A stretch of DNA of 64,000 nucleotides, taken from the NCBI RefSeq assembly GCF_023195885.1, contig NZ_JALPKO010000002.1, positions 62,001-126,000 of the forward strand, in the 5' to 3' direction. Below are positions 1 to 64,000 of the stretch, piece after piece. How positions within the stretch are numbered: the first letter of the stretch is position 1; each line of letters starts with the position of its first letter. A model generated the notes under the pieces. It ran no database searches. It was not told the origin of the DNA and saw only the letters and a list, made by a program, of their open reading frames with translations. Both the position numbers and the translations under genes were made by a program. The DNA comes from Methylonatrum kenyense. Lineage in GTDB: Bacteria; Pseudomonadota; Gammaproteobacteria; Nitrococcales; Aquisalimonadaceae.

Positions 1-522
1 CGACAGGTCACTGTCGCCACCACGCGCGGGCATGCCGCCAATGCCGGTGATGGCATTCTCGACCAGCTCATCGAGACCGCCACGTTCGTCCATCAGCTCG
101 ACCCAACCGTCCTCGTCATCAAGGCGCAGCGCGTCCATCAAGCCGGCGTCGTGACAGGCCATGCAGACCGCAGCGTACACATCCTCGCCGCGCTGCACGT
201 CGTCCGCCTCGTCCTCTTCGGCGACGTCGGTGTCGACATCCACGTCCTCGGCTTCTTCCGCCGCCGCTACAGCGGCTTCAGGATCTTCCTCGGCCTCCAG
301 TGATACGTCGGCGGCGTCTTCATCGACCCGGACGGCACCGACACTCTGCAGCCGGCGCTCAAGCTGCTGCCGTTCAAATGCCTCACGGGCCTCGCGGGTA
401 GAGGTATCAAAGGTGCCCATGAACATGGCCAGCGAAAACACGATCACGGTGCCGATCGTGAGCAGCACGCCGGCGATGATAAACTTACGAATTGTTGCGG
501 ATTCGTCTTCGGCCTGGCTCAC
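1..522 (-). CDS. membrane-anchored c5-like cytochrome c (3' end beyond window)
   Basis: GTG start at 522 preceded by GGGAGAG; an upstream ATG at 537 is out of frame. The visible 174 residues are a cytoplasmic stub, one membrane segment (about residues 13-34), a long linker very rich in Glu and Asp (about 65-110), then a class I cytochrome c domain with heme motif CMACH at residues 120-124. The last visible part contains MPARGG, which resembles the axial-Met region of cytochrome c5 (known family feature). It probably carries electrons in the periplasm while tethered to the inner membrane. The acidic linker makes it unlike the usual soluble c5. The C-terminus is cut by the window edge. Its maturation would rely on the ResB/CcsA genes at 32552-35796. 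Confidence 0.85.
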   Translation of the reverse strand, partial: MSQAEDESATIRKFIIAGVLLTIGTVIVFSLAMFMGTFDTSTREAREAFERQQLERRLQSVGAVRVDEDAADVSLEAEEDPEAAVAAAEEAEDVDVDTDVAEEDEADDVQRGEDVYAAVCMACHDAGLMDALRLDDEDGWVELMDERGGLDELVENAITGIGGMPARGGDSDLS

Positions 523-585
523 GAGATCTCTCCCTTCATTATTGGTCACCGGCAATTGCCGACGGTAAACGGAAATCAGCGGCGA

Positions 586-613
586 AGTATAGCCGCAAAG
601 CCTTGTCCGGCAA
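586..613 (-). promoter_or_regulatory. candidate sigma-70 promoter for the c5-like cytochrome gene
   Basis: On the minus strand TTGCCG (608-613) is followed after 16 bases by TATACT (586-591), about 65 bases upstream of the GTG start. The fit to the consensus is good; assignment rests on pattern only. Confidence 0.45.
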
Positions 614-657
614 AGCGAACCAGGCACATGCACCGCTGCCAGAACCACCCACCATCA

Positions 658-686
658 TGGACGCGAGCCCTCGATCAGGCTATCCT
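658..686 (+). promoter_or_regulatory. candidate promoter of tRNA-Arg
   Basis: TGGACG (658-663), a 17-base spacer, then TATCCT (681-686) and a GC-rich discriminator (TGCGGCG) just before the tRNA at 704. GC-rich discriminators are typical of stringently controlled stable-RNA promoters (known). The -35 match is weak. Confidence 0.45.
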
Positions 687-703
687 TGCGGCGTTTTTTC
701 AAA

Positions 704-780
704 GCGCCCGTAGCTCAGCTGGATAGAGTATCGGCCTCCGAAGCCGAGGGTCGCAGGTTCGAATCCTGCCGGGCGCGCCA
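704..780 (+). tRNA. tRNA-Arg (anticodon CCG)
   Basis: A 77-nt cloverleaf. Acceptor arm GCGCCCG pairs with CGGGCGC, with a D-arm around GCTCAGC. The anticodon stem TCGGC/GCCGA encloses loop CTCCGAA with anticodon CCG at 738-740. The T-arm has GGTTCGAATCC, and the CCA end is encoded at 778-780. It reads the CGG arginine codon. The IS-derived remnant begins just downstream, but no attachment-site duplication of the tRNA 3' end is visible. Confidence 0.97.
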
Positions 781-818
781 GATTTATTGGGGTCTGTACC
801 GGACACATGGGTTACAGA

Positions 819-1229
819 TCATACCGAGCACATCGGTAACACTTTTGGCCCGAAGGGATTCTCGGCGGGTTCGACGCGATCCGCGTCCTCGTCGAAGAAT
901 CCCAGGTCATACTGCATGAAGCTGACGAGCCAGATCCTGTCAGCGACCTCTCGAATGCCCACGTGCTGTCCTGCGAATACGGTGCTCAGGCTGATTTTGC
1001 GTCTGCCGATGCAAAGCTGTCCGCACCGCGTCACCAGGATGGTGCGCTCGTGGAACGGGTACTCAGGCACGTTCGGCGGCGCGCAGGGACAACGCCGGAG
1101 CGGATCGAGGGCGGCCCGCAGGGCGAGGCGAAGCCGAGTCATCCTGCCGGGCACGCCACCCTCACGAAGTTGCGTTTCCTCAAGTTCTTCGATCTGCCGC
1201 CGATAGCCCAGTGAAAACCCATAAAGCAA
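819..1229 (-). pseudogene. IS481-type transposase remnant (C-terminal fragment)
   Basis: The last ~85 codons (819-1073) read like the C-terminal tail of a family of IS481-type transposases: YPFHERTI, then GRRKISLSTVFAGQ, then IWLVSFMQYDLGFFD, ending NPFGPKVLPM. I recognise these motifs from memory. The catalytic DDE core is absent. The upstream part of the open frame (1074-1229) is arginine-rich and unlike the family, so the fusion point is near 1073. I could not find both ends of an element, so this is a decayed fragment rather than a mobile copy. It lies between tRNA-Arg and the next genes. Confidence 0.7.
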
Positions 1230-1239
1230 TGGAACTGCC

Positions 1240-1443
1240 GTGTATTTCTTCGATTTCGACTGGGCATTCGCCCTCGCCGGCCTGGCCTGGGGCCTGACGC
1301 TGCTACTGTCACTCCGTCTGTCGGACCTGTTCTGCGGGGTAATCCTGGTGGGTTGCCTGCTGGGGGGAATTTCCCTGTATCAGGATGCGGTGCATCACTT
1401 TGGTGACCGACTGGCCAGTGAAATCCGCGCGTCGCTCGGCTAA
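1240..1443 (+). CDS. small predicted membrane protein
   Basis: A 67-residue frame with GTG start. Two hydrophobic segments (about residues 9-26 and 30-47, the latter containing LFCGVILVGCLLGG) suggest a small two-span inner-membrane protein with a C-terminal amphipathic tail. The ribosome-binding site is weak (GGAAC just upstream), and I recognise no family. It sits between the IS remnant and the HTH regulator. It may be real or chance; the hydrophobic pattern is the main support. Confidence 0.35.
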   Translation: MYFFDFDWAFALAGLAWGLTLLLSLRLSDLFCGVILVGCLLGGISLYQDAVHHFGDRLASEIRASLG

Positions 1444-1530
1444 CGGACTCCCCTCTGCCCCCGTTCCATGCCATTCTGGTGTCTTTATGTTCACACGGTG
1501 CCAGCCGCTCCAACCCGGGGGTTGAGATTC

Positions 1531-2202
1531 GTGAAAAAGCAGCAGCTTGCAGCGCGCCTGCAACAGGCCCTCGCTGGCTGGGAAGGGGCCGAGGACGAGC
1601 GGATTAAGCGCCTTGCCGGCGATATCGGCGTAACAGACCGGATGGTCCGGCGCTGGCTCGAGCGGGGAGAGATCACGCCGCTAATGCTGGCGGAAGTGGC
1701 CCAGGCCCTGGACGTCAGCAGCCATTGGCTGCTGGCCGGCGATGCACCCCAGGCCCTTGCCGTCTACGATGGCCTTGAAGCCATAGCGTGTCCGGGCCTG
1801 CCGCGCTGGTCGATGCAGCACCCTCCAATCACCGCCACCGGAGTGTTCGGCATGCGTTTGGATACCAGCCTGTACGAACCCCGTTATCGGCACAGCGAGC
1901 TGATTCTTCTCGACCCGCTGGCGACGATTTATCCCGGCGATGATGTGCTGTTGCTGCTGCAGGGCGAGGATGTGCCGGTCTTGATGGAAATGATTGGCTC
2001 GCGACCGGACGGGGTATTGGTCCGTGCATTGGATGATCGGGGCACCAGGGAACGCATACCCGACGAGTTCATTGTCGAACTTTGCCTGGTCCTGGGCCAG
2101 ATCCGCCTCGCGCCGGATCAATTGCAGAATGAGGCAGACGACACGGAGACGACTGCCGAATTGGTCGATGATGACGTTCCGCCCAGTACCGGACTGCATT
2201 GA
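1531..2202 (+). CDS. HTH regulator with S24/LexA-like C-terminal domain
   Basis: An N-terminal helix-turn-helix of XRE/CI type (about residues 20-60, including VTDRMVRRWLERGEI) is followed by a LexA-fold-like region (about 110-185, with YEPRYRHSELILLDP and YPGDDVLLLLQG). In S24 peptidases a Ser in a GDSM motif and a later Lys form the catalytic dyad. Here the region reads DTSLYEP and the expected Lys position reads LMEMIG, so autocleavage looks unlikely. I chose GTG 1531 (GGGGG about 10 bases upstream). An in-frame ATG at 1468 would add 21 residues that do not look like the family. The tail is acidic. It stands 60 bases upstream of the c-di-GMP gene, so the two may be co-transcribed. It is probably a repressor of unknown target. 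Confidence 0.75.
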   Translation: MKKQQLAARLQQALAGWEGAEDERIKRLAGDIGVTDRMVRRWLERGEITPLMLAEVAQALDVSSHWLLAGDAPQALAVYDGLEAIACPGLPRWSMQHPPITATGVFGMRLDTSLYEPRYRHSELILLDPLATIYPGDDVLLLLQGEDVPVLMEMIGSRPDGVLVRALDDRGTRERIPDEFIVELCLVLGQIRLAPDQLQNEADDTETTAELVDDDVPPSTGLH

Positions 2203-2262
2203 TTTCACCGTGCCGGTAGGGTCCGCGCGACAGCTTGATGCCGTGCACGGAGGCGATGACGT

Positions 2263-5200
2263 TTGCCCGAGGTAAGTCCCCAGCATCTCAGCATGATCTA
2301 CCAGATACAGGGCGTGTCCTTCCTGATTCTGGGCACCGTCGCGCTACTGCTTCCGCGGCAGCAGCTGACCCTGAAATGGCTGGCTCGAAACCTCTGGCTG
2401 CTGGGCCTGTTCGCGCTCATCCACGGCCTCGCCGTGTTCGCCAACTGGCATGGCATACAAGGCGTCTCCGCGTCGGTGGCGCTCGGCTACAGCGTGCTGC
2501 TGCCGCTGTCCTATCTGGCCTTGCTGGAATTTGCCCGCCGCGCGGTTGCCGACCAGGGCCTGGTCGACGGTCGTACCTCGCTTGCCCTGTATCCGCTGCT
2601 GCTGCTCCCCGCCGCTTTCCTGATGCTCGGCCAGGGTATGGATGGCGCGACCGTGGAATCGGCGTCGCGGCTCCTGCTCGGATTCCCGGCAGCAAGCCTG
2701 GTCACGGTGGCTTTTCTCGGCGGTGCGCTGATGATTCGGGATATCGACCTGCGACGTCATGCCCGAAACTGGCTACTTCTCGCTGCCGGCGGCACCGCCG
2801 TCTATGCCGTGGTGCTTCCAGTTGTTTCGATCCCTGCGAGCGGTCTGCTCTCAGGTCTGCCGGTGGAATCGACAGTCTCGGAGGGCGTTGGCGTTCCAGT
2901 CCGCCTGATCCGCGCGATCGCGATACTGGCCATCACGGGCGCGCTGTTCGGCCTGGTACGCGCCCTGAATAACCTGGGGAACCGCGAACTGACCCGCGTT
3001 CTCGACACCGTGCGCGGCTACGTCTATCGGGTGCGCAACGACAAGGACTGGAGCGCCATCTACATCGCAGGTGATATCGAGAGCCTGCATGGTCTGCCGG
3101 CATCGGAGTTTCTGGAAGGCCGGGCAAAGCTCGATGATCTGGTTCACCCGGATGACAAGCCCTGGGTCTGGAAGACGGTCCAGCAGGGGCTGGCGCGGGA
3201 AGGCCGCTATGAGCTGGTCTGCCGAGCGTTGGGGCCGACGGGCGAAATGCGCTGGATCCATGATCGTGGCCGCGGAATCTATGACTCCTCCGGCCAGCTG
3301 AAATATCTCGAAGGGCATATGGTCGATGCCACGGCACTGCAACAAGCGCGGGGCGAAGTGGATCAGTTCAAGCGCAGCCTGGACCAGGTGCTTGACGGCG
3401 TGCTGATCGTCGATCCGGATGATCTGCGTCTGACCTACACCAATGAGGGTGCATCGCACCAGACCGGCCGTGACGCGGCGACACTGCACGGCATGCCGTT
3501 ATTCGACCTTCTTGCCGACCAGACGGAAGCCGACCTGCGACGCCTGATCCAGCCGCTGCTCGACGGCTCCGATGAGGCCCTGCGTTTCCAGACCGAACTG
3601 GACCGCCGGGATGGCGGGCGAACACCGGTGGAGGTGTTCCTGCAATACCTGGGGCGGGCCGAAGGGACACCCCGATTCGTCGCCATCGTGCATGAAATCA
3701 GCGCGCGGTTGGCCGCGGAAAAGGCCCTGAAACAGGCGAACAACAGGCTGGAGCAGGCGGAATGGGTGGCTGCCCTGGGGCACTGGGAACTGGATCCGGC
3801 CAGCGGTGTGATGATCTGGTCCGAGGAACTGCGACGGCTGCTGGACCTTACGGAACCGGCGACCATTGAACGTTTCCGGGCGGCGTTCCATCCGGACGAC
3901 CAGCGGCTGCTCGACGAGGCGTTCGCCCGCTGCAGGGACGCGGGCCCCAAGGAAACGCTCACCTTGCGTGGCAGACCGAAAAATCAGTCACAGCAGTATT
4001 TTTCACTGATCACGCGCCATGTCGGCGGCAACGACGAACTGAGCCTGGTGGGCACGCTGCAGGACGTCACCGAACGCGAACAGGTGCTCGCTGAACTGCG
4101 GGAAGCCGAGCGCCGCGAGCGCAGGCTGCGGGATCTGGCGGAGCGGGAGCAAAGCCGCATGGCCGCCCTGCTATCGGGCATGAGCATCGGTATCCTGTTC
4201 GAGGACAGCCGCGGCCGAGTGGAATACGTTAATCCAGCGTTCCGCAACATGTGGGCGGTGGCGGAAACGGTCAACCTGGTGGGCAAACCCACGAGTGACG
4301 TGCTGGCCCATTCCACGCATGAGTTCGCCCGTCCCGACCATGCCTCTCGTTATGCGCTGCAGGTTCTCGACACCCACGAGATCAGCGAACGCTTCGAGCT
4401 GGATCTCCATGACGGGCGCATTCTGACCCAGTTGTCCTATCCGGTACATGGCCGGGAAGGCCAGGTCATCGGCCGCCTGTGGATCTACGAAGACGTGACC
4501 CACGAACGCCAGACCGCGAAGCAGCTGGTCTACCTGGCCGAACACGATCCGCTCACCGGGCTCGCGAACCGGCATCGGTTCCAGGAGCACCTGGAGCGGA
4601 CGATACACACCTCGGGCCGCCTGGAGCAGCGCTTCGCCCTGCTGTACTTCGATCTTGACGACTTCAAGCACATCAATGACAACTTCGGTCATCGCGCCGG
4701 CGACACCGTGCTGGTGAGAACTGCCGGCGAGATATCGGCGCTGGTGCGCGGAGGCGACCTGCTGGCGCGCCTGGGTGGCGACGAATTCGCGATCCTGACC
4801 GGGCTCGGCCGCGGTGACCTCCCGCGTGAGCTCGCCGAACGCATCATCCATGCGGTATCCAGCGTTCCGCTCCGCTTCCGCGGCAGCAATTACCGGCTGA
4901 CGGTCAGTGTCGGCATTGCCGTGTTTCCCGATCACGGACGCGATCCGGAAACCCTGGTGGCACACGCCGACGTGGCGATGTACCAGGCCAAGAAACAGGG
5001 CAAGAACACCTGGGCTGTCTATGACGCCAGCCAGGACCAGGCGCAGGCCGATCTACAGCGACTGTCCTGGGGGCGGCGGGTCGCCCTCGCGCTGGAGCGT
5101 AATCTGCTGGAACTGCATTACCAGGGCGTCTACCGGGTTCGGGATCGGCGGCTCAGTCATCTGGAAACGCTGGTGCGAATGCAAGATCCGAAGGATCCTG

Positions 5201-5823
5201 CGCGTCTGCTGATGCCGGGGCAGTTCATTCCGGTGGCGGAGAAGACCGGGCAGATCCTGGAAATCGACCGCTGGGTGCTGCGCCAGAGCATCCAGACGCT
5301 CTCGCGGCACGCCGATTTGCGCGGACTGGCCGTGAATCTCTCGGCCCGTAGCCTGGATGACACCACCCTGCCGCACTACATCCAGAGCCTGTTGCTGGAA
5401 CACGGGGTCGAGGCCGGACGTCTCCTGATCGAACTGACCGAGACTGCGGCGGTGTCTGAAATGCAGGATGCCCAGAACTTCATCGAAGCGCTGCAGCGCA
5501 CCGGCTGCCGGGTCTGCCTGGATGACTTCGGTTCAGGCTTCGCGACCTTCGCCTATCTGAAGTATCTGGCGGTCGACGTGCTCAAGATCGATGGCATGTT
5601 CATTCGCGACCTGCCCAACAACCGGGACAACCAGGCCTTCGTCAAGGCCATGATCGACGTCGCCTCCGGCCTGCAGAAAACCATTATTGCCGAATGCGTC
5701 GAGGACGAAGCCACGCTCCAGCTGCTTGACGAGATGGGCGTCAGCCATGCCCAGGGCTTTTTCCTGGATCGCCCCGCCGCGCATCACGCGAGCCTGGGCG
5801 ATACGCGAAGGGCGCCGGATTAG
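2263..5823 (+). CDS. membrane sensor with multiple PAS domains, GGDEF and EAL
   Basis: 1186 residues, much longer than usual. About seven hydrophobic segments (residues 10-240) form the sensor. Several PAS-like domains follow (roughly 250-355, 365-480, 495-600, 635-745; the first resembles PAS fold 3), with a coiled segment near 600-630. The GGDEF domain (about 755-920) has an intact RLGGDEF near residue 838. The EAL domain (about 930-1175) reads ETL instead of EAL near 967 but keeps the Glu, DDFGSG near 1086, KIDG and AECVED. Both c-di-GMP synthesis and hydrolysis therefore remain possible. The TTG start at 2263 has GGAGG nine bases upstream; ATG 2293 lacks a well-placed site. The ligand is unknown. 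Confidence 0.93.
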   Translation: MPEVSPQHLSMIYQIQGVSFLILGTVALLLPRQQLTLKWLARNLWLLGLFALIHGLAVFANWHGIQGVSASVALGYSVLLPLSYLALLEFARRAVADQGLVDGRTSLALYPLLLLPAAFLMLGQGMDGATVESASRLLLGFPAASLVTVAFLGGALMIRDIDLRRHARNWLLLAAGGTAVYAVVLPVVSIPASGLLSGLPVESTVSEGVGVPVRLIRAIAILAITGALFGLVRALNNLGNRELTRVLDTVRGYVYRVRNDKDWSAIYIAGDIESLHGLPASEFLEGRAKLDDLVHPDDKPWVWKTVQQGLAREGRYELVCRALGPTGEMRWIHDRGRGIYDSSGQLKYLEGHMVDATALQQARGEVDQFKRSLDQVLDGVLIVDPDDLRLTYTNEGASHQTGRDAATLHGMPLFDLLADQTEADLRRLIQPLLDGSDEALRFQTELDRRDGGRTPVEVFLQYLGRAEGTPRFVAIVHEISARLAAEKALKQANNRLEQAEWVAALGHWELDPASGVMIWSEELRRLLDLTEPATIERFRAAFHPDDQRLLDEAFARCRDAGPKETLTLRGRPKNQSQQYFSLITRHVGGNDELSLVGTLQDVTEREQVLAELREAERRERRLRDLAEREQSRMAALLSGMSIGILFEDSRGRVEYVNPAFRNMWAVAETVNLVGKPTSDVLAHSTHEFARPDHASRYALQVLDTHEISERFELDLHDGRILTQLSYPVHGREGQVIGRLWIYEDVTHERQTAKQLVYLAEHDPLTGLANRHRFQEHLERTIHTSGRLEQRFALLYFDLDDFKHINDNFGHRAGDTVLVRTAGEISALVRGGDLLARLGGDEFAILTGLGRGDLPRELAERIIHAVSSVPLRFRGSNYRLTVSVGIAVFPDHGRDPETLVAHADVAMYQAKKQGKNTWAVYDASQDQAQADLQRLSWGRRVALALERNLLELHYQGVYRVRDRRLSHLETLVRMQDPKDPARLLMPGQFIPVAEKTGQILEIDRWVLRQSIQTLSRHADLRGLAVNLSARSLDDTTLPHYIQSLLLEHGVEAGRLLIELTETAAVSEMQDAQNFIEALQRTGCRVCLDDFGSGFATFAYLKYLAVDVLKIDGMFIRDLPNNRDNQAFVKAMIDVASGLQKTIIAECVEDEATLQLLDEMGVSHAQGFFLDRPAAHHASLGDTRRAPD

Positions 5824-5880
5824 GCTCTGCCGGCCCTCCGACGTCCGGCCGGGGGCAGGGCACCACTGATTCCGGCCGCT

Positions 5881-5911
5881 GCGCGAGGGAATAAGTTCAG
5901 TGTTTCGCTAG
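5881..5911. repeat. dispersed palindromic repeat, degenerate copy
   Basis: GGGAATAAGTTCAGTGTTTCG lines up with the core seen at 21653, 21986, 37532 and 44608. It sits seven bases beyond the stop codon of the persulfide dioxygenase gene. Confidence 0.5.
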
Positions 5912-5918
5912 GGCCTTT

Positions 5919-6779
5919 TCAAAGCGCGTTCAGCGGGATCTTCAGATAGCTGCGGCCGTCCGACTCCGGCGGCGGCATACGGCCGGCACGGATGTTCACC
6001 TGGATCGACGGCAGGATCAGGCGCGGCATGCCCAGTGTTGCATCCCGCTTCGTCCGCATGGCGACGAAGTCCGCCTGGGTGGCACCGGCGCCGACATGGA
6101 TGTTGTGCTCGCGCTGCGCACCCACGGTGGTCTCGAAGGCATGATCCCGTCGATCGTCCGGATAGTCGTGGCAGACGAACATGCGGGTGTTGTCCGGCAG
6201 GGCCAGCAGTTTACCGATGGAGCGGTACAGGGTCGCCGCATCGCCTCCGGGAAAATCGCAGCGTGCCGTGCCTGCATCCGGCATGAACAGCGTGTCGCCG
6301 ACGAACACCGCGTCGCCGATGAGATAACTCAGATCCGCGGGTGTGTGACCCGGCGTATGCAGGACACGGCCATCCAACTCACCGATACGAAAGGTATCGC
6401 CCTCGCGGAACAGATAGTCGAAATCGGCACCGTTGGGCAGGAACTCCTTTTCCAGATTGAACACCTTGCGGAAGATGTCCTGCACCTGCCGGATGTGTTC
6501 GCCGATCGCAATGCGGCCCCCCAGTTGCTCACGAATGAAGGGGGCCGCTGACAGGTGGTCCGCATGGGCATGCGTTTCCAGCACCCAGTCAACCGTCAGA
6601 TCCTTTTCGCGAACAAATGCGACGATCTCCTCGGCGCTCGCGGTGTAGGTGCGGCCTGCGGCATGGTCGTAATCCAGCACCGGGTCAATCACTGCAGCGT
6701 GACCGCCGTCATGATCGTAGACCGCATAGCTAAAGGTCTCCGAGTCCTTATCCAGAAAGGCCTTCACAGTCGGATTCAT
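5919..6779 (-). CDS. blh: Blh/ETHE1-like persulfide dioxygenase (MBL fold)
   Basis: A metallo-beta-lactamase-fold protein of 286 residues. It has the metal-binding motif THAHADHL (about residue 69), then GHTPADLSYLIGD and the family signature GDTLFMPDAGTARCDFPGG, and a further His in CHDYPDD. Enzymes of this group oxidise glutathione persulfide to sulfite with non-heme iron. There is no fused rhodanese domain, as in the Agrobacterium/Xylella Blh type. It is divergent from an ArsR-family repressor gene and two YeeE/YedE genes, the classical BigR operon partners, which strongly supports a role in sulfide detoxification. The start is ATG 6779. Regulation is probably from the AT-rich operator at 6824-6862. 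Confidence 0.9.
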   Translation of the reverse strand: MNPTVKAFLDKDSETFSYAVYDHDGGHAAVIDPVLDYDHAAGRTYTASAEEIVAFVREKDLTVDWVLETHAHADHLSAAPFIREQLGGRIAIGEHIRQVQDIFRKVFNLEKEFLPNGADFDYLFREGDTFRIGELDGRVLHTPGHTPADLSYLIGDAVFVGDTLFMPDAGTARCDFPGGDAATLYRSIGKLLALPDNTRMFVCHDYPDDRRDHAFETTVGAQREHNIHVGAGATQADFVAMRTKRDATLGMPRLILPSIQVNIRAGRMPPPESDGRSYLKIPLNAL

Positions 6780-6823
6780 GTCGAAACACCCGTGAGTTGC
6801 TGGAGGATTGTCCCTGAATTTAT

Positions 6824-6862
6824 TTGCACGTTATATATAATATGGATAATGATAACGGTGAG
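6824..6862. promoter_or_regulatory. AT-rich operator/promoter between blh and bigR
   Basis: This is an AT-rich island in GC-rich DNA. It contains the palindrome TTATATATAA (6831-6840) and a broader TTAT...ATAA dyad ending near 6855. TTGCAC (6824-6829) and GATAAT (6845-6850), 15 bases apart, could be a plus-strand promoter for bigR. BigR-type repressors are known to bind AT-rich imperfect palindromes over their own promoter. The exact operator is inferred. Confidence 0.55.
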
Positions 6863-6880
6863 TTCAAGGACGGAGATGGC

Positions 6881-7207
6881 ATGAGCACGCCGGAGATCGA
6901 CATTCTCAGCATGCGTCAGGCGGCGCAGAGCGCGAGTGATCACCTGCGCGGACTGGCCCACCCCGATCGGCTGTTGCTGCTGTGCCAGCTCAGTCAGGGT
7001 GAAGCCTGCGTCAGCGAACTGGAGGACAGCCTGAATCTGCACCAGCCCAGTCTGTCGCAGCAACTCGGCGTGCTGCGCCGCCAGGGCCTGGTCAAGACAC
7101 GCCGCGACGGCAGGCATGTGTACTACCGCATCGCCGATCCGAACACCCTTCGCCTGCTGCAAACCCTCTACAGCATCTTCTGCAACGGCAACGGAGCCGG
7201 AACATGA
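6881..7207 (+). CDS. bigR: BigR/SqrR-type ArsR-family persulfide-responsive repressor
   Basis: From ATG 6881 the protein has 108 residues. It is a winged helix-turn-helix of ArsR type (recognition region about 53-70, LHQPSLSQQLGVLRRQGLV; wing with RRDGRHVYY). Cys35 in the second helix (LLLLCQL) and Cys101 in the last helix (SIFC) match the two cysteines that form a di- or tetrasulfide in BigR/SqrR (known for the family); a third, Cys43, lies nearby. An upstream TTG at 6824 would add 19 residues but overlaps the promoter. The stop overlaps the next start by four bases (ATGA), so it is translationally coupled with the transporter genes. It probably represses itself, the transporters and blh until reactive sulfur appears. 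Confidence 0.9.
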   Translation: MSTPEIDILSMRQAAQSASDHLRGLAHPDRLLLLCQLSQGEACVSELEDSLNLHQPSLSQQLGVLRRQGLVKTRRDGRHVYYRIADPNTLRLLQTLYSIFCNGNGAGT

Positions 7208-7638
7208 GCATCGACTGGACGGCCTTTACACCCTGGAGCGCCCTAGCGGGCGGCATTCTGATCGGTCTGTCGGCCAGCCTGCTGCTGCTTCTGCACGGCC
7301 GGATCGCCGGTATCAGCGGTATTGTCGGCGGTCTGCTGCAGGCTCCGGACGGCGATAACCGTTGGCGCATCGCCTTCCTTGGCGGCCTGATCGTGGCACC
7401 GCTGGTCTGGACGCTGGCTGCCGGGGCACCAACAATCCAGGTGGACGCCGGCTATCCGACATTGATCCTGGCCGGTCTGCTGGTGGGCTTTTTTACCCGC
7501 ATGGGCGCGGGATGCACCAGTGGGCACGGCGTCTGCGGCCTGTCCCGGCTGTCACCGCGATCGCTGGTCGCCACGCTCAGTTTCATGGCCACGGGCTTTG
7601 CCACGGTCTTCGTACTGCGCCACCTGTTGGGAGCCTGA
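7204..7638 (+). CDS. YeeE/YedE-family sulfur transporter half (PmpA-like)
   Basis: 144 residues with about four hydrophobic helices. The motif [20 protein letters not shown] (about residues 101-120) is the cysteine-bearing hallmark of YeeE/YedE thiosulfate-transport-related proteins. With the next gene it forms the two-component version (PmpA/PmpB), which I expect to move sulfur compounds across the inner membrane. It is coupled to the repressor upstream (ATGA overlap) and is three bases from the next gene. The substrate is not settled by the sequence. Confidence 0.85.
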
Positions 7639-7641
7639 ACC

Positions 7642-8070
7642 ATGCCCATTTTTGCTGCATTCCTGATCGGTCTGCTGTTCGGCTTCGGCCTGCTGCTGTC
7701 GGGCATGATCAATCCGGCCAAGGTGCTGGGCTTTCTGGACCTTGCCGGCGACTGGGATCCATCCCTTGCGCTGGTCATGGTGGGCGCCATCGGCGTCGGC
7801 CTGATCGGCTTCGGTTTGTCCGGCAAACGCCGGCGCAGTGTCTTTGGTGAGCCGATGCGCCTGCCGACACGCCGCAACATCGATCGGCCGCTGGTACTCG
7901 GCGGTCTCGGTTTCGGCGTCGGCTGGGGGCTTGCCGGCTTCTGCCCGGGCCCGGCGATCACGGCCTTGGGTGCGGGTGAGTCCGGCGCCTTCGTGTTTGT
8001 CGCCGCCATGCTGCTCGGCATGTGGCTGTTCGGACTGTGGCAGCAGAAGCGGGTCCGGCAACCGTCGTAG
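7642..8070 (+). CDS. YeeE/YedE-family sulfur transporter half (PmpB-like, DUF6691)
   Basis: 142 residues and about four hydrophobic segments. It has [18 protein letters not shown] near residues 18-35 and [15 protein letters not shown] near 101-115, the second conserved loop with its cysteine. It pairs with the preceding gene to make a full YeeE/YedE-like unit. It closes the bigR operon and converges on the thioesterase gene five bases away; there is no room for a separate terminator. Confidence 0.85.
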
Positions 8071-8075
8071 CCGGC

Positions 8076-8468
8076 CTAATCCTGCGGAATGAGCCGGCTG
8101 CGGCCGTCCGCATCGATGGCCACAAAAGTGAACTGGCCCTCGGTGACCTGGATCATCTCCTCGGTCGCACGCGGCCGGCGCCAGGCTTCCACGGCAATGC
8201 GCATGGACGAGCGGCCTACGCGGACGATACGGGCATACAGGCTGACCTCGTCGCCCACCAGCACCGGGCTGATGAAACTCATGCTCTCCACGGCAACCGT
8301 GGCACAGCGCCCGCGAGCCCGCCTGGCCGCTGCATTGCCGGCGGCCAGGTCCATCTGGGCCATCAACCAGCCACCGAAGATGTCACCGGCGGGATTGGTG
8401 TCGGCCGGCATGGCAATGGTGCGCACCACCAGATCGCCGACCGGCGTCCGTCTGCTGGCCTCGTTCAT
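8076..8468 (-). CDS. yciA: acyl-CoA thioesterase, YciA family
   Basis: A hotdog-fold protein of 130 residues. TNPAGDIFGGWLMAQMDLA near residues 24-42 is the YciA signature, containing the Asp that activates water in the known enzymes. Later parts read VESMSFISPVLVGDEVSLYA. It hydrolyses medium- and long-chain acyl-CoA in the cytoplasm. Its ATG overlaps the stop of the mechanosensitive channel gene by four bases (ATGA), so the two are probably co-translated; the functional link is unclear. Confidence 0.9.
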   Translation of the reverse strand: MNEASRRTPVGDLVVRTIAMPADTNPAGDIFGGWLMAQMDLAAGNAAARRARGRCATVAVESMSFISPVLVGDEVSLYARIVRVGRSSMRIAVEAWRRPRATEEMIQVTEGQFTFVAIDADGRSRLIPQD

Positions 8469-10984
8469 CCCTGAGGTCTCCCGTCCTTGTGCACGCTGGA
8501 AAGATCCTCGTTCTCCAGCGCCGCCGCATCGTCCGGGACGGCGTCCGTATGCCGCAGGTGCAAATCGCGCTGCGGGAACGGAATCTTGATGCCGGCCTCG
8601 CGGAAGGCCTGATCCACGGCAAAATGCAGGTCGCTGAGGACCACCACGAAATCATCGGTATCGCCGATGAAACACCGGAGTTCGAACTCCAGCGCCGAGT
8701 CGCCGAACCCAAGGAAATAGACCACCGGCGGCGGCACCTTGAGGACCCGCGGGTGTTGTTCGGCGCAGCGCGCGAGAATACGCGCGACCTGCCGGGTATC
8801 GCTGCCGTAGGCAACACCGACCTTGAGTATCTCGCGGGCCATGCGGTTCTTGTGCGTCCAGTTGGTGACTGCCGTGGAAATCAATTCCGAGTTGGGCACG
8901 ATCACCGAAGCCCGGTTGAAGGTCTCGATCTCGGTGGAGCGCACAGAGATGTGGCGCACCGTGCCTTCGTTGCTGCCAACAATGATCCAGTCGCCGACCT
9001 TGATCGGGCGCTCGATCAACAGCAACAGCCCGGCGGCAAAGTTCTCGACCACATTGCGCAGGCCGAACCCGATACCCAGGGACAGGGCACCGGCGACCAG
9101 CGCCAGGTTGGTGAAATCGAGACCCATGACGGACAGCGCCAGCAGGATACCGATGCCGACACCCAGGTAGCCCGTGGCGGCCGAAATCGAATTGCGGGCA
9201 CCGTCGTCCAGCCGCGTGTTGGGCAGCACCTGATGGTTCAACCAGCGGCGTATCAGGTTGGTCACGAACACTGTCGCCAGCAACAGGCCGACAGCCAGGA
9301 TCAGGTTTGCCGGCGACAGGGTGACGCCGGCAATCTGCACCCCGGAGAGGAAATCCCGCGTCCAGATCGCCAGCGCGATGGGCGGCACCCCGTAAAGTAG
9401 CAAGGCGATGTACAGCAACGGGATGAGGATCAGCACATTGGTCAGCAGGGACGACCAGAACACCAACGCCCGGACGGACTGCTCGGATGGCGGCGGACTG
9501 CCCGCCTCGCGGCGGCCGTGAAACGGCGAATAGCCGCTGCGGTAGAGCCGCTCCAGCCCCTCGCGGACCGCCGCAAAAAGCAGGATACCCAGGCCAACCA
9601 GCGCCATCGTCGCCAGCAGGCGTGTCTGCAGGAAATAACCCAATCGGCCGAAACCGGCCAGCGCCAACACCGGCGCCAGGACCAGCGCAACGCGCACCAG
9701 GGCACGCCCGCGATCCAGCAGATGCGGACTGTCTCCTTCATCCGATACGGGCTCCCCGGAAGGCACCTCCCCGTCAACCGGCGCGTCCGCTTCACTGACC
9801 GAGCCGCCTGCCTGGGAGGCGGCCACCGAATCAATCCAGTATCGGGGTGACAGCATCCACCACGACAGTCCTGCCACCAGTGATGTCTGGATCAGGAAAA
9901 ACGCCGCCTCCAGCTCGTCGGAATGGACGCCGACCTCCAGCGAGAGCAGCAAGGTGGCAACGGCGACGGTGACGACGGCAAAGGTCGCCCGGATCGCGAA
10001 CAGCAGCTGGTTGGCGTAGGCCGGCTCGACAGGCAGGATCCGCCAGGCAACAAGGTACGGGGAGAGCGCCGCGCGGCTGAGGCCAACCAGCATCAGGTAT
10101 CCGGCAACGGCTCCGCCCACCACAATCAGCAGATGGCCGAAGAGCCCGGTCAGCACGTCCTGGGTCCAGAGCGAGGCGATCACCAGGCCGATGATTGCTG
10201 CCGGCACCACCGCGTTCGCCAGCCCGTCGCCGACCGCGGCAAGAATCCGCCGTGCGTAACTGGGCTGCAACTCCTCGGGATCCCGTCCCAGATGGCGAAT
10301 CAGCCAGCGGCGAATCGGCCAGCCAAGCAGCAGGCCGATAATCGGCATGGAGAGGAGCAATACCAGCGCAACGGTGTCGTGCTCGTCCTGTCGCTGTTCC
10401 TCCCACCACTCCACCGGCGACCGCAGCACGATCAGACCCAACTCGGCACCCGATGAACCGGCCGCCGGCCAGATATCCGGTGATAACGGGGTAGGCACCC
10501 GATAGAGAATCTGCTGACGAAATCGGCGCTGCTCCCACCAGGCGATGTCTTCCAGCAGATCCGCGGCACGGCGCACGACCAACTCGATGCGGGTGACCTG
10601 GCCGGTGTAGGTACTGGCCGAGCGCTTGAGATCATCGCGCATGCGAGACAGCGCGGCGTCCTCCTCCGGCTCGTCCTCCGCGGGTGCCTCGCCCAACTGG
10701 TCCAACTGGCGCTGACTGGCCTCGGCGCGGCTGCGCGCACGGCTGCGTTCCTGGCGAGCCTCGTCGAGCACGCCTTGCAGATCCTGCCGGATCTCGCGCA
10801 TGTCGGCCTGCTCGAAATCCGCCTCCAGGGCAGCCTCAGCCTCGTTCAGCGTCCGCTCCCACAGGTGCAGGCGCTGATCGACCGATAGCGCTTCGTCGGC
10901 CATGGCCTTCGGCGATGCACCCAGGGTAACGCCCAGAATCAGCAGGATGACCGTCAGAAAACGGAAGGAACAGATCGAGAACAT
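8465..10984 (-). CDS. large MscS-family mechanosensitive channel
   Basis: Starting at ATG 10984 the protein has 839 residues. It has a signal peptide (about 1-30, ending AMADEA), a periplasmic coiled-coil region rich in Glu/Arg (about 35-170), and some ten membrane segments interrupted by an acidic Ser/Gly linker (about 385-415). The C-terminal MscS core has GALSLGIGFGLRNVVENFAA (pore-lining helix) then GDWIIVGSNEGTV, and a beta domain. The layout recalls MscK/YjeP-type large channels, which release solutes during hypo-osmotic shock. A longer frame up to 11092 would run into the dispersed repeat and lacks family features. Confidence 0.88.
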   Translation of the reverse strand: MFSICSFRFLTVILLILGVTLGASPKAMADEALSVDQRLHLWERTLNEAEAALEADFEQADMREIRQDLQGVLDEARQERSRARSRAEASQRQLDQLGEAPAEDEPEEDAALSRMRDDLKRSASTYTGQVTRIELVVRRAADLLEDIAWWEQRRFRQQILYRVPTPLSPDIWPAAGSSGAELGLIVLRSPVEWWEEQRQDEHDTVALVLLLSMPIIGLLLGWPIRRWLIRHLGRDPEELQPSYARRILAAVGDGLANAVVPAAIIGLVIASLWTQDVLTGLFGHLLIVVGGAVAGYLMLVGLSRAALSPYLVAWRILPVEPAYANQLLFAIRATFAVVTVAVATLLLSLEVGVHSDELEAAFFLIQTSLVAGLSWWMLSPRYWIDSVAASQAGGSVSEADAPVDGEVPSGEPVSDEGDSPHLLDRGRALVRVALVLAPVLALAGFGRLGYFLQTRLLATMALVGLGILLFAAVREGLERLYRSGYSPFHGRREAGSPPPSEQSVRALVFWSSLLTNVLILIPLLYIALLLYGVPPIALAIWTRDFLSGVQIAGVTLSPANLILAVGLLLATVFVTNLIRRWLNHQVLPNTRLDDGARNSISAATGYLGVGIGILLALSVMGLDFTNLALVAGALSLGIGFGLRNVVENFAAGLLLLIERPIKVGDWIIVGSNEGTVRHISVRSTEIETFNRASVIVPNSELISTAVTNWTHKNRMAREILKVGVAYGSDTRQVARILARCAEQHPRVLKVPPPVVYFLGFGDSALEFELRCFIGDTDDFVVVLSDLHFAVDQAFREAGIKIPFPQRDLHLRHTDAVPDDAAALENEDLSSVHKDGRPQG

Positions 10985-11028
10985 GGTCAGGCAGGTGCCT
11001 CGCCGCCGCCGTATGCTGTTCGCATGGT

Positions 11029-11093
11029 AGGGAACCGCTGGCCTATTCGCACCCTTGCGATGGAATCCGCGTGTTTCCGTGGCAAGACGCACT
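11029..11093. repeat. dispersed repeat copy upstream of the mscS-like gene
   Basis: The first 31 bases (11029-11059) match the terminal repeat at 21673-21703 at about 23 of 31 positions. The following 35 bases (TTGCGATGG, TCCGCGT, GGCAAGACGCA) continue to match the interior of that element. This copy preserves one end and part of the body. Confidence 0.6.
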
Positions 11094-11122
11094 GGACCAG
11101 GACCGAGTCATTTTGCGGTCAA

Positions 11123-11137
11123 GCAGCCTGAGGCTGC
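11123..11137 (-). terminator. weak hairpin downstream of tadG
   Basis: GCAGCC-TGA-GGCTGC, a 6-bp stem about 60 bases past the tadG stop, with only a poor T-rich tail on the minus strand. It may end the Tad operon transcript. Confidence 0.3.
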
Positions 11138-11197
11138 AATCGGGAAAATGCTGGCGGATTGGAAGGCGCCAGTAGACAGCGAAACGCCGGGAGGCAA

Positions 11198-12913
11198 TCA
11201 GAGGATCAGTTCGGTACGGCCGTCATCGATATCGATGAGCTCCACGTCCGCGCCGGAGACACTGATGCCCAACAAATCGAGCAGGGGATTGACGATTGCG
11301 GAAACCACGAGATCCAACAAAGGCAGAACCACCCCGGACACGGTCTGCAGCAGCGGATTCAACAGCGAGCCAACGAGACCGGACCCACTGATGCTGAAAT
11401 TCCCGCTCGCGGATCCGACAACGGAACCGCTCTGGCCCAACGACGCCGAGGCCAACTCCGGCAACTGGTCACGGCTGACGCCTGAAAACATCACTTCACC
11501 ATCCGCCATGGCGGCGACTGGGAAATCACCCGAAATATCTAGCGTTAGTGTACCGCCCAGCAAATTGATACCGCTGCCGCCAGGCTCGATGACCCCGTCG
11601 GACGCACCGAGATCCGAAAACGTCCCGAGCTGCACGTCGACGGCGCTGGTATCGACCGCCAAGCCAACATCTAGATCGTCTCGCGCGATGGTCCGGCATC
11701 GGATTGAATCAAGCCTCGCGGAAGCGCTTGCCGCATCGACGGCGATATTCAGCGGAATCTCAATGACGGAAGGCAGCAGGAGAATGGATAAACCGATACT
11801 GGCATCCAAACCGAGTTGCAGGCGGACCTGCGCATTGCGTGCCTCGGCGAACGGCTCACCGGAAGGCGACAAGCCGGGCCTGCCAGCGGCAATCCTCGGT
11901 GGCTCGATCACCGCCAGTTGAGCCGTTGTATCGAGCCCAGCGAGCCCCGGCACACTCAGGGAGATGTCATCGAGATCCACGTCGACTGCGTTGTTCGCAT
12001 TGGCAATCATCACCCCGGCAAGCAACAGATCCGCCGCACGAATGGTGGCATCGGATGCTGCGTCTGCCGCGCCGGAGTCGATCACCAGAATATCACCGAG
12101 GCGAAAGGTATCCGGCAGCGGGGCGAGTTCGACCGGACCGAGCAAGCCATCGATATCGGCCTGTGATCCACCGCCCTGCTCCAGTGCGCTCGCCATGAGT
12201 TGGCCCAACTGGCCAAGGGTCACATCGGCATCCAGCAGGCCGTCAACCGTTCCGGCTTCGGCACCGATTTCGATCTCGCCGACGCCCAGCAAGTCGGCAA
12301 CGCTGACCTCGGCATCCGCAATCCCCTGATAGGAGACCGCCGAGAGGTTCACCGAACTGCCCAACAGGCCACTGAGCAGGGCATTCAACAAGCCGCTGTT
12401 GCTGTCATCGACGCGGGCAAGCCAGCTACCCACGGAAAACGTCGCCACCGGAACCCGCTGTGCCACCGCCGTTTTTTCAAGCGTCACGGTTCCCGGAAAC
12501 AGGGCCCCAGCGACGATACTGCGCGGGATTTCCTGCCTGGCCTGCAGCAGGAACGCCTCGGGCTGGTCGCTCTCCGCGACGAACTGGCGGACGCCGTCGT
12601 CCCGGTCCATGAAACCGAACACCGCATTCATGACGGTTACCGGGTTGCGCAGGTCCTGGTCCACCAGCGCCGCCTCGACCTCGGCGGGGGCCGGATCCTG
12701 GCCCATGCTTTCGCCGGCACAGTATCCGTCGTGCATGGCGTACTGCATGGCGACCGTGTCCACGGCCTTCTGCAGGCGACGCTCCTCCATGTACCAACGA
12801 CCAACATCCAGCACCAGTGCGGTAAACAGCACACCGAGCAGCAGCACGATGGCAAGGCCGATGGCCATCGCTCCGCGCTCGCGCTCTGCTCGATGGGCGA
12901 CGGCGGACATCAT
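11198..12913 (-). CDS. tadG: TadG-like Tad pilus assembly protein
   Basis: From ATG 12913 the protein has 571 residues. It has the TadG/TadE-type N-terminal membrane segment (GAMAIGLAIVLLLGVLFTAL, about residues 14-33) followed by DVGRWYMEERRLQKAVDTVA, typical of the pilin-like N-terminal domain. A long low-complexity periplasmic region rich in Asp, Leu, Ala and Gly follows. The C-terminus contains repeated LLNPLL/LLDLLG-type hydrophobic stretches, unlike the von Willebrand domain of many TadG proteins. ATG 12913 overlaps the stop of the preceding DUF3613 gene (ATGA). It is last in the rcpC-tadG operon and probably anchors or organises the pilus base. Subfamily is uncertain. Confidence 0.8.
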   Translation of the reverse strand: MMSAVAHRAERERGAMAIGLAIVLLLGVLFTALVLDVGRWYMEERRLQKAVDTVAMQYAMHDGYCAGESMGQDPAPAEVEAALVDQDLRNPVTVMNAVFGFMDRDDGVRQFVAESDQPEAFLLQARQEIPRSIVAGALFPGTVTLEKTAVAQRVPVATFSVGSWLARVDDSNSGLLNALLSGLLGSSVNLSAVSYQGIADAEVSVADLLGVGEIEIGAEAGTVDGLLDADVTLGQLGQLMASALEQGGGSQADIDGLLGPVELAPLPDTFRLGDILVIDSGAADAASDATIRAADLLLAGVMIANANNAVDVDLDDISLSVPGLAGLDTTAQLAVIEPPRIAAGRPGLSPSGEPFAEARNAQVRLQLGLDASIGLSILLLPSVIEIPLNIAVDAASASARLDSIRCRTIARDDLDVGLAVDTSAVDVQLGTFSDLGASDGVIEPGGSGINLLGGTLTLDISGDFPVAAMADGEVMFSGVSRDQLPELASASLGQSGSVVGSASGNFSISGSGLVGSLLNPLLQTVSGVVLPLLDLVVSAIVNPLLDLLGISVSGADVELIDIDDGRTELIL

Positions 12914-13230
12914 CGCCGCGTCGCCCGCTGATCGGTATCGAAAAAGAGCTCCGGGATCGGATGCTCGAAACTGTCCAGATAGCGCTGGTAAATGCGGCTG
13001 CGGACACCCGATGGCAGGCTGTGGTCCGTGTCCGAGGCCTTCGCGCCCGAGGCCTGCAGCCGCAGCCATTCCCGGGTGTCCTCACCAAGGGGCTGCCGAG
13101 ACTGCTTGGACAGATGCGGACTGTCGGAGTAGCCGCTGCGCGGCTCAGCGCCGGCAACCATCAACGGCAGCAACAGCACCGGCAGAATCATCCAGCGGGG
13201 GCTGGCCGACGACTTTTTCCTGATCGACAT
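12910..13230 (-). CDS. DUF3613-like small exported Tad-locus protein
   Basis: From ATG 13230 the product is 106 residues. It has a positively charged start, one hydrophobic signal segment (about 13-28), then a short conserved part TREWLRLQASGAKAS...LPSGVRSRIYQRYLDSF. I recognise this as the DUF3613 pattern found next to tadD and tadG in Pseudomonas-like Tad loci (from memory). Its role is unknown. It is probably periplasmic or outer-membrane associated. Its stop overlaps the tadG start by four bases, which ties it to TadG production. Confidence 0.7.
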   Translation of the reverse strand: MSIRKKSSASPRWMILPVLLLPLMVAGAEPRSGYSDSPHLSKQSRQPLGEDTREWLRLQASGAKASDTDHSLPSGVRSRIYQRYLDSFEHPIPELFFDTDQRATRR

Positions 13231-13359
13231 CGCTGCTCTCCTCAACGCGGATTTGGTGCAAACGGCAGATGCGACGCGGTGCCGCCTGCGCCCATCCGAA
13301 CCGGGCAATCTCATTCACGCTCTGGCTTTCCGGATACCATTGAAATGCACGCCATCGGG

Positions 13360-14142
13360 CTATTTCTGACCGGTCCGGGGGCCCGTCGACCGCTGGCCGA
13401 TGGTTTCCTCCTCGGACTCCTCTTCGATAACCGGCTCACTTTTCCAGGCCTCCTGCAAGGCCGGCAGTCGGCTGTTGATCCGCTGTACCAGCGCGCTGTC
13501 CACCTGATAGGCATTGACCACGGCCGCCATCTCGTCCATCGCGTCATCAGCCAGCAGCGCAAGTAGCAGGTTCGACAGGGCGCGTTCGTTCTCTGGATTC
13601 AGTTCCAGTGCGGTCTTCAGTTCGAAAATGGCCTGCCCGGTCTCGCCCTGCTGCAGCAAGGCATAGCCGTAGTCATTGCGGACCTGGCTGCTGGACGGAT
13701 GCGCGTGTCGAGCCTGTTTCAGGCCATCCACCCCGATGGCCGGATCGCCGTGGTTCATGTGGAACAAGCCGAGTCCGTGGTGGGCGATGCCGTCCATGCA
13801 ACTGCCAAGCAGTGATTCGTAGTCGGCCTTGGCCTCCGACCGGCCGAGGCGACGGTTGGCCTCTGCCCGCCAGTAGCGCACCGCGACCGCCTGCTCATCC
13901 ATTTCGTCGAGCATGGCAAGTGCCGCGTGAAAGCGCCCCTCGCGCATTTCCTCGCGGGCAGCCGACAGGCTGACCCGTGCATCGGACTCCAGCGCGCCGT
14001 CACAATTGTTCAGATCCGAGGCCGTGTTCACGCGCTGCGAGCCCTGGTTCGAACCCGGGCCGTTAAAGGTCGCGGCACAGCCGCTCAGCAGCAGAGCGAT
14101 ACAGGGCAACACGACGAGGCCAGATACGCGTCTTGTCGTCAT
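13360..14142 (-). CDS. tadD: TadD, TPR lipoprotein of the Tad pilus
   Basis: 260 residues. The signal peptide ends in LLSGC, a lipobox, so the mature protein is lipidated. Helical tetratricopeptide-like repeats follow (about residues 65-215, for example LLQQGETGQAIFELKTALEL), and then a Glu-rich tail. TadD proteins act as periplasmic pilot or assembly lipoproteins for the RcpA secretin (known in Aggregatibacter and Pseudomonas). The ATG overlaps the tadC stop (ATGA). A gap of about 130 bases separates it from the DUF3613 gene. Confidence 0.88.
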   Translation of the reverse strand: MTTRRVSGLVVLPCIALLLSGCAATFNGPGSNQGSQRVNTASDLNNCDGALESDARVSLSAAREEMREGRFHAALAMLDEMDEQAVAVRYWRAEANRRLGRSEAKADYESLLGSCMDGIAHHGLGLFHMNHGDPAIGVDGLKQARHAHPSSSQVRNDYGYALLQQGETGQAIFELKTALELNPENERALSNLLLALLADDAMDEMAAVVNAYQVDSALVQRINSRLPALQEAWKSEPVIEEESEEETIGQRSTGPRTGQK

Positions 14143-15005
14143 CCGGACAGATCTCCGAGTGAACCGACCACGGCGATGAAGGCCGGTCCTGCAAGCAGGA
14201 TGAACAGCGCCGGAAAGAAGAACAGCACCATCACGACGGTCATCTTCCCAGCCATCTTGGAAATCCGCTCCTGCAACTGCTGGCGCCGGCGAATTTCGAG
14301 GATGTCGGCCAGTGACAGCAGTGAGCGCCTGGCCTCGCCCCCCTGCTGCAGAATCTGCCGCAAGACGCTCACCAGGTCGCTGAACGAATCCACATTGACG
14401 GATTCGTCCATCATCTCCAGCGCGTCGACAACGTCTTCCCCGTGGTCCAGGCGGGCAAACAGCTGGTCAAGCTCGTCGGCAATATCCGGGACCAGGCGCC
14501 GGCTGTCCCGCCGCACCGATGCCAGGGAACGTTCCACGGTCAGGCCGGCATCAAAGGTCATGATCATCAGGTGAATCAGCATCGGGACCTGGGCATCCAT
14601 CCGCTGGCGATGCCGCACCTCGCGCAGGCGTCCGATCCAGACCGGCAGCATGTAGCCGAGGATGCCCCCGATCATCCCGAGGATCAGCAGCTGATCCATC
14701 GACTCGCCCCGCAACAGCCCGAAGGCCGACAGAGCAACGGCGAGCAGCGGCGCCATCAGCAGGCGCTGTGTGCGGACACGCTCCTCCAGCGTGGCCCCCT
14801 GCCGCTGTCGGCGTTTACTGCGGCGGGCCTTGCCGCCGAGCAGGCGCTCGAGGCCACCACCGGTCTCACCCCCGGCCCCGGGCCCGAATCCGGCCAGAAT
14901 GCGGAAGCGACGGGCAACCGCTTCGTCTCGCGCCACCTGACCTCGCGCCACCAGCAGCAATGCCGCGCAGGCAAGCAGCAGCAGTCCGGCGGCAAGCAGC
15001 ATCAT
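14139..15005 (-). CDS. tadC: TadC, inner-membrane platform protein
   Basis: From ATG 15005 (overlapping the tadB stop as ATGA) the protein has 288 residues. It has the type II secretion F domain (GspF-like; about 125-250, including RDSRRLVPDIADELDQLFAR and LRQILQQGGEARRSLLSLAD) flanked by membrane helices at both ends. With TadB it forms the platform that couples the TadA ATPase to pilin extraction. The in-frame extension to 15098 overlaps tadB heavily and is unlikely to be used. Confidence 0.92.
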   Translation of the reverse strand: MMLLAAGLLLLACAALLLVARGQVARDEAVARRFRILAGFGPGAGGETGGGLERLLGGKARRSKRRQRQGATLEERVRTQRLLMAPLLAVALSAFGLLRGESMDQLLILGMIGGILGYMLPVWIGRLREVRHRQRMDAQVPMLIHLMIMTFDAGLTVERSLASVRRDSRRLVPDIADELDQLFARLDHGEDVVDALEMMDESVNVDSFSDLVSVLRQILQQGGEARRSLLSLADILEIRRRQQLQERISKMAGKMTVVMVLFFFPALFILLAGPAFIAVVGSLGDLSG

Positions 15006-15889
15006 ACGGTCTTCACCATGCGCCAAAGCAGAAAACAGCCCAGCGCCTGCCAGGCAACCGAACCGATCAAGACCAGTTGCCCGGTCTCGTGTTCCCACAT
15101 GTGCATCAGGTATTCCGGATTGCTGGCAAACATGTAGGCAGCCAGACCGACCGGCATCAGAGCCAGCACCAGGGCGCTGAAGCGGGTCTCCCCGGTCATG
15201 GCCCGCAACTCCCGCGCCCAGCGATCCCGCTCGCGAATCATGCGGGCAATGCTCTCGAGCAGGGTGACCGGGCTGCCGCCATAACGGGTATTGATTTCGA
15301 TGCCCGCGGCCAAGGCCCGGAACGCCTCCAGTTCATAGCGATCGGCGGCGTCATGGAAGACCTCGTGCAGGCTGGCACCCATGCGTAGCGCGCGCTCGGC
15401 CGGGCTGAGCACCTCGGCCAGGGGCTCACGGGTGTTGGCGATGGCGGTCAGCATGGCACCATGCAGGCTGGCGCCGGTTCGCACGCCGCGGACCACCTGG
15501 TCCAGGAAGGTTGGGAACTGCGCGGTCATTCGCGCAGCGCGACGGCGGGCCTTGATCAACAGGGCGGCGTACAGCAGCACCGGCCAGCACACGATCCAGA
15601 ACAGCAGGCCCGGCAAGCCCAGCCACCAGCTCAAAGGCACGGCACCGAGCAGGAAGGCCAGCAACAAGCCAAGCAAGAGACGCCCGTTCAGACGATAGCC
15701 GGCCCGCCGCAACAGGGGATTCAGGTGTCCCCGGCGTATCAGCCGTGCCTCGGCCTGACGAATGCCCGCACGGTTGAACACCCGGGCCTCAACCTGCTCC
15801 TGGTGCCGCCGCCACCTCGCTTTCAACAACAGGCTGGCACTGGCCAGCAGCAGCAATCCGGCGACCAGCTGTACGGCCACGATTACCAT
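15002..15889 (-). CDS. tadB: TadB, inner-membrane platform protein
   Basis: 295 residues with an N-terminal membrane helix, two further helices around residues 70-115, a GspF-type domain (about 120-245, including FPTFLDQVVRGVRTGASLHG) and a C-terminal helix pair. The start overlaps the end of tadA by seven bases and the stop overlaps tadC, consistent with stoichiometric production of the TadA-TadB-TadC motor. Confidence 0.92.
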   Translation of the reverse strand: MVIVAVQLVAGLLLLASASLLLKARWRRHQEQVEARVFNRAGIRQAEARLIRRGHLNPLLRRAGYRLNGRLLLGLLLAFLLGAVPLSWWLGLPGLLFWIVCWPVLLYAALLIKARRRAARMTAQFPTFLDQVVRGVRTGASLHGAMLTAIANTREPLAEVLSPAERALRMGASLHEVFHDAADRYELEAFRALAAGIEINTRYGGSPVTLLESIARMIRERDRWARELRAMTGETRFSALVLALMPVGLAAYMFASNPEYLMHMWEHETGQLVLIGSVAWQALGCFLLWRMVKTV

Positions 15890-17160
15890 CGGCGGCCGCC
15901 TCCGAACAGCGGCTGGTGGCGCAGCTTGTCCAGGCTGGGGGGCGTCTCGGACATGACGAAACGATCCGCATCAGGGTCGTAGCGGCACAGGGAATTCACT
16001 ACGTAATAGCCGTCGCGCACGTCCAGCACCTCAAGTACTTCGCTGACCAGACGCCGCCCGGAGCGCAGCCGCGTCACATGCACGACCAGATCCAGCGCCA
16101 TTGCGATCATCCGGCGCAGGGTTTCCTCGGGGGTCTGGTGGCCGGCGAGTCCGACCAGCATCTCCAGCCGCAGTAGTGCGTCCTGTGCGGTGTTGGCGTG
16201 CAGCGAGCTCATCGAGCCGTCATGGCCCGTGTTCATGGCCTGCAGCAGATCCAGCACCTCGTCGCTGCGCACCTCGCCAACCAGGATCCGGTCCGGGCGC
16301 ATGCGCAAGGCGTTGCGTACCAGGTCGCGGGCCTTGATCATGCCGCGCCCCTCGACGTTCGGCGGCCGCGTCTCCAGGCGCACGACGTGGTGATTCTTCA
16401 GCCGGAGTTCGGCGGCGTCCTCAATGGTCACGACCCGCTCGGCATCGTCGATCTGGCTGCTGATCATGTTCAGCAGCGTGGTCTTGCCGGTGCCGGTGCC
16501 GCCGCTGATCAGGATGTTGCAGCGCTCGCGCACCGAGGTCTCCAGCAGGCTCAGCAATGCCGTGTCCAGGGTGCCATTCTGCAGCAGATCCTCGGCCTGC
16601 ATCAGGTCGTGACTGAACTTGCGGATCGAGACACAGGGACCGTCAAGCGCCAGCGGCGGGATGATGGCGTTGACCCGGCTGCCGTCGGGCAGGCGCGCGT
16701 CGACCATCGGTTGTTCCTCATCAAGGCGGCGGCCGATCGGCGCCAGAATGCGCTGCATCACTCGCAACACATGGTTGTCGTCAACGAACTCCAGATCCGT
16801 CTCCCGCAGCCGGCCCTCGCGTTCTATGAAGATCCGCTTGGCGCCATTGACCAGGATCTCGGTAATCCGGGGATCGGCCAGCAACTGCTGCAAGGGTCCG
16901 TAACCCACCAGTTCGTCCACCACTTCCTCGACCAGGCGATCGAGGTCGTAGCGGGACATGGCGACGTTGCGCTCGGCCACATAGGCGGCGCAGCGGTCAG
17001 CAACATAATCGGTGAGGTTGCCGCGCAGCCAGTTGCTGATATCGATGCCATCCTCTTCGATGGCGGCAATCAGGTGGCGGTGCAGATCGGGGCGCAGGTC
17101 GCGCTCCACCCGGTCGGCGCGTAACGTGAATTTGCTGGTTACGTCCGACGAGCTGGCCAT
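15883..17160 (-). CDS. tadA: TadA/CpaF secretion ATPase
   Basis: 425 residues, the usual TadA length. An N-terminal helical domain is followed by the PilT/VirB11-type ATPase: Walker [13 protein letters not shown] (about residues 218-229), the Asp/Glu-box region [11 protein letters not shown], Walker B-like RILVGEVR, and the His-box [14 protein letters not shown]. It powers Flp pilus extension and perhaps retraction. GGGAGG lies nine bases before the ATG. It follows tadZ by four bases. Confidence 0.95.
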
Positions 17161-17164
17161 GGTG

Positions 17165-18373
17165 TCAACCTCCCACCAGGGTCTGCTTCAGACGGGACAG
17201 GAGGCCTGTCGGAGCGGCAGGCCTGAACAACTGGCCGTTGAGACGACAGACGGCGCGATGGTAAGGCTCCCGCTTGTTTTGCTGGTCCAGCATCTTGCCG
17301 GTATTGCGCAACAACAGGCGTGCCTGTTCGTTAGCCGGCAGCACACCGGCCAGCGGCAAACCGAAGTTCTCGGCCAGGGCGTCCGCCCGCGGCGGCACGC
17401 GTTTGTCATAACGATCGACCAGCAGATGCGTCTCAGCCGGCAGTATCTCGGCATCGCGCAATTTGCGCAGCACCGACAGGTTCTGCCGACAGCTGCTGAC
17501 CGACTGCTCGACAATCCAGATCAGGCGATCCGCATTGGCCAGCATCACGTGGAGGAATTCCGAATCGGGGACACCGCCAAGGTTGACGATGATGCGGCGG
17601 TAATAACGCCGCAACGTGCCCAGCAGCAGATACAGTTCGGCGGAGCTGACCTTGCCCAGGTCATCATCATCGGGCATCAACGCCAGCACACGCAGACCAC
17701 CGTCCTGACGGGGTATCGCGCCATCCAGCATTTGCTGGTCCAGCCGTCGCAGATTAGCTACCGCGTCGAGAAAACCGAATTCGGGCTCGGTCCCCAGACA
17801 ATCCACCACCTCGCCGGTCGGCATGCCCAGGTCGATCAGCAGCACATCCTCGGGCGGGTCGTTGCGCCGATGCGGCTGACAGCGGGCCAACTGCAGTGCA
17901 AAGGTCACCGTGTCAGTGCCCGGGCGGGCGCCATAGATCGCGGTGATGCTGGATTCGCTGCGACGCAGGTCCGTTGCATCGGTGGCGTCCGGCTCCGGCG
18001 CCCGGCTGGTGGCCAGGCGGCGGATCAGACCGGTCAGTTCACTGGTGCGACTGGCAGGGGTGATGAAGTCGCGGGCACCGGCACGCATGGCGGCAAGGAC
18101 CAGGCCCGTCTCGGCATCGTCGGCCAATGCGACCACCGCCACCGCCGGTCGCGCCGCCACCAGACCCTCGATCAATGAAGCCTGTCGACCGATTCGATCC
18201 CGGTCCAGCTCGACAACGATCAACGACGTCGTCGTCGAGTCCAGCAGGCGCACCAGGTCCTCCAGCGACGGCTCCGTGGTATCCACCACCTCGCATTCAC
18301 CCTGCAACGAGGTCCGCAACCAGTTCTGGTAACGGGCGGTCACGAAGGCGGCAAGAATGGTCTCCGCCGTCAT
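17165..18373 (-). CDS. tadZ: TadZ/CpaE-like localization protein with degenerate Walker A
   Basis: 402 residues. An atypical receiver-like N-terminal domain (about 1-130, RAGARDFITPASRTSEL) precedes a MinD/ParA-like ATPase fold (about 140-380, with VLLIDLGMPTG, RRIIVNLGGVPDS and LLVDRYDKR). The position of the deviant Walker A reads YGARPGTDTVTF, so the usual lysines of KGGVGKT are missing and ATP hydrolysis is doubtful. TadZ proteins direct the Tad apparatus to a cell site; some members are known to have weak ATPase motifs. It lies 81 bases from rcpA and four from tadA. Confidence 0.85.
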   Translation of the reverse strand: MTAETILAAFVTARYQNWLRTSLQGECEVVDTTEPSLEDLVRLLDSTTTSLIVVELDRDRIGRQASLIEGLVAARPAVAVVALADDAETGLVLAAMRAGARDFITPASRTSELTGLIRRLATSRAPEPDATDATDLRRSESSITAIYGARPGTDTVTFALQLARCQPHRRNDPPEDVLLIDLGMPTGEVVDCLGTEPEFGFLDAVANLRRLDQQMLDGAIPRQDGGLRVLALMPDDDDLGKVSSAELYLLLGTLRRYYRRIIVNLGGVPDSEFLHVMLANADRLIWIVEQSVSSCRQNLSVLRKLRDAEILPAETHLLVDRYDKRVPPRADALAENFGLPLAGVLPANEQARLLLRNTGKMLDQQNKREPYHRAVCRLNGQLFRPAAPTGLLSRLKQTLVGG

Positions 18374-18454
18374 GCCGCCACCCCGGCTTTCATTCCGCTG
18401 AATCCCTGCTGCATCCCCATCTCTCGTGTCTTCCCCGCACCCGCGCGAGCGGCG

Positions 18455-19720
18455 TCAATTCGAGAATCCCGGCCCGGTGTCGCTGCCCTCGATGGCATCC
18501 AGCCCCTGGAACATATGACGGAAGAAACCCGGCCGGTACTGGCGGTATTCCTCGCCTGGCAACGGCGGCAATTCGGCGTCGGAGCGCAATGGTTGCACCA
18601 GCCGGGGCGTGACAATCATGACCAGTTCCCGGTCCTCGGTATCCAGCTGCGAGGAACGAAAGAACGCGCCCAGGATCGGGATATTCGACAGCCCCGGTAA
18701 GCGGTCCATGCCGCCCGTGATTTCGGTGCTGATCAGGCCGCTGATGACAAAGCTCTCACCGTCACCCAGCGACACCGTGGTATCGGTGCGTCGGACCCGC
18801 AAGGCAGGCACCTCCACATCGCCACTGCTGACTGCGGCGGTGAAATCCAGCTCGCTGACTTCCGGTGCCACCTTCATCACGATGCGGTTTTCGTCCAGCA
18901 CCGTGGGCGTTAGCGAGAGACGAACACCGAATTCCTTGAACTGGATCGTGACCGCCTCGCTGACCCCCGCCTGCACCGGCACCGGAAACTCGCCACCGGC
19001 GAGGAAGGTCGCCGTCTGCCCGCTCAGGGTGACCAGGCTGGGTTCCGCGAGCGTCGAAGCGAAACCGGAACTTTCCAGCGCATTGATGATGGATACGAAG
19101 GTCGTACGTCCGCCTCCGGCGCTGAAGGCGAAATTAAAGCCTCCTCCTGGGGAAACCCGGCCATCGAATCCGCCCGTGCGCCTACCGATCGGCGGCCCTG
19201 CTGATCCACTAATGCCGATGTCGCTAAGCACGCCGTCCGAGCCGAGCGCCGCCCGATTTCCTCGACGGCCGGCGAAAAACCTGCTGCCGGCCTCCAGCAG
19301 ACGCTGCCGGCTGACCTCGACGATCCGGATATCGGCCTGCACCTGCGGAATGCCAGGACCCGGCTGCGCCGGGTCCGTCGCGCTGGCACCACTGGCCGCC
19401 AGGGCACTGGGTTGACTGACCAGCAGCAGCAGGCGATCCGGCTCCTCGGAGCAACGGGTCCAGACCATCAGGCTGGTGGCACCGGCACTGACCGCCGTGA
19501 CCAGCAACTCCTGATCCTCGATCAGTTCCACATCGGCCACCTCGGCATCGCCAACGGCGATGCGACGAATCGGCGTCGGGTACTCCAGCGTGTCCTGCGT
19601 GCCGGCATAGAATTCCTGCACCCGGGGCACGTTTTCGGCACGATCACAGTCGGCCTCGACCGCCACGCTGGCAAGCATCAGGCAGGCGAGGGCAAGGCCG
19701 CCCAGCGGCAGACGGGGCAT
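18455..19720 (-). CDS. rcpA: RcpA/CpaC outer-membrane secretin of the Tad pilus
   Basis: 421 residues with a signal peptide (cleavage near VEADC). The pilus-assembly N-terminal domain (about 35-115, LEYPTPIRRIAVGDAEVADV) is followed by a secretin domain (about 200-385) with VPVQAGVSEAVTIQFKEFGV, GLISTEITGGMDRLPGLSN and IPILGAFFRSSQLDTEDREL. It forms the outer-membrane pore for the pilus. Its ATG shares one base with the rcpC stop (TGATG). It is shorter than the family average, but the secretin domain is complete. Confidence 0.93.
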   Translation of the reverse strand: MPRLPLGGLALACLMLASVAVEADCDRAENVPRVQEFYAGTQDTLEYPTPIRRIAVGDAEVADVELIEDQELLVTAVSAGATSLMVWTRCSEEPDRLLLLVSQPSALAASGASATDPAQPGPGIPQVQADIRIVEVSRQRLLEAGSRFFAGRRGNRAALGSDGVLSDIGISGSAGPPIGRRTGGFDGRVSPGGGFNFAFSAGGGRTTFVSIINALESSGFASTLAEPSLVTLSGQTATFLAGGEFPVPVQAGVSEAVTIQFKEFGVRLSLTPTVLDENRIVMKVAPEVSELDFTAAVSSGDVEVPALRVRRTDTTVSLGDGESFVISGLISTEITGGMDRLPGLSNIPILGAFFRSSQLDTEDRELVMIVTPRLVQPLRSDAELPPLPGEEYRQYRPGFFRHMFQGLDAIEGSDTGPGFSN

Positions 19721-20622
19721 CAGCGTTCTACCTCCTGGCGGCTGGTTCCACGGTGAATGGAAACCGGGGATCGGGTCGGCGCCTGATTACGCGCCTCGGG
19801 TGTCGGCTCACCGCCCGGACGTGAATACTCGGAAGGTCGTGCGAACAAGGCCTCCTCGGTGAGGCCACCGACCACGACATCGTCCTCGGGCTGACCGGTC
19901 AGGGCCAGGCTGAGGCGGCCATGCTGCTGCGCCATCAGTAATACCGGAACGGCCTCGCGCTCCAGCGCCAGGACGGCGGTACGGGACCCGGTGTCCTGCT
20001 CACGTTCACCGTCGTCGTTTCGCTCAAGGGAAGGTCCGAAGCTGAGCACGGCGGCGTACTCGACCAGCACCCGGGAGGCGTCTTCCGATTCATCCTCCAG
20101 GTGTGCCAGCACGTCGACATGATCACCGGGCTTCAGCAGGCCGCCGACCGCGGCCAACTCGTCCACCGGCACCGCGAATGCCCGCTGCCCCGGCCGCAGG
20201 CGATCGGCCAGCGCATCCGGTGCGCGCAGCAAGTCAGTGGTGATGACATCACCTGCCTCCAGGTCTTCCCGCAGGCGATGGTCCACACCCTGGTCGCGCC
20301 CGCCGATGGCCGTTTCCGGCGCGTCATCCATGTGTTTCAGTTCCAGGTCATCCAGCAGCAACCGCGTCCCGGCGGTCAGGTCGCGGGCAAGCACGACCAC
20401 CTCCCGCGCTACCGGCTCCGGCTCGGACGGGTCCTCGACAAGCTCGGGCTCTTCCTCGACATCCTCCGGCTCGTCGGTTTCCGGCGCTTCCTCGACCGGC
20501 ACGGGCTCGCGCTCGACAACATCGATGCCGGTGTCGTTCTGAAGCCGCAGCCCGAGAACGATAAGGACGATCGCCCCGGTACCCAACAGCACAGCAAGGG
20601 CTGTAATGACTCGGCTGCTCAT
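19720..20622 (-). CDS. rcpC: RcpC/CpaB, periplasmic Tad pilus protein
   Basis: From ATG 20622 (GGAAA about six bases upstream) the protein has 300 residues. It has one membrane anchor (about 7-27), a long linker almost entirely of Glu, Pro, Val and Asp (about 30-75), an SAF/antifreeze-like domain (about 78-150, LARDLTAGTRLLLDDLELKH) and the RcpC domain (GDHVDVLAHL, then VLLMAQQHGRLSLAL). It joins inner-membrane parts with the secretin. It is first in the minus-strand operon and divergent from flp, so its expression should be controlled from 20623-20874. Confidence 0.9.
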   Translation of the reverse strand: MSSRVITALAVLLGTGAIVLIVLGLRLQNDTGIDVVEREPVPVEEAPETDEPEDVEEEPELVEDPSEPEPVAREVVVLARDLTAGTRLLLDDLELKHMDDAPETAIGGRDQGVDHRLREDLEAGDVITTDLLRAPDALADRLRPGQRAFAVPVDELAAVGGLLKPGDHVDVLAHLEDESEDASRVLVEYAAVLSFGPSLERNDDGEREQDTGSRTAVLALEREAVPVLLMAQQHGRLSLALTGQPEDDVVVGGLTEEALFARPSEYSRPGGEPTPEARNQAPTRSPVSIHRGTSRQEVER

Positions 20623-20693
20623 GCGAGTTTCCGTTTTGTGAAATCTCAAGCACCAACGGCTCCAGTCCGGGAACCGCTGGACAGTCGCGCATA

Positions 20694-20843
20694 AAGTGAT
20701 TTCGCTTATTCGACGGTATCAACTGCCCGTGGTGCACGTTGTGACTGGCGTCACTAAATTCGGCCCGGTTTTCAGATATTTCTTGGTAAAACAAAGTGCC
20801 AGGGATTATGTACGCACAAAGAAAAGTGATGACGAAATCACTT
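20694..20843. promoter_or_regulatory. paired inverted operator-like sites between rcpC and flp
   Basis: AAGTGATTTCG at 20694-20704 recurs in inverted orientation as CGAAATCACTT at 20833-20843. The second copy is also part of a perfect 7-bp dyad (AAGTGAT at 20824-20830, ATCACTT at 20837-20843). Between them lies GTGAC-TGGC-GTCAC (20741-20754). One copy is near rcpC and the other near flp, as expected for a divergently acting regulator such as the neighbouring PprB-like protein (inference). Confidence 0.5.
20783..20811 (+). promoter_or_regulatory. candidate flp promoter
   Basis: TTGGTA (20783-20788), a 17-base spacer and TTATGT (20806-20811) lie about 65 bases upstream of the flp ATG, with the 7-bp dyad downstream of the predicted start point. 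The -10 match is moderate. Confidence 0.35.
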
Positions 20844-20874
20844 CAAAAGCTTGTTTAAACTGAGGAGGTACAAA

Positions 20875-21069
20875 ATGTTGTACGTTAAAATGCTTCGCAA
20901 CACCCTCCGTCGTTTCGTGAAGGATGAGCGCGGGGCGAGCGCCATTGAATACGCCCTTATTGCTGCGATGGTGGCGATTGCACTTGTCACCTTTGTTCCG
21001 GAGATCAACGCGGCAGTTTCCGGAATTTTTGAACAGATCCGAGACGCTCTGCAGGGTACTGAGAGTTAA
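20875..21069 (+). CDS. flp: Flp major pilin
   Basis: 64 residues from ATG 20875, preceded by GAGGAGG at ideal spacing. After a basic leader comes the type IVb prepilin site: Gly then ASAIEYALIAAMVAIAL, with the Glu-Tyr pair at mature positions 5-6 that defines Flp pilins. The mature pilin is about 40 residues, nearly all membrane helix. It is the structural subunit of the Tad pilus, processed by the peptidase encoded 125 bases downstream. Local base composition is more AT-rich than in neighbouring genes. Confidence 0.96.
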   Translation: MLYVKMLRNTLRRFVKDERGASAIEYALIAAMVAIALVTFVPEINAAVSGIFEQIRDALQGTES

Positions 21070-21132
21070 ATTATCGAACAAGCGATTCACCAAAAAACCC
21101 CGATGGGGGCCTCTCTTAGGACGTGCTGCGCG

Positions 21133-21157
21133 TCCGTGCGAGACTTGCTCGCACGGA
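21133..21157. other. perfect hairpin between flp and tadV
   Basis: TCCGTGCGAG (21133-21142) and CTCGCACGGA (21148-21157) form a 10-bp perfect stem with loop ACTTG. There is no T-run after it. Placed between a highly expressed pilin and its peptidase, it could stabilise the flp transcript 3' end or attenuate read-through (inference). Confidence 0.6.
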
Positions 21158-21194
21158 ATCCGCCGCAATAGACTTCGGTGATTGGGTCTGACAG

Positions 21195-21647
21195 GTGACG
21201 GGCTGGCTCTTCTTATTGCTGACACTCACCCTGCTCATCTGCGCAGCAACGTCTGATCTCGTTCAGCGAAGGATTCCAAACACGCTGATCGCGAGCGCGG
21301 CGATTTTCTTATCAATATGTGCCTTCCTAGATCAGGAAGGCATCCTGCCTTGGGTGGGGCTTGCCTACGGATTGATTGGCCTTATGACCGCCTTGGTATT
21401 TACTCTGCCAGGCTGGCTTCTCAATAAAGTCGGTGGTGGCGACGTGAAACTGTCGATGCTGCTTGGAGCATTTCTCGGCCCAACGGGATACATTTTGTCG
21501 GTGGTCCTGGCATTGCCTTTCGGACTGATTTTCCTGGTTGGCCACCGCTTAGCCGCGAGACCAATTCCGGTGGACTTACCCGTGGGCGCCTTCCTGGCGG
21601 GAGGTGCCAGCGTCGTGCTACTGGTTGCCTCCTGGTCTACCGTCTGA
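21195..21647 (+). CDS. tadV: TadV/CpaA prepilin peptidase (A24A family)
   Basis: 150 residues with GTG start. About five hydrophobic helices. The two aspartates of the A24 peptidase active site appear in DLVQRRIPN (about residue 22) and GGGDVKLSMLLGA (about residue 80). It cleaves the Flp leader peptide at the inner membrane. Lacking the N-terminal methylase domain, it is of the short TadV type. It follows flp, is codirectional, and is the last plus-strand gene before the MITE-like element. Confidence 0.92.
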   Translation: MTGWLFLLLTLTLLICAATSDLVQRRIPNTLIASAAIFLSICAFLDQEGILPWVGLAYGLIGLMTALVFTLPGWLLNKVGGGDVKLSMLLGAFLGPTGYILSVVLALPFGLIFLVGHRLAARPIPVDLPVGAFLAGGASVVLLVASWSTV

Positions 21648-21652
21648 CGCGG

Positions 21653-22006
21653 GAATCGATCAGTGTTTCCTTAAGGAAACACTGATTTATTCGCACGCCT
21701 GCGTTGGAGTCCGCATTTTTCTCCGAGGCAAGACACAAGGGTGCATTAAGCGCAGCGAATGCACGCGGTGTCAGGCATCCCGGTGCGGTAGGCCCTCCCA
21801 GGATAAGTCGGGCCATGGGAGACCCGGGCAGACCGGCCGGCCAGGCCAATTCGATAACGGATCACACCGCGCGGGCCCGCTGCGCTTGACCCGCCCTACG
21901 CATCTGGCCAGGAGCAGGTTGCCTTGGGTAGTGGGCGGCACCGCGCCGTGCCAGATGACCAAAACCGGCTTCGGGCGCAGGCGCGGGAATCGCTCAGTGT
22001 TTCCTT
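21653..22006. mobile_element. MITE-like element with 31-bp terminal inverted repeats
   Basis: Left end 21673-21703 and right end 21976-22006 are inverted copies matching at 26 of 31 bases (shared AAGGAAACACTGA, ATTC, TGCG). They enclose about 270 GC-rich bases with no convincing gene. A further inverted half-copy at 21653-21672 creates a palindrome around TTTCCTTAAGGAAA. The right end provides TTA, the complement of the response-regulator stop codon at 22005-22007. No target-site duplication is obvious. The 357 bases between tadV and the regulator hold nothing else. Confidence 0.55.
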
Positions 22007-22754
22007 AACCTCCGCGGTGCCACTTCTCGTAGGCCAGCGCAAGCTGTGTCCTGTTGTAGAGCCCGGTGGCTCGCAGGATCCGCGAGACATGCAGCTTCAC
22101 GGTACTTTCCGACATGTCCAGTTCGCACGCGATCTGAAAGTTGTTCATGCCCCGAGCCACCAGCGATAGCACTTCTTTCTGTCTGGGGGTAAGCCGCAGG
22201 TCCTCCGGTATGCTGGAACCAGCATGGCCGGATTCAACATCCATGGCCGCACCAAGCGTGCTGCGCCCATTCAGGTTCTCCATGCGCTGATTGATGCTTT
22301 CTATGGCCGTCGCCAGTTCCTCCAGCCGCGAAAAAAAACCGGAATCCATCGCCAGGCGTTGCTTCTGCTCGAAATAGGATTGCTGCAGACGCCCCGCAAT
22401 TTCCACCAGCTCATCCAGGTCCACCGGCTTGCGCAGATAATCGGCGACTCCCAGCCGGAGGGCCTGGATCAGTTCATCCTCGCCGCCGTGGCCGGTGAAG
22501 ATCACGACTTCTAGCGGGCGACCGTCGGGCAGAAACTCTCCGAGATCCCGGATAAACGATAGGCCGTCCTTTTCCGGCATGCGCAGGTCAATCAAGAGCA
22601 ACCCGATGTCCTCGTCGTCAGCGAGACGCTCGCGGGCCCTGAGTGGCGAGGTTTCGCCGATGCAGTCAAAGCCCTCGGCATTGAGAAACTCGGTCAACTC
22701 CTCGACAATATCCGCCTCGTCGTCGAGAACCAGCAACTTGCAGGGACCCGTCAT
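22005..22754 (-). CDS. PprB-like LuxR-type response regulator
   Basis: 249 residues. The receiver domain (1-125) has the acidic pair Asp11-Asp12, the phospho-acceptor Asp56 (LLLIDLRMPEKDG), FTGHGG and YLRKPVDL. A linker leads to a LuxR/NarL helix-turn-helix (about 185-245, LTPRQKEVLSLVARGMNNFQIA). It overlaps the kinase gene by four bases. Position inside a Tad locus and domain order match PprB of Pseudomonas aeruginosa, the known activator of flp and tad genes, so I infer the same job here. The stop codon lies in the MITE-like repeat. Confidence 0.88.
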   Translation of the reverse strand: MTGPCKLLVLDDEADIVEELTEFLNAEGFDCIGETSPLRARERLADDEDIGLLLIDLRMPEKDGLSFIRDLGEFLPDGRPLEVVIFTGHGGEDELIQALRLGVADYLRKPVDLDELVEIAGRLQQSYFEQKQRLAMDSGFFSRLEELATAIESINQRMENLNGRSTLGAAMDVESGHAGSSIPEDLRLTPRQKEVLSLVARGMNNFQIACELDMSESTVKLHVSRILRATGLYNRTQLALAYEKWHRGG

Positions 22755-25000
22755 GGGGCTGTGCCTCCTTCCTGATTTTCGTTTGCCGAAGGCAGCTCGA
22801 TCTGAAATTCCGCACCGCCCCCGACGTTGCGTGCGGACAGGTGTCCGCCCATGTCATTGATCATCCCGTAGCTGATGGACAGCCCGAGTCCGGTTCCCTT
22901 GCCAACCTCCTTGGTGGTGAAAAACGGCTCGAAAATCCGCGGCAACAACGCATCCGGAATGCCTCCGCCGGTATCCTGCACGCGCACGGACAAACTGGAT
23001 TCCGAGCCGAGTTGCGTCACGATTCGCACTTCGCCGGCAATGCTGTCCGGGTGGCTGTCTCCGGGCCCACTGGCCAGGATCGCGTCTTTCGCATTGAGCA
23101 TCAGGTTGATCAACACCTGTTCAAGCTGCTCGCGATGACCGAACACCGGGGGTAAATCCCGCCCGGGCCGTAAATCCAGTGAGATACGGTGGCGCACGAG
23201 TTCGGGCTCCGCCATGTCCACCGCCTCGGAGACCGCCGCATTCAGTTCGAAGCCGGTCGGCTCGCGCCCGGAAGCCCGGCCGAATCGTCGTATGTTGTCG
23301 ACGATCTCCGACGCCCGGCCAACCTGATCTTCCATGCGCTCCAGCTTGGCGAGAATCGCATCCGGATCGATCTCGCCACGGCCAAGCCGGCTACGGGTAT
23401 TGCGGATGGTCAGGCGCATCACGTTAAGCGGTTGATTCAACTCGTGCGCGACGCCGGTCGCCATGACGCCGAGTGCTGCCATCTTGCCCGCCTGGATCAG
23501 CTGCTCCTGGGTTTCCCGCGGGCTGGTGTTGTCCTGTCCCACCGATTGCACTTCCTCCAGCAGTCCGTTGCTGCTGAAAAAGCCCCGATCGGTCCAGGCA
23601 TACCAGCGTTGGCGCTGGTCCGACATCTGCTCGTTGATTTCGTACCGCACCGCCGGTTCCGCTTCAGTCAATGCGGAAAGCCGGCGCAGATGCGCGTCGC
23701 GGGCCGCCTCGGGCAGAAACTCCTGCCAGGACCGGCCCTGCATTGCCTCCGGCTCCAGTCCGAAATGCTCGGCACAGGCCTGATTGGCATAGGTAATCGT
23801 GTAATCGGCGCGGTAACGACAAATCATCGCCGGCGCATCGTCCAGCAAGCCGCGAAACCGCTGTTCACCATCATGCAGGGACGCCTGCATGCGGTACTCG
23901 TCGGTCAGGTCGGTACATATCGCGAGCAGATATTCATCACCATCCGGCCGCTGCTGACACACACCCTGCTCCGCGAAATACAACCATTCCTGCTTACGAT
24001 TACGGATCCGATAACGCAGCCCGTAACTACCGCCGGGCTGCTGCCGCCGGCGTATCTGCATCAACCGTCCGAGGTCGTCCGGATGAATCAGCGACTCCAC
24101 GGTGCCGGGCGCGTGCAAATCGCTTTGTCCACGACCAAGGCGCATGGCCAGTGCGGCGCTGACGGACTCCAGTTCCCAGCTTTCGCCGACCCGGCTGTAC
24201 CGCTGCAACAGCAGGCCATCCGTGCCCTCCAGGTCCTCCGCGAGCAGTTCCTCACTGGCCTGTGCCGGCTCCCTTTCAATGGTCACGATGCCATTGGCGC
24301 CTGCGAGTGTCGCGACGCCTTGCCAGCGCGCGTATCCGGCACCGTCGGTCAAGGCGAGCCTGAATCGGCAGTCGATCACCTCGCCCGCATCGGCAGTGCG
24401 CAGTAATTCCCGCAGGGTTGCACGCGCTGCGCCTGACATCTGCCGCAGCGGTTCCGGCTCCCAATCTTCCGCGGACCGTTCCTGCTTGCGGAAGCTCTGC
24501 GTATCCCGCCGCCAGAACCAGTAATGGACACCTGGAACATCCACCGCCGAACGATGCACCGGCTGTTCCGAAAACAGCCGGTTCGTCACCTGACGCAGGC
24601 CGATGGCCAACTGATTCAGTCGTGGCGCTGGCGGACGCTGTCGCGCTGCATGCCAGGCGAGAATCAGAATCCCGAGCAAACCACCACGACCAGGCAGCGG
24701 GAATGCAACGGTGCCGCCGATGAAACCGGCGGAGAGTCGAACGCTCTCGCCTGACTGCAAGGCCGGCAAATGCCGCTCGGAGACGGGCGGCGGCGGCCGG
24801 CGCGAACCTTCCGGCGCATACAGGGCCTCTGCGACAAGGACATCGCGCGGCACCAGCCAGCCGTAGCTTGCGTCGGCCGATCGCGCCACGATATGCAGCA
24901 CCTGGCCCAGGTCCGCCGGACAGTCATCGGCTGACTCGGCTGAGCCGAGCCAGTCAAGGCAGGCGTCAAGGGAGCGTATTTTCAGTTGAGTATCCGACAT
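22751..25000 (-). CDS. PprA-like PAS-containing histidine kinase
   Basis: From ATG 25000 the protein has 749 residues and no clear membrane segment, so it is probably cytoplasmic. A GAF-like N-terminal part (about 20-150) is followed by PAS/PAC regions (about 250-365 and 375-490), a dimerisation helix with [15 protein letters not shown] (phospho-His near residue 518), and an HATPase domain with an N-box (LMLNAKDAI), DTGGGIPD and [12 protein letters not shown]. It is paired with the overlapping regulator gene. An in-frame ATG at 25084 would place the start against the palindrome at 25086-25101, so 25000 is preferred but not certain. Confidence 0.85.
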
Positions 25001-25085
25001 CGTCCGACGCAGGCCAGAAAGCATTGAATTGTGTGAGCCCTGTGGCGGATTTTGCTCGAAATATCGGGCATTTTGCGTGGACATG

Positions 25086-25101
25086 GGTCACAGTTGTGAC
25101 C
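25086..25101. promoter_or_regulatory. 16-bp palindrome between the kinase gene and tadE
   Basis: GGTCACA-GT-TGTGACC, a perfect 7-bp dyad in the divergent gap. It shares GTTGTGAC with 20738-20745 in the rcpC-flp gap. It is a candidate operator for a common regulator of the Tad locus (inference). Confidence 0.5.
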
Positions 25102-25125
25102 TGTCGGCTGCAGAGGATCTTGCCA

Positions 25126-25608
25126 ATGGCCGTGCTCCGGACCACCCGCCCGAGAAACCGGACAAAGCTTCTTCAGTCAGGTGCCGTCGCCATTGAGTTC
25201 GCGCTACTGTTCGCGCTGGCGTTCGCGCTGTTCTACGGCGCCGTGGTCTATGCGGTCACGTTTCTGCTCTCGCAGAGCTTTGAGTCGGCCGCTGCCGAAG
25301 GCACCCGGGCAGCCGTGTCCGTGGATCGCGACAATCCCGACAACGGCGCCGGAAACTGCTCCGGTTATGCCGATTGCGTCAGCCAGGAGGCGACCAACGC
25401 GGCCCTCGAACGACTCGCCTTTCTACCCGCCAATATGCGGGAGCGGGTTGAAGTCGAACCGCAGTTGAATGGCGAGACACTGGAATTGCTGGTCATCATT
25501 CGTGACTATGGCGCGGCGCCTCCACTGCCACCGATACCGCTGCCAGGTCTCGGCTCGATCCCGCCGTTACCGGACAACCTGTCCGCAGTGAGCCGGATTC
25601 GGCTCTAA
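25126..25608 (+). CDS. TadE/TadF-like pseudopilin
   Basis: 160 residues from ATG 25126 (AGAGGAT about nine bases before). After a basic leader, SGAVAIEFALLFALAFALFYGA is the TadE-type prepilin-like membrane helix. A periplasmic domain with two cysteines (NCSGYADC) and a Pro-rich tail follow. TadE and TadF are minor pseudopilins needed for pilus biogenesis and are cleaved by TadV. Only one such gene is visible here, as a lone plus-strand gene facing away from the kinase. Confidence 0.85.
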   Translation: MAVLRTTRPRNRTKLLQSGAVAIEFALLFALAFALFYGAVVYAVTFLLSQSFESAAAEGTRAAVSVDRDNPDNGAGNCSGYADCVSQEATNAALERLAFLPANMRERVEVEPQLNGETLELLVIIRDYGAAPPLPPIPLPGLGSIPPLPDNLSAVSRIRL

Positions 25609-25621
25609 GGAAACAAAAAAA

Positions 25622-25647
25622 GCCGATCCGTCACAGCACGGATCGGC
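25622..25647 (-). terminator. intrinsic terminator (canonical on minus strand, possibly bidirectional)
   Basis: GCCGATCCGT-CACAGC-ACGGATCGGC forms a 10-bp stem. Read on the minus strand it is followed at once by TTTTTTTG, so it ends the lipoprotein transcript. On the plus strand, behind tadE, the T-rich stretch comes about 10 bases later and termination is weaker. Confidence 0.85.
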
Positions 25648-25710
25648 CCAGTCGGCTTCTAATTATTATTTTCCCCTCGTAACTTAGGAAGCAGGCATCA
25701 GAAATGGCGG

Positions 25711-26886
25711 TTATGCGACCAAACTTCTAGTTTTTTCATGCTCTAGCACTTCAGAATTCGCAAGGCCGAGAAGCCCCTCGACAACTCCCAGAATGGTATC
25801 TAGCAAACCGTTCAGGAACCCTAGTAGGCCGCCATCTACCTCGAGGAGGCCTTCAACTTCAGCTTGCAAATCCGCAATCACCGACTCCACATCGTCCGTA
25901 TCTTCAAGGCTAAGCAGACCGACGACATCATTGAGAACGTCGTCCAACAAATCGACTTCAAATTGCTCCAAGATGCCCGTCAATTCATCCACTTCCTCAA
26001 CGTTAAGGTCTAATAGCTGCACCAAGAGCACTTCTGTCGTATCGAGTGTTAAATCAACAATGTTATCAACCAGCGACAAGGCCTCCTCACCGCCGGTCAA
26101 GACAAGAAGCTCTTCAACTGCCATGAGAACCGTGCCGGCAATTTCTGAGAGGTCGTCAAACAGTGGCACGTCGAGCCCAGACGACTCGACAAGCGTCTCA
26201 AGTTCACTAAGCAAAACCTCTACATTTGCCATTGCGAGAACGTCGCGAATTGCGTCCGGCGTGGTAGTTGGATCATCAGCCGATGCCAGCAGATCGATCA
26301 CGAGGTTGTCGATTTCGCCGAGCAACTCCATTGCGGCTGCATCAACCTCAGGGACTCCGGTTTCAAGGTTTCCAGGGTCATTACATGTGCCACCAGAGCC
26401 GAGCGCTAACAGAACTCCATTACCCAGGCGTTGATAGAAAGCGGCGATACGATTTGCTAGCTCGGCGTCTGCGAGAACTGCATCTGACAGGCCGCCAACG
26501 CTCGGGTCTTCCTCTATCAAAGCAATCAAAAGAGCGTCGCCGCCATCGACCAAAAGGTTGCTCGATTCTTCAATGCAGGCCACCGCTTCCGCCTCACCGT
26601 CCAGATCGTTTTCTCTGAGTGCAGCGATAAGTTCATCAAAGACTGTCTCTCCTAATAGAGCCTGCAGCGGATCCAAAGGGCCTGAAACGGGCTCCACGTT
26701 GATCAATTCTGTGCCACCTGGACCGCTCCCATCACCGTCGTCCAGCCCGTCATCTCCGTTACTGCTGCTACTACCGCTGCTGCTGCTACCGCCGCTGCTG
26801 CCACCACCACACCCGGCGAGAATCAGCGCGAATGCGAAAGCAAACAGGAGCCAGCGAACGTTTTTCACCTGTTGCATGAGTCCCAT
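25711..26886 (-). CDS. acidic Leu-rich lipoprotein of unknown function
   Basis: From ATG 26886 (GGAAGG upstream) the protein has 391 residues. The signal peptide has lipobox LAGC. Next is a flexible Gly/Ser tract (about residues 22-42), then a strongly acidic domain dominated by Leu, Val, Glu and Asp, without aromatic-rich cores or Lys. The last 60 residues carry repeated LLG/VVEGLLGL-type motifs resembling the C-terminal style of the TadG protein here. I do not recognise a family. Its location next to the Tad genes and its outer-membrane-type anchor suggest a surface or pilus-associated lipoprotein (inference). Codon usage is visibly more AT-rich than in neighbours. Confidence 0.75.
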   Translation of the reverse strand: MGLMQQVKNVRWLLFAFAFALILAGCGGGSSGGSSSSGSSSSNGDDGLDDGDGSGPGGTELINVEPVSGPLDPLQALLGETVFDELIAALRENDLDGEAEAVACIEESSNLLVDGGDALLIALIEEDPSVGGLSDAVLADAELANRIAAFYQRLGNGVLLALGSGGTCNDPGNLETGVPEVDAAAMELLGEIDNLVIDLLASADDPTTTPDAIRDVLAMANVEVLLSELETLVESSGLDVPLFDDLSEIAGTVLMAVEELLVLTGGEEALSLVDNIVDLTLDTTEVLLVQLLDLNVEEVDELTGILEQFEVDLLDDVLNDVVGLLSLEDTDDVESVIADLQAEVEGLLEVDGGLLGFLNGLLDTILGVVEGLLGLANSEVLEHEKTRSLVA

Positions 26887-27187
26887 GACAAAATCCTTCC
26901 TGGTTCTGGACGCTCCGGGCTGCTGTGGTCCCGGGCCATTTGTTTTACCGTGAGGGCCGACCCTGGTTCGGAAACTGGAGCGGGCCGGAACCACGAGACT
27001 TTCAGGAAGTGAGACGGGTGCCAATCCAACTTACGGCGTACCACCAAATAGCATTCATCCGTTTTTCATGGGCTTGCGATTGTCCGGACTTCCGTTTTCG
27101 TGACACAGGTTTGGCCGGCTCGGTGTTTGGACGCCTGGCCGCCGGGTTATACGCCATGGTCGGATCCCCGGCCAAGGATGGTTCGCT
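26887..27187. other. divergent gap between lipoprotein and MFS genes
   Basis: About 300 bases without a supported gene. I see no terminator, tRNA or clear consensus promoter. It must contain divergent promoters for the two flanking genes. A GTGAC half-site occurs near 27100 but without a partner. Confidence 0.5.
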
Positions 27188-28408
27188 GTGCCTCGCCTGA
27201 GCCGCGCCATTGCCGAGTTGCGCCCACTGCTGCCCACGCTGTTGCTGCTCTGGGGTCTGGGTGTCTACCTGCGACTGACCCTGATGGCAGCGGCGCCGCT
27301 GGCGCCGCTGATTCGAGCCGAGCTCGGCCTTGGCGAGTCCGCAACCGGCGCCCTGACGACCCTGCCCCTGCTGATGCTGGCAGCGGCGGCGATGGCGGGC
27401 TCTTTCATCGTTGCGCGGCTGGGGGTTCGCAACACCGCCTGGCTGGCCCTGTTCGTGCTGGCGGCCGCGTCGGCGGCGCGGGGCTTGTCGCCAAACCTGC
27501 TCTGGTTGCTGACCGCCACCGCAGTCATGGGTCTGGGAATCGCCGTGCTGCAACCGACCCTGCCAGCGATGGTTCGGGAACATTGTGCCGGGCGGATCGC
27601 CCTGGCCACCGCGATCTATACCAACGGCATGCTGGTGGGCGAAGTCATTGGCGCCGGCCTGACATTGCCCCTGGTGATTCCGCTCAGCGGGGGTAACTGG
27701 CGGCTTGCCGTTGCCCTATGGTCGTTACCCGCCGTTCCACTGCTGCTGGTCCTGCTGCGTCGCCGCGAACAGGCCGACAGGACAGCCACCGTCACGCGCC
27801 ACATTCGGCAGTGGATGCCGCGCTGGCGGGAACCGTTGCTTTGGCGCCTTGGTTTGCTGATGGGCGCGACCGCTGGACTGTTTTTCGGCACCAATGCCTA
27901 TATGGCGAGTATCCTCGAGGCCCGCGGCGAAGGGGACTTGCTGGCCGGCGGGCTCCTGTTGTTCAACACCGCGCAGGTGGTTGCCTCCGTGCTGGTGCTC
28001 GCGTTCGCCTGGCGCCTGGCGCTGCGCAGCGGGCCAATCATCGTCATGATGGCAACCGCCTCGCTGGCCTTGATTCCGTTTCTTGCGGCAAGCGGTTGGA
28101 CGGCCCTGTGGTTCGGTTTCTTGGTCAGCCTGGCAAGCGGCGTCCAGTTGATCCTGCTGTTGTCCCTACCGCCAGCGCTGGCACAACGCGGTGAAACCGC
28201 GGCAATGGCAGCAGGCATGTTCACCATCGGCTACGGCGTATGTTTCGTCGTGCCGCTGCTCGGTGGCGCGCTTGCCGACAGCCTCGGGGAACCGCGCTTG
28301 GCGCTTGTGCCGGTTTTGGTCTTCGGGCTGATGATGTGCCTGCAGCCCGGCCGGCTGGCCACTGACATCCACACGGCATTGCAGATCAGGAATCAGCTCC
28401 ATGGATGA
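27188..28408 (+). CDS. MFS transporter, CynX/NimT-like
   Basis: 406 residues with GTG start and about twelve membrane helices. The N-terminal region (LRLTLMAAAPLAPLIRAELGL then GALTTLPLLMLAAAA) is typical of the CynX/NimT branch of the major facilitator superfamily, which includes cyanate, nitroimidazole-resistance and related uptake or efflux carriers. The substrate cannot be read from the sequence. It stands alone between the Tad locus and the second GGDEF-EAL gene. Confidence 0.85.
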   Translation: MPRLSRAIAELRPLLPTLLLLWGLGVYLRLTLMAAAPLAPLIRAELGLGESATGALTTLPLLMLAAAAMAGSFIVARLGVRNTAWLALFVLAAASAARGLSPNLLWLLTATAVMGLGIAVLQPTLPAMVREHCAGRIALATAIYTNGMLVGEVIGAGLTLPLVIPLSGGNWRLAVALWSLPAVPLLLVLLRRREQADRTATVTRHIRQWMPRWREPLLWRLGLLMGATAGLFFGTNAYMASILEARGEGDLLAGGLLLFNTAQVVASVLVLAFAWRLALRSGPIIVMMATASLALIPFLAASGWTALWFGFLVSLASGVQLILLLSLPPALAQRGETAAMAAGMFTIGYGVCFVVPLLGGALADSLGEPRLALVPVLVFGLMMCLQPGRLATDIHTALQIRNQLHG

Positions 28409-28718
28409 GAGTCCACTCCATGTTCAAGTGCCAAGCAATTGTGAACGTAAGAAAAATTGGAGATACTCAGCTCCGGGAAGGTGGATGTTTCATCGTCAAA
28501 CCCGGCAAGGACTAGGGCGTGCCGATAACGCCAACGGGCTGAAATAGCTCCAGCCTCCCGATGCAACGCGTCGGATTCGGCAGTGACGCCGAGTAGTCGC
28601 GAATCGCAAACAATAAATCCGGCTCGTGGTACCACTGCTTGGGGCCGCGAGCCGAAACAGGGCACCGCATCATGCGACATGACACGGCCATCCAGGCTCG
28701 GGACGACAAGAGCGGCGC
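28409..28718. other. 310-base gap without a supported gene
   Basis: The only structure I see is a dyad CATGGA-N11-TCCATG (28400-28422) with an inner GAGTCCACTC. It overlaps the stop codon of the MFS gene and loosely recalls MerR-type operators. A minus-strand frame here (28393-28680) shows no recognisable family and no ribosome-binding site. Confidence 0.4.
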
Positions 28719-30953
28719 ATGAAGGATCGATCTGACCCGAACTCGGGCAATCGACCTGCCGATTCCGCCGACGAACTGCTGGCCCGACACTTTCCGGCCG
28801 GACACGAGACCTTATTGGTACTCACCGGCGAGGACGGCCGGCTACTCAGCATCGGCGGCCGCCCGACTGCCGCACTGCTCACCGCTCCCCGGACCTGCCT
28901 GCTGCCCGATCTTGTCCACGAGGACGACCGGACGCTGCTTCTGTCGGCGCTCCGCCGCTGCCGTAGTGGCGAGCGGGAATCCGTCAATCTGTCGTTTCGG
29001 CTTGCGAATAATGCCTCGGGTGACCGCGAGTTCAGCCTGACACTGCGGCGTCTTGATGATGACAACCTGATCGGGGTGGTCAACGATCCGGCAAGCCCTC
29101 CGGTATCACCGGCCAACCCGGCAGCCGCATCTGTGGATCCCGGGATCCATCACAAATTGCAGAACTACGCGGACGAACTCGGCAACCGACCGCTGGCCGA
29201 CCTGCCCGAGGCGATTCGGGACAGTCTAAGCTCCGTCGGCCAGCATACCGGCGCAGGACGGGTGTACCTGTTCAGTCTCAAGGGCCCCCGGCATATCCTT
29301 CGCCGCTGCGCCGCCTGGCAACACCGCGACGCGCCGCCGCCCCTGCGGAAGGGGCCGCATAGCCTCGAAACGCTGCCCTGGATTCGCGAACGCCTGCGCC
29401 GTGGCCAGTCCGTCGTACTCCACGACCCGGATGAGCTGCCGGAATCCGCTGCCGCCGAGCGCGCCTTGCTGGCCCGAGAGGGTATCCGGGCATTCAGCAT
29501 CATTCCAATCCGTCATACCGGCCTGTTACGGGGGTTCGTGGCGATGGACCGGTGCGTACCGGCGCACCCCTGGTCGGCCGAACAGCTGCAATTGCTGCAG
29601 TCCGTCGCAACCCTCCTGACAATGGCGCTGCTTCGGCAGCATAACGGTCGCAGCCTGCATCGCATGATGTTCTTCGACCCGATCACCGGGCTGCGCAATC
29701 GCGATGCACTCCGGCAACGCCTTGAGGACCGTCTGGAACGCCTGTCCGGACAAAGTTTCTCCGTCGTACTGCTGGATTTGGACGACGCCGACACCGTGCG
29801 CGACCTGCTGGATCAGGACGCGATGGACCGGCTGCTTTCGGTGCTGGCGGAACGGCTGCGGGATCAGCTGAAGACGGAAGAAATGGTCGCCCGCTGGGGC
29901 AACGACGGATTCATGCTGATTCTCGATAACGACCCGACCGGCGAAACCACGGAGCACCGGCTTGAGGGGATCCTGCATGCCCTGATGGCACCGGTCCTTC
30001 TTGCCGGCCATGCGCTGAACCCTGGCTTCAGTACGGGTGTCTGCCGCTATCCCGATGACTCCCGCCATGCGCCCGATTTGCTGCGTTTCGTCGAGCTCGC
30101 GATGCGGGATGCCCGCCGGCAGGGTCGCTGCCTGACCCGGCATTTCTCCAGTGTGCTGGAAACCCAGGCCATCGCGCGCAGCCGTATCCGGCAGCGGCTG
30201 GTGCTGGCAATTGAAAACGACGCCATGGAGTTGCACTACCAGCCATTGGTCAGTACCCACACCGGCAAGCTGGCGGGCGTCGAGGCGCTGCTGCGCTGGA
30301 CCGACGCGGAACTGGGTGTCGTGCCGCCCCACGAATTCGTCGACATTGCAGAACATTCCGGCCTGATTCAGCCGCTCGGCGACTGGGTGTTACGGCGCGC
30401 CTGTCGCGACCTTCTGCGCTGGCAGGCTGCCGGCCTTCATGTGCCGCGGGTTGCGGTCAATGCCTCGCCGCACCAGCTGCAGGACGGTCATCTGCCGGAC
30501 AAGATCCGCACCCTGCTTGACGAGTACGGCCTGCCCGGCGCGCGCCTGGAACTGGAGATCACCGAAAGCACGCTGATGGAACGCGAGCAGCGCGGTCTGG
30601 CCGTCCTTCAGCGGCTAAGGGCGATGGGCATTGGCCTGGCGATCGATGATTTCGGCACAGGTTACTCCTCGCTCGGCAAGCTCAAGCATCTGCCGGTGAC
30701 GGTGCTGAAGATTGACCACTCCTTTGTCCGCGACATCCTGACCGACCCCAGCGACCACGCGATCATTCGCGCGATCCTGGCCATGGCGCGTCAGCTTCGC
30801 CTGCGGGTGGTGGCCGAGGGCGTGGAAACGCTGCAACAGCTGGAGCTGTTGCGCATCGAGGGCTGCGACGTGACCCAGGGCTATATTCACGCGCCGGCAA
30901 TGAGTGCCGACGACCTGGTCGCCTGGTCACAACGCCAACGGCGGCCGGAATAA
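28719..30953 (+). CDS. PAS-GAF-GGDEF-EAL protein, GGDEF degenerate, likely c-di-GMP phosphodiesterase
   Basis: 744 residues without membrane segments. It has a PAS-like N-terminus (about 20-130), a GAF-like domain (about 150-310), and a GGDEF fold whose active site reads GNDGF near residue 394, so cyclase activity is not expected. The EAL domain (about 490-740) keeps VEALLRW near 520, EITES, DDFGTGYSS near 642, KIDHSFV and EGVET near 700. I infer a cytoplasmic phosphodiesterase, with the dead GGDEF possibly serving as a GTP-sensing site, as known in other hybrids. ATG start at 28719. It converges on the EEP gene 12 bases away. Confidence 0.92.
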   Translation: MKDRSDPNSGNRPADSADELLARHFPAGHETLLVLTGEDGRLLSIGGRPTAALLTAPRTCLLPDLVHEDDRTLLLSALRRCRSGERESVNLSFRLANNASGDREFSLTLRRLDDDNLIGVVNDPASPPVSPANPAAASVDPGIHHKLQNYADELGNRPLADLPEAIRDSLSSVGQHTGAGRVYLFSLKGPRHILRRCAAWQHRDAPPPLRKGPHSLETLPWIRERLRRGQSVVLHDPDELPESAAAERALLAREGIRAFSIIPIRHTGLLRGFVAMDRCVPAHPWSAEQLQLLQSVATLLTMALLRQHNGRSLHRMMFFDPITGLRNRDALRQRLEDRLERLSGQSFSVVLLDLDDADTVRDLLDQDAMDRLLSVLAERLRDQLKTEEMVARWGNDGFMLILDNDPTGETTEHRLEGILHALMAPVLLAGHALNPGFSTGVCRYPDDSRHAPDLLRFVELAMRDARRQGRCLTRHFSSVLETQAIARSRIRQRLVLAIENDAMELHYQPLVSTHTGKLAGVEALLRWTDAELGVVPPHEFVDIAEHSGLIQPLGDWVLRRACRDLLRWQAAGLHVPRVAVNASPHQLQDGHLPDKIRTLLDEYGLPGARLELEITESTLMEREQRGLAVLQRLRAMGIGLAIDDFGTGYSSLGKLKHLPVTVLKIDHSFVRDILTDPSDHAIIRAILAMARQLRLRVVAEGVETLQQLELLRIEGCDVTQGYIHAPAMSADDLVAWSQRQRRPE

Positions 30954-30965
30954 ATCCGCGCCCCC

Positions 30966-31805
30966 CTATGGCACCAGGACCACGGACTCCGGCAACACCA
31001 CGCGCATGCTGATCGGCAGATGATCGGACAGCGGATAGTCCAACACGGCTGCCTGTTCCACGGTCAGCGAATCCGAGACCAGGATGTGGTCGATGTTCCG
31101 CCGGGGCGCCCAACTCGGGTAGGTGTAGAGCGTCGGCAATGGTTCCCTCAGTGCCGTCGTATCCAGCAGGTGTCGTAATTCGCGGCTATCCGAACGGCAG
31201 TTCAGATCGCCCATCACGATCACGTGCTTCAACTCACGGACCAGGCCCGCCACATAGGCAAGCTGACGCATCCGGGTGCGTTGGCCCAGAGCCAGGTGCA
31301 TCAGGATCAGATCCAGGTCGTCACGCGGCCCGCCGAAGGTAATATGCAATGCGCCACGGCCAGGAATCATGCCGGGCAGCGGGTGCTCGCGGATACGCAG
31401 TGCACGATAACGACTCAGCAGGCCGTTGCTGTGCCGCGCGAGGCGTCCGATTCGGCGATTGGTCTGATCGTGCCAATAGGGGAAGCCGGCGCGCTCACCG
31501 AGATAGCGGGTCTGGTTGACGAAGCCGCTGCGCAGGCTGCCGGCATCGACCTCCTGCAGGCCGACCAGGTCGAAGTCACCTACGAGGCCGGAGATCTGAT
31601 CGATGTTCCTGGATCGTTCCGGATGCGGCACCAGGGTCTGCCAGCTGCGCATCAGGTAGTCCCGGTAGCTGCTGGTCCGCATGCCGGTCTGAATGTTGTA
31701 ACTGAGCAAGCGCAGGGACTGGATGTCGGCGCCCGCGCCTTCACCGCCAATGGTGCTGCCCTGGGCGGCAACACCATTGACCATCGACTTTGCGGTCTCG
31801 CTCAC
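30966..31805 (-). CDS. endonuclease/exonuclease/phosphatase (EEP) family protein
   Basis: 279 residues with the EEP fold landmarks in order: LLSYNIQTGM (about residue 33), LVGLQEVD (about 81), MHLALGQRTR, VMGDLNCRSDS (about 197), NIDHILVSD and LSDHLPI near the end. The Asn, Glu, Asp and His residues form the metal-dependent phosphoesterase site. There is no signal peptide, so it is cytoplasmic. The substrate (DNA, phospholipid or other phosphodiester) is unknown. The ATG overlaps the dsbA stop by four bases. Confidence 0.88.
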   Translation of the reverse strand: MSETAKSMVNGVAAQGSTIGGEGAGADIQSLRLLSYNIQTGMRTSSYRDYLMRSWQTLVPHPERSRNIDQISGLVGDFDLVGLQEVDAGSLRSGFVNQTRYLGERAGFPYWHDQTNRRIGRLARHSNGLLSRYRALRIREHPLPGMIPGRGALHITFGGPRDDLDLILMHLALGQRTRMRQLAYVAGLVRELKHVIVMGDLNCRSDSRELRHLLDTTALREPLPTLYTYPSWAPRRNIDHILVSDSLTVEQAAVLDYPLSDHLPISMRVVLPESVVLVP

Positions 31806-32428
31806 CGGCCCGCCTGGCGCTCCTTCTCCACGAGGTAGTCGACGACGCGCAGCATCCGATCGAAATCGCCGGCCAGTTCCGTGTCGATGTAGTAACGGCC
31901 ATTGACGCCCATCGACGGAGTACGCTGCACACCATGACGACTGGCCGAGCGTTCAGCGGAGCGCATGGCGCCATCCACGGAAAATCCGTTCCACTGCGCG
32001 CGGACATCATCCGGATCCACGCCCTGTTCCTCGAACAGCGCCACCAGCGAATCCTCGGTTTCCAGCCGCTGATTGTCGTTGTGGTAGGCGTTGAAAATCG
32101 CGCCGTGCATCACGTCGGTGACATCAAGGGCGTCCGCAACATGGTAGGCGCGCGCGAGATTTTCCCAACTGGGGTGGAAGACTACCGGGCTGTGCACCAG
32201 CTCGACGTCATCGTCCAGGGTTTCACTCCACTGCCCGACCATCGGGTAGAAGGCATTGCAGCCCGGACAGGCATAGGCGAAGAATTCCCGCACCTCGATC
32301 CGGTCCCCGGTGGCGGTGCGAGTCTCGGACGCCAGCTCCCGGTAATCCTGCCCTTCTTCGAAGCTCTGGGCTGCGGCGGTACCGGCCAGCAGCAGCGACA
32401 CCAACAGCCCACCGAAAACCTTTTTCAT
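31802..32428 (-). CDS. dsbA: thiol:disulfide interchange protein DsbA
   Basis: From ATG 32428 the protein has 208 residues with a signal peptide (ending TAAAQS). The thioredoxin fold with helical insertion carries active-site CPGC (in FFAYACPGCNAF, about residue 55) and the cis-Pro loop RTPSMGVNG. It is the periplasmic oxidant introducing disulfides. The usual DsbA centre is CPHC; Gly here may alter redox potential. A DsbA next to the cytochrome c maturation and c4 genes is common in gammaproteobacteria. It is coupled to the EEP gene downstream. Confidence 0.93.
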   Translation of the reverse strand: MKKVFGGLLVSLLLAGTAAAQSFEEGQDYRELASETRTATGDRIEVREFFAYACPGCNAFYPMVGQWSETLDDDVELVHSPVVFHPSWENLARAYHVADALDVTDVMHGAIFNAYHNDNQRLETEDSLVALFEEQGVDPDDVRAQWNGFSVDGAMRSAERSASRHGVQRTPSMGVNGRYYIDTELAGDFDRMLRVVDYLVEKERQAGR

Positions 32429-32551
32429 CGTTGCCAGACTCCTTGTTGGTCCATCCGTCGCGCCATCGCCCGCGATCCCTGCTGCTTTGAACGCTGCGCG
32501 GCGCCCGGGTTCTGCCCCGGACGCCGGTGCTGACATTTCCTTACAACCTGC

Positions 32552-33715
32552 CTACAGCTCGCCGTAGGAATGCAGGCCCGACAGGAAGATGTTCACGCCA
32601 AGGAACGTGAAGGTCACGACGAACAGGCCGATGATCGCCCACCAGGCCATGGGCACGCCACGCCAGCCCTTGGTGAAACGCAGATGCAGCCAGGCCGCAT
32701 AGTTCAGCCAGGTAATCAGCGACCAGGTCTCCTTCGGATCCCAGGACCAGTAGCCGCCCCAGGCCTCGGCGGCCCAGAGTGCGCCCAGGATGGTCGCGAT
32801 GGTGAAGAACGCGAAACCCAGGGCGATGTTCTTGTACATCAGGTCGTCCATGACATCCGCCGAAGGCAGACCGCGCTCCTGCCACTTCTGCGGATTCCGC
32901 GCCTGGATCACGTAGGCCACACCGATCATCGCGGCAATGGCGAAGGCGCCATAGGCAACGAAATTGGTCGGCACGTGGATCTTCATCCACCAGCTCTGCA
33001 GCGCCGGGATCAGCGGCTCGATCTCATGCGCCCCCTGGGCAAAGTGGTACCAGAGCAGGAAGCCGATGGAGGCGCAGATGATCAGGCCCACGAAACCGCC
33101 CATGGCCCGCGTCCTGTACCGGTGCTCGTAATACAGGTAGATCAGGGCGGTGGTGAAGGCGAACAGCACGAAGACTTCGTACAGGTTGGTTACCGGGATA
33201 CGCCCCACGTCGGGCGCAATCAGGTAGGACTCCCACCAGCGCACCAGCAGGCCGACGAAACCAGCGCCGCTGGCCAGCCAGGTCAGTGCGGTGCCGAGCT
33301 TGTTGAGAAACTCCGAGCGCAGCAGCAGGCCGGCGAAGTAGACCGGCGTTGCCGCCAGGAACAGGGCGCACATCCACATGATGGCGGCCTGGCTGGAAAG
33401 CAGGTAATTGAGGAAGAAATCCGACTGCCCGGCGGCCAGGTCCGGATACCGCGCCAGGGCAAACAGCGTGACCAGCGTAACCACGATGCTGAACAGGCGT
33501 GCCGGCTTCCACATCCAGCCCACGGCCACCAGCGTGGCCCAGCTCAGGTAAAGGATGCCCTGCTCGTAACGGTCCATCCAGGGCGCGAATTCCATGCTGG
33601 CGTAGATCGTGCCGGCCAGAAATGCCAGTGCCCAGAGCCAGTCGAAGGCCGACAGACGGCGGAAAAAACCGCGCTCGTCGAATCCGGCCTGCATTGTTTC
33701 CTGTGGCGTGCTCAT
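32552..33715 (-). CDS. ccsA: CcsA/ResC cytochrome c biogenesis heme-handling protein
   Basis: 387 residues with about eight to ten membrane helices. The tryptophan-rich heme-binding WWD motif reads WGGYWSWDPKETWSLITW (about residues 328-345). Conserved His lie in the flanking loops (LWYHFAQGAHE, MKIHVPTN). With ResB it forms the System II cytochrome c synthase that exports heme and attaches it to CXXCH motifs. It is 11 bases downstream of resB, the same operon. Confidence 0.92.
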   Translation of the reverse strand: MSTPQETMQAGFDERGFFRRLSAFDWLWALAFLAGTIYASMEFAPWMDRYEQGILYLSWATLVAVGWMWKPARLFSIVVTLVTLFALARYPDLAAGQSDFFLNYLLSSQAAIMWMCALFLAATPVYFAGLLLRSEFLNKLGTALTWLASGAGFVGLLVRWWESYLIAPDVGRIPVTNLYEVFVLFAFTTALIYLYYEHRYRTRAMGGFVGLIICASIGFLLWYHFAQGAHEIEPLIPALQSWWMKIHVPTNFVAYGAFAIAAMIGVAYVIQARNPQKWQERGLPSADVMDDLMYKNIALGFAFFTIATILGALWAAEAWGGYWSWDPKETWSLITWLNYAAWLHLRFTKGWRGVPMAWWAIIGLFVVTFTFLGVNIFLSGLHSYGEL

Positions 33716-33726
33716 GCTTGCCTACC

Positions 33727-35796
33727 TCATGCGTCGCCGGAGTCGCTCCGGTCCGTCGTTGATTCTGCCGCCCGCAGGCGCTTGTCGAATTCATCGCCAA
33801 GTGCAGCAAACTTGCGTTCGAAGCTCAGCGGATCCCGCTGGTTGGCCCCGGCCACCAGCAACATGGTGCGCTCGCCGTCCCGACGAATCCAGCACCAGAC
33901 TCGCCGGTGAGACACGTAGAACAGCAGGAAGATTCCGGCCACCAGCAGCGCGCTACCGAAGTACACGATGTTCGCCCCGGGGGCGCGCGCAATCTGCAAA
34001 CCGGTGGCCTGGCGGTGATTGTAGCTGTCCAGTTCCAGGAACAACGGTACCCCGTACTCGGCCAGGGCCGGAATGGTGCTCAGCGAATCCTGGAAGAAAT
34101 GCTGGTCCGCCTCGTCCAGTTCCCGCTCCAGATCATCGCCGGCCGCTTCCCGCGCATCGCTGAAGGCCTCCCAGAGGGTTCGCTCCAGCACCAGGCGGGA
34201 GAACATGATCAGGCTTTGCTGGGTCGACTCCTCGCCCTGGTCGGCCATGCGCGCCTCCAGGTCGGTCATCACCGCGCCAAAGCCCTCGTCCAGCAATTGG
34301 CGCACCAGCTCGCGCCCTGTGGCGGCGACCTGGGGCACCAGTTCCTCCTGTGCCAGGCCGAACTCCTGCATCGCCACCCAGGCGCCACGTTCGGAGGCAT
34401 CGCGCAGGCCTTCCTCACTGCTCAACGCATCGTGGAAGAACAGGAAGGTGTCCGGCCGATCATTGCGGTCAGCTGGCAGATGCAGGTAGCGGAATGGCTC
34501 CTGTGGCGTCGTGCGCATGCCGCTGAGGAAGAATTTGCGGCCGTCGATATCCACCGGACGCATGTAGTTGTGGAACTCGCGGGCACTGCCATCCGCGGCG
34601 CGCAGGCGGTACTCGAAGCTCGGCCCGAGCTCCTCCATTTCGCGATTCTCGGTGCCGGGCACACGCCGCGTGTTGAAGGTTTCGAATTCGGTCAGTTCCA
34701 GGGTCAGACCGCCGTCTGCAATCTCGATTTCCTCTCGGCTGCTGACCCGTTGCTCGATATCCAGCGGCTCTGCGCCGTCCCCCAGCAGGGACCAGCCTCG
34801 CAGATTCAGCGTCGAGCCGCCGTCACCGAAACTGGACTGGTAGATCGCGTAACCATCAATGATCAGCGGGTGGTTGACGCGTAGCGTGTGGTGAATGGGC
34901 TCGTCGATGTCATCGCCGGTAATGATCAGGTCACTTTCGAACAGGCTGGGCTCGCCGGTATCCCAGTGCTCTACCCGGAATTCCTCGACTTCGATGCGGA
35001 ACGGCAGCTCCTGGACGATGTAACCATCTCGCAGTGGCAGAAACACGACCCGCGCGCCGGCACCTTCCGGGATGTTGACCATGCCCCGGAACGAACCACG
35101 GCCGGGCGGGATTCGGCTTTCTTCACCGATCTGCGAGACTGGAATGTTGCGCGTCTCCAGGGTCAGATCGCCGGTCCATTCACGGTATTTCAGCATCAGG
35201 TTGCCGTCGACCAGACCACCGACGCAGATCACCACGATCGCCAGGTGGGTCAGCACGTAACCGATGCGATTGCTGGATCCGGCCATCCCGGCCAGCAACA
35301 CGCCGTGGCCGTGATCCTTCCGGCGCATGCGCATGCCGTTGTGCTTCAGCGCCCGGGCGGCGACTGCCTCGACTTCCTCGGGCTGCAGTGTGGTCTGCCA
35401 TTCGCGGTGGTTGCGGAAGGCGCGCAGCGAGCGCTCCTGCTGATGCTCACGGAACTTGCCCATCTCCCGCAGCATGCCCGGCGTCTGCCGCACCAGGCAC
35501 ACCGACACCGACACGACCAGGAATGCCAGCATCGCCAGATACCACATGGCGCTGTACACGTCGTACAGGCCGAGGTTGTCGAAAACCTGGAACCAGAATG
35601 GACCGAACTTGGAGAGGTAGTCCTCGTAAGGCTGGTTCTGCTGCACGACGGTGCCGATCACGGAGGCGATGGCGATGGCCACCAGCAGCGTGATGGCCAG
35701 GTTCATCGATCCCAGGAAATTCAGCAGAATTACCGACGTTGAGCGCGTCTGACGCTTGCGGCCGGCAGCGCCTGCCTCTTGCGGAACGCTTGCCAT
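33727..35796 (-). CDS. resB: ResB/CcsB cytochrome c biogenesis protein
   Basis: 689 residues. There are three N-terminal membrane helices (about 22-42, 80-100 and 165-190), a large periplasmic domain (about 190-620) and a C-terminal helix (about 632-652). N-terminal NFLGSMNLAITLLVAIAIAS and YSAMWYLAMLAFLVVSVSVC are typical. Partner of CcsA in System II heme attachment. Many gammaproteobacteria use the Ccm system instead, so this marks the lineage. It is likely needed for the cytochrome c4 encoded immediately upstream and the c5-like protein at the window start. Confidence 0.92.
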   Translation of the reverse strand: MASVPQEAGAAGRKRQTRSTSVILLNFLGSMNLAITLLVAIAIASVIGTVVQQNQPYEDYLSKFGPFWFQVFDNLGLYDVYSAMWYLAMLAFLVVSVSVCLVRQTPGMLREMGKFREHQQERSLRAFRNHREWQTTLQPEEVEAVAARALKHNGMRMRRKDHGHGVLLAGMAGSSNRIGYVLTHLAIVVICVGGLVDGNLMLKYREWTGDLTLETRNIPVSQIGEESRIPPGRGSFRGMVNIPEGAGARVVFLPLRDGYIVQELPFRIEVEEFRVEHWDTGEPSLFESDLIITGDDIDEPIHHTLRVNHPLIIDGYAIYQSSFGDGGSTLNLRGWSLLGDGAEPLDIEQRVSSREEIEIADGGLTLELTEFETFNTRRVPGTENREMEELGPSFEYRLRAADGSAREFHNYMRPVDIDGRKFFLSGMRTTPQEPFRYLHLPADRNDRPDTFLFFHDALSSEEGLRDASERGAWVAMQEFGLAQEELVPQVAATGRELVRQLLDEGFGAVMTDLEARMADQGEESTQQSLIMFSRLVLERTLWEAFSDAREAAGDDLERELDEADQHFFQDSLSTIPALAEYGVPLFLELDSYNHRQATGLQIARAPGANIVYFGSALLVAGIFLLFYVSHRRVWCWIRRDGERTMLLVAGANQRDPLSFERKFAALGDEFDKRLRAAESTTDRSDSGDA

Positions 35797-35896
35797 TATC
35801 TATCGGTCCTGAGCGGTCAGTGCGGATCGGGGCGATCCGACGGGGCCCTGTTTCAGCACGACTGCTGATCACGACACCCTGTGTGGGGACAGCAAA

Positions 35897-35921
35897 ACCG
35901 CCCGACGGTTCGTCGGGCGGT
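35897..35921 (-). terminator. intrinsic terminator after the cytochrome c4 gene
   Basis: ACCGCCCGAC-GGTTC-GTCGGGCGGT, a 10-bp perfect stem followed on the minus strand by TTTTG. It lies about 30 bases past the c4 stop, separating it from resB. Confidence 0.85.
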
Positions 35922-35949
35922 CAGAATTCTTTGGTTCTACAATCAGACG

Positions 35950-36573
35950 CTAGTTTTCTCGCCGATAAAGACCCTGCATGTAAGACGATACGGCCTCGAT
36001 CTCCTCATCCGTCATCCGCTCGGCGATATCCCGCATCATGCGATTCGGATCGGTAGACCGTTCGCCGTCGCGGTATTTCCGCAGCTGGATCGCGGAATAG
36101 GTACCCTGCTGGCCCGCAATACGCGGGAACCCGGCGGCTTCCATGCCCGACCCGGCCGGGCCATGGCACGCCATGCATGCAGCAACGCCCTCGTCAGGCA
36201 GGCCGCCGTGATAGATGTCGCGGCCAAGATCAACCAGCTCGGGGTCGGCAGCGCCGGTCTCGGGTTCCTGGTCGGCGTAGAAAGCCGCCAGGTCCTTCAT
36301 GTCCTGTTCGCTCAGGCCCGCAGCCTGTGGCGCCATCAATGCATCCTCGCGCTCACCGTCCTGGTAGGCCTGCAACTGCCGCACCGTATAATTGGCATGC
36401 TGCCCCGCCAGGCTTGGCCATTCCGGGTTGGCGCTGTTGCCATCCGCGCCATGGCAGGCGGCGCAGGACGCCGAGAGTTCCTGACCGCGAGAGATGTCAC
36501 CTGCCGTGCTGACAGCGGTGACCGAAAGCGCGAAGCTTGCAAGGATGAGGCTCTGCCAGATCTTCATGGACAC
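35950..36573 (-). CDS. cytochrome c4 (diheme)
   Basis: 207 residues with a signal peptide (cleavage near TAGD). Two homologous cytochrome c domains carry CAACH (about residue 37) and CMACH (about residue 133), each with a later Met ligand region. This is the standard c4 layout: a periplasmic electron carrier to terminal oxidases. Between engB and resB, as in other gammaproteobacteria. It has its own promoter at 36651-36679 and its own terminator. Confidence 0.95.
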   Translation of the reverse strand: MSMKIWQSLILASFALSVTAVSTAGDISRGQELSASCAACHGADGNSANPEWPSLAGQHANYTVRQLQAYQDGEREDALMAPQAAGLSEQDMKDLAAFYADQEPETGAADPELVDLGRDIYHGGLPDEGVAACMACHGPAGSGMEAAGFPRIAGQQGTYSAIQLRKYRDGERSTDPNRMMRDIAERMTDEEIEAVSSYMQGLYRREN

Positions 36574-36650
36574 TTGAACTCCTGGGCGGCTATCACTGCC
36601 TTGGGATACAGCGCCCGAGCGGACGCGAGAGCGAAGTCAAAACGATCAGT

Positions 36651-36679
36651 TTTATACCAGCGCAGCCGAGAACGGTCAA
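36651..36679 (-). promoter_or_regulatory. sigma-70 promoter for the cytochrome c4 gene
   Basis: On the minus strand TTGACC (36674-36679), exactly 17 bases, then TATAAA (36651-36656), about 75 bases before the c4 ATG. One of the best consensus matches in the window. Confidence 0.75.
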
Positions 36680-36727
36680 TTTGCAGGTATGCTGCGCACC
36701 CGGCTATCGAGCAAGAGTCTGTCGCCA

Positions 36728-37330
36728 ATGACGAACAAACGCTATCACCAGGCCCGGTTCCTGATGAGTGCCGCGGACCTGTCCCAGCTACCGCCCGATC
36801 AGGGCCGCGAGATTGCCTTTGCCGGACGCTCCAACGCAGGCAAATCCAGTGCGCTCAACCGTCTTACCGGACAGAAAGGACTGGCACGGGTGAGCAAGAC
36901 GCCCGGTCGGACCCAGTTGATCAACGTATTTCCGATCTCCGATACAGAGGCATTGATTGATCTCCCGGGATACGGCTATGCCAAGGTGCCAGAGCGTGTG
37001 AAACAACAGTGGCAGGCCCTGCTGCCGGTCTACCTGACGGAGCGACGCTCGCTGGTCGGACTGGTATTGATCATGGACAGTCGCCACCCGTTGCGGGACT
37101 TCGACCGGCAAATGCTGGACTGGACCGCTGCCGCGGGCCTGCCGGTGCATATCCTGCTGAGCAAGGCGGACAAGCTCAGTCGCGGTTCCGCCGGCAACGC
37201 GCTGCAGGCCGTTCGCAAGGAACTGGCACGCCGCGTTCCGCCGGTCAGTGTGCAGCTGTTCTCGGCCGTGGACGGACGCGGCGCGGAAGAGGCCTGGGCG
37301 GCGATGGACGCCTGGCTGGATCAGCGCTGA
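36728..37330 (+). CDS. engB: ribosome biogenesis GTPase EngB (YihA/YsxC)
   Basis: From ATG 36728, 200 residues. GTPase motifs in order: G1 GRSNAGKSS (about residue 34), G2/switch I with [10 protein letters not shown]3 DLPGYGYAK (about 80), G4 LSKADKL (about 145), and G5 FSAVDGRG. Essential for large ribosomal subunit assembly. Its place next to polA with an RNA gene between them is a widely conserved gammaproteobacterial arrangement. A frame extension to 36689 lacks a ribosome-binding site. Confidence 0.95.
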
Positions 37331-37337
37331 GAAAACC

Positions 37338-37369
37338 CGGATTACCGGGAACCCGGCGCCGTTTTTTTT
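37338..37369 (+). terminator. intrinsic terminator of engB
   Basis: A GC-rich inverted stretch (CGG...CCGG-GAAC-CCGG...CCG) is followed by eight T residues (37362-37369), eight bases past the engB stop. It isolates engB from the RNA gene candidate downstream. Confidence 0.75.
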
Positions 37370-37389
37370 GTCTCAAAGAGTGCGCCAGT

Positions 37390-37504
37390 GCCCGGCGCTG
37401 CCCGCTCCCTTCCCCAACGAACGAGCGGGCTTGATGCAGCCTCCACCCCAGAGGCTGCGAATGTTGGCCCTGGACTTTCCCCCGAGAGCCAGGGCCTTTT
37501 CTTT
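37390..37504 (+). ncRNA. candidate C-rich-loop sRNA (sX13-like) at the engB-polA locus
   Basis: Three consecutive stems: GCCCGCTC/GAGCGGGC (37400-37430, loop with TTCCCC); GCAGCCTC/GAGGCTGC (37436-37458, loop CACCCCA); GGCCCTGG/CCAGGGCC (37466-37496), whose inner part closes on a CCCC loop at 37480-37483. The last is followed by TTTTCTTT, an intrinsic terminator. No frame in this stretch looks coding. Three C-rich loops plus a terminator match my memory of Xanthomonas sX13; the same locus carries Spot 42 or ErsA in other gammaproteobacteria. The 5' end is a guess, since no strong promoter is visible. Such loops could pair with G-rich ribosome-binding sites. Confidence 0.7.
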
Positions 37505-37531
37505 ATCCGCAAAATGGTTGCTGCGCAGACG

Positions 37532-37556
37532 CGGGAATAGATTAGCGTTTCCTTGG
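37532..37556. repeat. dispersed palindromic repeat copy beside polA
   Basis: GGGAATAGATTAGCGTTTCC matches the core of the repeat family and ends within a few bases of the polA stop codon (37559-37561). Confidence 0.6.
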
Positions 37557-37558
37557 CC

Positions 37559-40285
37559 TCAATGCGCCTCTTCCCAGTTATCGCCGACACCTACATCCAC
37601 TTCCAGCGGCACCGTCAGCTCGGCGGCGTCAGCCATGATCCGGCTCACCCGATCCGCCACGGCATCCGTCTCGCCTGTCGGGACCTCGAACACCAACTCA
37701 TCGTGCACCTGCATTACCAGCAGCACATCCGGCTCATCCTGATCGAGCCACGTCTGCACCTCGATCATCGCCCGCTTGATGATGTCCGCCGCCGTGCCCT
37801 GCATCGGCGCATTGATCGCCGTGCGCTCGGCATATTGCCGGCGCTGGGCATTGCGGGCATTGATTTCCGGCAGGTACAGGCGGCGGCCGAACGCCGTTTC
37901 GACGTAGCCCTGCTCACGGGCCTGCTCGCGGGTCCGGTCCATATAGGCGCGCACGCCTTCGAAGCGGGCGAAATAACGGTCCACGTAATCCTGCGCCTGA
38001 CCCCGCTCGACCCCGAGCTGACGGGCCAGGCCGTAGGCCGACATGCCGTAGATCAGGCCGAAGTTGATCGCCTTCGCGGCGCGGCGCTGCTCGTCACTGA
38101 CCTGTTCCGGCTCGCCACCGAAAACCTCGGCCGCCGTGGCCCGGTGAATGTCGCGGCCCTCGGCAAAGGCCCGGCGCAGCGTATCGTCGCCGGAGAGATG
38201 CGCCATGATCCGCAGTTCCACCTGCGAATAGTCGGCCGCCAGCAGTCTGTAGCCGTCCGCGGCGATGAAGGCCTTGCGGATTCGCCGCCCCTCCGTGGTG
38301 CGCACCGGGATGTTCTGCAGATTGGGGTCGGAGGAGGACAGCCGACCGGTAGCGGCAACCGCCTGATGGTAGGAGGTGTGCACCCGGCCCGTGTCCGGGT
38401 CAATCATCCGCGGCAGCTTGTCGGTATAGGTCGAGCGCAGCTTCGACAGGCCGCGGTGTTCAAGGATCAGTCGCGGCAGGTCGTAATCCACTGCCAGTTC
38501 CTGAAGCACCGACTCGGCGGTGGAGGGCTGGCCCTTCGGCGTCTTCTGCAACACCGGCAGCCCCTGGCGCTGATAGAGGATCTCCTGGATCTGCTTGGGC
38601 GACCCCAGGTTGAACGGCCCGCCGGCGGCCTCGAAGGCCCGCTGCTCCACCCGCTGCATGCTTTCCGCCAGTTCCCGGCTCTGCCCGACCAGGCGTTTCC
38701 GGTCAACTAGCACACCGTTGCGCTCCATGCGGGACAACACCGGGACCAGGGGCATCTCTATCTCGCGGTAGACGCGGCACAGGGACGCGTGCTGCTGCAG
38801 GCGCGGCCAAAGCGTCTGATGCAACTGCAGGGTGACATCGGCATCCTCGGCGGCATACGCGGTGGCCGAGTCCAGGTCCACCTGATTGAAGGTGAGCTGC
38901 TTGACGCCCTTGCCGGCCACCTCCTCATACTTGATGGTGCCGCGGCCGAGATACTTCAGCGCCAGAGAGTCCATGTCGTGCCGGGTGGCCGTGGAGTCCA
39001 GCACGTAGGACTGCAGCATGGTGTCGTGGGCCACGCCGCGCAGCGTGATGCCCGCGCGCGCCAGCACGCTCATGTCGTATTTCAGGTTCTGCCCGAGCTT
39101 TGGCCTGTCGGCATCCTCCAGCAACGGCCGCAACTGCTCGAGTACCGCTTCGCGGTCGAGCTGATCCGGGGCGCCCGGGTAATCGTGGGCCAGCGGGATA
39201 TACGCCGCCTCGCCGGCGGTGACGGCCAGGCAGATGCCAACGATGTCAGCCTGCATGTAGGACAGGCTGGTGGTTTCCAGATCGAAGGCGAACAACGGCG
39301 CGACCTCGATCCGTTCGATCCAGGCGTCGAGGCCTTTCTGCTCGGTAATGGCCAGGTATTCGGTCGCCGGCTGGGCCGCGGCGTGTTGCTCCTCTGCCGC
39401 GTCCTCACCGTCCAGTAATTCCTCCAGCCAGCTGCGGAATTCCAGCGCCCGATACTGCTCCTTCAGCGCTTCCCGATCCGGTTCTGCCAGGGCAAGGTCG
39501 GCAACACGTTCATTGAGCGCGCAATCGAGCTTGATGGTGGCGAGCTGATAGGACAGGAAGGCCTGGTCCCGGTGCTCCTCGAGTTTCTTCGGCAGGCTCT
39601 TGGCGCCTCGAATCGGCAGCTCCGGCACACGGTCGAGATTGTCGTAGATCCGCTGCAGCGATCCGATCCCCTGCAACAGGCCGACCGCGGTCTTCTCGCC
39701 GACACCGGGCACACCGGGAATGTTGTCCACCTTGTCGCCCATCAGCGCGAGCAGGTCGATGACCAGTTCCGGGCCGACACCGAACTTCTCGACCACGGCG
39801 TCCGGATCAAGCACCGTGCCGCTCATGGTGTTGACCAGTGTGATCCGGTCGTCCACCAGCTGCGCCATGTCCTTGTCGCCGGTGGAAATCACTACCGCCT
39901 GGCCTTCGTCGGATGCCTGCCGCGCCAGCGTGCCGATCACGTCATCCGCCTCGACGCCATCCTCGACGATCAGCGGCAGGCCCATGGAGCGGATGACGTT
40001 GTAGAGGGGCTCCACCTGCTGTCGCAGCTCGTCAGGCATCGGAGGTCGCTGCGCCTTGTACTGCTCGAACAGCTCGTCACGAAATGTCTTGCCCTTGGCA
40101 TCGAACACCACCGCCATCTGATCCGGCTGATAATCCGCCAACAACTTGCGCAGCATGCTGACCACGCCCCGGACCGCGCCGGTGGGCTGGCCCCTGGAGG
40201 TGCTCAGCGGCGGCAGGGCGTGAAACGCGCGGTACAGATAGGAGGACCCGTCCACCAGAACCAGAGGTGCCTTGCTCGTTGTCAT
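37559..40285 (-). CDS. polA: DNA polymerase I
   Basis: 908 residues, normal length. The N-terminal 5'-3' exonuclease (about 1-290) has [16 protein letters not shown] and DVIGTLARQ. The 3'-5' exonuclease (about 310-500) is intact, with [15 protein letters not shown] and YAAEDADVT. The C-terminal polymerase has [13 protein letters not shown] (motif A), [16 protein letters not shown] (motif B) and [11 protein letters not shown] (motif C). It acts in repair and Okazaki fragment processing. It converges with engB and the sRNA candidate and diverges from the LOG gene. Confidence 0.97.
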
Positions 40286-40519
40286 GCCTTCCCTTGACCG
40301 CTTCGCAGAGATTCAATCCGGAAACAGCGTGACGTGCGCTCCGAGTACGCCGCCAACGCCAAGATCGGAACGGTAGCCGATGCGCGCGGGCGGGTCGACC
40401 AGGCTGTAGAATCGCGGCGGTCATCCGCACCCTAGGCAGGTAGGATAGCGGGAAAGGCCGTGATCAGCGGCAGGCAATTCGATGGGCGCACGCCGTTGCG
40501 GCGTTTCCGGGAGAACAGG

Positions 40520-41239
40520 ATGAGCGGTAACGACAAGTACGCAGGACGGGGTCCGATCAATGATTCCATGATGACCCGCGAGTCCTGGAAGATCTTCCAG
40601 ATCATGGCCGAGTTCGTCGAGGGGTTCGAGCGACTGGCACACATCAAGCCCTCGGTCAGCATCTTCGGCTCGGCCCGCACGTCCACCGACCATCCCTATT
40701 ACCAGCTGGCGGAGGACACTGCGAAACAGCTCTCCGATGCCGGCTTCTCGGTGGTGAGCGGAGGTGGTCCCGGCATCATGGAGGCCGCGAACAAGGGCGC
40801 CCAGGCCGGCAAGTCGATCAGCATCGGACTCAACATCCAGTTGCCGATGGAGCAGGCCGGCAATCCCTATCAGGACATCGGCCTGAATTTTCGCCACTTC
40901 TTCTCGCGCAAGGTCATGTTCGTCAAATACGCCTCCGCCTATGTCGTGCTGCCCGGCGGCTTCGGCACCCTGGACGAACTCGCCGAGATCCTGACCCTGG
41001 TGCAGACTGGCAAGACCCGCCGCATTCCGATCATCCTGGTGCACAGCGAGTTCTGGGGCGGCCTGCTGGACTGGTTCCGCGACCGACTGGTGGCCGAAGG
41101 CATGATCGACGCCGAAGACCAGGAGCTGTTCAAGCTGGTGGACGATCCGAAAGACGTGGTCGATGCGATCTTCGACCATTACGAGGACCGCGGCTTCGAA
41201 CCGTCGGCGAGGGAGCGGGAGATTTTGTTGGATTTGTGA
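40520..41239 (+). CDS. LOG-family protein (TIGR00730-like nucleotide hydrolase)
   Basis: 239 residues from ATG 40520 (GGGAGAACAGG immediately upstream). A Rossmann-type fold with VSIFGSAR near residue 45, SGGGPGIMEAANKGA near 80 and the signature LPGGFGTLDELAEIL near 150, with the Arg and Glu residues of phosphoribohydrolases. Members release bases from nucleoside 5'-monophosphates, and were long misnamed lysine decarboxylases. The longer N-terminus fits the bacterial PpnN-independent LOG group. Divergent from polA. Confidence 0.88.
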   Translation: MSGNDKYAGRGPINDSMMTRESWKIFQIMAEFVEGFERLAHIKPSVSIFGSARTSTDHPYYQLAEDTAKQLSDAGFSVVSGGGPGIMEAANKGAQAGKSISIGLNIQLPMEQAGNPYQDIGLNFRHFFSRKVMFVKYASAYVVLPGGFGTLDELAEILTLVQTGKTRRIPIILVHSEFWGGLLDWFRDRLVAEGMIDAEDQELFKLVDDPKDVVDAIFDHYEDRGFEPSAREREILLDL

Positions 41240-41269
41240 CCAGGCGAAGAAGGCTTCGCCTGGAGTTTT
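41240..41269 (+). terminator. terminator of the LOG gene
   Basis: CCAGGCGAAG-AAGG-CTTCGCCTGG, a 10-bp perfect stem directly after the stop codon, followed by AGTTTTC. The T-run is short. Confidence 0.65.
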
Positions 41270-41274
41270 CAGTG

Positions 41275-41389
41275 GTTCAGGTTTCAGTGTTCAGGGGGTG
41301 CTGATCTGTAACGCCGAAGTCCCTCTCAGGGCTTGTCGGTATGTCAGGCCTGGTGCCTCCGTCTGAAAACTGAACACTGAAACCTGAAC
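41275..41389. repeat. 20-bp perfect inverted repeat between LOG gene and uvrD
   Basis: The 20 bases at 41275-41294 are the exact reverse complement of 41370-41389, with 75 bases between them. Each arm is itself built from TTCAG units (GTTCAG, TTTCAGT, GTTCAG). It occupies the convergent gap and could fold into a large stem-loop that blocks read-through both ways. Confidence 0.8.
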
Positions 41390-41403
41390 ACTCCGTGTCG
41401 GCC

Positions 41404-43575
41404 CTAGCCGACCGGTTCCAGTTTCGCATACGCCGCCACCAGCCATTTGGCGCCGACGCTGCTGAAATTGACCTGCACCCGGGCGCTGGGGCCCTGGCCT
41501 TCGTACTGCAGCACGACCCCGTCGCCGAACTTGGCATGGCGCACCGGCTGCCCGAGCCGGAGGGCGCCGGGTTCGGGCTGCTGGTCGACCAGGCCGCGAC
41601 GCACCGCCATTTGCGGCCGGGAGACGCTGACCCGCGTGCGGATCTGGTGCTGGAACTCCTCAGGCACCTCGCGCAGGAAGCGGGACGGCGCGCAGAAATT
41701 GTCACTGCCGTGCAGACGGCGCTTTTCCGCCCAGCTCAGGAACAGGCGTTCCCGCGCGCGGGTCATGCCGACATAGCAGAGCCGGCGTTCCTCCTCCAGG
41801 CGTTCCGGATCCTCGGCCGACATGCGGTGGGGGAACAGGCCTTCCTCCATGCCGGCGAGAAACACCACCGGAAACTCCAGCCCCTTGGCCGAGTGCAGGG
41901 TCATCAACTGGACGCAGTCTTCCCAGTCATCAGCCTGGCCTTCACCCGCCTCCAGTGCGGCATGGGACAGGAAGGCAGTCAGCACATCCATTTCGCCGTC
42001 GTCCTCCCATTCCTGCTCGAAGCCGCGGGCGGCGCTGATCAGCTCATCCAGGTTATCCAGCCGCGATTCCCCGCGATCGTCACCCTGCTTGCCGAACAAC
42101 TCGCGCAGCCCGCTGCCCCGGATCACGGTCTCAAGCCGCTGGGCCAGTGGCTGGCCGTCAGCGGATTCATCCAGGGTATCGATCAGCGCCAGGAACTTGC
42201 CCACCGCCGTCGCGGCGCGGGCCGGCAACAGCCGCTGCTCATGGGCCCGCGCGGCGGCCCGCCAGAGGGTCAGCCCCTCGCCGCGGGCCAGTTCGCGCAG
42301 CATGTCCAGCGTCTTGCCGCCGATGCCGCGGGCCGGCGTATTCACCACACGCTCGAACGCGGCATCGTCGTCGCGTTGATTGCACAGCCGCATGTAGGCC
42401 AGCGCATCCTTGATTTCCGCCCGCTCGAAGAAGCGCAGACCACCGTAGACGCGGTACGGCACACCGTGCGCCAGCAGCGCCTCCTCGAACACACGCGACT
42501 GGGCGTTGGAGCGGTACAGAATCGCGAATTCGCTGCGCAGTCGCCCTTGTTGCAATTCATCACGAATGCGGGCGACCACGAAGCGGGCCTCGTCCAGCTC
42601 GTTGAACGCCGCATAGACGTGGATCGGCTCGCCGTCGGCGCCGTCGGTCCACAGCCGTTTGCCCATGCGACCGCTGTTGTGATCGATCAGCGCATTGGCC
42701 GCGTTAAGGATGTGTGCGGTGGAGCGGTAATTCTGTTCCAGCCGGACCGTGCGGGTATCCGGGTAATCCTCGGCAAAGCGGCGGATGTTCTCGACCCGGG
42801 CACCCCGCCAGCCATAGATGGACTGGTCGTCATCGCCGACCACGAAGGCGTCCGCGTCGCTGCCGATCAGCAACTGCAGCCAGGCATACTGGATACGGTT
42901 GGTGTCCTGAAACTCGTCCACCAGCAGATGACGGAACTGCTCGCGGTAATGCGTCAGCAGCCTTGGGGTCTTGCGCAGCGTCTCGAAGGCCCGCAGCAGC
43001 AGTTCGGCGAAGTCCACCTGGCCACCCCGATCACAGGCCTGCTGATAGGCCCGGTAGATACGCACCATGCGGTCGGTGTACGGGTCATTGCCCTCGCCGA
43101 TGTCGTCCGGCCGCTGGCCCTCGTCCTTGTGCCCGTTGATGAAGCCCTGCACCTGCTTCACCGGCCAGCGTGATTCGTCGATCTCCAGTGCACGCATGAC
43201 ACGTTTGATCAACCGCCGCTGGTCCTCGGAATCCAGAATCTGAAACGTCTCCGGCAGACCGGCCTCGCGGGCATGCCGGCGCAGCAGGCGATGGCACAGG
43301 CCGTGAAAGGTGCCGATCCACATGCCGGCTGCACTGAAGCCGAGCAGGGTCTCGATCCGGCCACGCATTTCGCCGGCCGCCTTGTTGGTAAAGGTCACGG
43401 CGAGAATCGAGTAGGGCGACGCTCCTTCGACGCGCGCCAGCCAGGCGGCACGATGCACGAGCACACGGGTCTTGCCGCTGCCGGCACCGGCCAGCACCAG
43501 GGTTCGGCCAAGCGGCGCCGAGACGGCCTCGCGCTGGGCATCGTTCAGGGAATCAAGCAGGTCGGAAACGTCCAT
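41404..43575 (-). CDS. uvrD: DNA helicase II (UvrD)
   Basis: From ATG 43575, 723 residues, the usual UvrD length. Superfamily 1A motifs: Q-motif LNDAQREAV, Walker A AGAGSGKTRVL (about residue 29), motif Ia TFTNKAAGEM, Walker B VDEFQDTN (about 220), motif III VGDDDQSIYGWRGA, motif IV LEQNYRS, motif V TLHSAKGLEF and motif VI YVGMTRARERL. It unwinds 3'-5' in nucleotide excision and mismatch repair. UvrD is preferred over Rep by the C-terminal region and length, but the distinction is not absolute. Confidence 0.94.
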   Translation of the reverse strand: MDVSDLLDSLNDAQREAVSAPLGRTLVLAGAGSGKTRVLVHRAAWLARVEGASPYSILAVTFTNKAAGEMRGRIETLLGFSAAGMWIGTFHGLCHRLLRRHAREAGLPETFQILDSEDQRRLIKRVMRALEIDESRWPVKQVQGFINGHKDEGQRPDDIGEGNDPYTDRMVRIYRAYQQACDRGGQVDFAELLLRAFETLRKTPRLLTHYREQFRHLLVDEFQDTNRIQYAWLQLLIGSDADAFVVGDDDQSIYGWRGARVENIRRFAEDYPDTRTVRLEQNYRSTAHILNAANALIDHNSGRMGKRLWTDGADGEPIHVYAAFNELDEARFVVARIRDELQQGRLRSEFAILYRSNAQSRVFEEALLAHGVPYRVYGGLRFFERAEIKDALAYMRLCNQRDDDAAFERVVNTPARGIGGKTLDMLRELARGEGLTLWRAAARAHEQRLLPARAATAVGKFLALIDTLDESADGQPLAQRLETVIRGSGLRELFGKQGDDRGESRLDNLDELISAARGFEQEWEDDGEMDVLTAFLSHAALEAGEGQADDWEDCVQLMTLHSAKGLEFPVVFLAGMEEGLFPHRMSAEDPERLEEERRLCYVGMTRARERLFLSWAEKRRLHGSDNFCAPSRFLREVPEEFQHQIRTRVSVSRPQMAVRRGLVDQQPEPGALRLGQPVRHAKFGDGVVLQYEGQGPSARVQVNFSSVGAKWLVAAYAKLEPVG

Positions 43576-43668
43576 GGCGAGGGAGTGTATCAGGCCAGCG
43601 CCACCACCCTGGAGTACCCTGCAATGGTGACGACAAGGCACGCGCGAACGCCGGAACGCAAAGAAAGC

Positions 43669-44601
43669 TCACCCCAGGCTGTCCGGGTCGCCAACCAGGC
43701 GCTCGACCAGCGGCATTCGACAGATCGTCTCGGCAATATCACGCACCGTTGGCTCCCGAGCCGAGCCCTTGCGCAGCACCATCGCGATGTGCCGCATTGG
43801 CGGTGATGGGCTGAACCGGTGCAGCACGAGGTTTCCCAGGCCGCCGGCGGTATCCGGGTCACCGCCGGCCAGGGCAGGCAACAGGGTCACACCGCCGCCG
43901 GCGGCCACCATCTGGCGCAACGTCTCCAGGCTCGCGGCGCGGAACTCGCGCTCCTCCCTGGCGCCGACCATGCGACAAATGTCGAGTGCCTGGTCCCGCA
44001 GGCAATGGCCGTCTTCCAGCAACAGCACCTGCTCATCGCGCAGGCACTCCAGGCTCACCGAATCGACACGATCCAGTCGGTGGCCGCGCGGCACCGCCAG
44101 CAGGAATGGTTCATCGTAAAGATGCAGCCGCTGGAAGGCATCGATCCCGTCCACCGGCACCGCCAGGATCGCGGCATCGATTTCGCCATGCCGCAGACGC
44201 TCCAGCAACACTGAGGTCTGTTCCTCCTGAAGCACCGGCCGCAGCCGCGGGAACGTTTCACGCAGCACCGGGATCAGCGCTGGCAGGAGGTACGGCGCGA
44301 CGGTGGGGATCAGGCCGAGGCGGAAGTCACCGGCCAGCGGATCACTGGCCGAGCGGGCCACCTCGACAAGGTCGTCCACTGCGGCCAGGATCTGGCGTGC
44401 GCGGCTGGCGACAGCCTCGCCGACGGCCGTTAGCATCACCTGCTTGCTGCTGCGCTCGACCAACTGGACGCCGAGAAAGCCTTCCAGTTTCTTGATCTGG
44501 GAACTGAGCGTGGGCTGGCTGACCTGGCAGGACTCGGCCGCGCGACCGAAGTGCCGGTGCTCGGCAACTGCCACCAGATAACGTAAATCCCTCAGATTCA
44601 T
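43669..44601 (-). CDS. oxyR: OxyR, hydrogen peroxide-responsive LysR regulator
   Basis: 310 residues. LysR helix-turn-helix at the N-terminus (FGRAAESCQVSQPTLSSQIKK, about residues 18-38). The C-terminal sensor domain contains GHCLRDQALDIC, with the two cysteines at about positions 199 and 208, the same spacing as the redox disulfide of E. coli OxyR. Peroxide oxidation forms the disulfide and activates antioxidant genes. No catalase or ahp gene is adjacent. A dispersed repeat lies immediately upstream of the start and could carry its promoter region. Confidence 0.95.
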   Translation of the reverse strand: MNLRDLRYLVAVAEHRHFGRAAESCQVSQPTLSSQIKKLEGFLGVQLVERSSKQVMLTAVGEAVASRARQILAAVDDLVEVARSASDPLAGDFRLGLIPTVAPYLLPALIPVLRETFPRLRPVLQEEQTSVLLERLRHGEIDAAILAVPVDGIDAFQRLHLYDEPFLLAVPRGHRLDRVDSVSLECLRDEQVLLLEDGHCLRDQALDICRMVGAREEREFRAASLETLRQMVAAGGGVTLLPALAGGDPDTAGGLGNLVLHRFSPSPPMRHIAMVLRKGSAREPTVRDIAETICRMPLVERLVGDPDSLG

Positions 44602-44607
44602 TGTGGC

Positions 44608-44640
44608 TTAAGGAAACACGGATCTATTCGAACGGCTGCA
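44608..44640. repeat. dispersed repeat copy upstream of oxyR
   Basis: TTAAGGAAACACGGATCTATTCG with flanking GGCTGCA closely follows the left end of the 21673 element. It begins six bases from the oxyR start codon, between oxyR and the GFA-family gene. Confidence 0.65.
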
Positions 44641-44663
44641 TCCCGGCCTTCCCTGAACCCCTT

Positions 44664-45086
44664 TCATTTCTGCGAGTACTGGGCGAAGAGCTGCTCACCG
44701 GTGAGGTTCCTGGTCGTCTCCGCAAACGAATAGAACGACGGTTTGCGGTCGATGAAAATCTGCTCGGCCAATACCCACGGGGCACTGTCCTGAAAAAGCC
44801 CGATCGGGATGGCGTAGAAATCGTCCTCCTTCAGACGATAGAACAGATGGGTGCCGCAGGTCCGGCAGAATCCGCGCTCGGCCCACTCGGACGAGGCATA
44901 CACGGAAATCTGGTCGGCGCCCTCGAACTCAACCGCATCCCCACACTCGGCCGCGAACAGCGGTCCACCGCCCCATTGCCGGCACATGTCGCAGTGGCAG
45001 ACGCCAATCTGGCTGCTCTTCGGCGTGGCCCTGAGCCTGACTGCACCGCAGAGGCACACCCCATGACGTTCGGCACTCGAATCCAT
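44664..45086 (-). CDS. GFA/CENP-V family zinc protein
   Basis: From ATG 45086 (GGGAGGGCG upstream), 140 residues. Zinc-binding cysteines appear in CLCGAVRL (near residue 12), CHCDMCRQW (near 32) and CRTCGTHLF (near 77), the family pattern of glutathione-dependent formaldehyde-activating-like enzymes. The biological substrate is unknown for most members. A thiol-handling role would fit its position beside oxyR, but that is inference. Confidence 0.88.
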   Translation of the reverse strand: MDSSAERHGVCLCGAVRLRATPKSSQIGVCHCDMCRQWGGGPLFAAECGDAVEFEGADQISVYASSEWAERGFCRTCGTHLFYRLKEDDFYAIPIGLFQDSAPWVLAEQIFIDRKPSFYSFAETTRNLTGEQLFAQYSQK

Positions 45087-45195
45087 CGTTCGCCCTCCCA
45101 ACACGTATCACTTCGGGGTGAAGCATAGATCCTTGCGCCGTTTCGCGCCGACGGACTACGGCATTGCCCTCGCTGTCCGTCGCTTCGGTGTTTGC

Positions 45196-46194
45196 TTAAT
45201 CCGAATCCGGCCAGGTGGCCTGATCGCTGCTTGAGAACACCTTCGGCATCTCACCCGGTGCGGTGGGGACCAGTGAAAGTCGCTTCCAACGGGCCCGAAC
45301 CTCATGGTCCATCACCGGTTCCTGCCGGATCACCAAGTCCAGTCCGTCATCCTGGCCGAGACCCCGTTCAACCACGATGTCCAGGAAGGGCTCGCCGGCC
45401 GCCGCGGTCTCCGGCCACTCGGGTTCCTTCCAGCGCGGTTGTTGATCGTCTCCACCGCCACCCATCAGTCCCAGTTCTGCGAGGGCGACATCCAGCAGGG
45501 CCGCCTCCGGCAGCGCGAAGTCCGGATCCGCGCCTGACCGCGCCGCCCTGGGCCAATCCCTGATCACGTCATTGATCGACTCGGCGCGGCCGCAGTCACT
45601 GCCGAGACAGTACTTCCGCTCCGATGCCGTCAGCTCCCGGCGGCCAGCCGCGGTGATATCCGCAGCCTGCCCCATGACCGGCCGGGTCAGGAAACGCCAG
45701 CTTACGTCCGGCCCTTCGCCAAAGTGCGAAGGTGGCGCAACACGTTCCTCGCCCAGGTCCCGGGCAAGCGATTCACGAACCGTGGGACCCAGATTGAACC
45801 GGCTGACCTCCACCAGCCCGATTTCCAGCGGCGGACCTTCGTCCGGCTGCACCGTGGCCCTCGCATAGCGCAAATGGAAGCGCGCCCGCGGTAGTTCCGG
45901 CTCCTCGTTCAGCAGAATCCGCAGCGCCTTGCTCAGCGGACCGAACCGGGCGTCGGGATGCAGGACGCTGTCGTCCTGATCCTCCGCCAGGGTCTGTCGC
46001 AGCCGATTCTGCAGACCCATTGCATCGCGTTCCTGCCAGCGCCCGGCAGGCATGAATGACGCGGCGATGGCGTCCAGGGATTCCGCGCCCTGCAGCTCGG
46101 CCTCCGGTGCCATGCCTGCAACCGCAGGTGACCCCGCCAGTGCCACGCCGAGCGTAAGGCCGCGCGCAGCAGTCCGAATGTCCCATCTGAACAC
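45196..46194 (-). CDS. exported protein of unknown function
   Basis: Taking GTG 46194 (GGGGAAG just upstream) the protein has 332 residues. It starts with an arginine-containing signal peptide (about 1-27, ending SPAVAG). An upstream ATG at 46227 is possible. The mature part shows LHPDARFGPLSKALRILLNEE, ARFHLRYARATV, and a Cys pair in YCLGSDCGR. No family is recognised and no membrane anchor follows, so it is probably periplasmic. It stands between the decarboxylase and GFA genes, all on the minus strand. Confidence 0.6.
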   Translation of the reverse strand: MFRWDIRTAARGLTLGVALAGSPAVAGMAPEAELQGAESLDAIAASFMPAGRWQERDAMGLQNRLRQTLAEDQDDSVLHPDARFGPLSKALRILLNEEPELPRARFHLRYARATVQPDEGPPLEIGLVEVSRFNLGPTVRESLARDLGEERVAPPSHFGEGPDVSWRFLTRPVMGQAADITAAGRRELTASERKYCLGSDCGRAESINDVIRDWPRAARSGADPDFALPEAALLDVALAELGLMGGGGDDQQPRWKEPEWPETAAAGEPFLDIVVERGLGQDDGLDLVIRQEPVMDHEVRARWKRLSLVPTAPGEMPKVFSSSDQATWPDSD

Positions 46195-46270
46195 CGCTTC
46201 CCCCTTTGATGCCCTTGCCGCCGTCATCCGGAGTCATGGGGATCCGGATGATCGCGGAAACACAGGATAG

Positions 46271-47641
46271 TCAGATGCCAAGACGCGTTGCCAACTCGTC
46301 AACGAAATCCTTGTGTTCTTCTTTCATGAACACGCTGCGCAGGATCACAGCCTTGTCCGTGTCCACCTCATAATCCGGGAAACTCTCCAGGAACTGCACG
46401 GCGTTAATCGTGTAGAGACTCAGGTAATAGCCGCGTGCACCGGCGTCCATGCCATGTTGAAAAATATCCCGATTGATCCGGTTTAGAGCGGACAGTCTCT
46501 TCGACTCAGGCGTCTTGAAGTAGCCGACGATGTCCAGATCCGGCTCGCGATAAAGCGTCCAGCCGGGGCTTCGCTGAATCCGGTCCGCAAAACGCACCGC
46601 CGCCTGCCTGGCTGAAGCAAGCACCTGGCCCAGGCCTGCTTCATCCAGAGGCAGCAGTTCCAGGGTGGCCCAAAAGGCGGCCGCCGACGCGCCGGCGCGT
46701 GAGCATTCCAGACTGATTTCACCGAGATGCAGGTCATCCGAGGTGAAATAGGTGTACGGCGAATCATGGGCCAGGAAGCCCGCAATCGATGCATCCTTGT
46801 ACAGCACACTGCCGCAGCCATAGGGCTGCAGCCCATGCTTGTGCGGGTCGATGACGATGCTATCCGCATGGCGAAAAACCTCCCAGTGCCGCCTGGAAGG
46901 CAGTGAATCCCTGATCAGCGTGAAGAATCCGCCGTAGGCACCGTCGAGGTGGATACGGATCCCGTGGCGCCGGGCCAGGGCCAGCAACTCAACCAGCGGC
47001 TCCACGATGCCGAGCCCGGTGGTGCCAAGCGTGACCACGATGGTGCCGATCGCCTCGGCATTGCGTTCGATGAAGCCAAGCTCCGGCAACCCACGGGCGT
47101 CGACCGGGATTTCGACGAACTCGGCGTTGAGCACCCGGCACATCCGACGATGCGTGAAATGGGCATTCGCGCTTGCGGCGATGGCCTTACTCGGGTGGGT
47201 CTCCCGGGCCACGAAAAGCGCCTCAAGGTTCGCGATGGTGCCGCCGGAGGTCAGATGACCGATGCAGGTTTCATCATAGCCAACCATACCGGCCAGCTTC
47301 ATAATCACCGCCTTCTCCAGCTCGGATGTCGGCGGCCCACCGTCCAGCGCGTGGTTGTTCGGGTTGATGGTCATTGCCAGCGTGTAGGCCAGCCATGCCG
47401 CGGGATGCGGTGGCTTGAGCATCTGGCCGGCGTATGCGGGGTGATGGAACGGATAGTTTTCCTCCAGCCGTTGTTCCAGCCGAAGCAGGACGTCCTCTAT
47501 CCGTTCCGGTGACTGGTGCGGATCCGGATCGGTGTATCCATCCGTTGTGCCGAAGGATTCGCGCCAGGCATCGAGTCTTTCCAGGGCGTTTCCCAGTGCC
47601 GGCAGAAATTGCTGGAATCTGTTCACTGCAAGCTTTTCCAT
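46271..47641 (-). CDS. group II PLP-dependent amino acid decarboxylase-like protein
   Basis: 456 residues with the fold type I landmarks of group II decarboxylases: LTSGGTIANLEAL (about 130), the pyridine-binding Asp in IHLDGAYGGFF (about 235), and the Schiff-base Lys in VIDPHKHGLQPYGCG (about 268). Relatives decarboxylate glutamate, aspartate or aromatic amino acids; I cannot tell which here. The frame is complete. A LysR gene (frameshifted) lies 67 bases upstream on the same strand. The ribosome-binding site is weak. Confidence 0.88.
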   Translation of the reverse strand: MEKLAVNRFQQFLPALGNALERLDAWRESFGTTDGYTDPDPHQSPERIEDVLLRLEQRLEENYPFHHPAYAGQMLKPPHPAAWLAYTLAMTINPNNHALDGGPPTSELEKAVIMKLAGMVGYDETCIGHLTSGGTIANLEALFVARETHPSKAIAASANAHFTHRRMCRVLNAEFVEIPVDARGLPELGFIERNAEAIGTIVVTLGTTGLGIVEPLVELLALARRHGIRIHLDGAYGGFFTLIRDSLPSRRHWEVFRHADSIVIDPHKHGLQPYGCGSVLYKDASIAGFLAHDSPYTYFTSDDLHLGEISLECSRAGASAAAFWATLELLPLDEAGLGQVLASARQAAVRFADRIQRSPGWTLYREPDLDIVGYFKTPESKRLSALNRINRDIFQHGMDAGARGYYLSLYTINAVQFLESFPDYEVDTDKAVILRSVFMKEEHKDFVDELATRLGI

Positions 47642-47708
47642 CGATTGGGGGTGAAACAGGGTGCGGGACGGTCACGGGATCATCGCCGTGTTCCGCCACC
47701 AAATCGTG

Positions 47709-48613
47709 CTAATCCTCTTCGAGCACGCGATAATTCTCGGCCAGAAAGTCGATCAACGCCCGCATTGAGGGCAGCATGCCCCGGCGGGACGGGAACAGCA
47801 CATGGATTACTTCCCTGGGCGGCCGCCAGTCCCTCAGAACGGGAACAAGTGCTCCACGCTGGAGTTCCTGCGACAACATCAGAACCGGTAGCTGGACAAG
47901 GCCTACCCCTGCCAGCGCTGCCGACTTCAGGGCCATCATGTCAGTGGTGATGTAGCGGGGGGAATGCCGGATGGTGACGCTTTCGCCGTGGTCGTTCTCC
48001 AATACCCAGGCATGGTCTTCCTGCGGCACGGCCCGATTCAGGCTTGGCCAGTCCCGGAGATCTTCCGGCGTTGCCGGGGTTCCCATTCGCCCAAGGAGCG
48101 CAGGACTGGCGACCAGGCACTGGCCCCGGTCCGATAGCACCCGAAGTGCCAAATCGCTGTCCTCCAGCGGTGGCGGGCGCACGCGAATCGCCATGTCCAG
48201 CCCCTCGGCCAGAACATCGACACGCCGGTTGGTCGCCTCCAGGTGAATCGAAACCTTCGGGTATCGCGCCATGAAGCGGGCGAGCATGTCTCCAACATGA
48301 AAGTTGAGCAGGCCGACCGGGCAGGTCGTGCGGATGGTTCCGCCCGGCTCCGCAGCCAGGCTGTCGATTGCCTGCTGGGCGGCCTCCGCCTCCACCAGCA
48401 TGGCGCGGCAGTGCTCCAGGTAACGCTGGCCAACCTCGGTCAGGCGAAGTGGCGCGTGGAACGGTGAATCAAGCGCACGCCCAGGCGTTGCTCCAAAAGC
48501 GCAACCCGTCGGCTCAGCCTGGACTTCGGCACCCCAATGGCTCGTCCGGCCGGGGCGAAACCGCCACTCTCGGCAGCCTTCACGAAATAGTAGAGATCGT
48601 TGAGATCCTGCAC
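47709..48613 (-). pseudogene. LysR-family regulator interrupted by a -1 frameshift
   Basis: Frame one starts at GTG 48613 and encodes a good LysR helix-turn-helix (FAPAGRAIGVPKSRLSRRVA), but stops at TGA 48440-48442 after RSTRHFA. The next frame continues exactly where a LysR protein should (LTEVGQRYLEHCRAMLVE), then a complete co-inducer domain to 47709. The total of 905 bases is one short of 302 codons. One C appears lost in TTCGCCTGACC near 48443-48446. It may be a true mutation or a sequencing error in a C run. It is divergent from the YcaC-like gene. Confidence 0.85.
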
Positions 48614-48625
48614 CAAACCTCGCTT

Positions 48626-48647
48626 ATCGTCCCACTGATGGGACGAT
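48626..48647. promoter_or_regulatory. 9-bp dyad between LysR and YcaC-like genes
   Basis: ATCGTCCCA-CTGA-TGGGACGAT, a perfect 22-base palindrome 13 bases from the LysR start codon and about 140 from the hydrolase start. Its position fits a LysR autoregulatory site. Confidence 0.6.
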
Positions 48648-48783
48648 CAGTGCTTTCTGTCAGACTACAAGTCTTTGCGTCCTGCAAATAGTCTTATTTC
48701 AGACAGGTATCCGATTGACGGCGCCGGGGAACGGCGTGGTACCGAGCAGCCCGCACGTCCGGGCACAACCTGCAGGAGGAACG

Positions 48784-49410
48784 ATGACTACCTCATACAA
48801 TCGTCTCGACAAGGATCAGGCAGCCGTGCTTCTGGTCGATCATCAGACCGGTTTGCTGTCTCTGGTCAGGGACATCCATCCCGACACCTTCAAGAACAAC
48901 GTGCTGGCGCTCGCAGATCTTGCGCAGTATTTCCGGCTGCCGACAATCCTGACCACGAGTTTCGAGGACGGTCCCAACGGACCGCTCGTTCCGGAGCTGA
49001 AGGGGATGTTTCCGGATGCGCCATACATTGCCCGTCCGGGCCAGATCAATGCCTGGGACAACGAGGACTTCGTTGCCTCGGTCAAGGCGACCGGCAAGAA
49101 GCAGCTGATCATTGCGGGCGTCGTCACCGAAGTCTGCGTGGCCTTTCCGACGCTTTCCGCGCTATGCGAAGACTTCGAGGTGTTTGTCGTCACCGATGCC
49201 TCGGGCACATTCAACGCCCTCACTCGCGACTCCGCCTGGGATCGCATGTCACAGGCGGGCGCCCAACTCATGACCTGGTTCGGCGTCGCCTGCGAACTGC
49301 ATCGCGACTGGCGCAACGACATCGAAGGACTGGGTGCCCTGTTCGCGAATCACATCCCAGACTACCGGAACCTGATCAACAGCTACACCACCCTGACCAG
49401 CAAGTCCTGA
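48784..49410 (+). CDS. YcaC-like isochorismatase-family hydrolase
   Basis: From ATG 48784 (GGAGG six bases before) the protein has 208 residues. Cysteine-hydrolase fold: Asp in AVLLVDHQTGL (about residue 20) and the nucleophile Cys in AGVVTEVCVAFP (about 116), with a Lys between them. Close in length and motifs to E. coli YcaC, whose substrate is still uncertain. It is divergent from the frameshifted LysR gene, a common regulator-target layout, so loss of that regulator may alter its expression. Confidence 0.88.
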   Translation: MTTSYNRLDKDQAAVLLVDHQTGLLSLVRDIHPDTFKNNVLALADLAQYFRLPTILTTSFEDGPNGPLVPELKGMFPDAPYIARPGQINAWDNEDFVASVKATGKKQLIIAGVVTEVCVAFPTLSALCEDFEVFVVTDASGTFNALTRDSAWDRMSQAGAQLMTWFGVACELHRDWRNDIEGLGALFANHIPDYRNLINSYTTLTSKS

Positions 49411-49422
49411 AGGCAACGTCCA

Positions 49423-49448
49423 CCCGGCGAACCGGACGGTTCGCCGGG
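49423..49448 (+). terminator. hairpin after the YcaC-like gene
   Basis: CCCGGCGAAC-CGGACG-GTTCGCCGGG, a 10-bp perfect stem 13 bases past the stop, but without a T-run. The rest of the gap to 49683 holds nothing I can support. Confidence 0.5.
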
Positions 49449-49683
49449 CCTCAGGGAAACGCCATGCCCGGACGCCGCCGCCGCGCAGTCCCTGCGAGTT
49501 CCGGTACGTCCTCAAGCAACTCGAAATCCGCGAACTCGAGTCCCTGCGCCACCGTGCATCGCAAGGTTGCACGCCGGCTGCCGAACTATCCAGACGTCCT
49601 GATTCAGTGCCCTTCGCCATTGACCCACCCGCCCCGCACACGTAGAACCGGGGCGCCGCAGCACCGTCGAGAGGCCCAGCGAC

Positions 49684-50559
49684 ATGACGCTTTGGATTGC
49701 TGCCCTGCTCGGTGTTATTCAGGGCGTTTTCATGTTCCTGCCCGTGAGCTCTACCGCCCACATGGTGCTCACCGAACACTGGCTCATCGCCCAGGGGCAA
49801 GCCCTGCCACCACCAGAAAGCCCGGAGATGATCCTCTTCGCCCTGGTGGTACACGTGGGAACCCTGGTCTCCATCGTCGTCGTCTTCTGGCCCAGCCTCT
49901 GGCGATTCGTCAGTAACTCCCTTCGCGACGTTGCGGCCTGGGCTGGTGGGGGTGGACGCGAGCGATTACCGCTTTTCTGGAGGCTCTTCTGCCTGGGGAT
50001 GTTCTCGGTGCTATGCACCGCTGTGCTCGGACTGAGCCTGAAGGCAGCCTTCGAGCACATCTTCGCCTCACCGTCGATGATCGCCGGCACCCTGACTCTC
50101 ACCGGCATACTGCTCTGGTGGGCCGACCGGCTTGCCCCCAGGCGCCGGGGGCTGAAGGGTGTCAACTTGCGGGTTGCCGGTGTGATCGGCCTGGCTCAGG
50201 GCCTTGCGTTAATGCCGGGGTTGTCCCGCAGTGCCATGACCATCGTCTTCGCCCTGTTCACCGGCCTCAAGCGGCGCTGGGCGGCGGAATACAGTTTTTT
50301 CCTGGCTATCCCGACGATTTGCGCGGCAACCCTGCTGCAGGCAGTCGATGTCTACCGTCTGGATGCCCCCACCGAGGTCAGCCCCGGCGCGCTCGGTGTC
50401 GGCTTCGTGACGGCGGCCCTTGTTGGCATCATCTCGCTGAAGCTGGTTATTTATTTCCTGTACAAGGCACGTCTGAAGGTTTTCTCGTTCTATGTCTGGG
50501 CTTTGGCGCTGGCCATCGCCGTCGGGTGGCTGGATTTGGCGCCGGCGCCGCCGAGCTGA
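49684..50559 (+). CDS. UppP/BacA-like membrane phosphatase lacking the motif-1 glutamates
   Basis: 291 residues, about eight membrane segments. Motif 1 reads GVIQGVFMFLPVSSTAH (near residue 10). In E. coli UppP the corresponding EGLTEFLPVSSTGH carries two essential Glu residues, here Gln and Met. Motif 2, GLAQGLALMPGLSRSAM, keeps the Pro-Gly-x-Ser-Arg-Ser core. The family recycles undecaprenyl pyrophosphate for peptidoglycan synthesis. With both glutamates gone, activity on the usual substrate is doubtful and this may be a paralogue with another role. ATG start; it stands alone, converging on glmS. Confidence 0.82.
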   Translation: MTLWIAALLGVIQGVFMFLPVSSTAHMVLTEHWLIAQGQALPPPESPEMILFALVVHVGTLVSIVVVFWPSLWRFVSNSLRDVAAWAGGGGRERLPLFWRLFCLGMFSVLCTAVLGLSLKAAFEHIFASPSMIAGTLTLTGILLWWADRLAPRRRGLKGVNLRVAGVIGLAQGLALMPGLSRSAMTIVFALFTGLKRRWAAEYSFFLAIPTICAATLLQAVDVYRLDAPTEVSPGALGVGFVTAALVGIISLKLVIYFLYKARLKVFSFYVWALALAIAVGWLDLAPAPPS

Positions 50560-50602
50560 GCCGGGAATGGAATGCGGGACGGCCTGGCCATTAGAAGCAT
50601 GC

Positions 50603-50635
50603 GCGGGCTTACCCGCTTGGGGCCGGCGCGGCCCC
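50603..50635. terminator. two hairpins in the uppP-glmS convergent gap
   Basis: GCGGG-CTTA-CCCGC (50603-50616) and GGGGCCG-GCG-CGGCCCC (50619-50635). No T-run follows either stem on either strand, so termination strength is uncertain. Confidence 0.4.
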
Positions 50636-50669
50636 GGTCAGTAAACTGCCGCGTACAATCCGCAAACGG

Positions 50670-52499
<1,830 letters not shown>

Positions 52500-52565
52500 A
52501 AGCCTGATTCCCGATGCAATGCAAGGCCGGGGTTCGACGGCGGCGGCCGAATCCGGCGGCAGAGG

Positions 52566-52602
52566 GCCCTGTGCCGACCGCCAGGGCCGGTCGGCACAGG
52601 GC
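52566..52602 (-). terminator. 14-bp perfect hairpin after the usp gene
   Basis: GCCCTGTGCCGACC pairs perfectly with GGTCGGCACAGGGC around a 9-base loop, five bases past the usp stop codon. No T-run follows; it may terminate, or protect the usp mRNA, or process a usp-glmS transcript. Confidence 0.6.
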
Positions 52603-52607
52603 TTCGG

Positions 52608-53444
52608 TCAGATGCCGCGACGCGGTGATGGCACCAGCAGCAGTGGCCGGGTCGTACGGCGAACCAGGGCCGCCGCGGTGCCGCCCAGCATCAATTCGCG
52701 CACCGGGCTGTGGCCGCGCTTGCCGATGATGATCACGCCGGCGTCCGTCTCATCCGCAAGAGCAATGATCTGCTTGCTCGGGTTGCCACGACCAAGCCGA
52801 CACTCGGGTTTCTGGCCGCCGGCAACCCGTGCCGCGAGGGCGTCCAGGCGTTCCTTGCCGTAGCGCTCAGCTTCAGATTCGCCCTGGTCCTCGATGGCGT
52901 CATAGTCAATCACGTGGACAAGGGTGCCATTGCCGCCCGCAGCCAGTAATTCCAGCGCCATGGCCTCGGCGCCGGCCCCGCTGTCGGAAAAGTCCGTCGC
53001 CAGCAGCGGCCGCCCCAGGTCCACGCCGGCCAGGCCATCGGCCGTTGCCGGTTCGATCAGCACCGGAACGGTGGTCTTGCGCGCAAGCTGCAGGACCGTG
53101 CTGCCGCGCAGGAATTCACGAAAAGCGGATTCGCCGCGCGAGGCAACCATGATCAGGGATGCCTCGCGGGCGCGAGCCAGGGTCGAAAGTTCGTGCGCCG
53201 GTTGCCCGATCCGAAGCTCGACGTTGACCTTGGTGTTGCCGTCCTCCAAATGCTCCCGCGCATCTTCCAGGCGGCGGGTTGCCGACTTCCGATGTTCCTC
53301 GTCACCGGCACTGGCATCGTGCGACCGAAGCACATCCACCAGCGTGATCTCGCGCATGCCTCGTTGCTTCAATTGCTCGATACTGCGCAGGTTGATCGGA
53401 TTTGCGGATCCGAAGTGCGCCGCGACTACTACATGCTCGAACAT
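52608..53444 (-). CDS. tandem universal stress protein (UspA domains)
   Basis: From ATG 53444 (AGGAGG seven bases before) the protein has 278 residues forming two Usp folds (about 1-140 and 150-278). The second keeps an ATP-binding loop of the G-x2-G-x9-G type (GKRGHSPVRELMLGG). The first has it partly degraded (SRGESAFREFLRGS). It is cytoplasmic and probably stress- or growth-arrest-responsive. It lies between glmU and glmS on the same strand with its own strong ribosome-binding site. Confidence 0.9.
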   Translation of the reverse strand: MFEHVVVAAHFGSANPINLRSIEQLKQRGMREITLVDVLRSHDASAGDEEHRKSATRRLEDAREHLEDGNTKVNVELRIGQPAHELSTLARAREASLIMVASRGESAFREFLRGSTVLQLARKTTVPVLIEPATADGLAGVDLGRPLLATDFSDSGAGAEAMALELLAAGGNGTLVHVIDYDAIEDQGESEAERYGKERLDALAARVAGGQKPECRLGRGNPSKQIIALADETDAGVIIIGKRGHSPVRELMLGGTAAALVRRTTRPLLLVPSPRRGI

Positions 53445-53600
53445 CGACAGCCTCCTTTCTCTCGGTAATCTGTAGACGGCGCTGGCCAAATCCGATCAGC
53501 GCAGCCATTGTCACGTGGCGGAGCGGCTTTCGCGGCCCGCGAAACCCATTGCAACTCTCACCGGCCCTGCCTCTTATCATTGAGGCGGCCGTGCTTGCGG

Positions 53601-54959
53601 TCAACCGCGGCGCCGGCTTCGCCAGCCCGCCACCTCACTCTGCCGTGCCCGGCTCGTTGCAAGACTGTCGGGGGAAACGTCCCGCGTCACCGTGGTGCCG
53701 GCGCCGATCACGGCGCCCCGGCCAACCGTGACCGGGGCGATCAGTTGCGTATCCGAACCGATGAATGCGCCGTCCTCGATGACCGTCTGGTGCTTGTTGA
53801 CCCCGTCATAGTTGCAGGTAATGGTGCCGGCCCCGATGTTGACCCCGGCCCCGACGCTGGCGTCACCGATGTAACTCAGATGATTCGCCTTGCTGCCCTC
53901 ACCGAGCCGGGCCTTCTTGATTTCGACGAAATTACCCACCTTGCTGTTGTCGGCCAGGTCAGTGCCGGGCCGGAGCCGCGCGAAGGGGCCGACCTGCACG
54001 CCGCTACCAATGACTGCCTGCTCGAGGACGCTGTTGGCCTCGACCACGGTATTCGGACCCAAATCACTCTCCCGAACGAGACAGTTCGGCCCGATGCGCA
54101 CCCCTTCAGCAAGACGGACCCGCCCCTCGAAGACGCAGTTGACGTCGATGAAGACATCGGTGCCACAACTCAGGGCGCCACGGACATCGATGCGCTCGGG
54201 ATCGGCGACGGTAACACCTGCGCGCATCAGGTCTTCCGCCTGGCGCCGCTGGTAAGCGCGCTCCATGGCCGCGAGTTGCACGCGATCGTTGATCCCGGTT
54301 ACCTCCGTGGAGTCGCTGGCCACCACCGCCGACACCGGGAGGCCATCGGCGACAGCCAGGCCGATCACGTCGGTCAGGTAGTATTCCCCCTGGGCATTGT
54401 CGTTGCTGCAACGTCCCAGGCAGGAGCGGAGGATCCCCGCCGGGCAGGCCAGCAGGCCGCTGTTGGTCTCGCGGATATCCAGCTGTTCCGGGGTCGCATC
54501 CTTGTGTTCGACGATGCCGAGCAGTCCGCCATCGGGCGCGCGCAGGATGCGGCCGTAGCCTGAGGGATTCGACAGGAAGACGCTGAGCAAGGCAGGGCCA
54601 TCGGTGGCGGCCGCCAATAGCAACCGCATCGTCGCGGGGCGAACCAGCGGGACATCACCGTACAGCACCAGGACCGTGGCATCGTCGGGCACCGCAGGCA
54701 GCGCCTGCATGACGGCGTGGCCCGTGCCCAGCTGTTCGGGCTGCTCCACCCACTGCAGCCGCTCATCGGCGATCGCATCGCGGACACGGGTGCCACCATA
54801 GCCGATCACCACGTGCAGCGCATCCACGCCTGCGTCTCTGGCGCCGTCGAGTACGTGCTGCAGCAGGGGGCGGCCGGCAAGTTCGTGCAGGACCTTTGGC
54901 AACCGGGAGCGCATTCGCGTGCCCTGCCCGGCAGCTAGGACAATGGCATGGATCGACAT
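53601..54959 (-). CDS. glmU: bifunctional UDP-GlcNAc pyrophosphorylase / GlcN-1-P acetyltransferase (GlmU)
   Basis: 452 residues. The N-terminal uridyltransferase has the AAGQGTRM nucleotide loop with K in SRLPKVLH and YGDVPL (Mg-binding Asp near 101). The C-terminal left-handed beta helix (about 250-440) has hexapeptide repeats, NFVEIKKARLGEGSKANHLSYIGDA and NIGAGTITCNYDG, which carry the acetyltransferase site. It completes UDP-GlcNAc synthesis begun by GlmS. It follows the atp operon as in many gammaproteobacteria. Confidence 0.97.
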   Translation of the reverse strand: MSIHAIVLAAGQGTRMRSRLPKVLHELAGRPLLQHVLDGARDAGVDALHVVIGYGGTRVRDAIADERLQWVEQPEQLGTGHAVMQALPAVPDDATVLVLYGDVPLVRPATMRLLLAAATDGPALLSVFLSNPSGYGRILRAPDGGLLGIVEHKDATPEQLDIRETNSGLLACPAGILRSCLGRCSNDNAQGEYYLTDVIGLAVADGLPVSAVVASDSTEVTGINDRVQLAAMERAYQRRQAEDLMRAGVTVADPERIDVRGALSCGTDVFIDVNCVFEGRVRLAEGVRIGPNCLVRESDLGPNTVVEANSVLEQAVIGSGVQVGPFARLRPGTDLADNSKVGNFVEIKKARLGEGSKANHLSYIGDASVGAGVNIGAGTITCNYDGVNKHQTVIEDGAFIGSDTQLIAPVTVGRGAVIGAGTTVTRDVSPDSLATSRARQSEVAGWRSRRRG

Positions 54960-55033
54960 GAAATCCCTCTTCGTTCAGCGTGCCGAAATCAGCATCCGTT
55001 CAGCCCGCAGTGTACTGGCTGGGCGCGACAGCC

Positions 55034-55070
55034 ATAAAAAAACCGCCGCTGCCCGAGGGCAGAGACGGTT
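55034..55070 (-). terminator. intrinsic terminator of the atp operon
   Basis: On the minus strand AACCG...CTGCCC-TC-GGGCAG...CGGTT forms an imperfect stem followed by TTTTTTT (complement of 55036-55042), 25 bases past atpC. Confidence 0.85.
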
Positions 55071-55094
55071 TCCTGGACGCTGGGCAGATGGCGC

Positions 55095-55526
55095 TTATTT
55101 GCCCATGCCGCGCTTCTTCTTGAGACTCTGGATGGCCCGGATCTGCGCCGCGGCGGCCGCCAGTTCCGTCTGGGCCTTGGCATAGTCCATTTCGCCGGTG
55201 CGGTTGCGAATTGCTTCCTCGGCTCGCTTGCGCGCTTCTTCTGCAGCCGCCTCGTCCAGATCCTTGGCCCGCGCCGCCGTGTCGGCGAGCAAGGTCACGG
55301 TCTTCGGCTGGACTTCCAGCATGCCGCCGGAGACGTAGAAGAACTGCTCTTCGCCACCGGCCAGGGTAACCCGGACTTCGCCGGGCTGCAGCTTGGCCAG
55401 GAATGGCGTGTGACGAGCCATGATACCGACTTCGCCTTCGACGGTGCGCGCAACGATGAACTCAATCTCGCCGGAGAAGATTGCTTCTTCGGCGCTGACC
55501 ACGTCCAGATGCATTGTCGTTGCCAT
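55095..55526 (-). CDS. atpC: ATP synthase epsilon subunit
   Basis: 143 residues. N-terminal beta sandwich (MATTMHLDVVSAEEAIFSG, then GEVGIMARHTPFLAKLQPGEV and FFYVSGGMLEVQPKTVTLLAD) and a C-terminal helical hairpin rich in Ala, Glu and Arg that can inhibit ATP hydrolysis. Last gene of the atp operon, 24 bases after atpD and followed by a terminator. Confidence 0.96.
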   Translation of the reverse strand: MATTMHLDVVSAEEAIFSGEIEFIVARTVEGEVGIMARHTPFLAKLQPGEVRVTLAGGEEQFFYVSGGMLEVQPKTVTLLADTAARAKDLDEAAAEEARKRAEEAIRNRTGEMDYAKAQTELAAAAAQIRAIQSLKKKRGMGK

Positions 55527-55550
55527 GGGGAACCCCCTATCTGGTCCGTG

Positions 55551-57858
<2,308 letters not shown>

Positions 57859-57876
57859 GCCGTTACCTCAGTTCGC

Positions 57877-59418
<1,542 letters not shown>

Positions 59419-59430
59419 TGGAATCACCCC

Positions 59431-59967
59431 TTAGCGGTTCAGGTTCGTGGTCAGGCGATTGAGCCGACCCCGCACCGAACCGTCGATAACCAAATCGCCT
59501 GCGCGAATCACGGCACCACCGAGCAGCGCTTCATCCACTTCCGGCTGCAGGCTGACCTTGCGCTTGAGGCGCTTGCCCAGTGCCTCCGCGACTGCATCGC
59601 GCAACGCGTCGTCAACCGGCTTTGCCGAAATCAGACGGGCCTGCAGCGTGCCTTCCTCGGCCGCGCGCAGGGCTTCGTACTGAGCCGCCACGTCCGGCAG
59701 GGCAATCAGCCGCCTGTTCTCGGCGAGCAGGGCGACAAAATTCTTGCCACCCTCGTCCAGATACTCGCCACACAGGTCGAGCATCAGGTCACGCTGCTGA
59801 TTCGGCGACAGTCGCGGGCTGGCAAGAATGGCTTGCATCTGCACATCCCTGACCACGGCCGCGAGCGCGCCGAGCTGATCAGACCATGCGGCCAGGGCGT
59901 TCTTCTCCCTGGCCAACTTGAAGGCAGCCTGCGCGTAAGGACGGGCGATGGTGTTGAAATCCGCCAT
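59431..59967 (-). CDS. atpH: ATP synthase delta subunit
   Basis: 178 residues, with the conserved start IARPYAQAAFKLA and the C-terminal LGGAVIRAGDLVIDGSVRG. It links F1 to the peripheral stalk b subunits. It follows atpF by 11 bases. Confidence 0.96.
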   Translation of the reverse strand: MADFNTIARPYAQAAFKLAREKNALAAWSDQLGALAAVVRDVQMQAILASPRLSPNQQRDLMLDLCGEYLDEGGKNFVALLAENRRLIALPDVAAQYEALRAAEEGTLQARLISAKPVDDALRDAVAEALGKRLKRKVSLQPEVDEALLGGAVIRAGDLVIDGSVRGRLNRLTTNLNR

Positions 59968-59978
59968 CGGTTTGTGCC

Positions 59979-60449
59979 TCAGAGCTGCTTGGCGAGATCA
60001 CTGAGCAGATCGTTGTGCGCCTTCGCATCAACCTCCCGCTCGAGAACGCGTGTCGCGCCCGTGATCGCCAGAGTGACAACCTGCTCCCGAAGCTCAGTCT
60101 TGGCCTGATTGATTTCCTGCTCAATCTGGGCCTGCGCGGCAGCCAGCTGGCGCTCGCCTTCGGCGCGCGCAGTGGACTTGGCTTCCTCGATCACTTCGTT
60201 GGAGCGCTTGTTGGCCTTGTCAATGATTTCGCCGGCCTTCTGACGGGCCTCGCGCAGGATCTCATCCGCCTTTTCATTGGCGGTTTCCAGATCCTTGCGG
60301 CCCCGTTCAGCGGCGGCCAAGCCGTCGCTGATGTTGTCCTGGCGGGCCTGCATGGCCTTGGACACACTTGGCCAGACGAACTTCATCGTGAACCAGACGA
60401 ATATGCCAAAGGCAATCATCTGGCCTAAGAGCGTGGCATTGATCTCCAT
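59979..60449 (-). CDS. atpF: ATP synthase b subunit
   Basis: 156 residues. One N-terminal membrane helix ([20 protein letters not shown]) followed by a long charged coiled-coil ([20 protein letters not shown]). It dimerises as the peripheral stalk, the usual E. coli-like length; only one b-type gene is present, so a b2 homodimer is expected. Confidence 0.96.
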
Positions 60450-60492
60450 GCCATCACCTCCAGTGCCTGGGTTTGTGGATTTGCGTCAGCGC

Positions 60493-60783
<291 letters not shown>

Positions 60784-60847
60784 TTACCTCCAAGTAGGTC
60801 ATCAGTCGAAGAAAGAAAACATTCAGTGAATCAATACACTGTCCGGC

Positions 60848-62049
<1,202 letters not shown>

Positions 62050-62185
62050 GTTGTCACCCCCCTGGGTCGTCGAACAGGATCATGACACCTGCGCCTGAAA
62101 CGAATGTGACGGCGGCATTGGTGCGGTCGTGCAACAGGTCTTATTGTGCCCACGCACCGACCATCCGGGCCGGCACGAGCGGCGG

Positions 62186-62214
62186 AGTATAAAGACTCGC
62201 CCCTGGAGGGTCAA
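62186..62214 (-). promoter_or_regulatory. sigma-70 promoter of the atp operon
   Basis: On the minus strand TTGACC (62209-62214), a 17-base spacer, and TATACT (62186-62191), leaving a leader of about 130 bases before atpI. Near-consensus and correctly placed between parB and atpI. Confidence 0.75.
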
Positions 62215-62232
62215 CGCGGCTGCGGGCCTCAT

Positions 62233-62253
62233 GGGAACGCTGACTGATCCCGG
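62233..62253. repeat. possible degenerate dispersed-repeat copy after parB
   Basis: GGGAACGCTGACTGATCCCGG loosely follows the repeat core, just beyond the parB stop. Weaker than other copies. Confidence 0.3.
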
Positions 62254-62258
62254 TCTGC

Positions 62259-63113
62259 CTAGCCGATGTGCTGCAGGATACCGTCCAGCTCGTCCAGGCT
62301 GCCGTAATTGATCACCAGTTTGCCCTTGCCCTGGCGTCCCTGCTGGATTGTGACCGTGGCACCCAGGCGCTCGGACAACTCCGTCTGCAGGCGGCGCACG
62401 TCAGGGTCCATGCGGCTGTTGCGCGGCGGCCGCTGTTCGCCGGCCAGGGCCTGTTGCACCAGCCGTTCTGTGGCACGCACCGACAGCTCGCGGCGAACCA
62501 CTTCGGCAGCCACCGCGCTCTGCTGATGACCCTTGAGCCCGAGCAGGGCGCGGGCATGCCCCATCTCGAGTTCTCCCCGGGCGAGGCGCTCCCGCACGTC
62601 GTCGTTCAGATCCAGCAGGCGCAGCAGATTGCTGACCGAAACCCGTGACCGGCCAACCGTTTCTGCCGCCTGCTGGTGGGTCAATCCGAATTCCTCCACC
62701 AGCCGGGCGATGGCCATGGCCTCTTCCAGCGGGTTCAGGTTCTCGCGCTGGATGTTCTCGATCAGGGCCAGCGCCAGCGCCACCTGGTCGGTGATGCCAC
62801 GGACAATGGCCGGCACGGTCTCCAGACCCGCCAGCTGGGCCGCACGCCAGCGACGCTCGCCGGCGATGATCTCGAACCGCTGGTCGCTCAGCGGCCGCAC
62901 CACCAGTGGCTGAACGACGCCCTGGGTCCGGATCGAATCGGACAGCTCCTGCAAGGCGGTTGGATCCATGTCGCGCCGCGGCTGATAGCTGCCGCGCTGC
63001 AACCACTCCAAAGGCAGATCGCGCAGGTGCCCACTGTCGTCCGGCTCGGTCCGCGTCGCGCCGAGCAGGACATCGAAACCCTTGCTGCCAAGTCCCCGCT
63101 TCTTCGCCGTCAT
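62259..63113 (-). CDS. parB: chromosome partitioning protein ParB
   Basis: From ATG 63113 (overlapping the parA stop, ATGA), 284 residues. N-terminal CTPase domain with YQPRRDMDPTALQELSDSIR, IIAGERRWRAAQLAGL and ENIQRENLNPLEEA. A central helix-turn-helix follows (LTHQQAAETVGRSRVSVSNLL), then a C-terminal dimer domain (KGKLVINYGSLDELDGIL). It binds parS and spreads with CTP. I saw no parS site (TGTTTCACGTGAAACA-like) in this window. Confidence 0.96.
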   Translation of the reverse strand: MTAKKRGLGSKGFDVLLGATRTEPDDSGHLRDLPLEWLQRGSYQPRRDMDPTALQELSDSIRTQGVVQPLVVRPLSDQRFEIIAGERRWRAAQLAGLETVPAIVRGITDQVALALALIENIQRENLNPLEEAMAIARLVEEFGLTHQQAAETVGRSRVSVSNLLRLLDLNDDVRERLARGELEMGHARALLGLKGHQQSAVAAEVVRRELSVRATERLVQQALAGEQRPPRNSRMDPDVRRLQTELSERLGATVTIQQGRQGKGKLVINYGSLDELDGILQHIG

Positions 63114-63892
63114 GATGCTGTCGCCGCCTGCATATCGCGTCGAATCACTTCGCTGGCCAGGGCCATGTAGGCCAGCGCCCCCCGTGAGTATCGATCGTAC
63201 TGGATTGCCGTCCGGCCGTGGCTGGGCGCCTCGGCCAGCCGCACATTGCGCGGTATCTGGGTGCTGTAGACCTGTTTCGGGAAATGCTGCATCAGCTGCG
63301 CCGCCACCTGATTGGCAAGATTGTTCCGTGGATCGTACATGGTCCTGAGCAGACCGTTGATACGCAGCTCCGGATTGGCCCGCTCCTGCACTCGCGCGAT
63401 GGTATTGAGTAACGCGGTCAGTCCTTCCAGCGCATAATATTCGCACTGGATCGGAATCAGCACGCCGCGGGCCGCCACCAGTGCATTCAGGGTCAGGATG
63501 TTCAGCGCCGGCGGACAGTCGATCAGGATGTAGTCATAATCATCCTTCAACCGCGCCAGTTGCCGACGCAGTTGCTGTTCGCGGGCCTCGCTTTCCAGCA
63601 GCTGGACCTCGGCCGCGGTCAGGTCGGAGTTGCCGGGTACCAGGTCATAGCCGGCATCCGGCAGCTCGATGATTGCCTCGCGTACGCTGACCTGCTGCAT
63701 CAGCACGTCATAGCCGGTGTGCTCCGGACTGTCCTTGTCCACGCCGGAGCCCACCGTGGCATTGCCCTGCGGATCCAGGTCCACCAGCAGGACACGGCGG
63801 CGATTCATGGCAAGGGCCGCCGCCAGGTTGACGCTGGTGGTGGTCTTGCCGACTCCGCCTTTCTGGTTTGCGACAGCTATGGTGTGCGCCAT
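63110..63892 (-). CDS. parA: chromosome partitioning ATPase ParA (Soj)
   Basis: 260 residues. Deviant Walker A KGGVGKTT at residue 11, VLLVDLDPQGNAT, DYILIDCPPALNILTLNAL and IPIQCEYYALEGL. Works with ParB in origin segregation. ATG 63892, 13 bases after the rsmG stop, the typical rsmG-parA-parB order near the replication origin. Confidence 0.97.
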   Translation of the reverse strand: MAHTIAVANQKGGVGKTTTSVNLAAALAMNRRRVLLVDLDPQGNATVGSGVDKDSPEHTGYDVLMQQVSVREAIIELPDAGYDLVPGNSDLTAAEVQLLESEAREQQLRRQLARLKDDYDYILIDCPPALNILTLNALVAARGVLIPIQCEYYALEGLTALLNTIARVQERANPELRINGLLRTMYDPRNNLANQVAAQLMQHFPKQVYSTQIPRNVRLAEAPSHGRTAIQYDRYSRGALAYMALASEVIRRDMQAATAS

Positions 63893-63905
63893 GGCATCTC
63901 CGGTG

Positions 63906-64000
63906 TCAGTCGTCGGCGCGGCGCAGACGCACCACGGTGCGCTGGGCGTCCAGCCCGGGAACCGAGAGCGGCAGGATGTCGGTCTGCCAACCGCGGTCCA
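63906..64000 (-). CDS. rsmG: 16S rRNA (guanine-N7) methyltransferase RsmG, C-terminal end only
   Basis: The last 31 codons are visible (ILPLSVPGLDAQRTVVRLRR, then ADD and stop). The VPGLDAxR...VRLR ending is characteristic of RsmG/GidB, and the position just before parA agrees. The catalytic part lies beyond the window. Confidence 0.85.
   Translation of the reverse strand, partial: DRGWQTDILPLSVPGLDAQRTVVRLRRADD

Follow-up and report, generated by a model that had tools for sequence, protein, structure and literature searches.

Within the window, a 64,000-nucleotide stretch of the Methylonatrum kenyense genome, the gap between the convergent genes engB and polA holds an unannotated small RNA gene, predicted from sequence and real by the measure of its conservation (Table 1). 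The gene begins 49 bases beyond the engB stop codon, and 55 bases separate its 3' end from the polA stop codon. The predicted RNA consists of four hairpins joined by linkers of 1, 5 and 7 nt.

Table 1. Coordinates of genes and predicted RNA elements at the engB-polA locus (window numbering).
Feature	Position	Strand	Description or basis
engB (yihA), GTPase gene	36689..37330	+	listed ORF; alternative ATG start 36728
SigmaE/AlgU-type promoter-like sequence	37349..37372	+	GAACCC (37349-37354), N16, TC (37371-37372)
Small RNA gene, predicted transcript ~124 nt	37380..37503	+	covariance models R1 and R3
5' hairpin GCGCC-AGUGCCC-GGCGC	37382..37398	+	fold and conservation
Hairpin 1	37400..37430	+	stem 37400-37407/37423-37430; loop CCUUCCCCAACGAAC (37408-37422); z -5.2
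Hairpin 2	37436..37458	+	stem 37436-37443/37451-37458; loop CACCCCA (37444-37450); z -4.9
Hairpin 3 and U-run, intrinsic terminator	37466..37504	+	stem 37466-37479/37484-37496; C-rich apical loop 37480-37483; z -4.8
U-run of terminator, TTTTCTTT	37497-37504	+	directly 3' of hairpin 3
polA (DNA polymerase I), convergent with RNA gene	37559..40285	-	listed ORF

The segment from 37380 to 37510 has a predicted folding energy of -66.3 kcal/mol, compared with -42.6 +/- 3.6 kcal/mol for dinucleotide shuffles (z -6.6; none of 200 as good). Hairpins 1, 2 and 3 each carry CCCC in the loop and, folded singly, are each matched in stability by none of 200 shuffles. The initial annotation had described these three strong hairpins, and the fold of the plus strand reproduces its coordinates exactly; the 5' hairpin and the sigmaE-type promoter-like sequence escaped it. 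The 5' hairpin on its own is matched by 14 of 200 shuffles, and its support is thus conservation rather than energy. Hairpin 3 was not flagged by a simple terminator scan of the window; we take it to be an intrinsic terminator, as originally proposed, because the fold, the U-run and conservation all back this. The RNA had been placed at 37390-37504, which is the right locus, although the 5' end, judged from promoter distance and model start, probably lies ~10 nt further out, giving an extent of 37380-37503. At Rfam gathering level the window yields a tRNA alone, with no family at the RNA locus, and a search for a related phage record found none.

The RNA is widely conserved in the order to which the window belongs. 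When 95 genomes, among them that of the window, were searched at the DNA level, 31 matched: 13 of 14 from the window's family, 17 from a second family and one from a third. The 5' hairpin motif (one position free, one two-fold) occurs in all 30 fetched loci, a count biased by 17 of these having been found mainly through the 5' hairpin stretch itself; L010, L012 and L013, found through the 3' part, also carry the motif. It is not kept in the loci of family f5 that were found later by model. The first MAFFT alignments (A1, A3 and A4) misplaced stem 1 or stem 2 between families, so covariance model R1 (12 sequences, 33 pairs) was built from one family, the second (alignment A5), and then used to align the rest. 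R1 scores in 47 of the 54 genomes of the order, which bears out the original proposal of a small RNA gene in the polA-engB gap.

All 33 pairs show double-sided changes with pairing kept in the 47-row order alignment, 94.8% of cells being paired as against at most 47% with partners slid, and none of 500 shuffles reaches any of five measures; this alignment is fitted to the structure and contains one false row, and the covariation effect is therefore somewhat flattered. The MAFFT alignment A5 agrees, with 96.7% of cells paired versus at most 46% and double-sided change in 11 of the 33 pairs. The CCCC motif is found in loop 1 of 15, loop 2 of 43 and loop 3 of 46 of the 47 rows. Compensatory changes in the stems had been suggested as a check, along with invariant C loops; the former are seen, but the C-run of loop 1 is not invariant, and even within the window's family several members have lost it. 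The false row, L065, is an R1 match that looks like coding sequence and is not matched by the later model R3. It is among the 47 rows behind model R2, the covariation and the loop counts; the promoter count, made on 46 members, excludes it.

Seven genomes of the order have no R1 match. Four of these lack a true engB in the assembly (G002, G023, G035 and G049), and two (G027 and G029) have diverged copies of the RNA that score 24-25 bits. The copies in G029 (L085) and G027 (L086) are strongly diverged versions following engB on the same strand. Their stretches contain no polA, and further downstream the opposite strand carries a gene with an ABC-ATPase motif. In the seventh, G045 (L080), the polA-engB gap is intact and no RNA copy was found in it by model or by reading. 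Named records with the motif beside engB or polA include Aquisalimonas, Nitrococcus mobilis Nb-231, Spiribacter, Ectothiorhodospira and Thioalkalivibrio. The stretch contains engB or polA for 28 of the 32 pattern hits; of the other four, one is a second copy in Aquisalimonas lutea and three (L203, L204 and L229) were judged to be chance.

The RNA extends well beyond the order into the Gammaproteobacteria, which in the GTDB sense take in the former Betaproteobacteria. At E 0.01, model R2, made from the 47 order rows, has matches in 118 of the 369 class genomes, which represent 94 of 272 genera. The 100 loci analysed contain 115 matches; this set omits the order's own four rows and 11 unfetched rows of the R2 search. 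Seven further loci (L192-L198) match R2 again and stand outside the flank and promoter counts. Model R3, built from the 115 class sequences with none from the window's order, matches 145 of 274 genomes and, by score, 119 of 222 genera at E 0.001, and finds the window's genome once. On the window, R1 scores 65.0 bits and R3 73.1 bits (E 8e-15 in 127 kb), both matches spanning 37380-37500. Across the 115 class sequences, 91.5% of cells are paired versus at most 49% with partners slid. CCCC occurs in loop 2 of 105, loop 3 of 80 and loop 1 of 17 of these sequences, and loop 1 reads UCCCU or CUCCC in 97.

The locus is kept along with the fold. By tblastn with the window's EngB and PolA, one or both genes were found at 101 of the 115 class matches, a count unchanged with wider queries; the distance to the nearer of the two is at most 200 bases in 86, at most 500 in 96 and never more than 1,654. 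The RNA lies on the polA strand with both neighbours present in 53 of the 115, opposite engB alone in 27 and on the same strand as polA alone in 15; six have the strand order of the window. Neither gene was found in the 2-4 kb around 14 matches, even with the wider queries, and these, some of which keep the motif and fold, may be copies elsewhere or chance. Tandem copies occur as two in nine of the 100 loci and as four in two more, L096 (G223:C33:13151-13900) and L172 (G330:C8), the four RNA genes lying between engB and polA. At L100, an RNA with the full fold has GAACTTTT upstream and neighbours that look like hslV-hslU and rimO rather than polA; the RNA at L105 is near-identical to it. Rfam matches to the cspA thermoregulator, just over cut-off, lie beside the RNA gene at L115 (956-1396) and L128 (1513-1946), in two genomes of one family.

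A sigma70 promoter scan found none, and we therefore took up a sigmaE reading of the sequence upstream of the RNA, where GAACCC-N16-TC has the layout of an RpoE/AlgU promoter. Of 46 order members, 42 carry GAAC-N17-20-TC no more than 70 bases upstream (shuffles: mean 3.1, maximum 8), as do 94 of 115 class members (mean 6.9, maximum 15). The stricter GAACTT form occurs in 23 of 46 and 68 of 115, respectively (shuffles 0.1 and 0.5). In control stretches 300-380 bases upstream, the loose form was found in 2 of 45 order and 8 of 114 class members. In most members 7-11 bases separate the end of the TC from the model start; in the window the distance is 7 nt. The spacer of the window's promoter-like sequence contains a T8 run, which may belong to an engB terminator. 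Both RpoE (318 bits) and Hfq (101 bits) score over cut-off in the window's genome.

The strand of the RNA relative to its neighbours bears on whether it is a gene in its own right. It could instead be an element of the engB 3' UTR or a processed RNA from the 3' end of the engB mRNA, acting in cis or released by RNase E and having no promoter of its own. We consider this unlikely, even though every one of the 12 loci of the window's family with a readable engB has the RNA after that gene and on its strand (the window and 11 others, contig 1 of Aquisalimonas lutea among them; in a thirteenth locus the RNA is opposite polA) and the -35 box of the window, GAACCC, is weak and off consensus, that of the sister genome G001 being GAACTT. 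In the sister family (Nitrococcus, Spiribacter), however, the RNA is opposite the engB strand and follows polA, lying on the polA strand in all 16 loci with a readable neighbour. Such strand flips between families mean that the RNA is no fixed 3' UTR of either engB or polA, and an independent gene is the simpler account. The sigmaE-like motif stands directly upstream of the RNA in both orientations, which likewise argues against dependence on engB, as does the second RNA copy in A. lutea (L005/L211, NZ_JAUFPK010000007.1), which has no engB or polA within 3 and 4.9 kb on either side. That copy adjoins a transporter-looking gene and repeated genes.

We consider it likely that the locus is an autonomous, RpoE-driven gene for a trans-acting regulatory RNA of ~124 nt, whose C-rich loops block G-rich ribosome-binding sites. 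Envelope stress would free the sigma factor RpoE, which would transcribe the RNA gene from its own promoter, with transcription ending at hairpin 3. The stable stems would display the C-rich loops, and these would pair with G-rich ribosome-binding sites, thereby blocking translation; AGUGCCC in the 5' hairpin is a possible further contact. The best candidate target is hfq, and some porins are possible targets. For the window's lineage, we infer transcription, RpoE control, pairing and repression alike.

The proposal that hfq is a target draws on sX13 of Xanthomonas. There, repression of Hfq::GFP by sX13 depended on loop 2 of the RNA and on a 4G motif shortly downstream of the hfq start (PMC3771888). 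The hfq leaders of the window's family (L249, L280-L291) have GGGG between -13 and -7 in 13 of 13 cases, with varying flanks, and the window's genome has a further GGGG at +9 to +12 of hfq. GGGG is found near the start of 6 of 32 background leaders (Fisher p 4e-7), a value uncorrected for relatedness that overstates the case because the 13 hfq leaders are relatives; a G-rich ribosome site is also simply a strong Shine-Dalgarno site. Loop 2 is complementary to the hfq GGGG site over 5 nt in the window's genome and over 6-7 nt in G005, G008 and G011, and loop 1 is complementary over 6 nt in G001. No 5-nt loop word matches the site under the accessibility rule in G006 and G009, two of the 12 genomes tested (G010 left out). 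Porin leaders are not clearly enriched in GGGG (7 of 17 versus 6 of 32 background, p 0.17), and duplex energies with porins are slightly better for loop 3 (p 0.047, one of three loops, uncorrected).

The initial annotation had pointed to G-rich sites in the window itself. These GGGG sites are indeed present, directly ahead of the starts of atpA (59418), probable atpI (62049, named by eye), a regulator-like gene (1531) and the 46194 gene (46207). A crude count of gene starts in the window gave GGGG at 3 of 52, which is too rough for use. The idea of G-rich targets is plausible, with hfq a better candidate than these four sites.

The C-rich loops might serve a different end, that of binding Hfq or another RNA-binding protein, so that the RNA is a sponge or decoy rather than an antisense regulator. 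The C tracts stay while the stems vary, and hfq may be part of the circuit, both of which suit a protein sponge. Also in its favor, compensatory mutations in sX13 and its target failed to bring back control of hfq (PMC3771888). In the same paper, however, the 4C motif of the loop and the 4G motif of the target were both needed and Hfq was dispensable, and we regard the sponge as improbable. Convergent genes need terminators, and hairpin 3 with its U-run is one, but a mere strong terminator region for engB and polA with no regulatory role is very improbable, as the U-run serves the plus strand alone, the minus-strand hairpin has no T-run behind it, and hairpins whose stems covary are conserved throughout the class together with their C-rich loops and a promoter-like motif upstream.

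Rfam places the RNA closest to sX13. The gathering scores are 50 bits for sX13 (RF02232), 50 bits for ErsA (RF01719) and 49.5 bits for anti-hemB (RF02837). In a 301-base search, the window matched sX13 over its full length at 28.6 bits (E 9e-4), below the cut-off of 50. The designation of the RNA as sX13-type therefore stands as to kind and nearest match and fails as to score. Further window matches, all below cut-off, were to 6C (25.3 bits), alpha-r14 (20.8), ErsA (18.3) and CcsR1 (13.7). Alpha-r14, 6C, CcsR1 and others are C-rich-loop RNAs; their scores are far under the cut-offs, and they probably share a style with the window's RNA rather than descent. The RNA was left unnamed at Rfam cut-offs in all 20 order loci scanned, and among 40 class loci it was named sX13 in two, anti-hemB in four and nothing in 34. 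Searched across the class, the sX13 model matched 15 of 311 genomes (three over cut-off), the ErsA model 13 of 339 (one over cut-off, with nine of the other 12 at R2 places) and the anti-hemB model 141 of 311 (14 over cut-off). The R2 match set includes loci over the cut-offs for sX13 and anti-hemB. Of the first 50 anti-hemB rows listed, 35 are on contigs with an R2 match; this holds for 6 of the 16 over-cut-off rows, and typical anti-hemB loci are thus partly outside the set.

These relationships suggest a broader reading, towards which we lean slightly: one ancestral RpoE-driven RNA gene of the polA-engB gap in much of the Gammaproteobacteria, of which sX13, anti-hemB and ErsA would be local descendants and the window's RNA a lineage outside all of these. 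Strand flips, tandem duplication (up to four copies) and promoter change would have occurred while the C-rich loops and the hold on hfq persisted. If this is true, envelope stress gains a direct grip on the RNA chaperone Hfq. Three RNAs so far studied apart would then share a locus, a fold and, for the most part, a promoter type. The family appears to be one widespread group listed in databases as separate, unconnected pieces, and no paper linking these RNAs was found in the open-licence PMC literature, a scope outside which most subscription papers fall. Given a shared locus and fold, what has been learned about ErsA (sigma22, porin OprD) and about sX13 (hfq, G-rich sites) can serve as predictions for more than 100 sampled genera (119 of 222), harmless cultured halophiles among them.

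Among the known RNAs, Spot 42 (spf; E. coli, Vibrionaceae) shares the polA locus (PMC3771888). The Spot 42 model (RF00021) had been proposed as a check, but it is absent among the window's Rfam matches to E 10, as is anti-hemB, which has no match elsewhere in the window's genome either. The likeness to anti-hemB of Burkholderia lies in the many listed class matches that share a contig with an R2 match. Its strongest match (65.7 bits; L241 in G159) has no engB or polA in 3 kb and is beside an apparent membrane-protein gene. Anti-hemB is ncS04, a 105-nt RNA with strong expression in biofilms of Burkholderia cenocepacia (PMC5688073). Transcription is thereby documented in one possible relative, and sX13 and ErsA add two more.

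ErsA (Pseudomon-1) of Pseudomonas shares with the window's RNA the polA-engB gap and a C-rich terminator loop. ErsA depends on sigma22, of the sigmaE family (PMC7565897, PMC8575079), the kind of control predicted for the window's RNA. The over-cut-off ErsA locus, L231, has GAACTT...GTC upstream. The window's match to ErsA is partial (34-108 of 116), and SL1 and SL2 of ErsA are separated by an unstructured U-rich domain (PMC8575079), unlike the hairpins of the window's RNA with their short linkers. Homology to ErsA is the weakest link in the broader reading, L231 scoring 26.9 bits with R3.

The sX13 RNA of the Xanthomonadaceae is also beside polA and has a 5' element followed by three C-rich-loop stems, the last of which is the terminator; hfq with a 4G motif is a reported target of sX13 and a candidate target here. 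Whereas the window's RNA starts with a hairpin, sX13 is reported to have an unstructured 5' end; its expression is described as constitutive and as rising under high salt and heat (PMC3771888). The promoter-like sequence of the window resembles that of ErsA more than those of the three over-cut-off sX13 loci, of which L150 and L157 lack the sigmaE-like motif and L140 has the loose form only; none of the three has GAACTT. With an anatomy like that of sX13, a promoter-like sequence like that of ErsA and low scores against both, the window's RNA is by score a member of neither; it is a new lineage of a broad group of C-loop RNAs at the polA locus.
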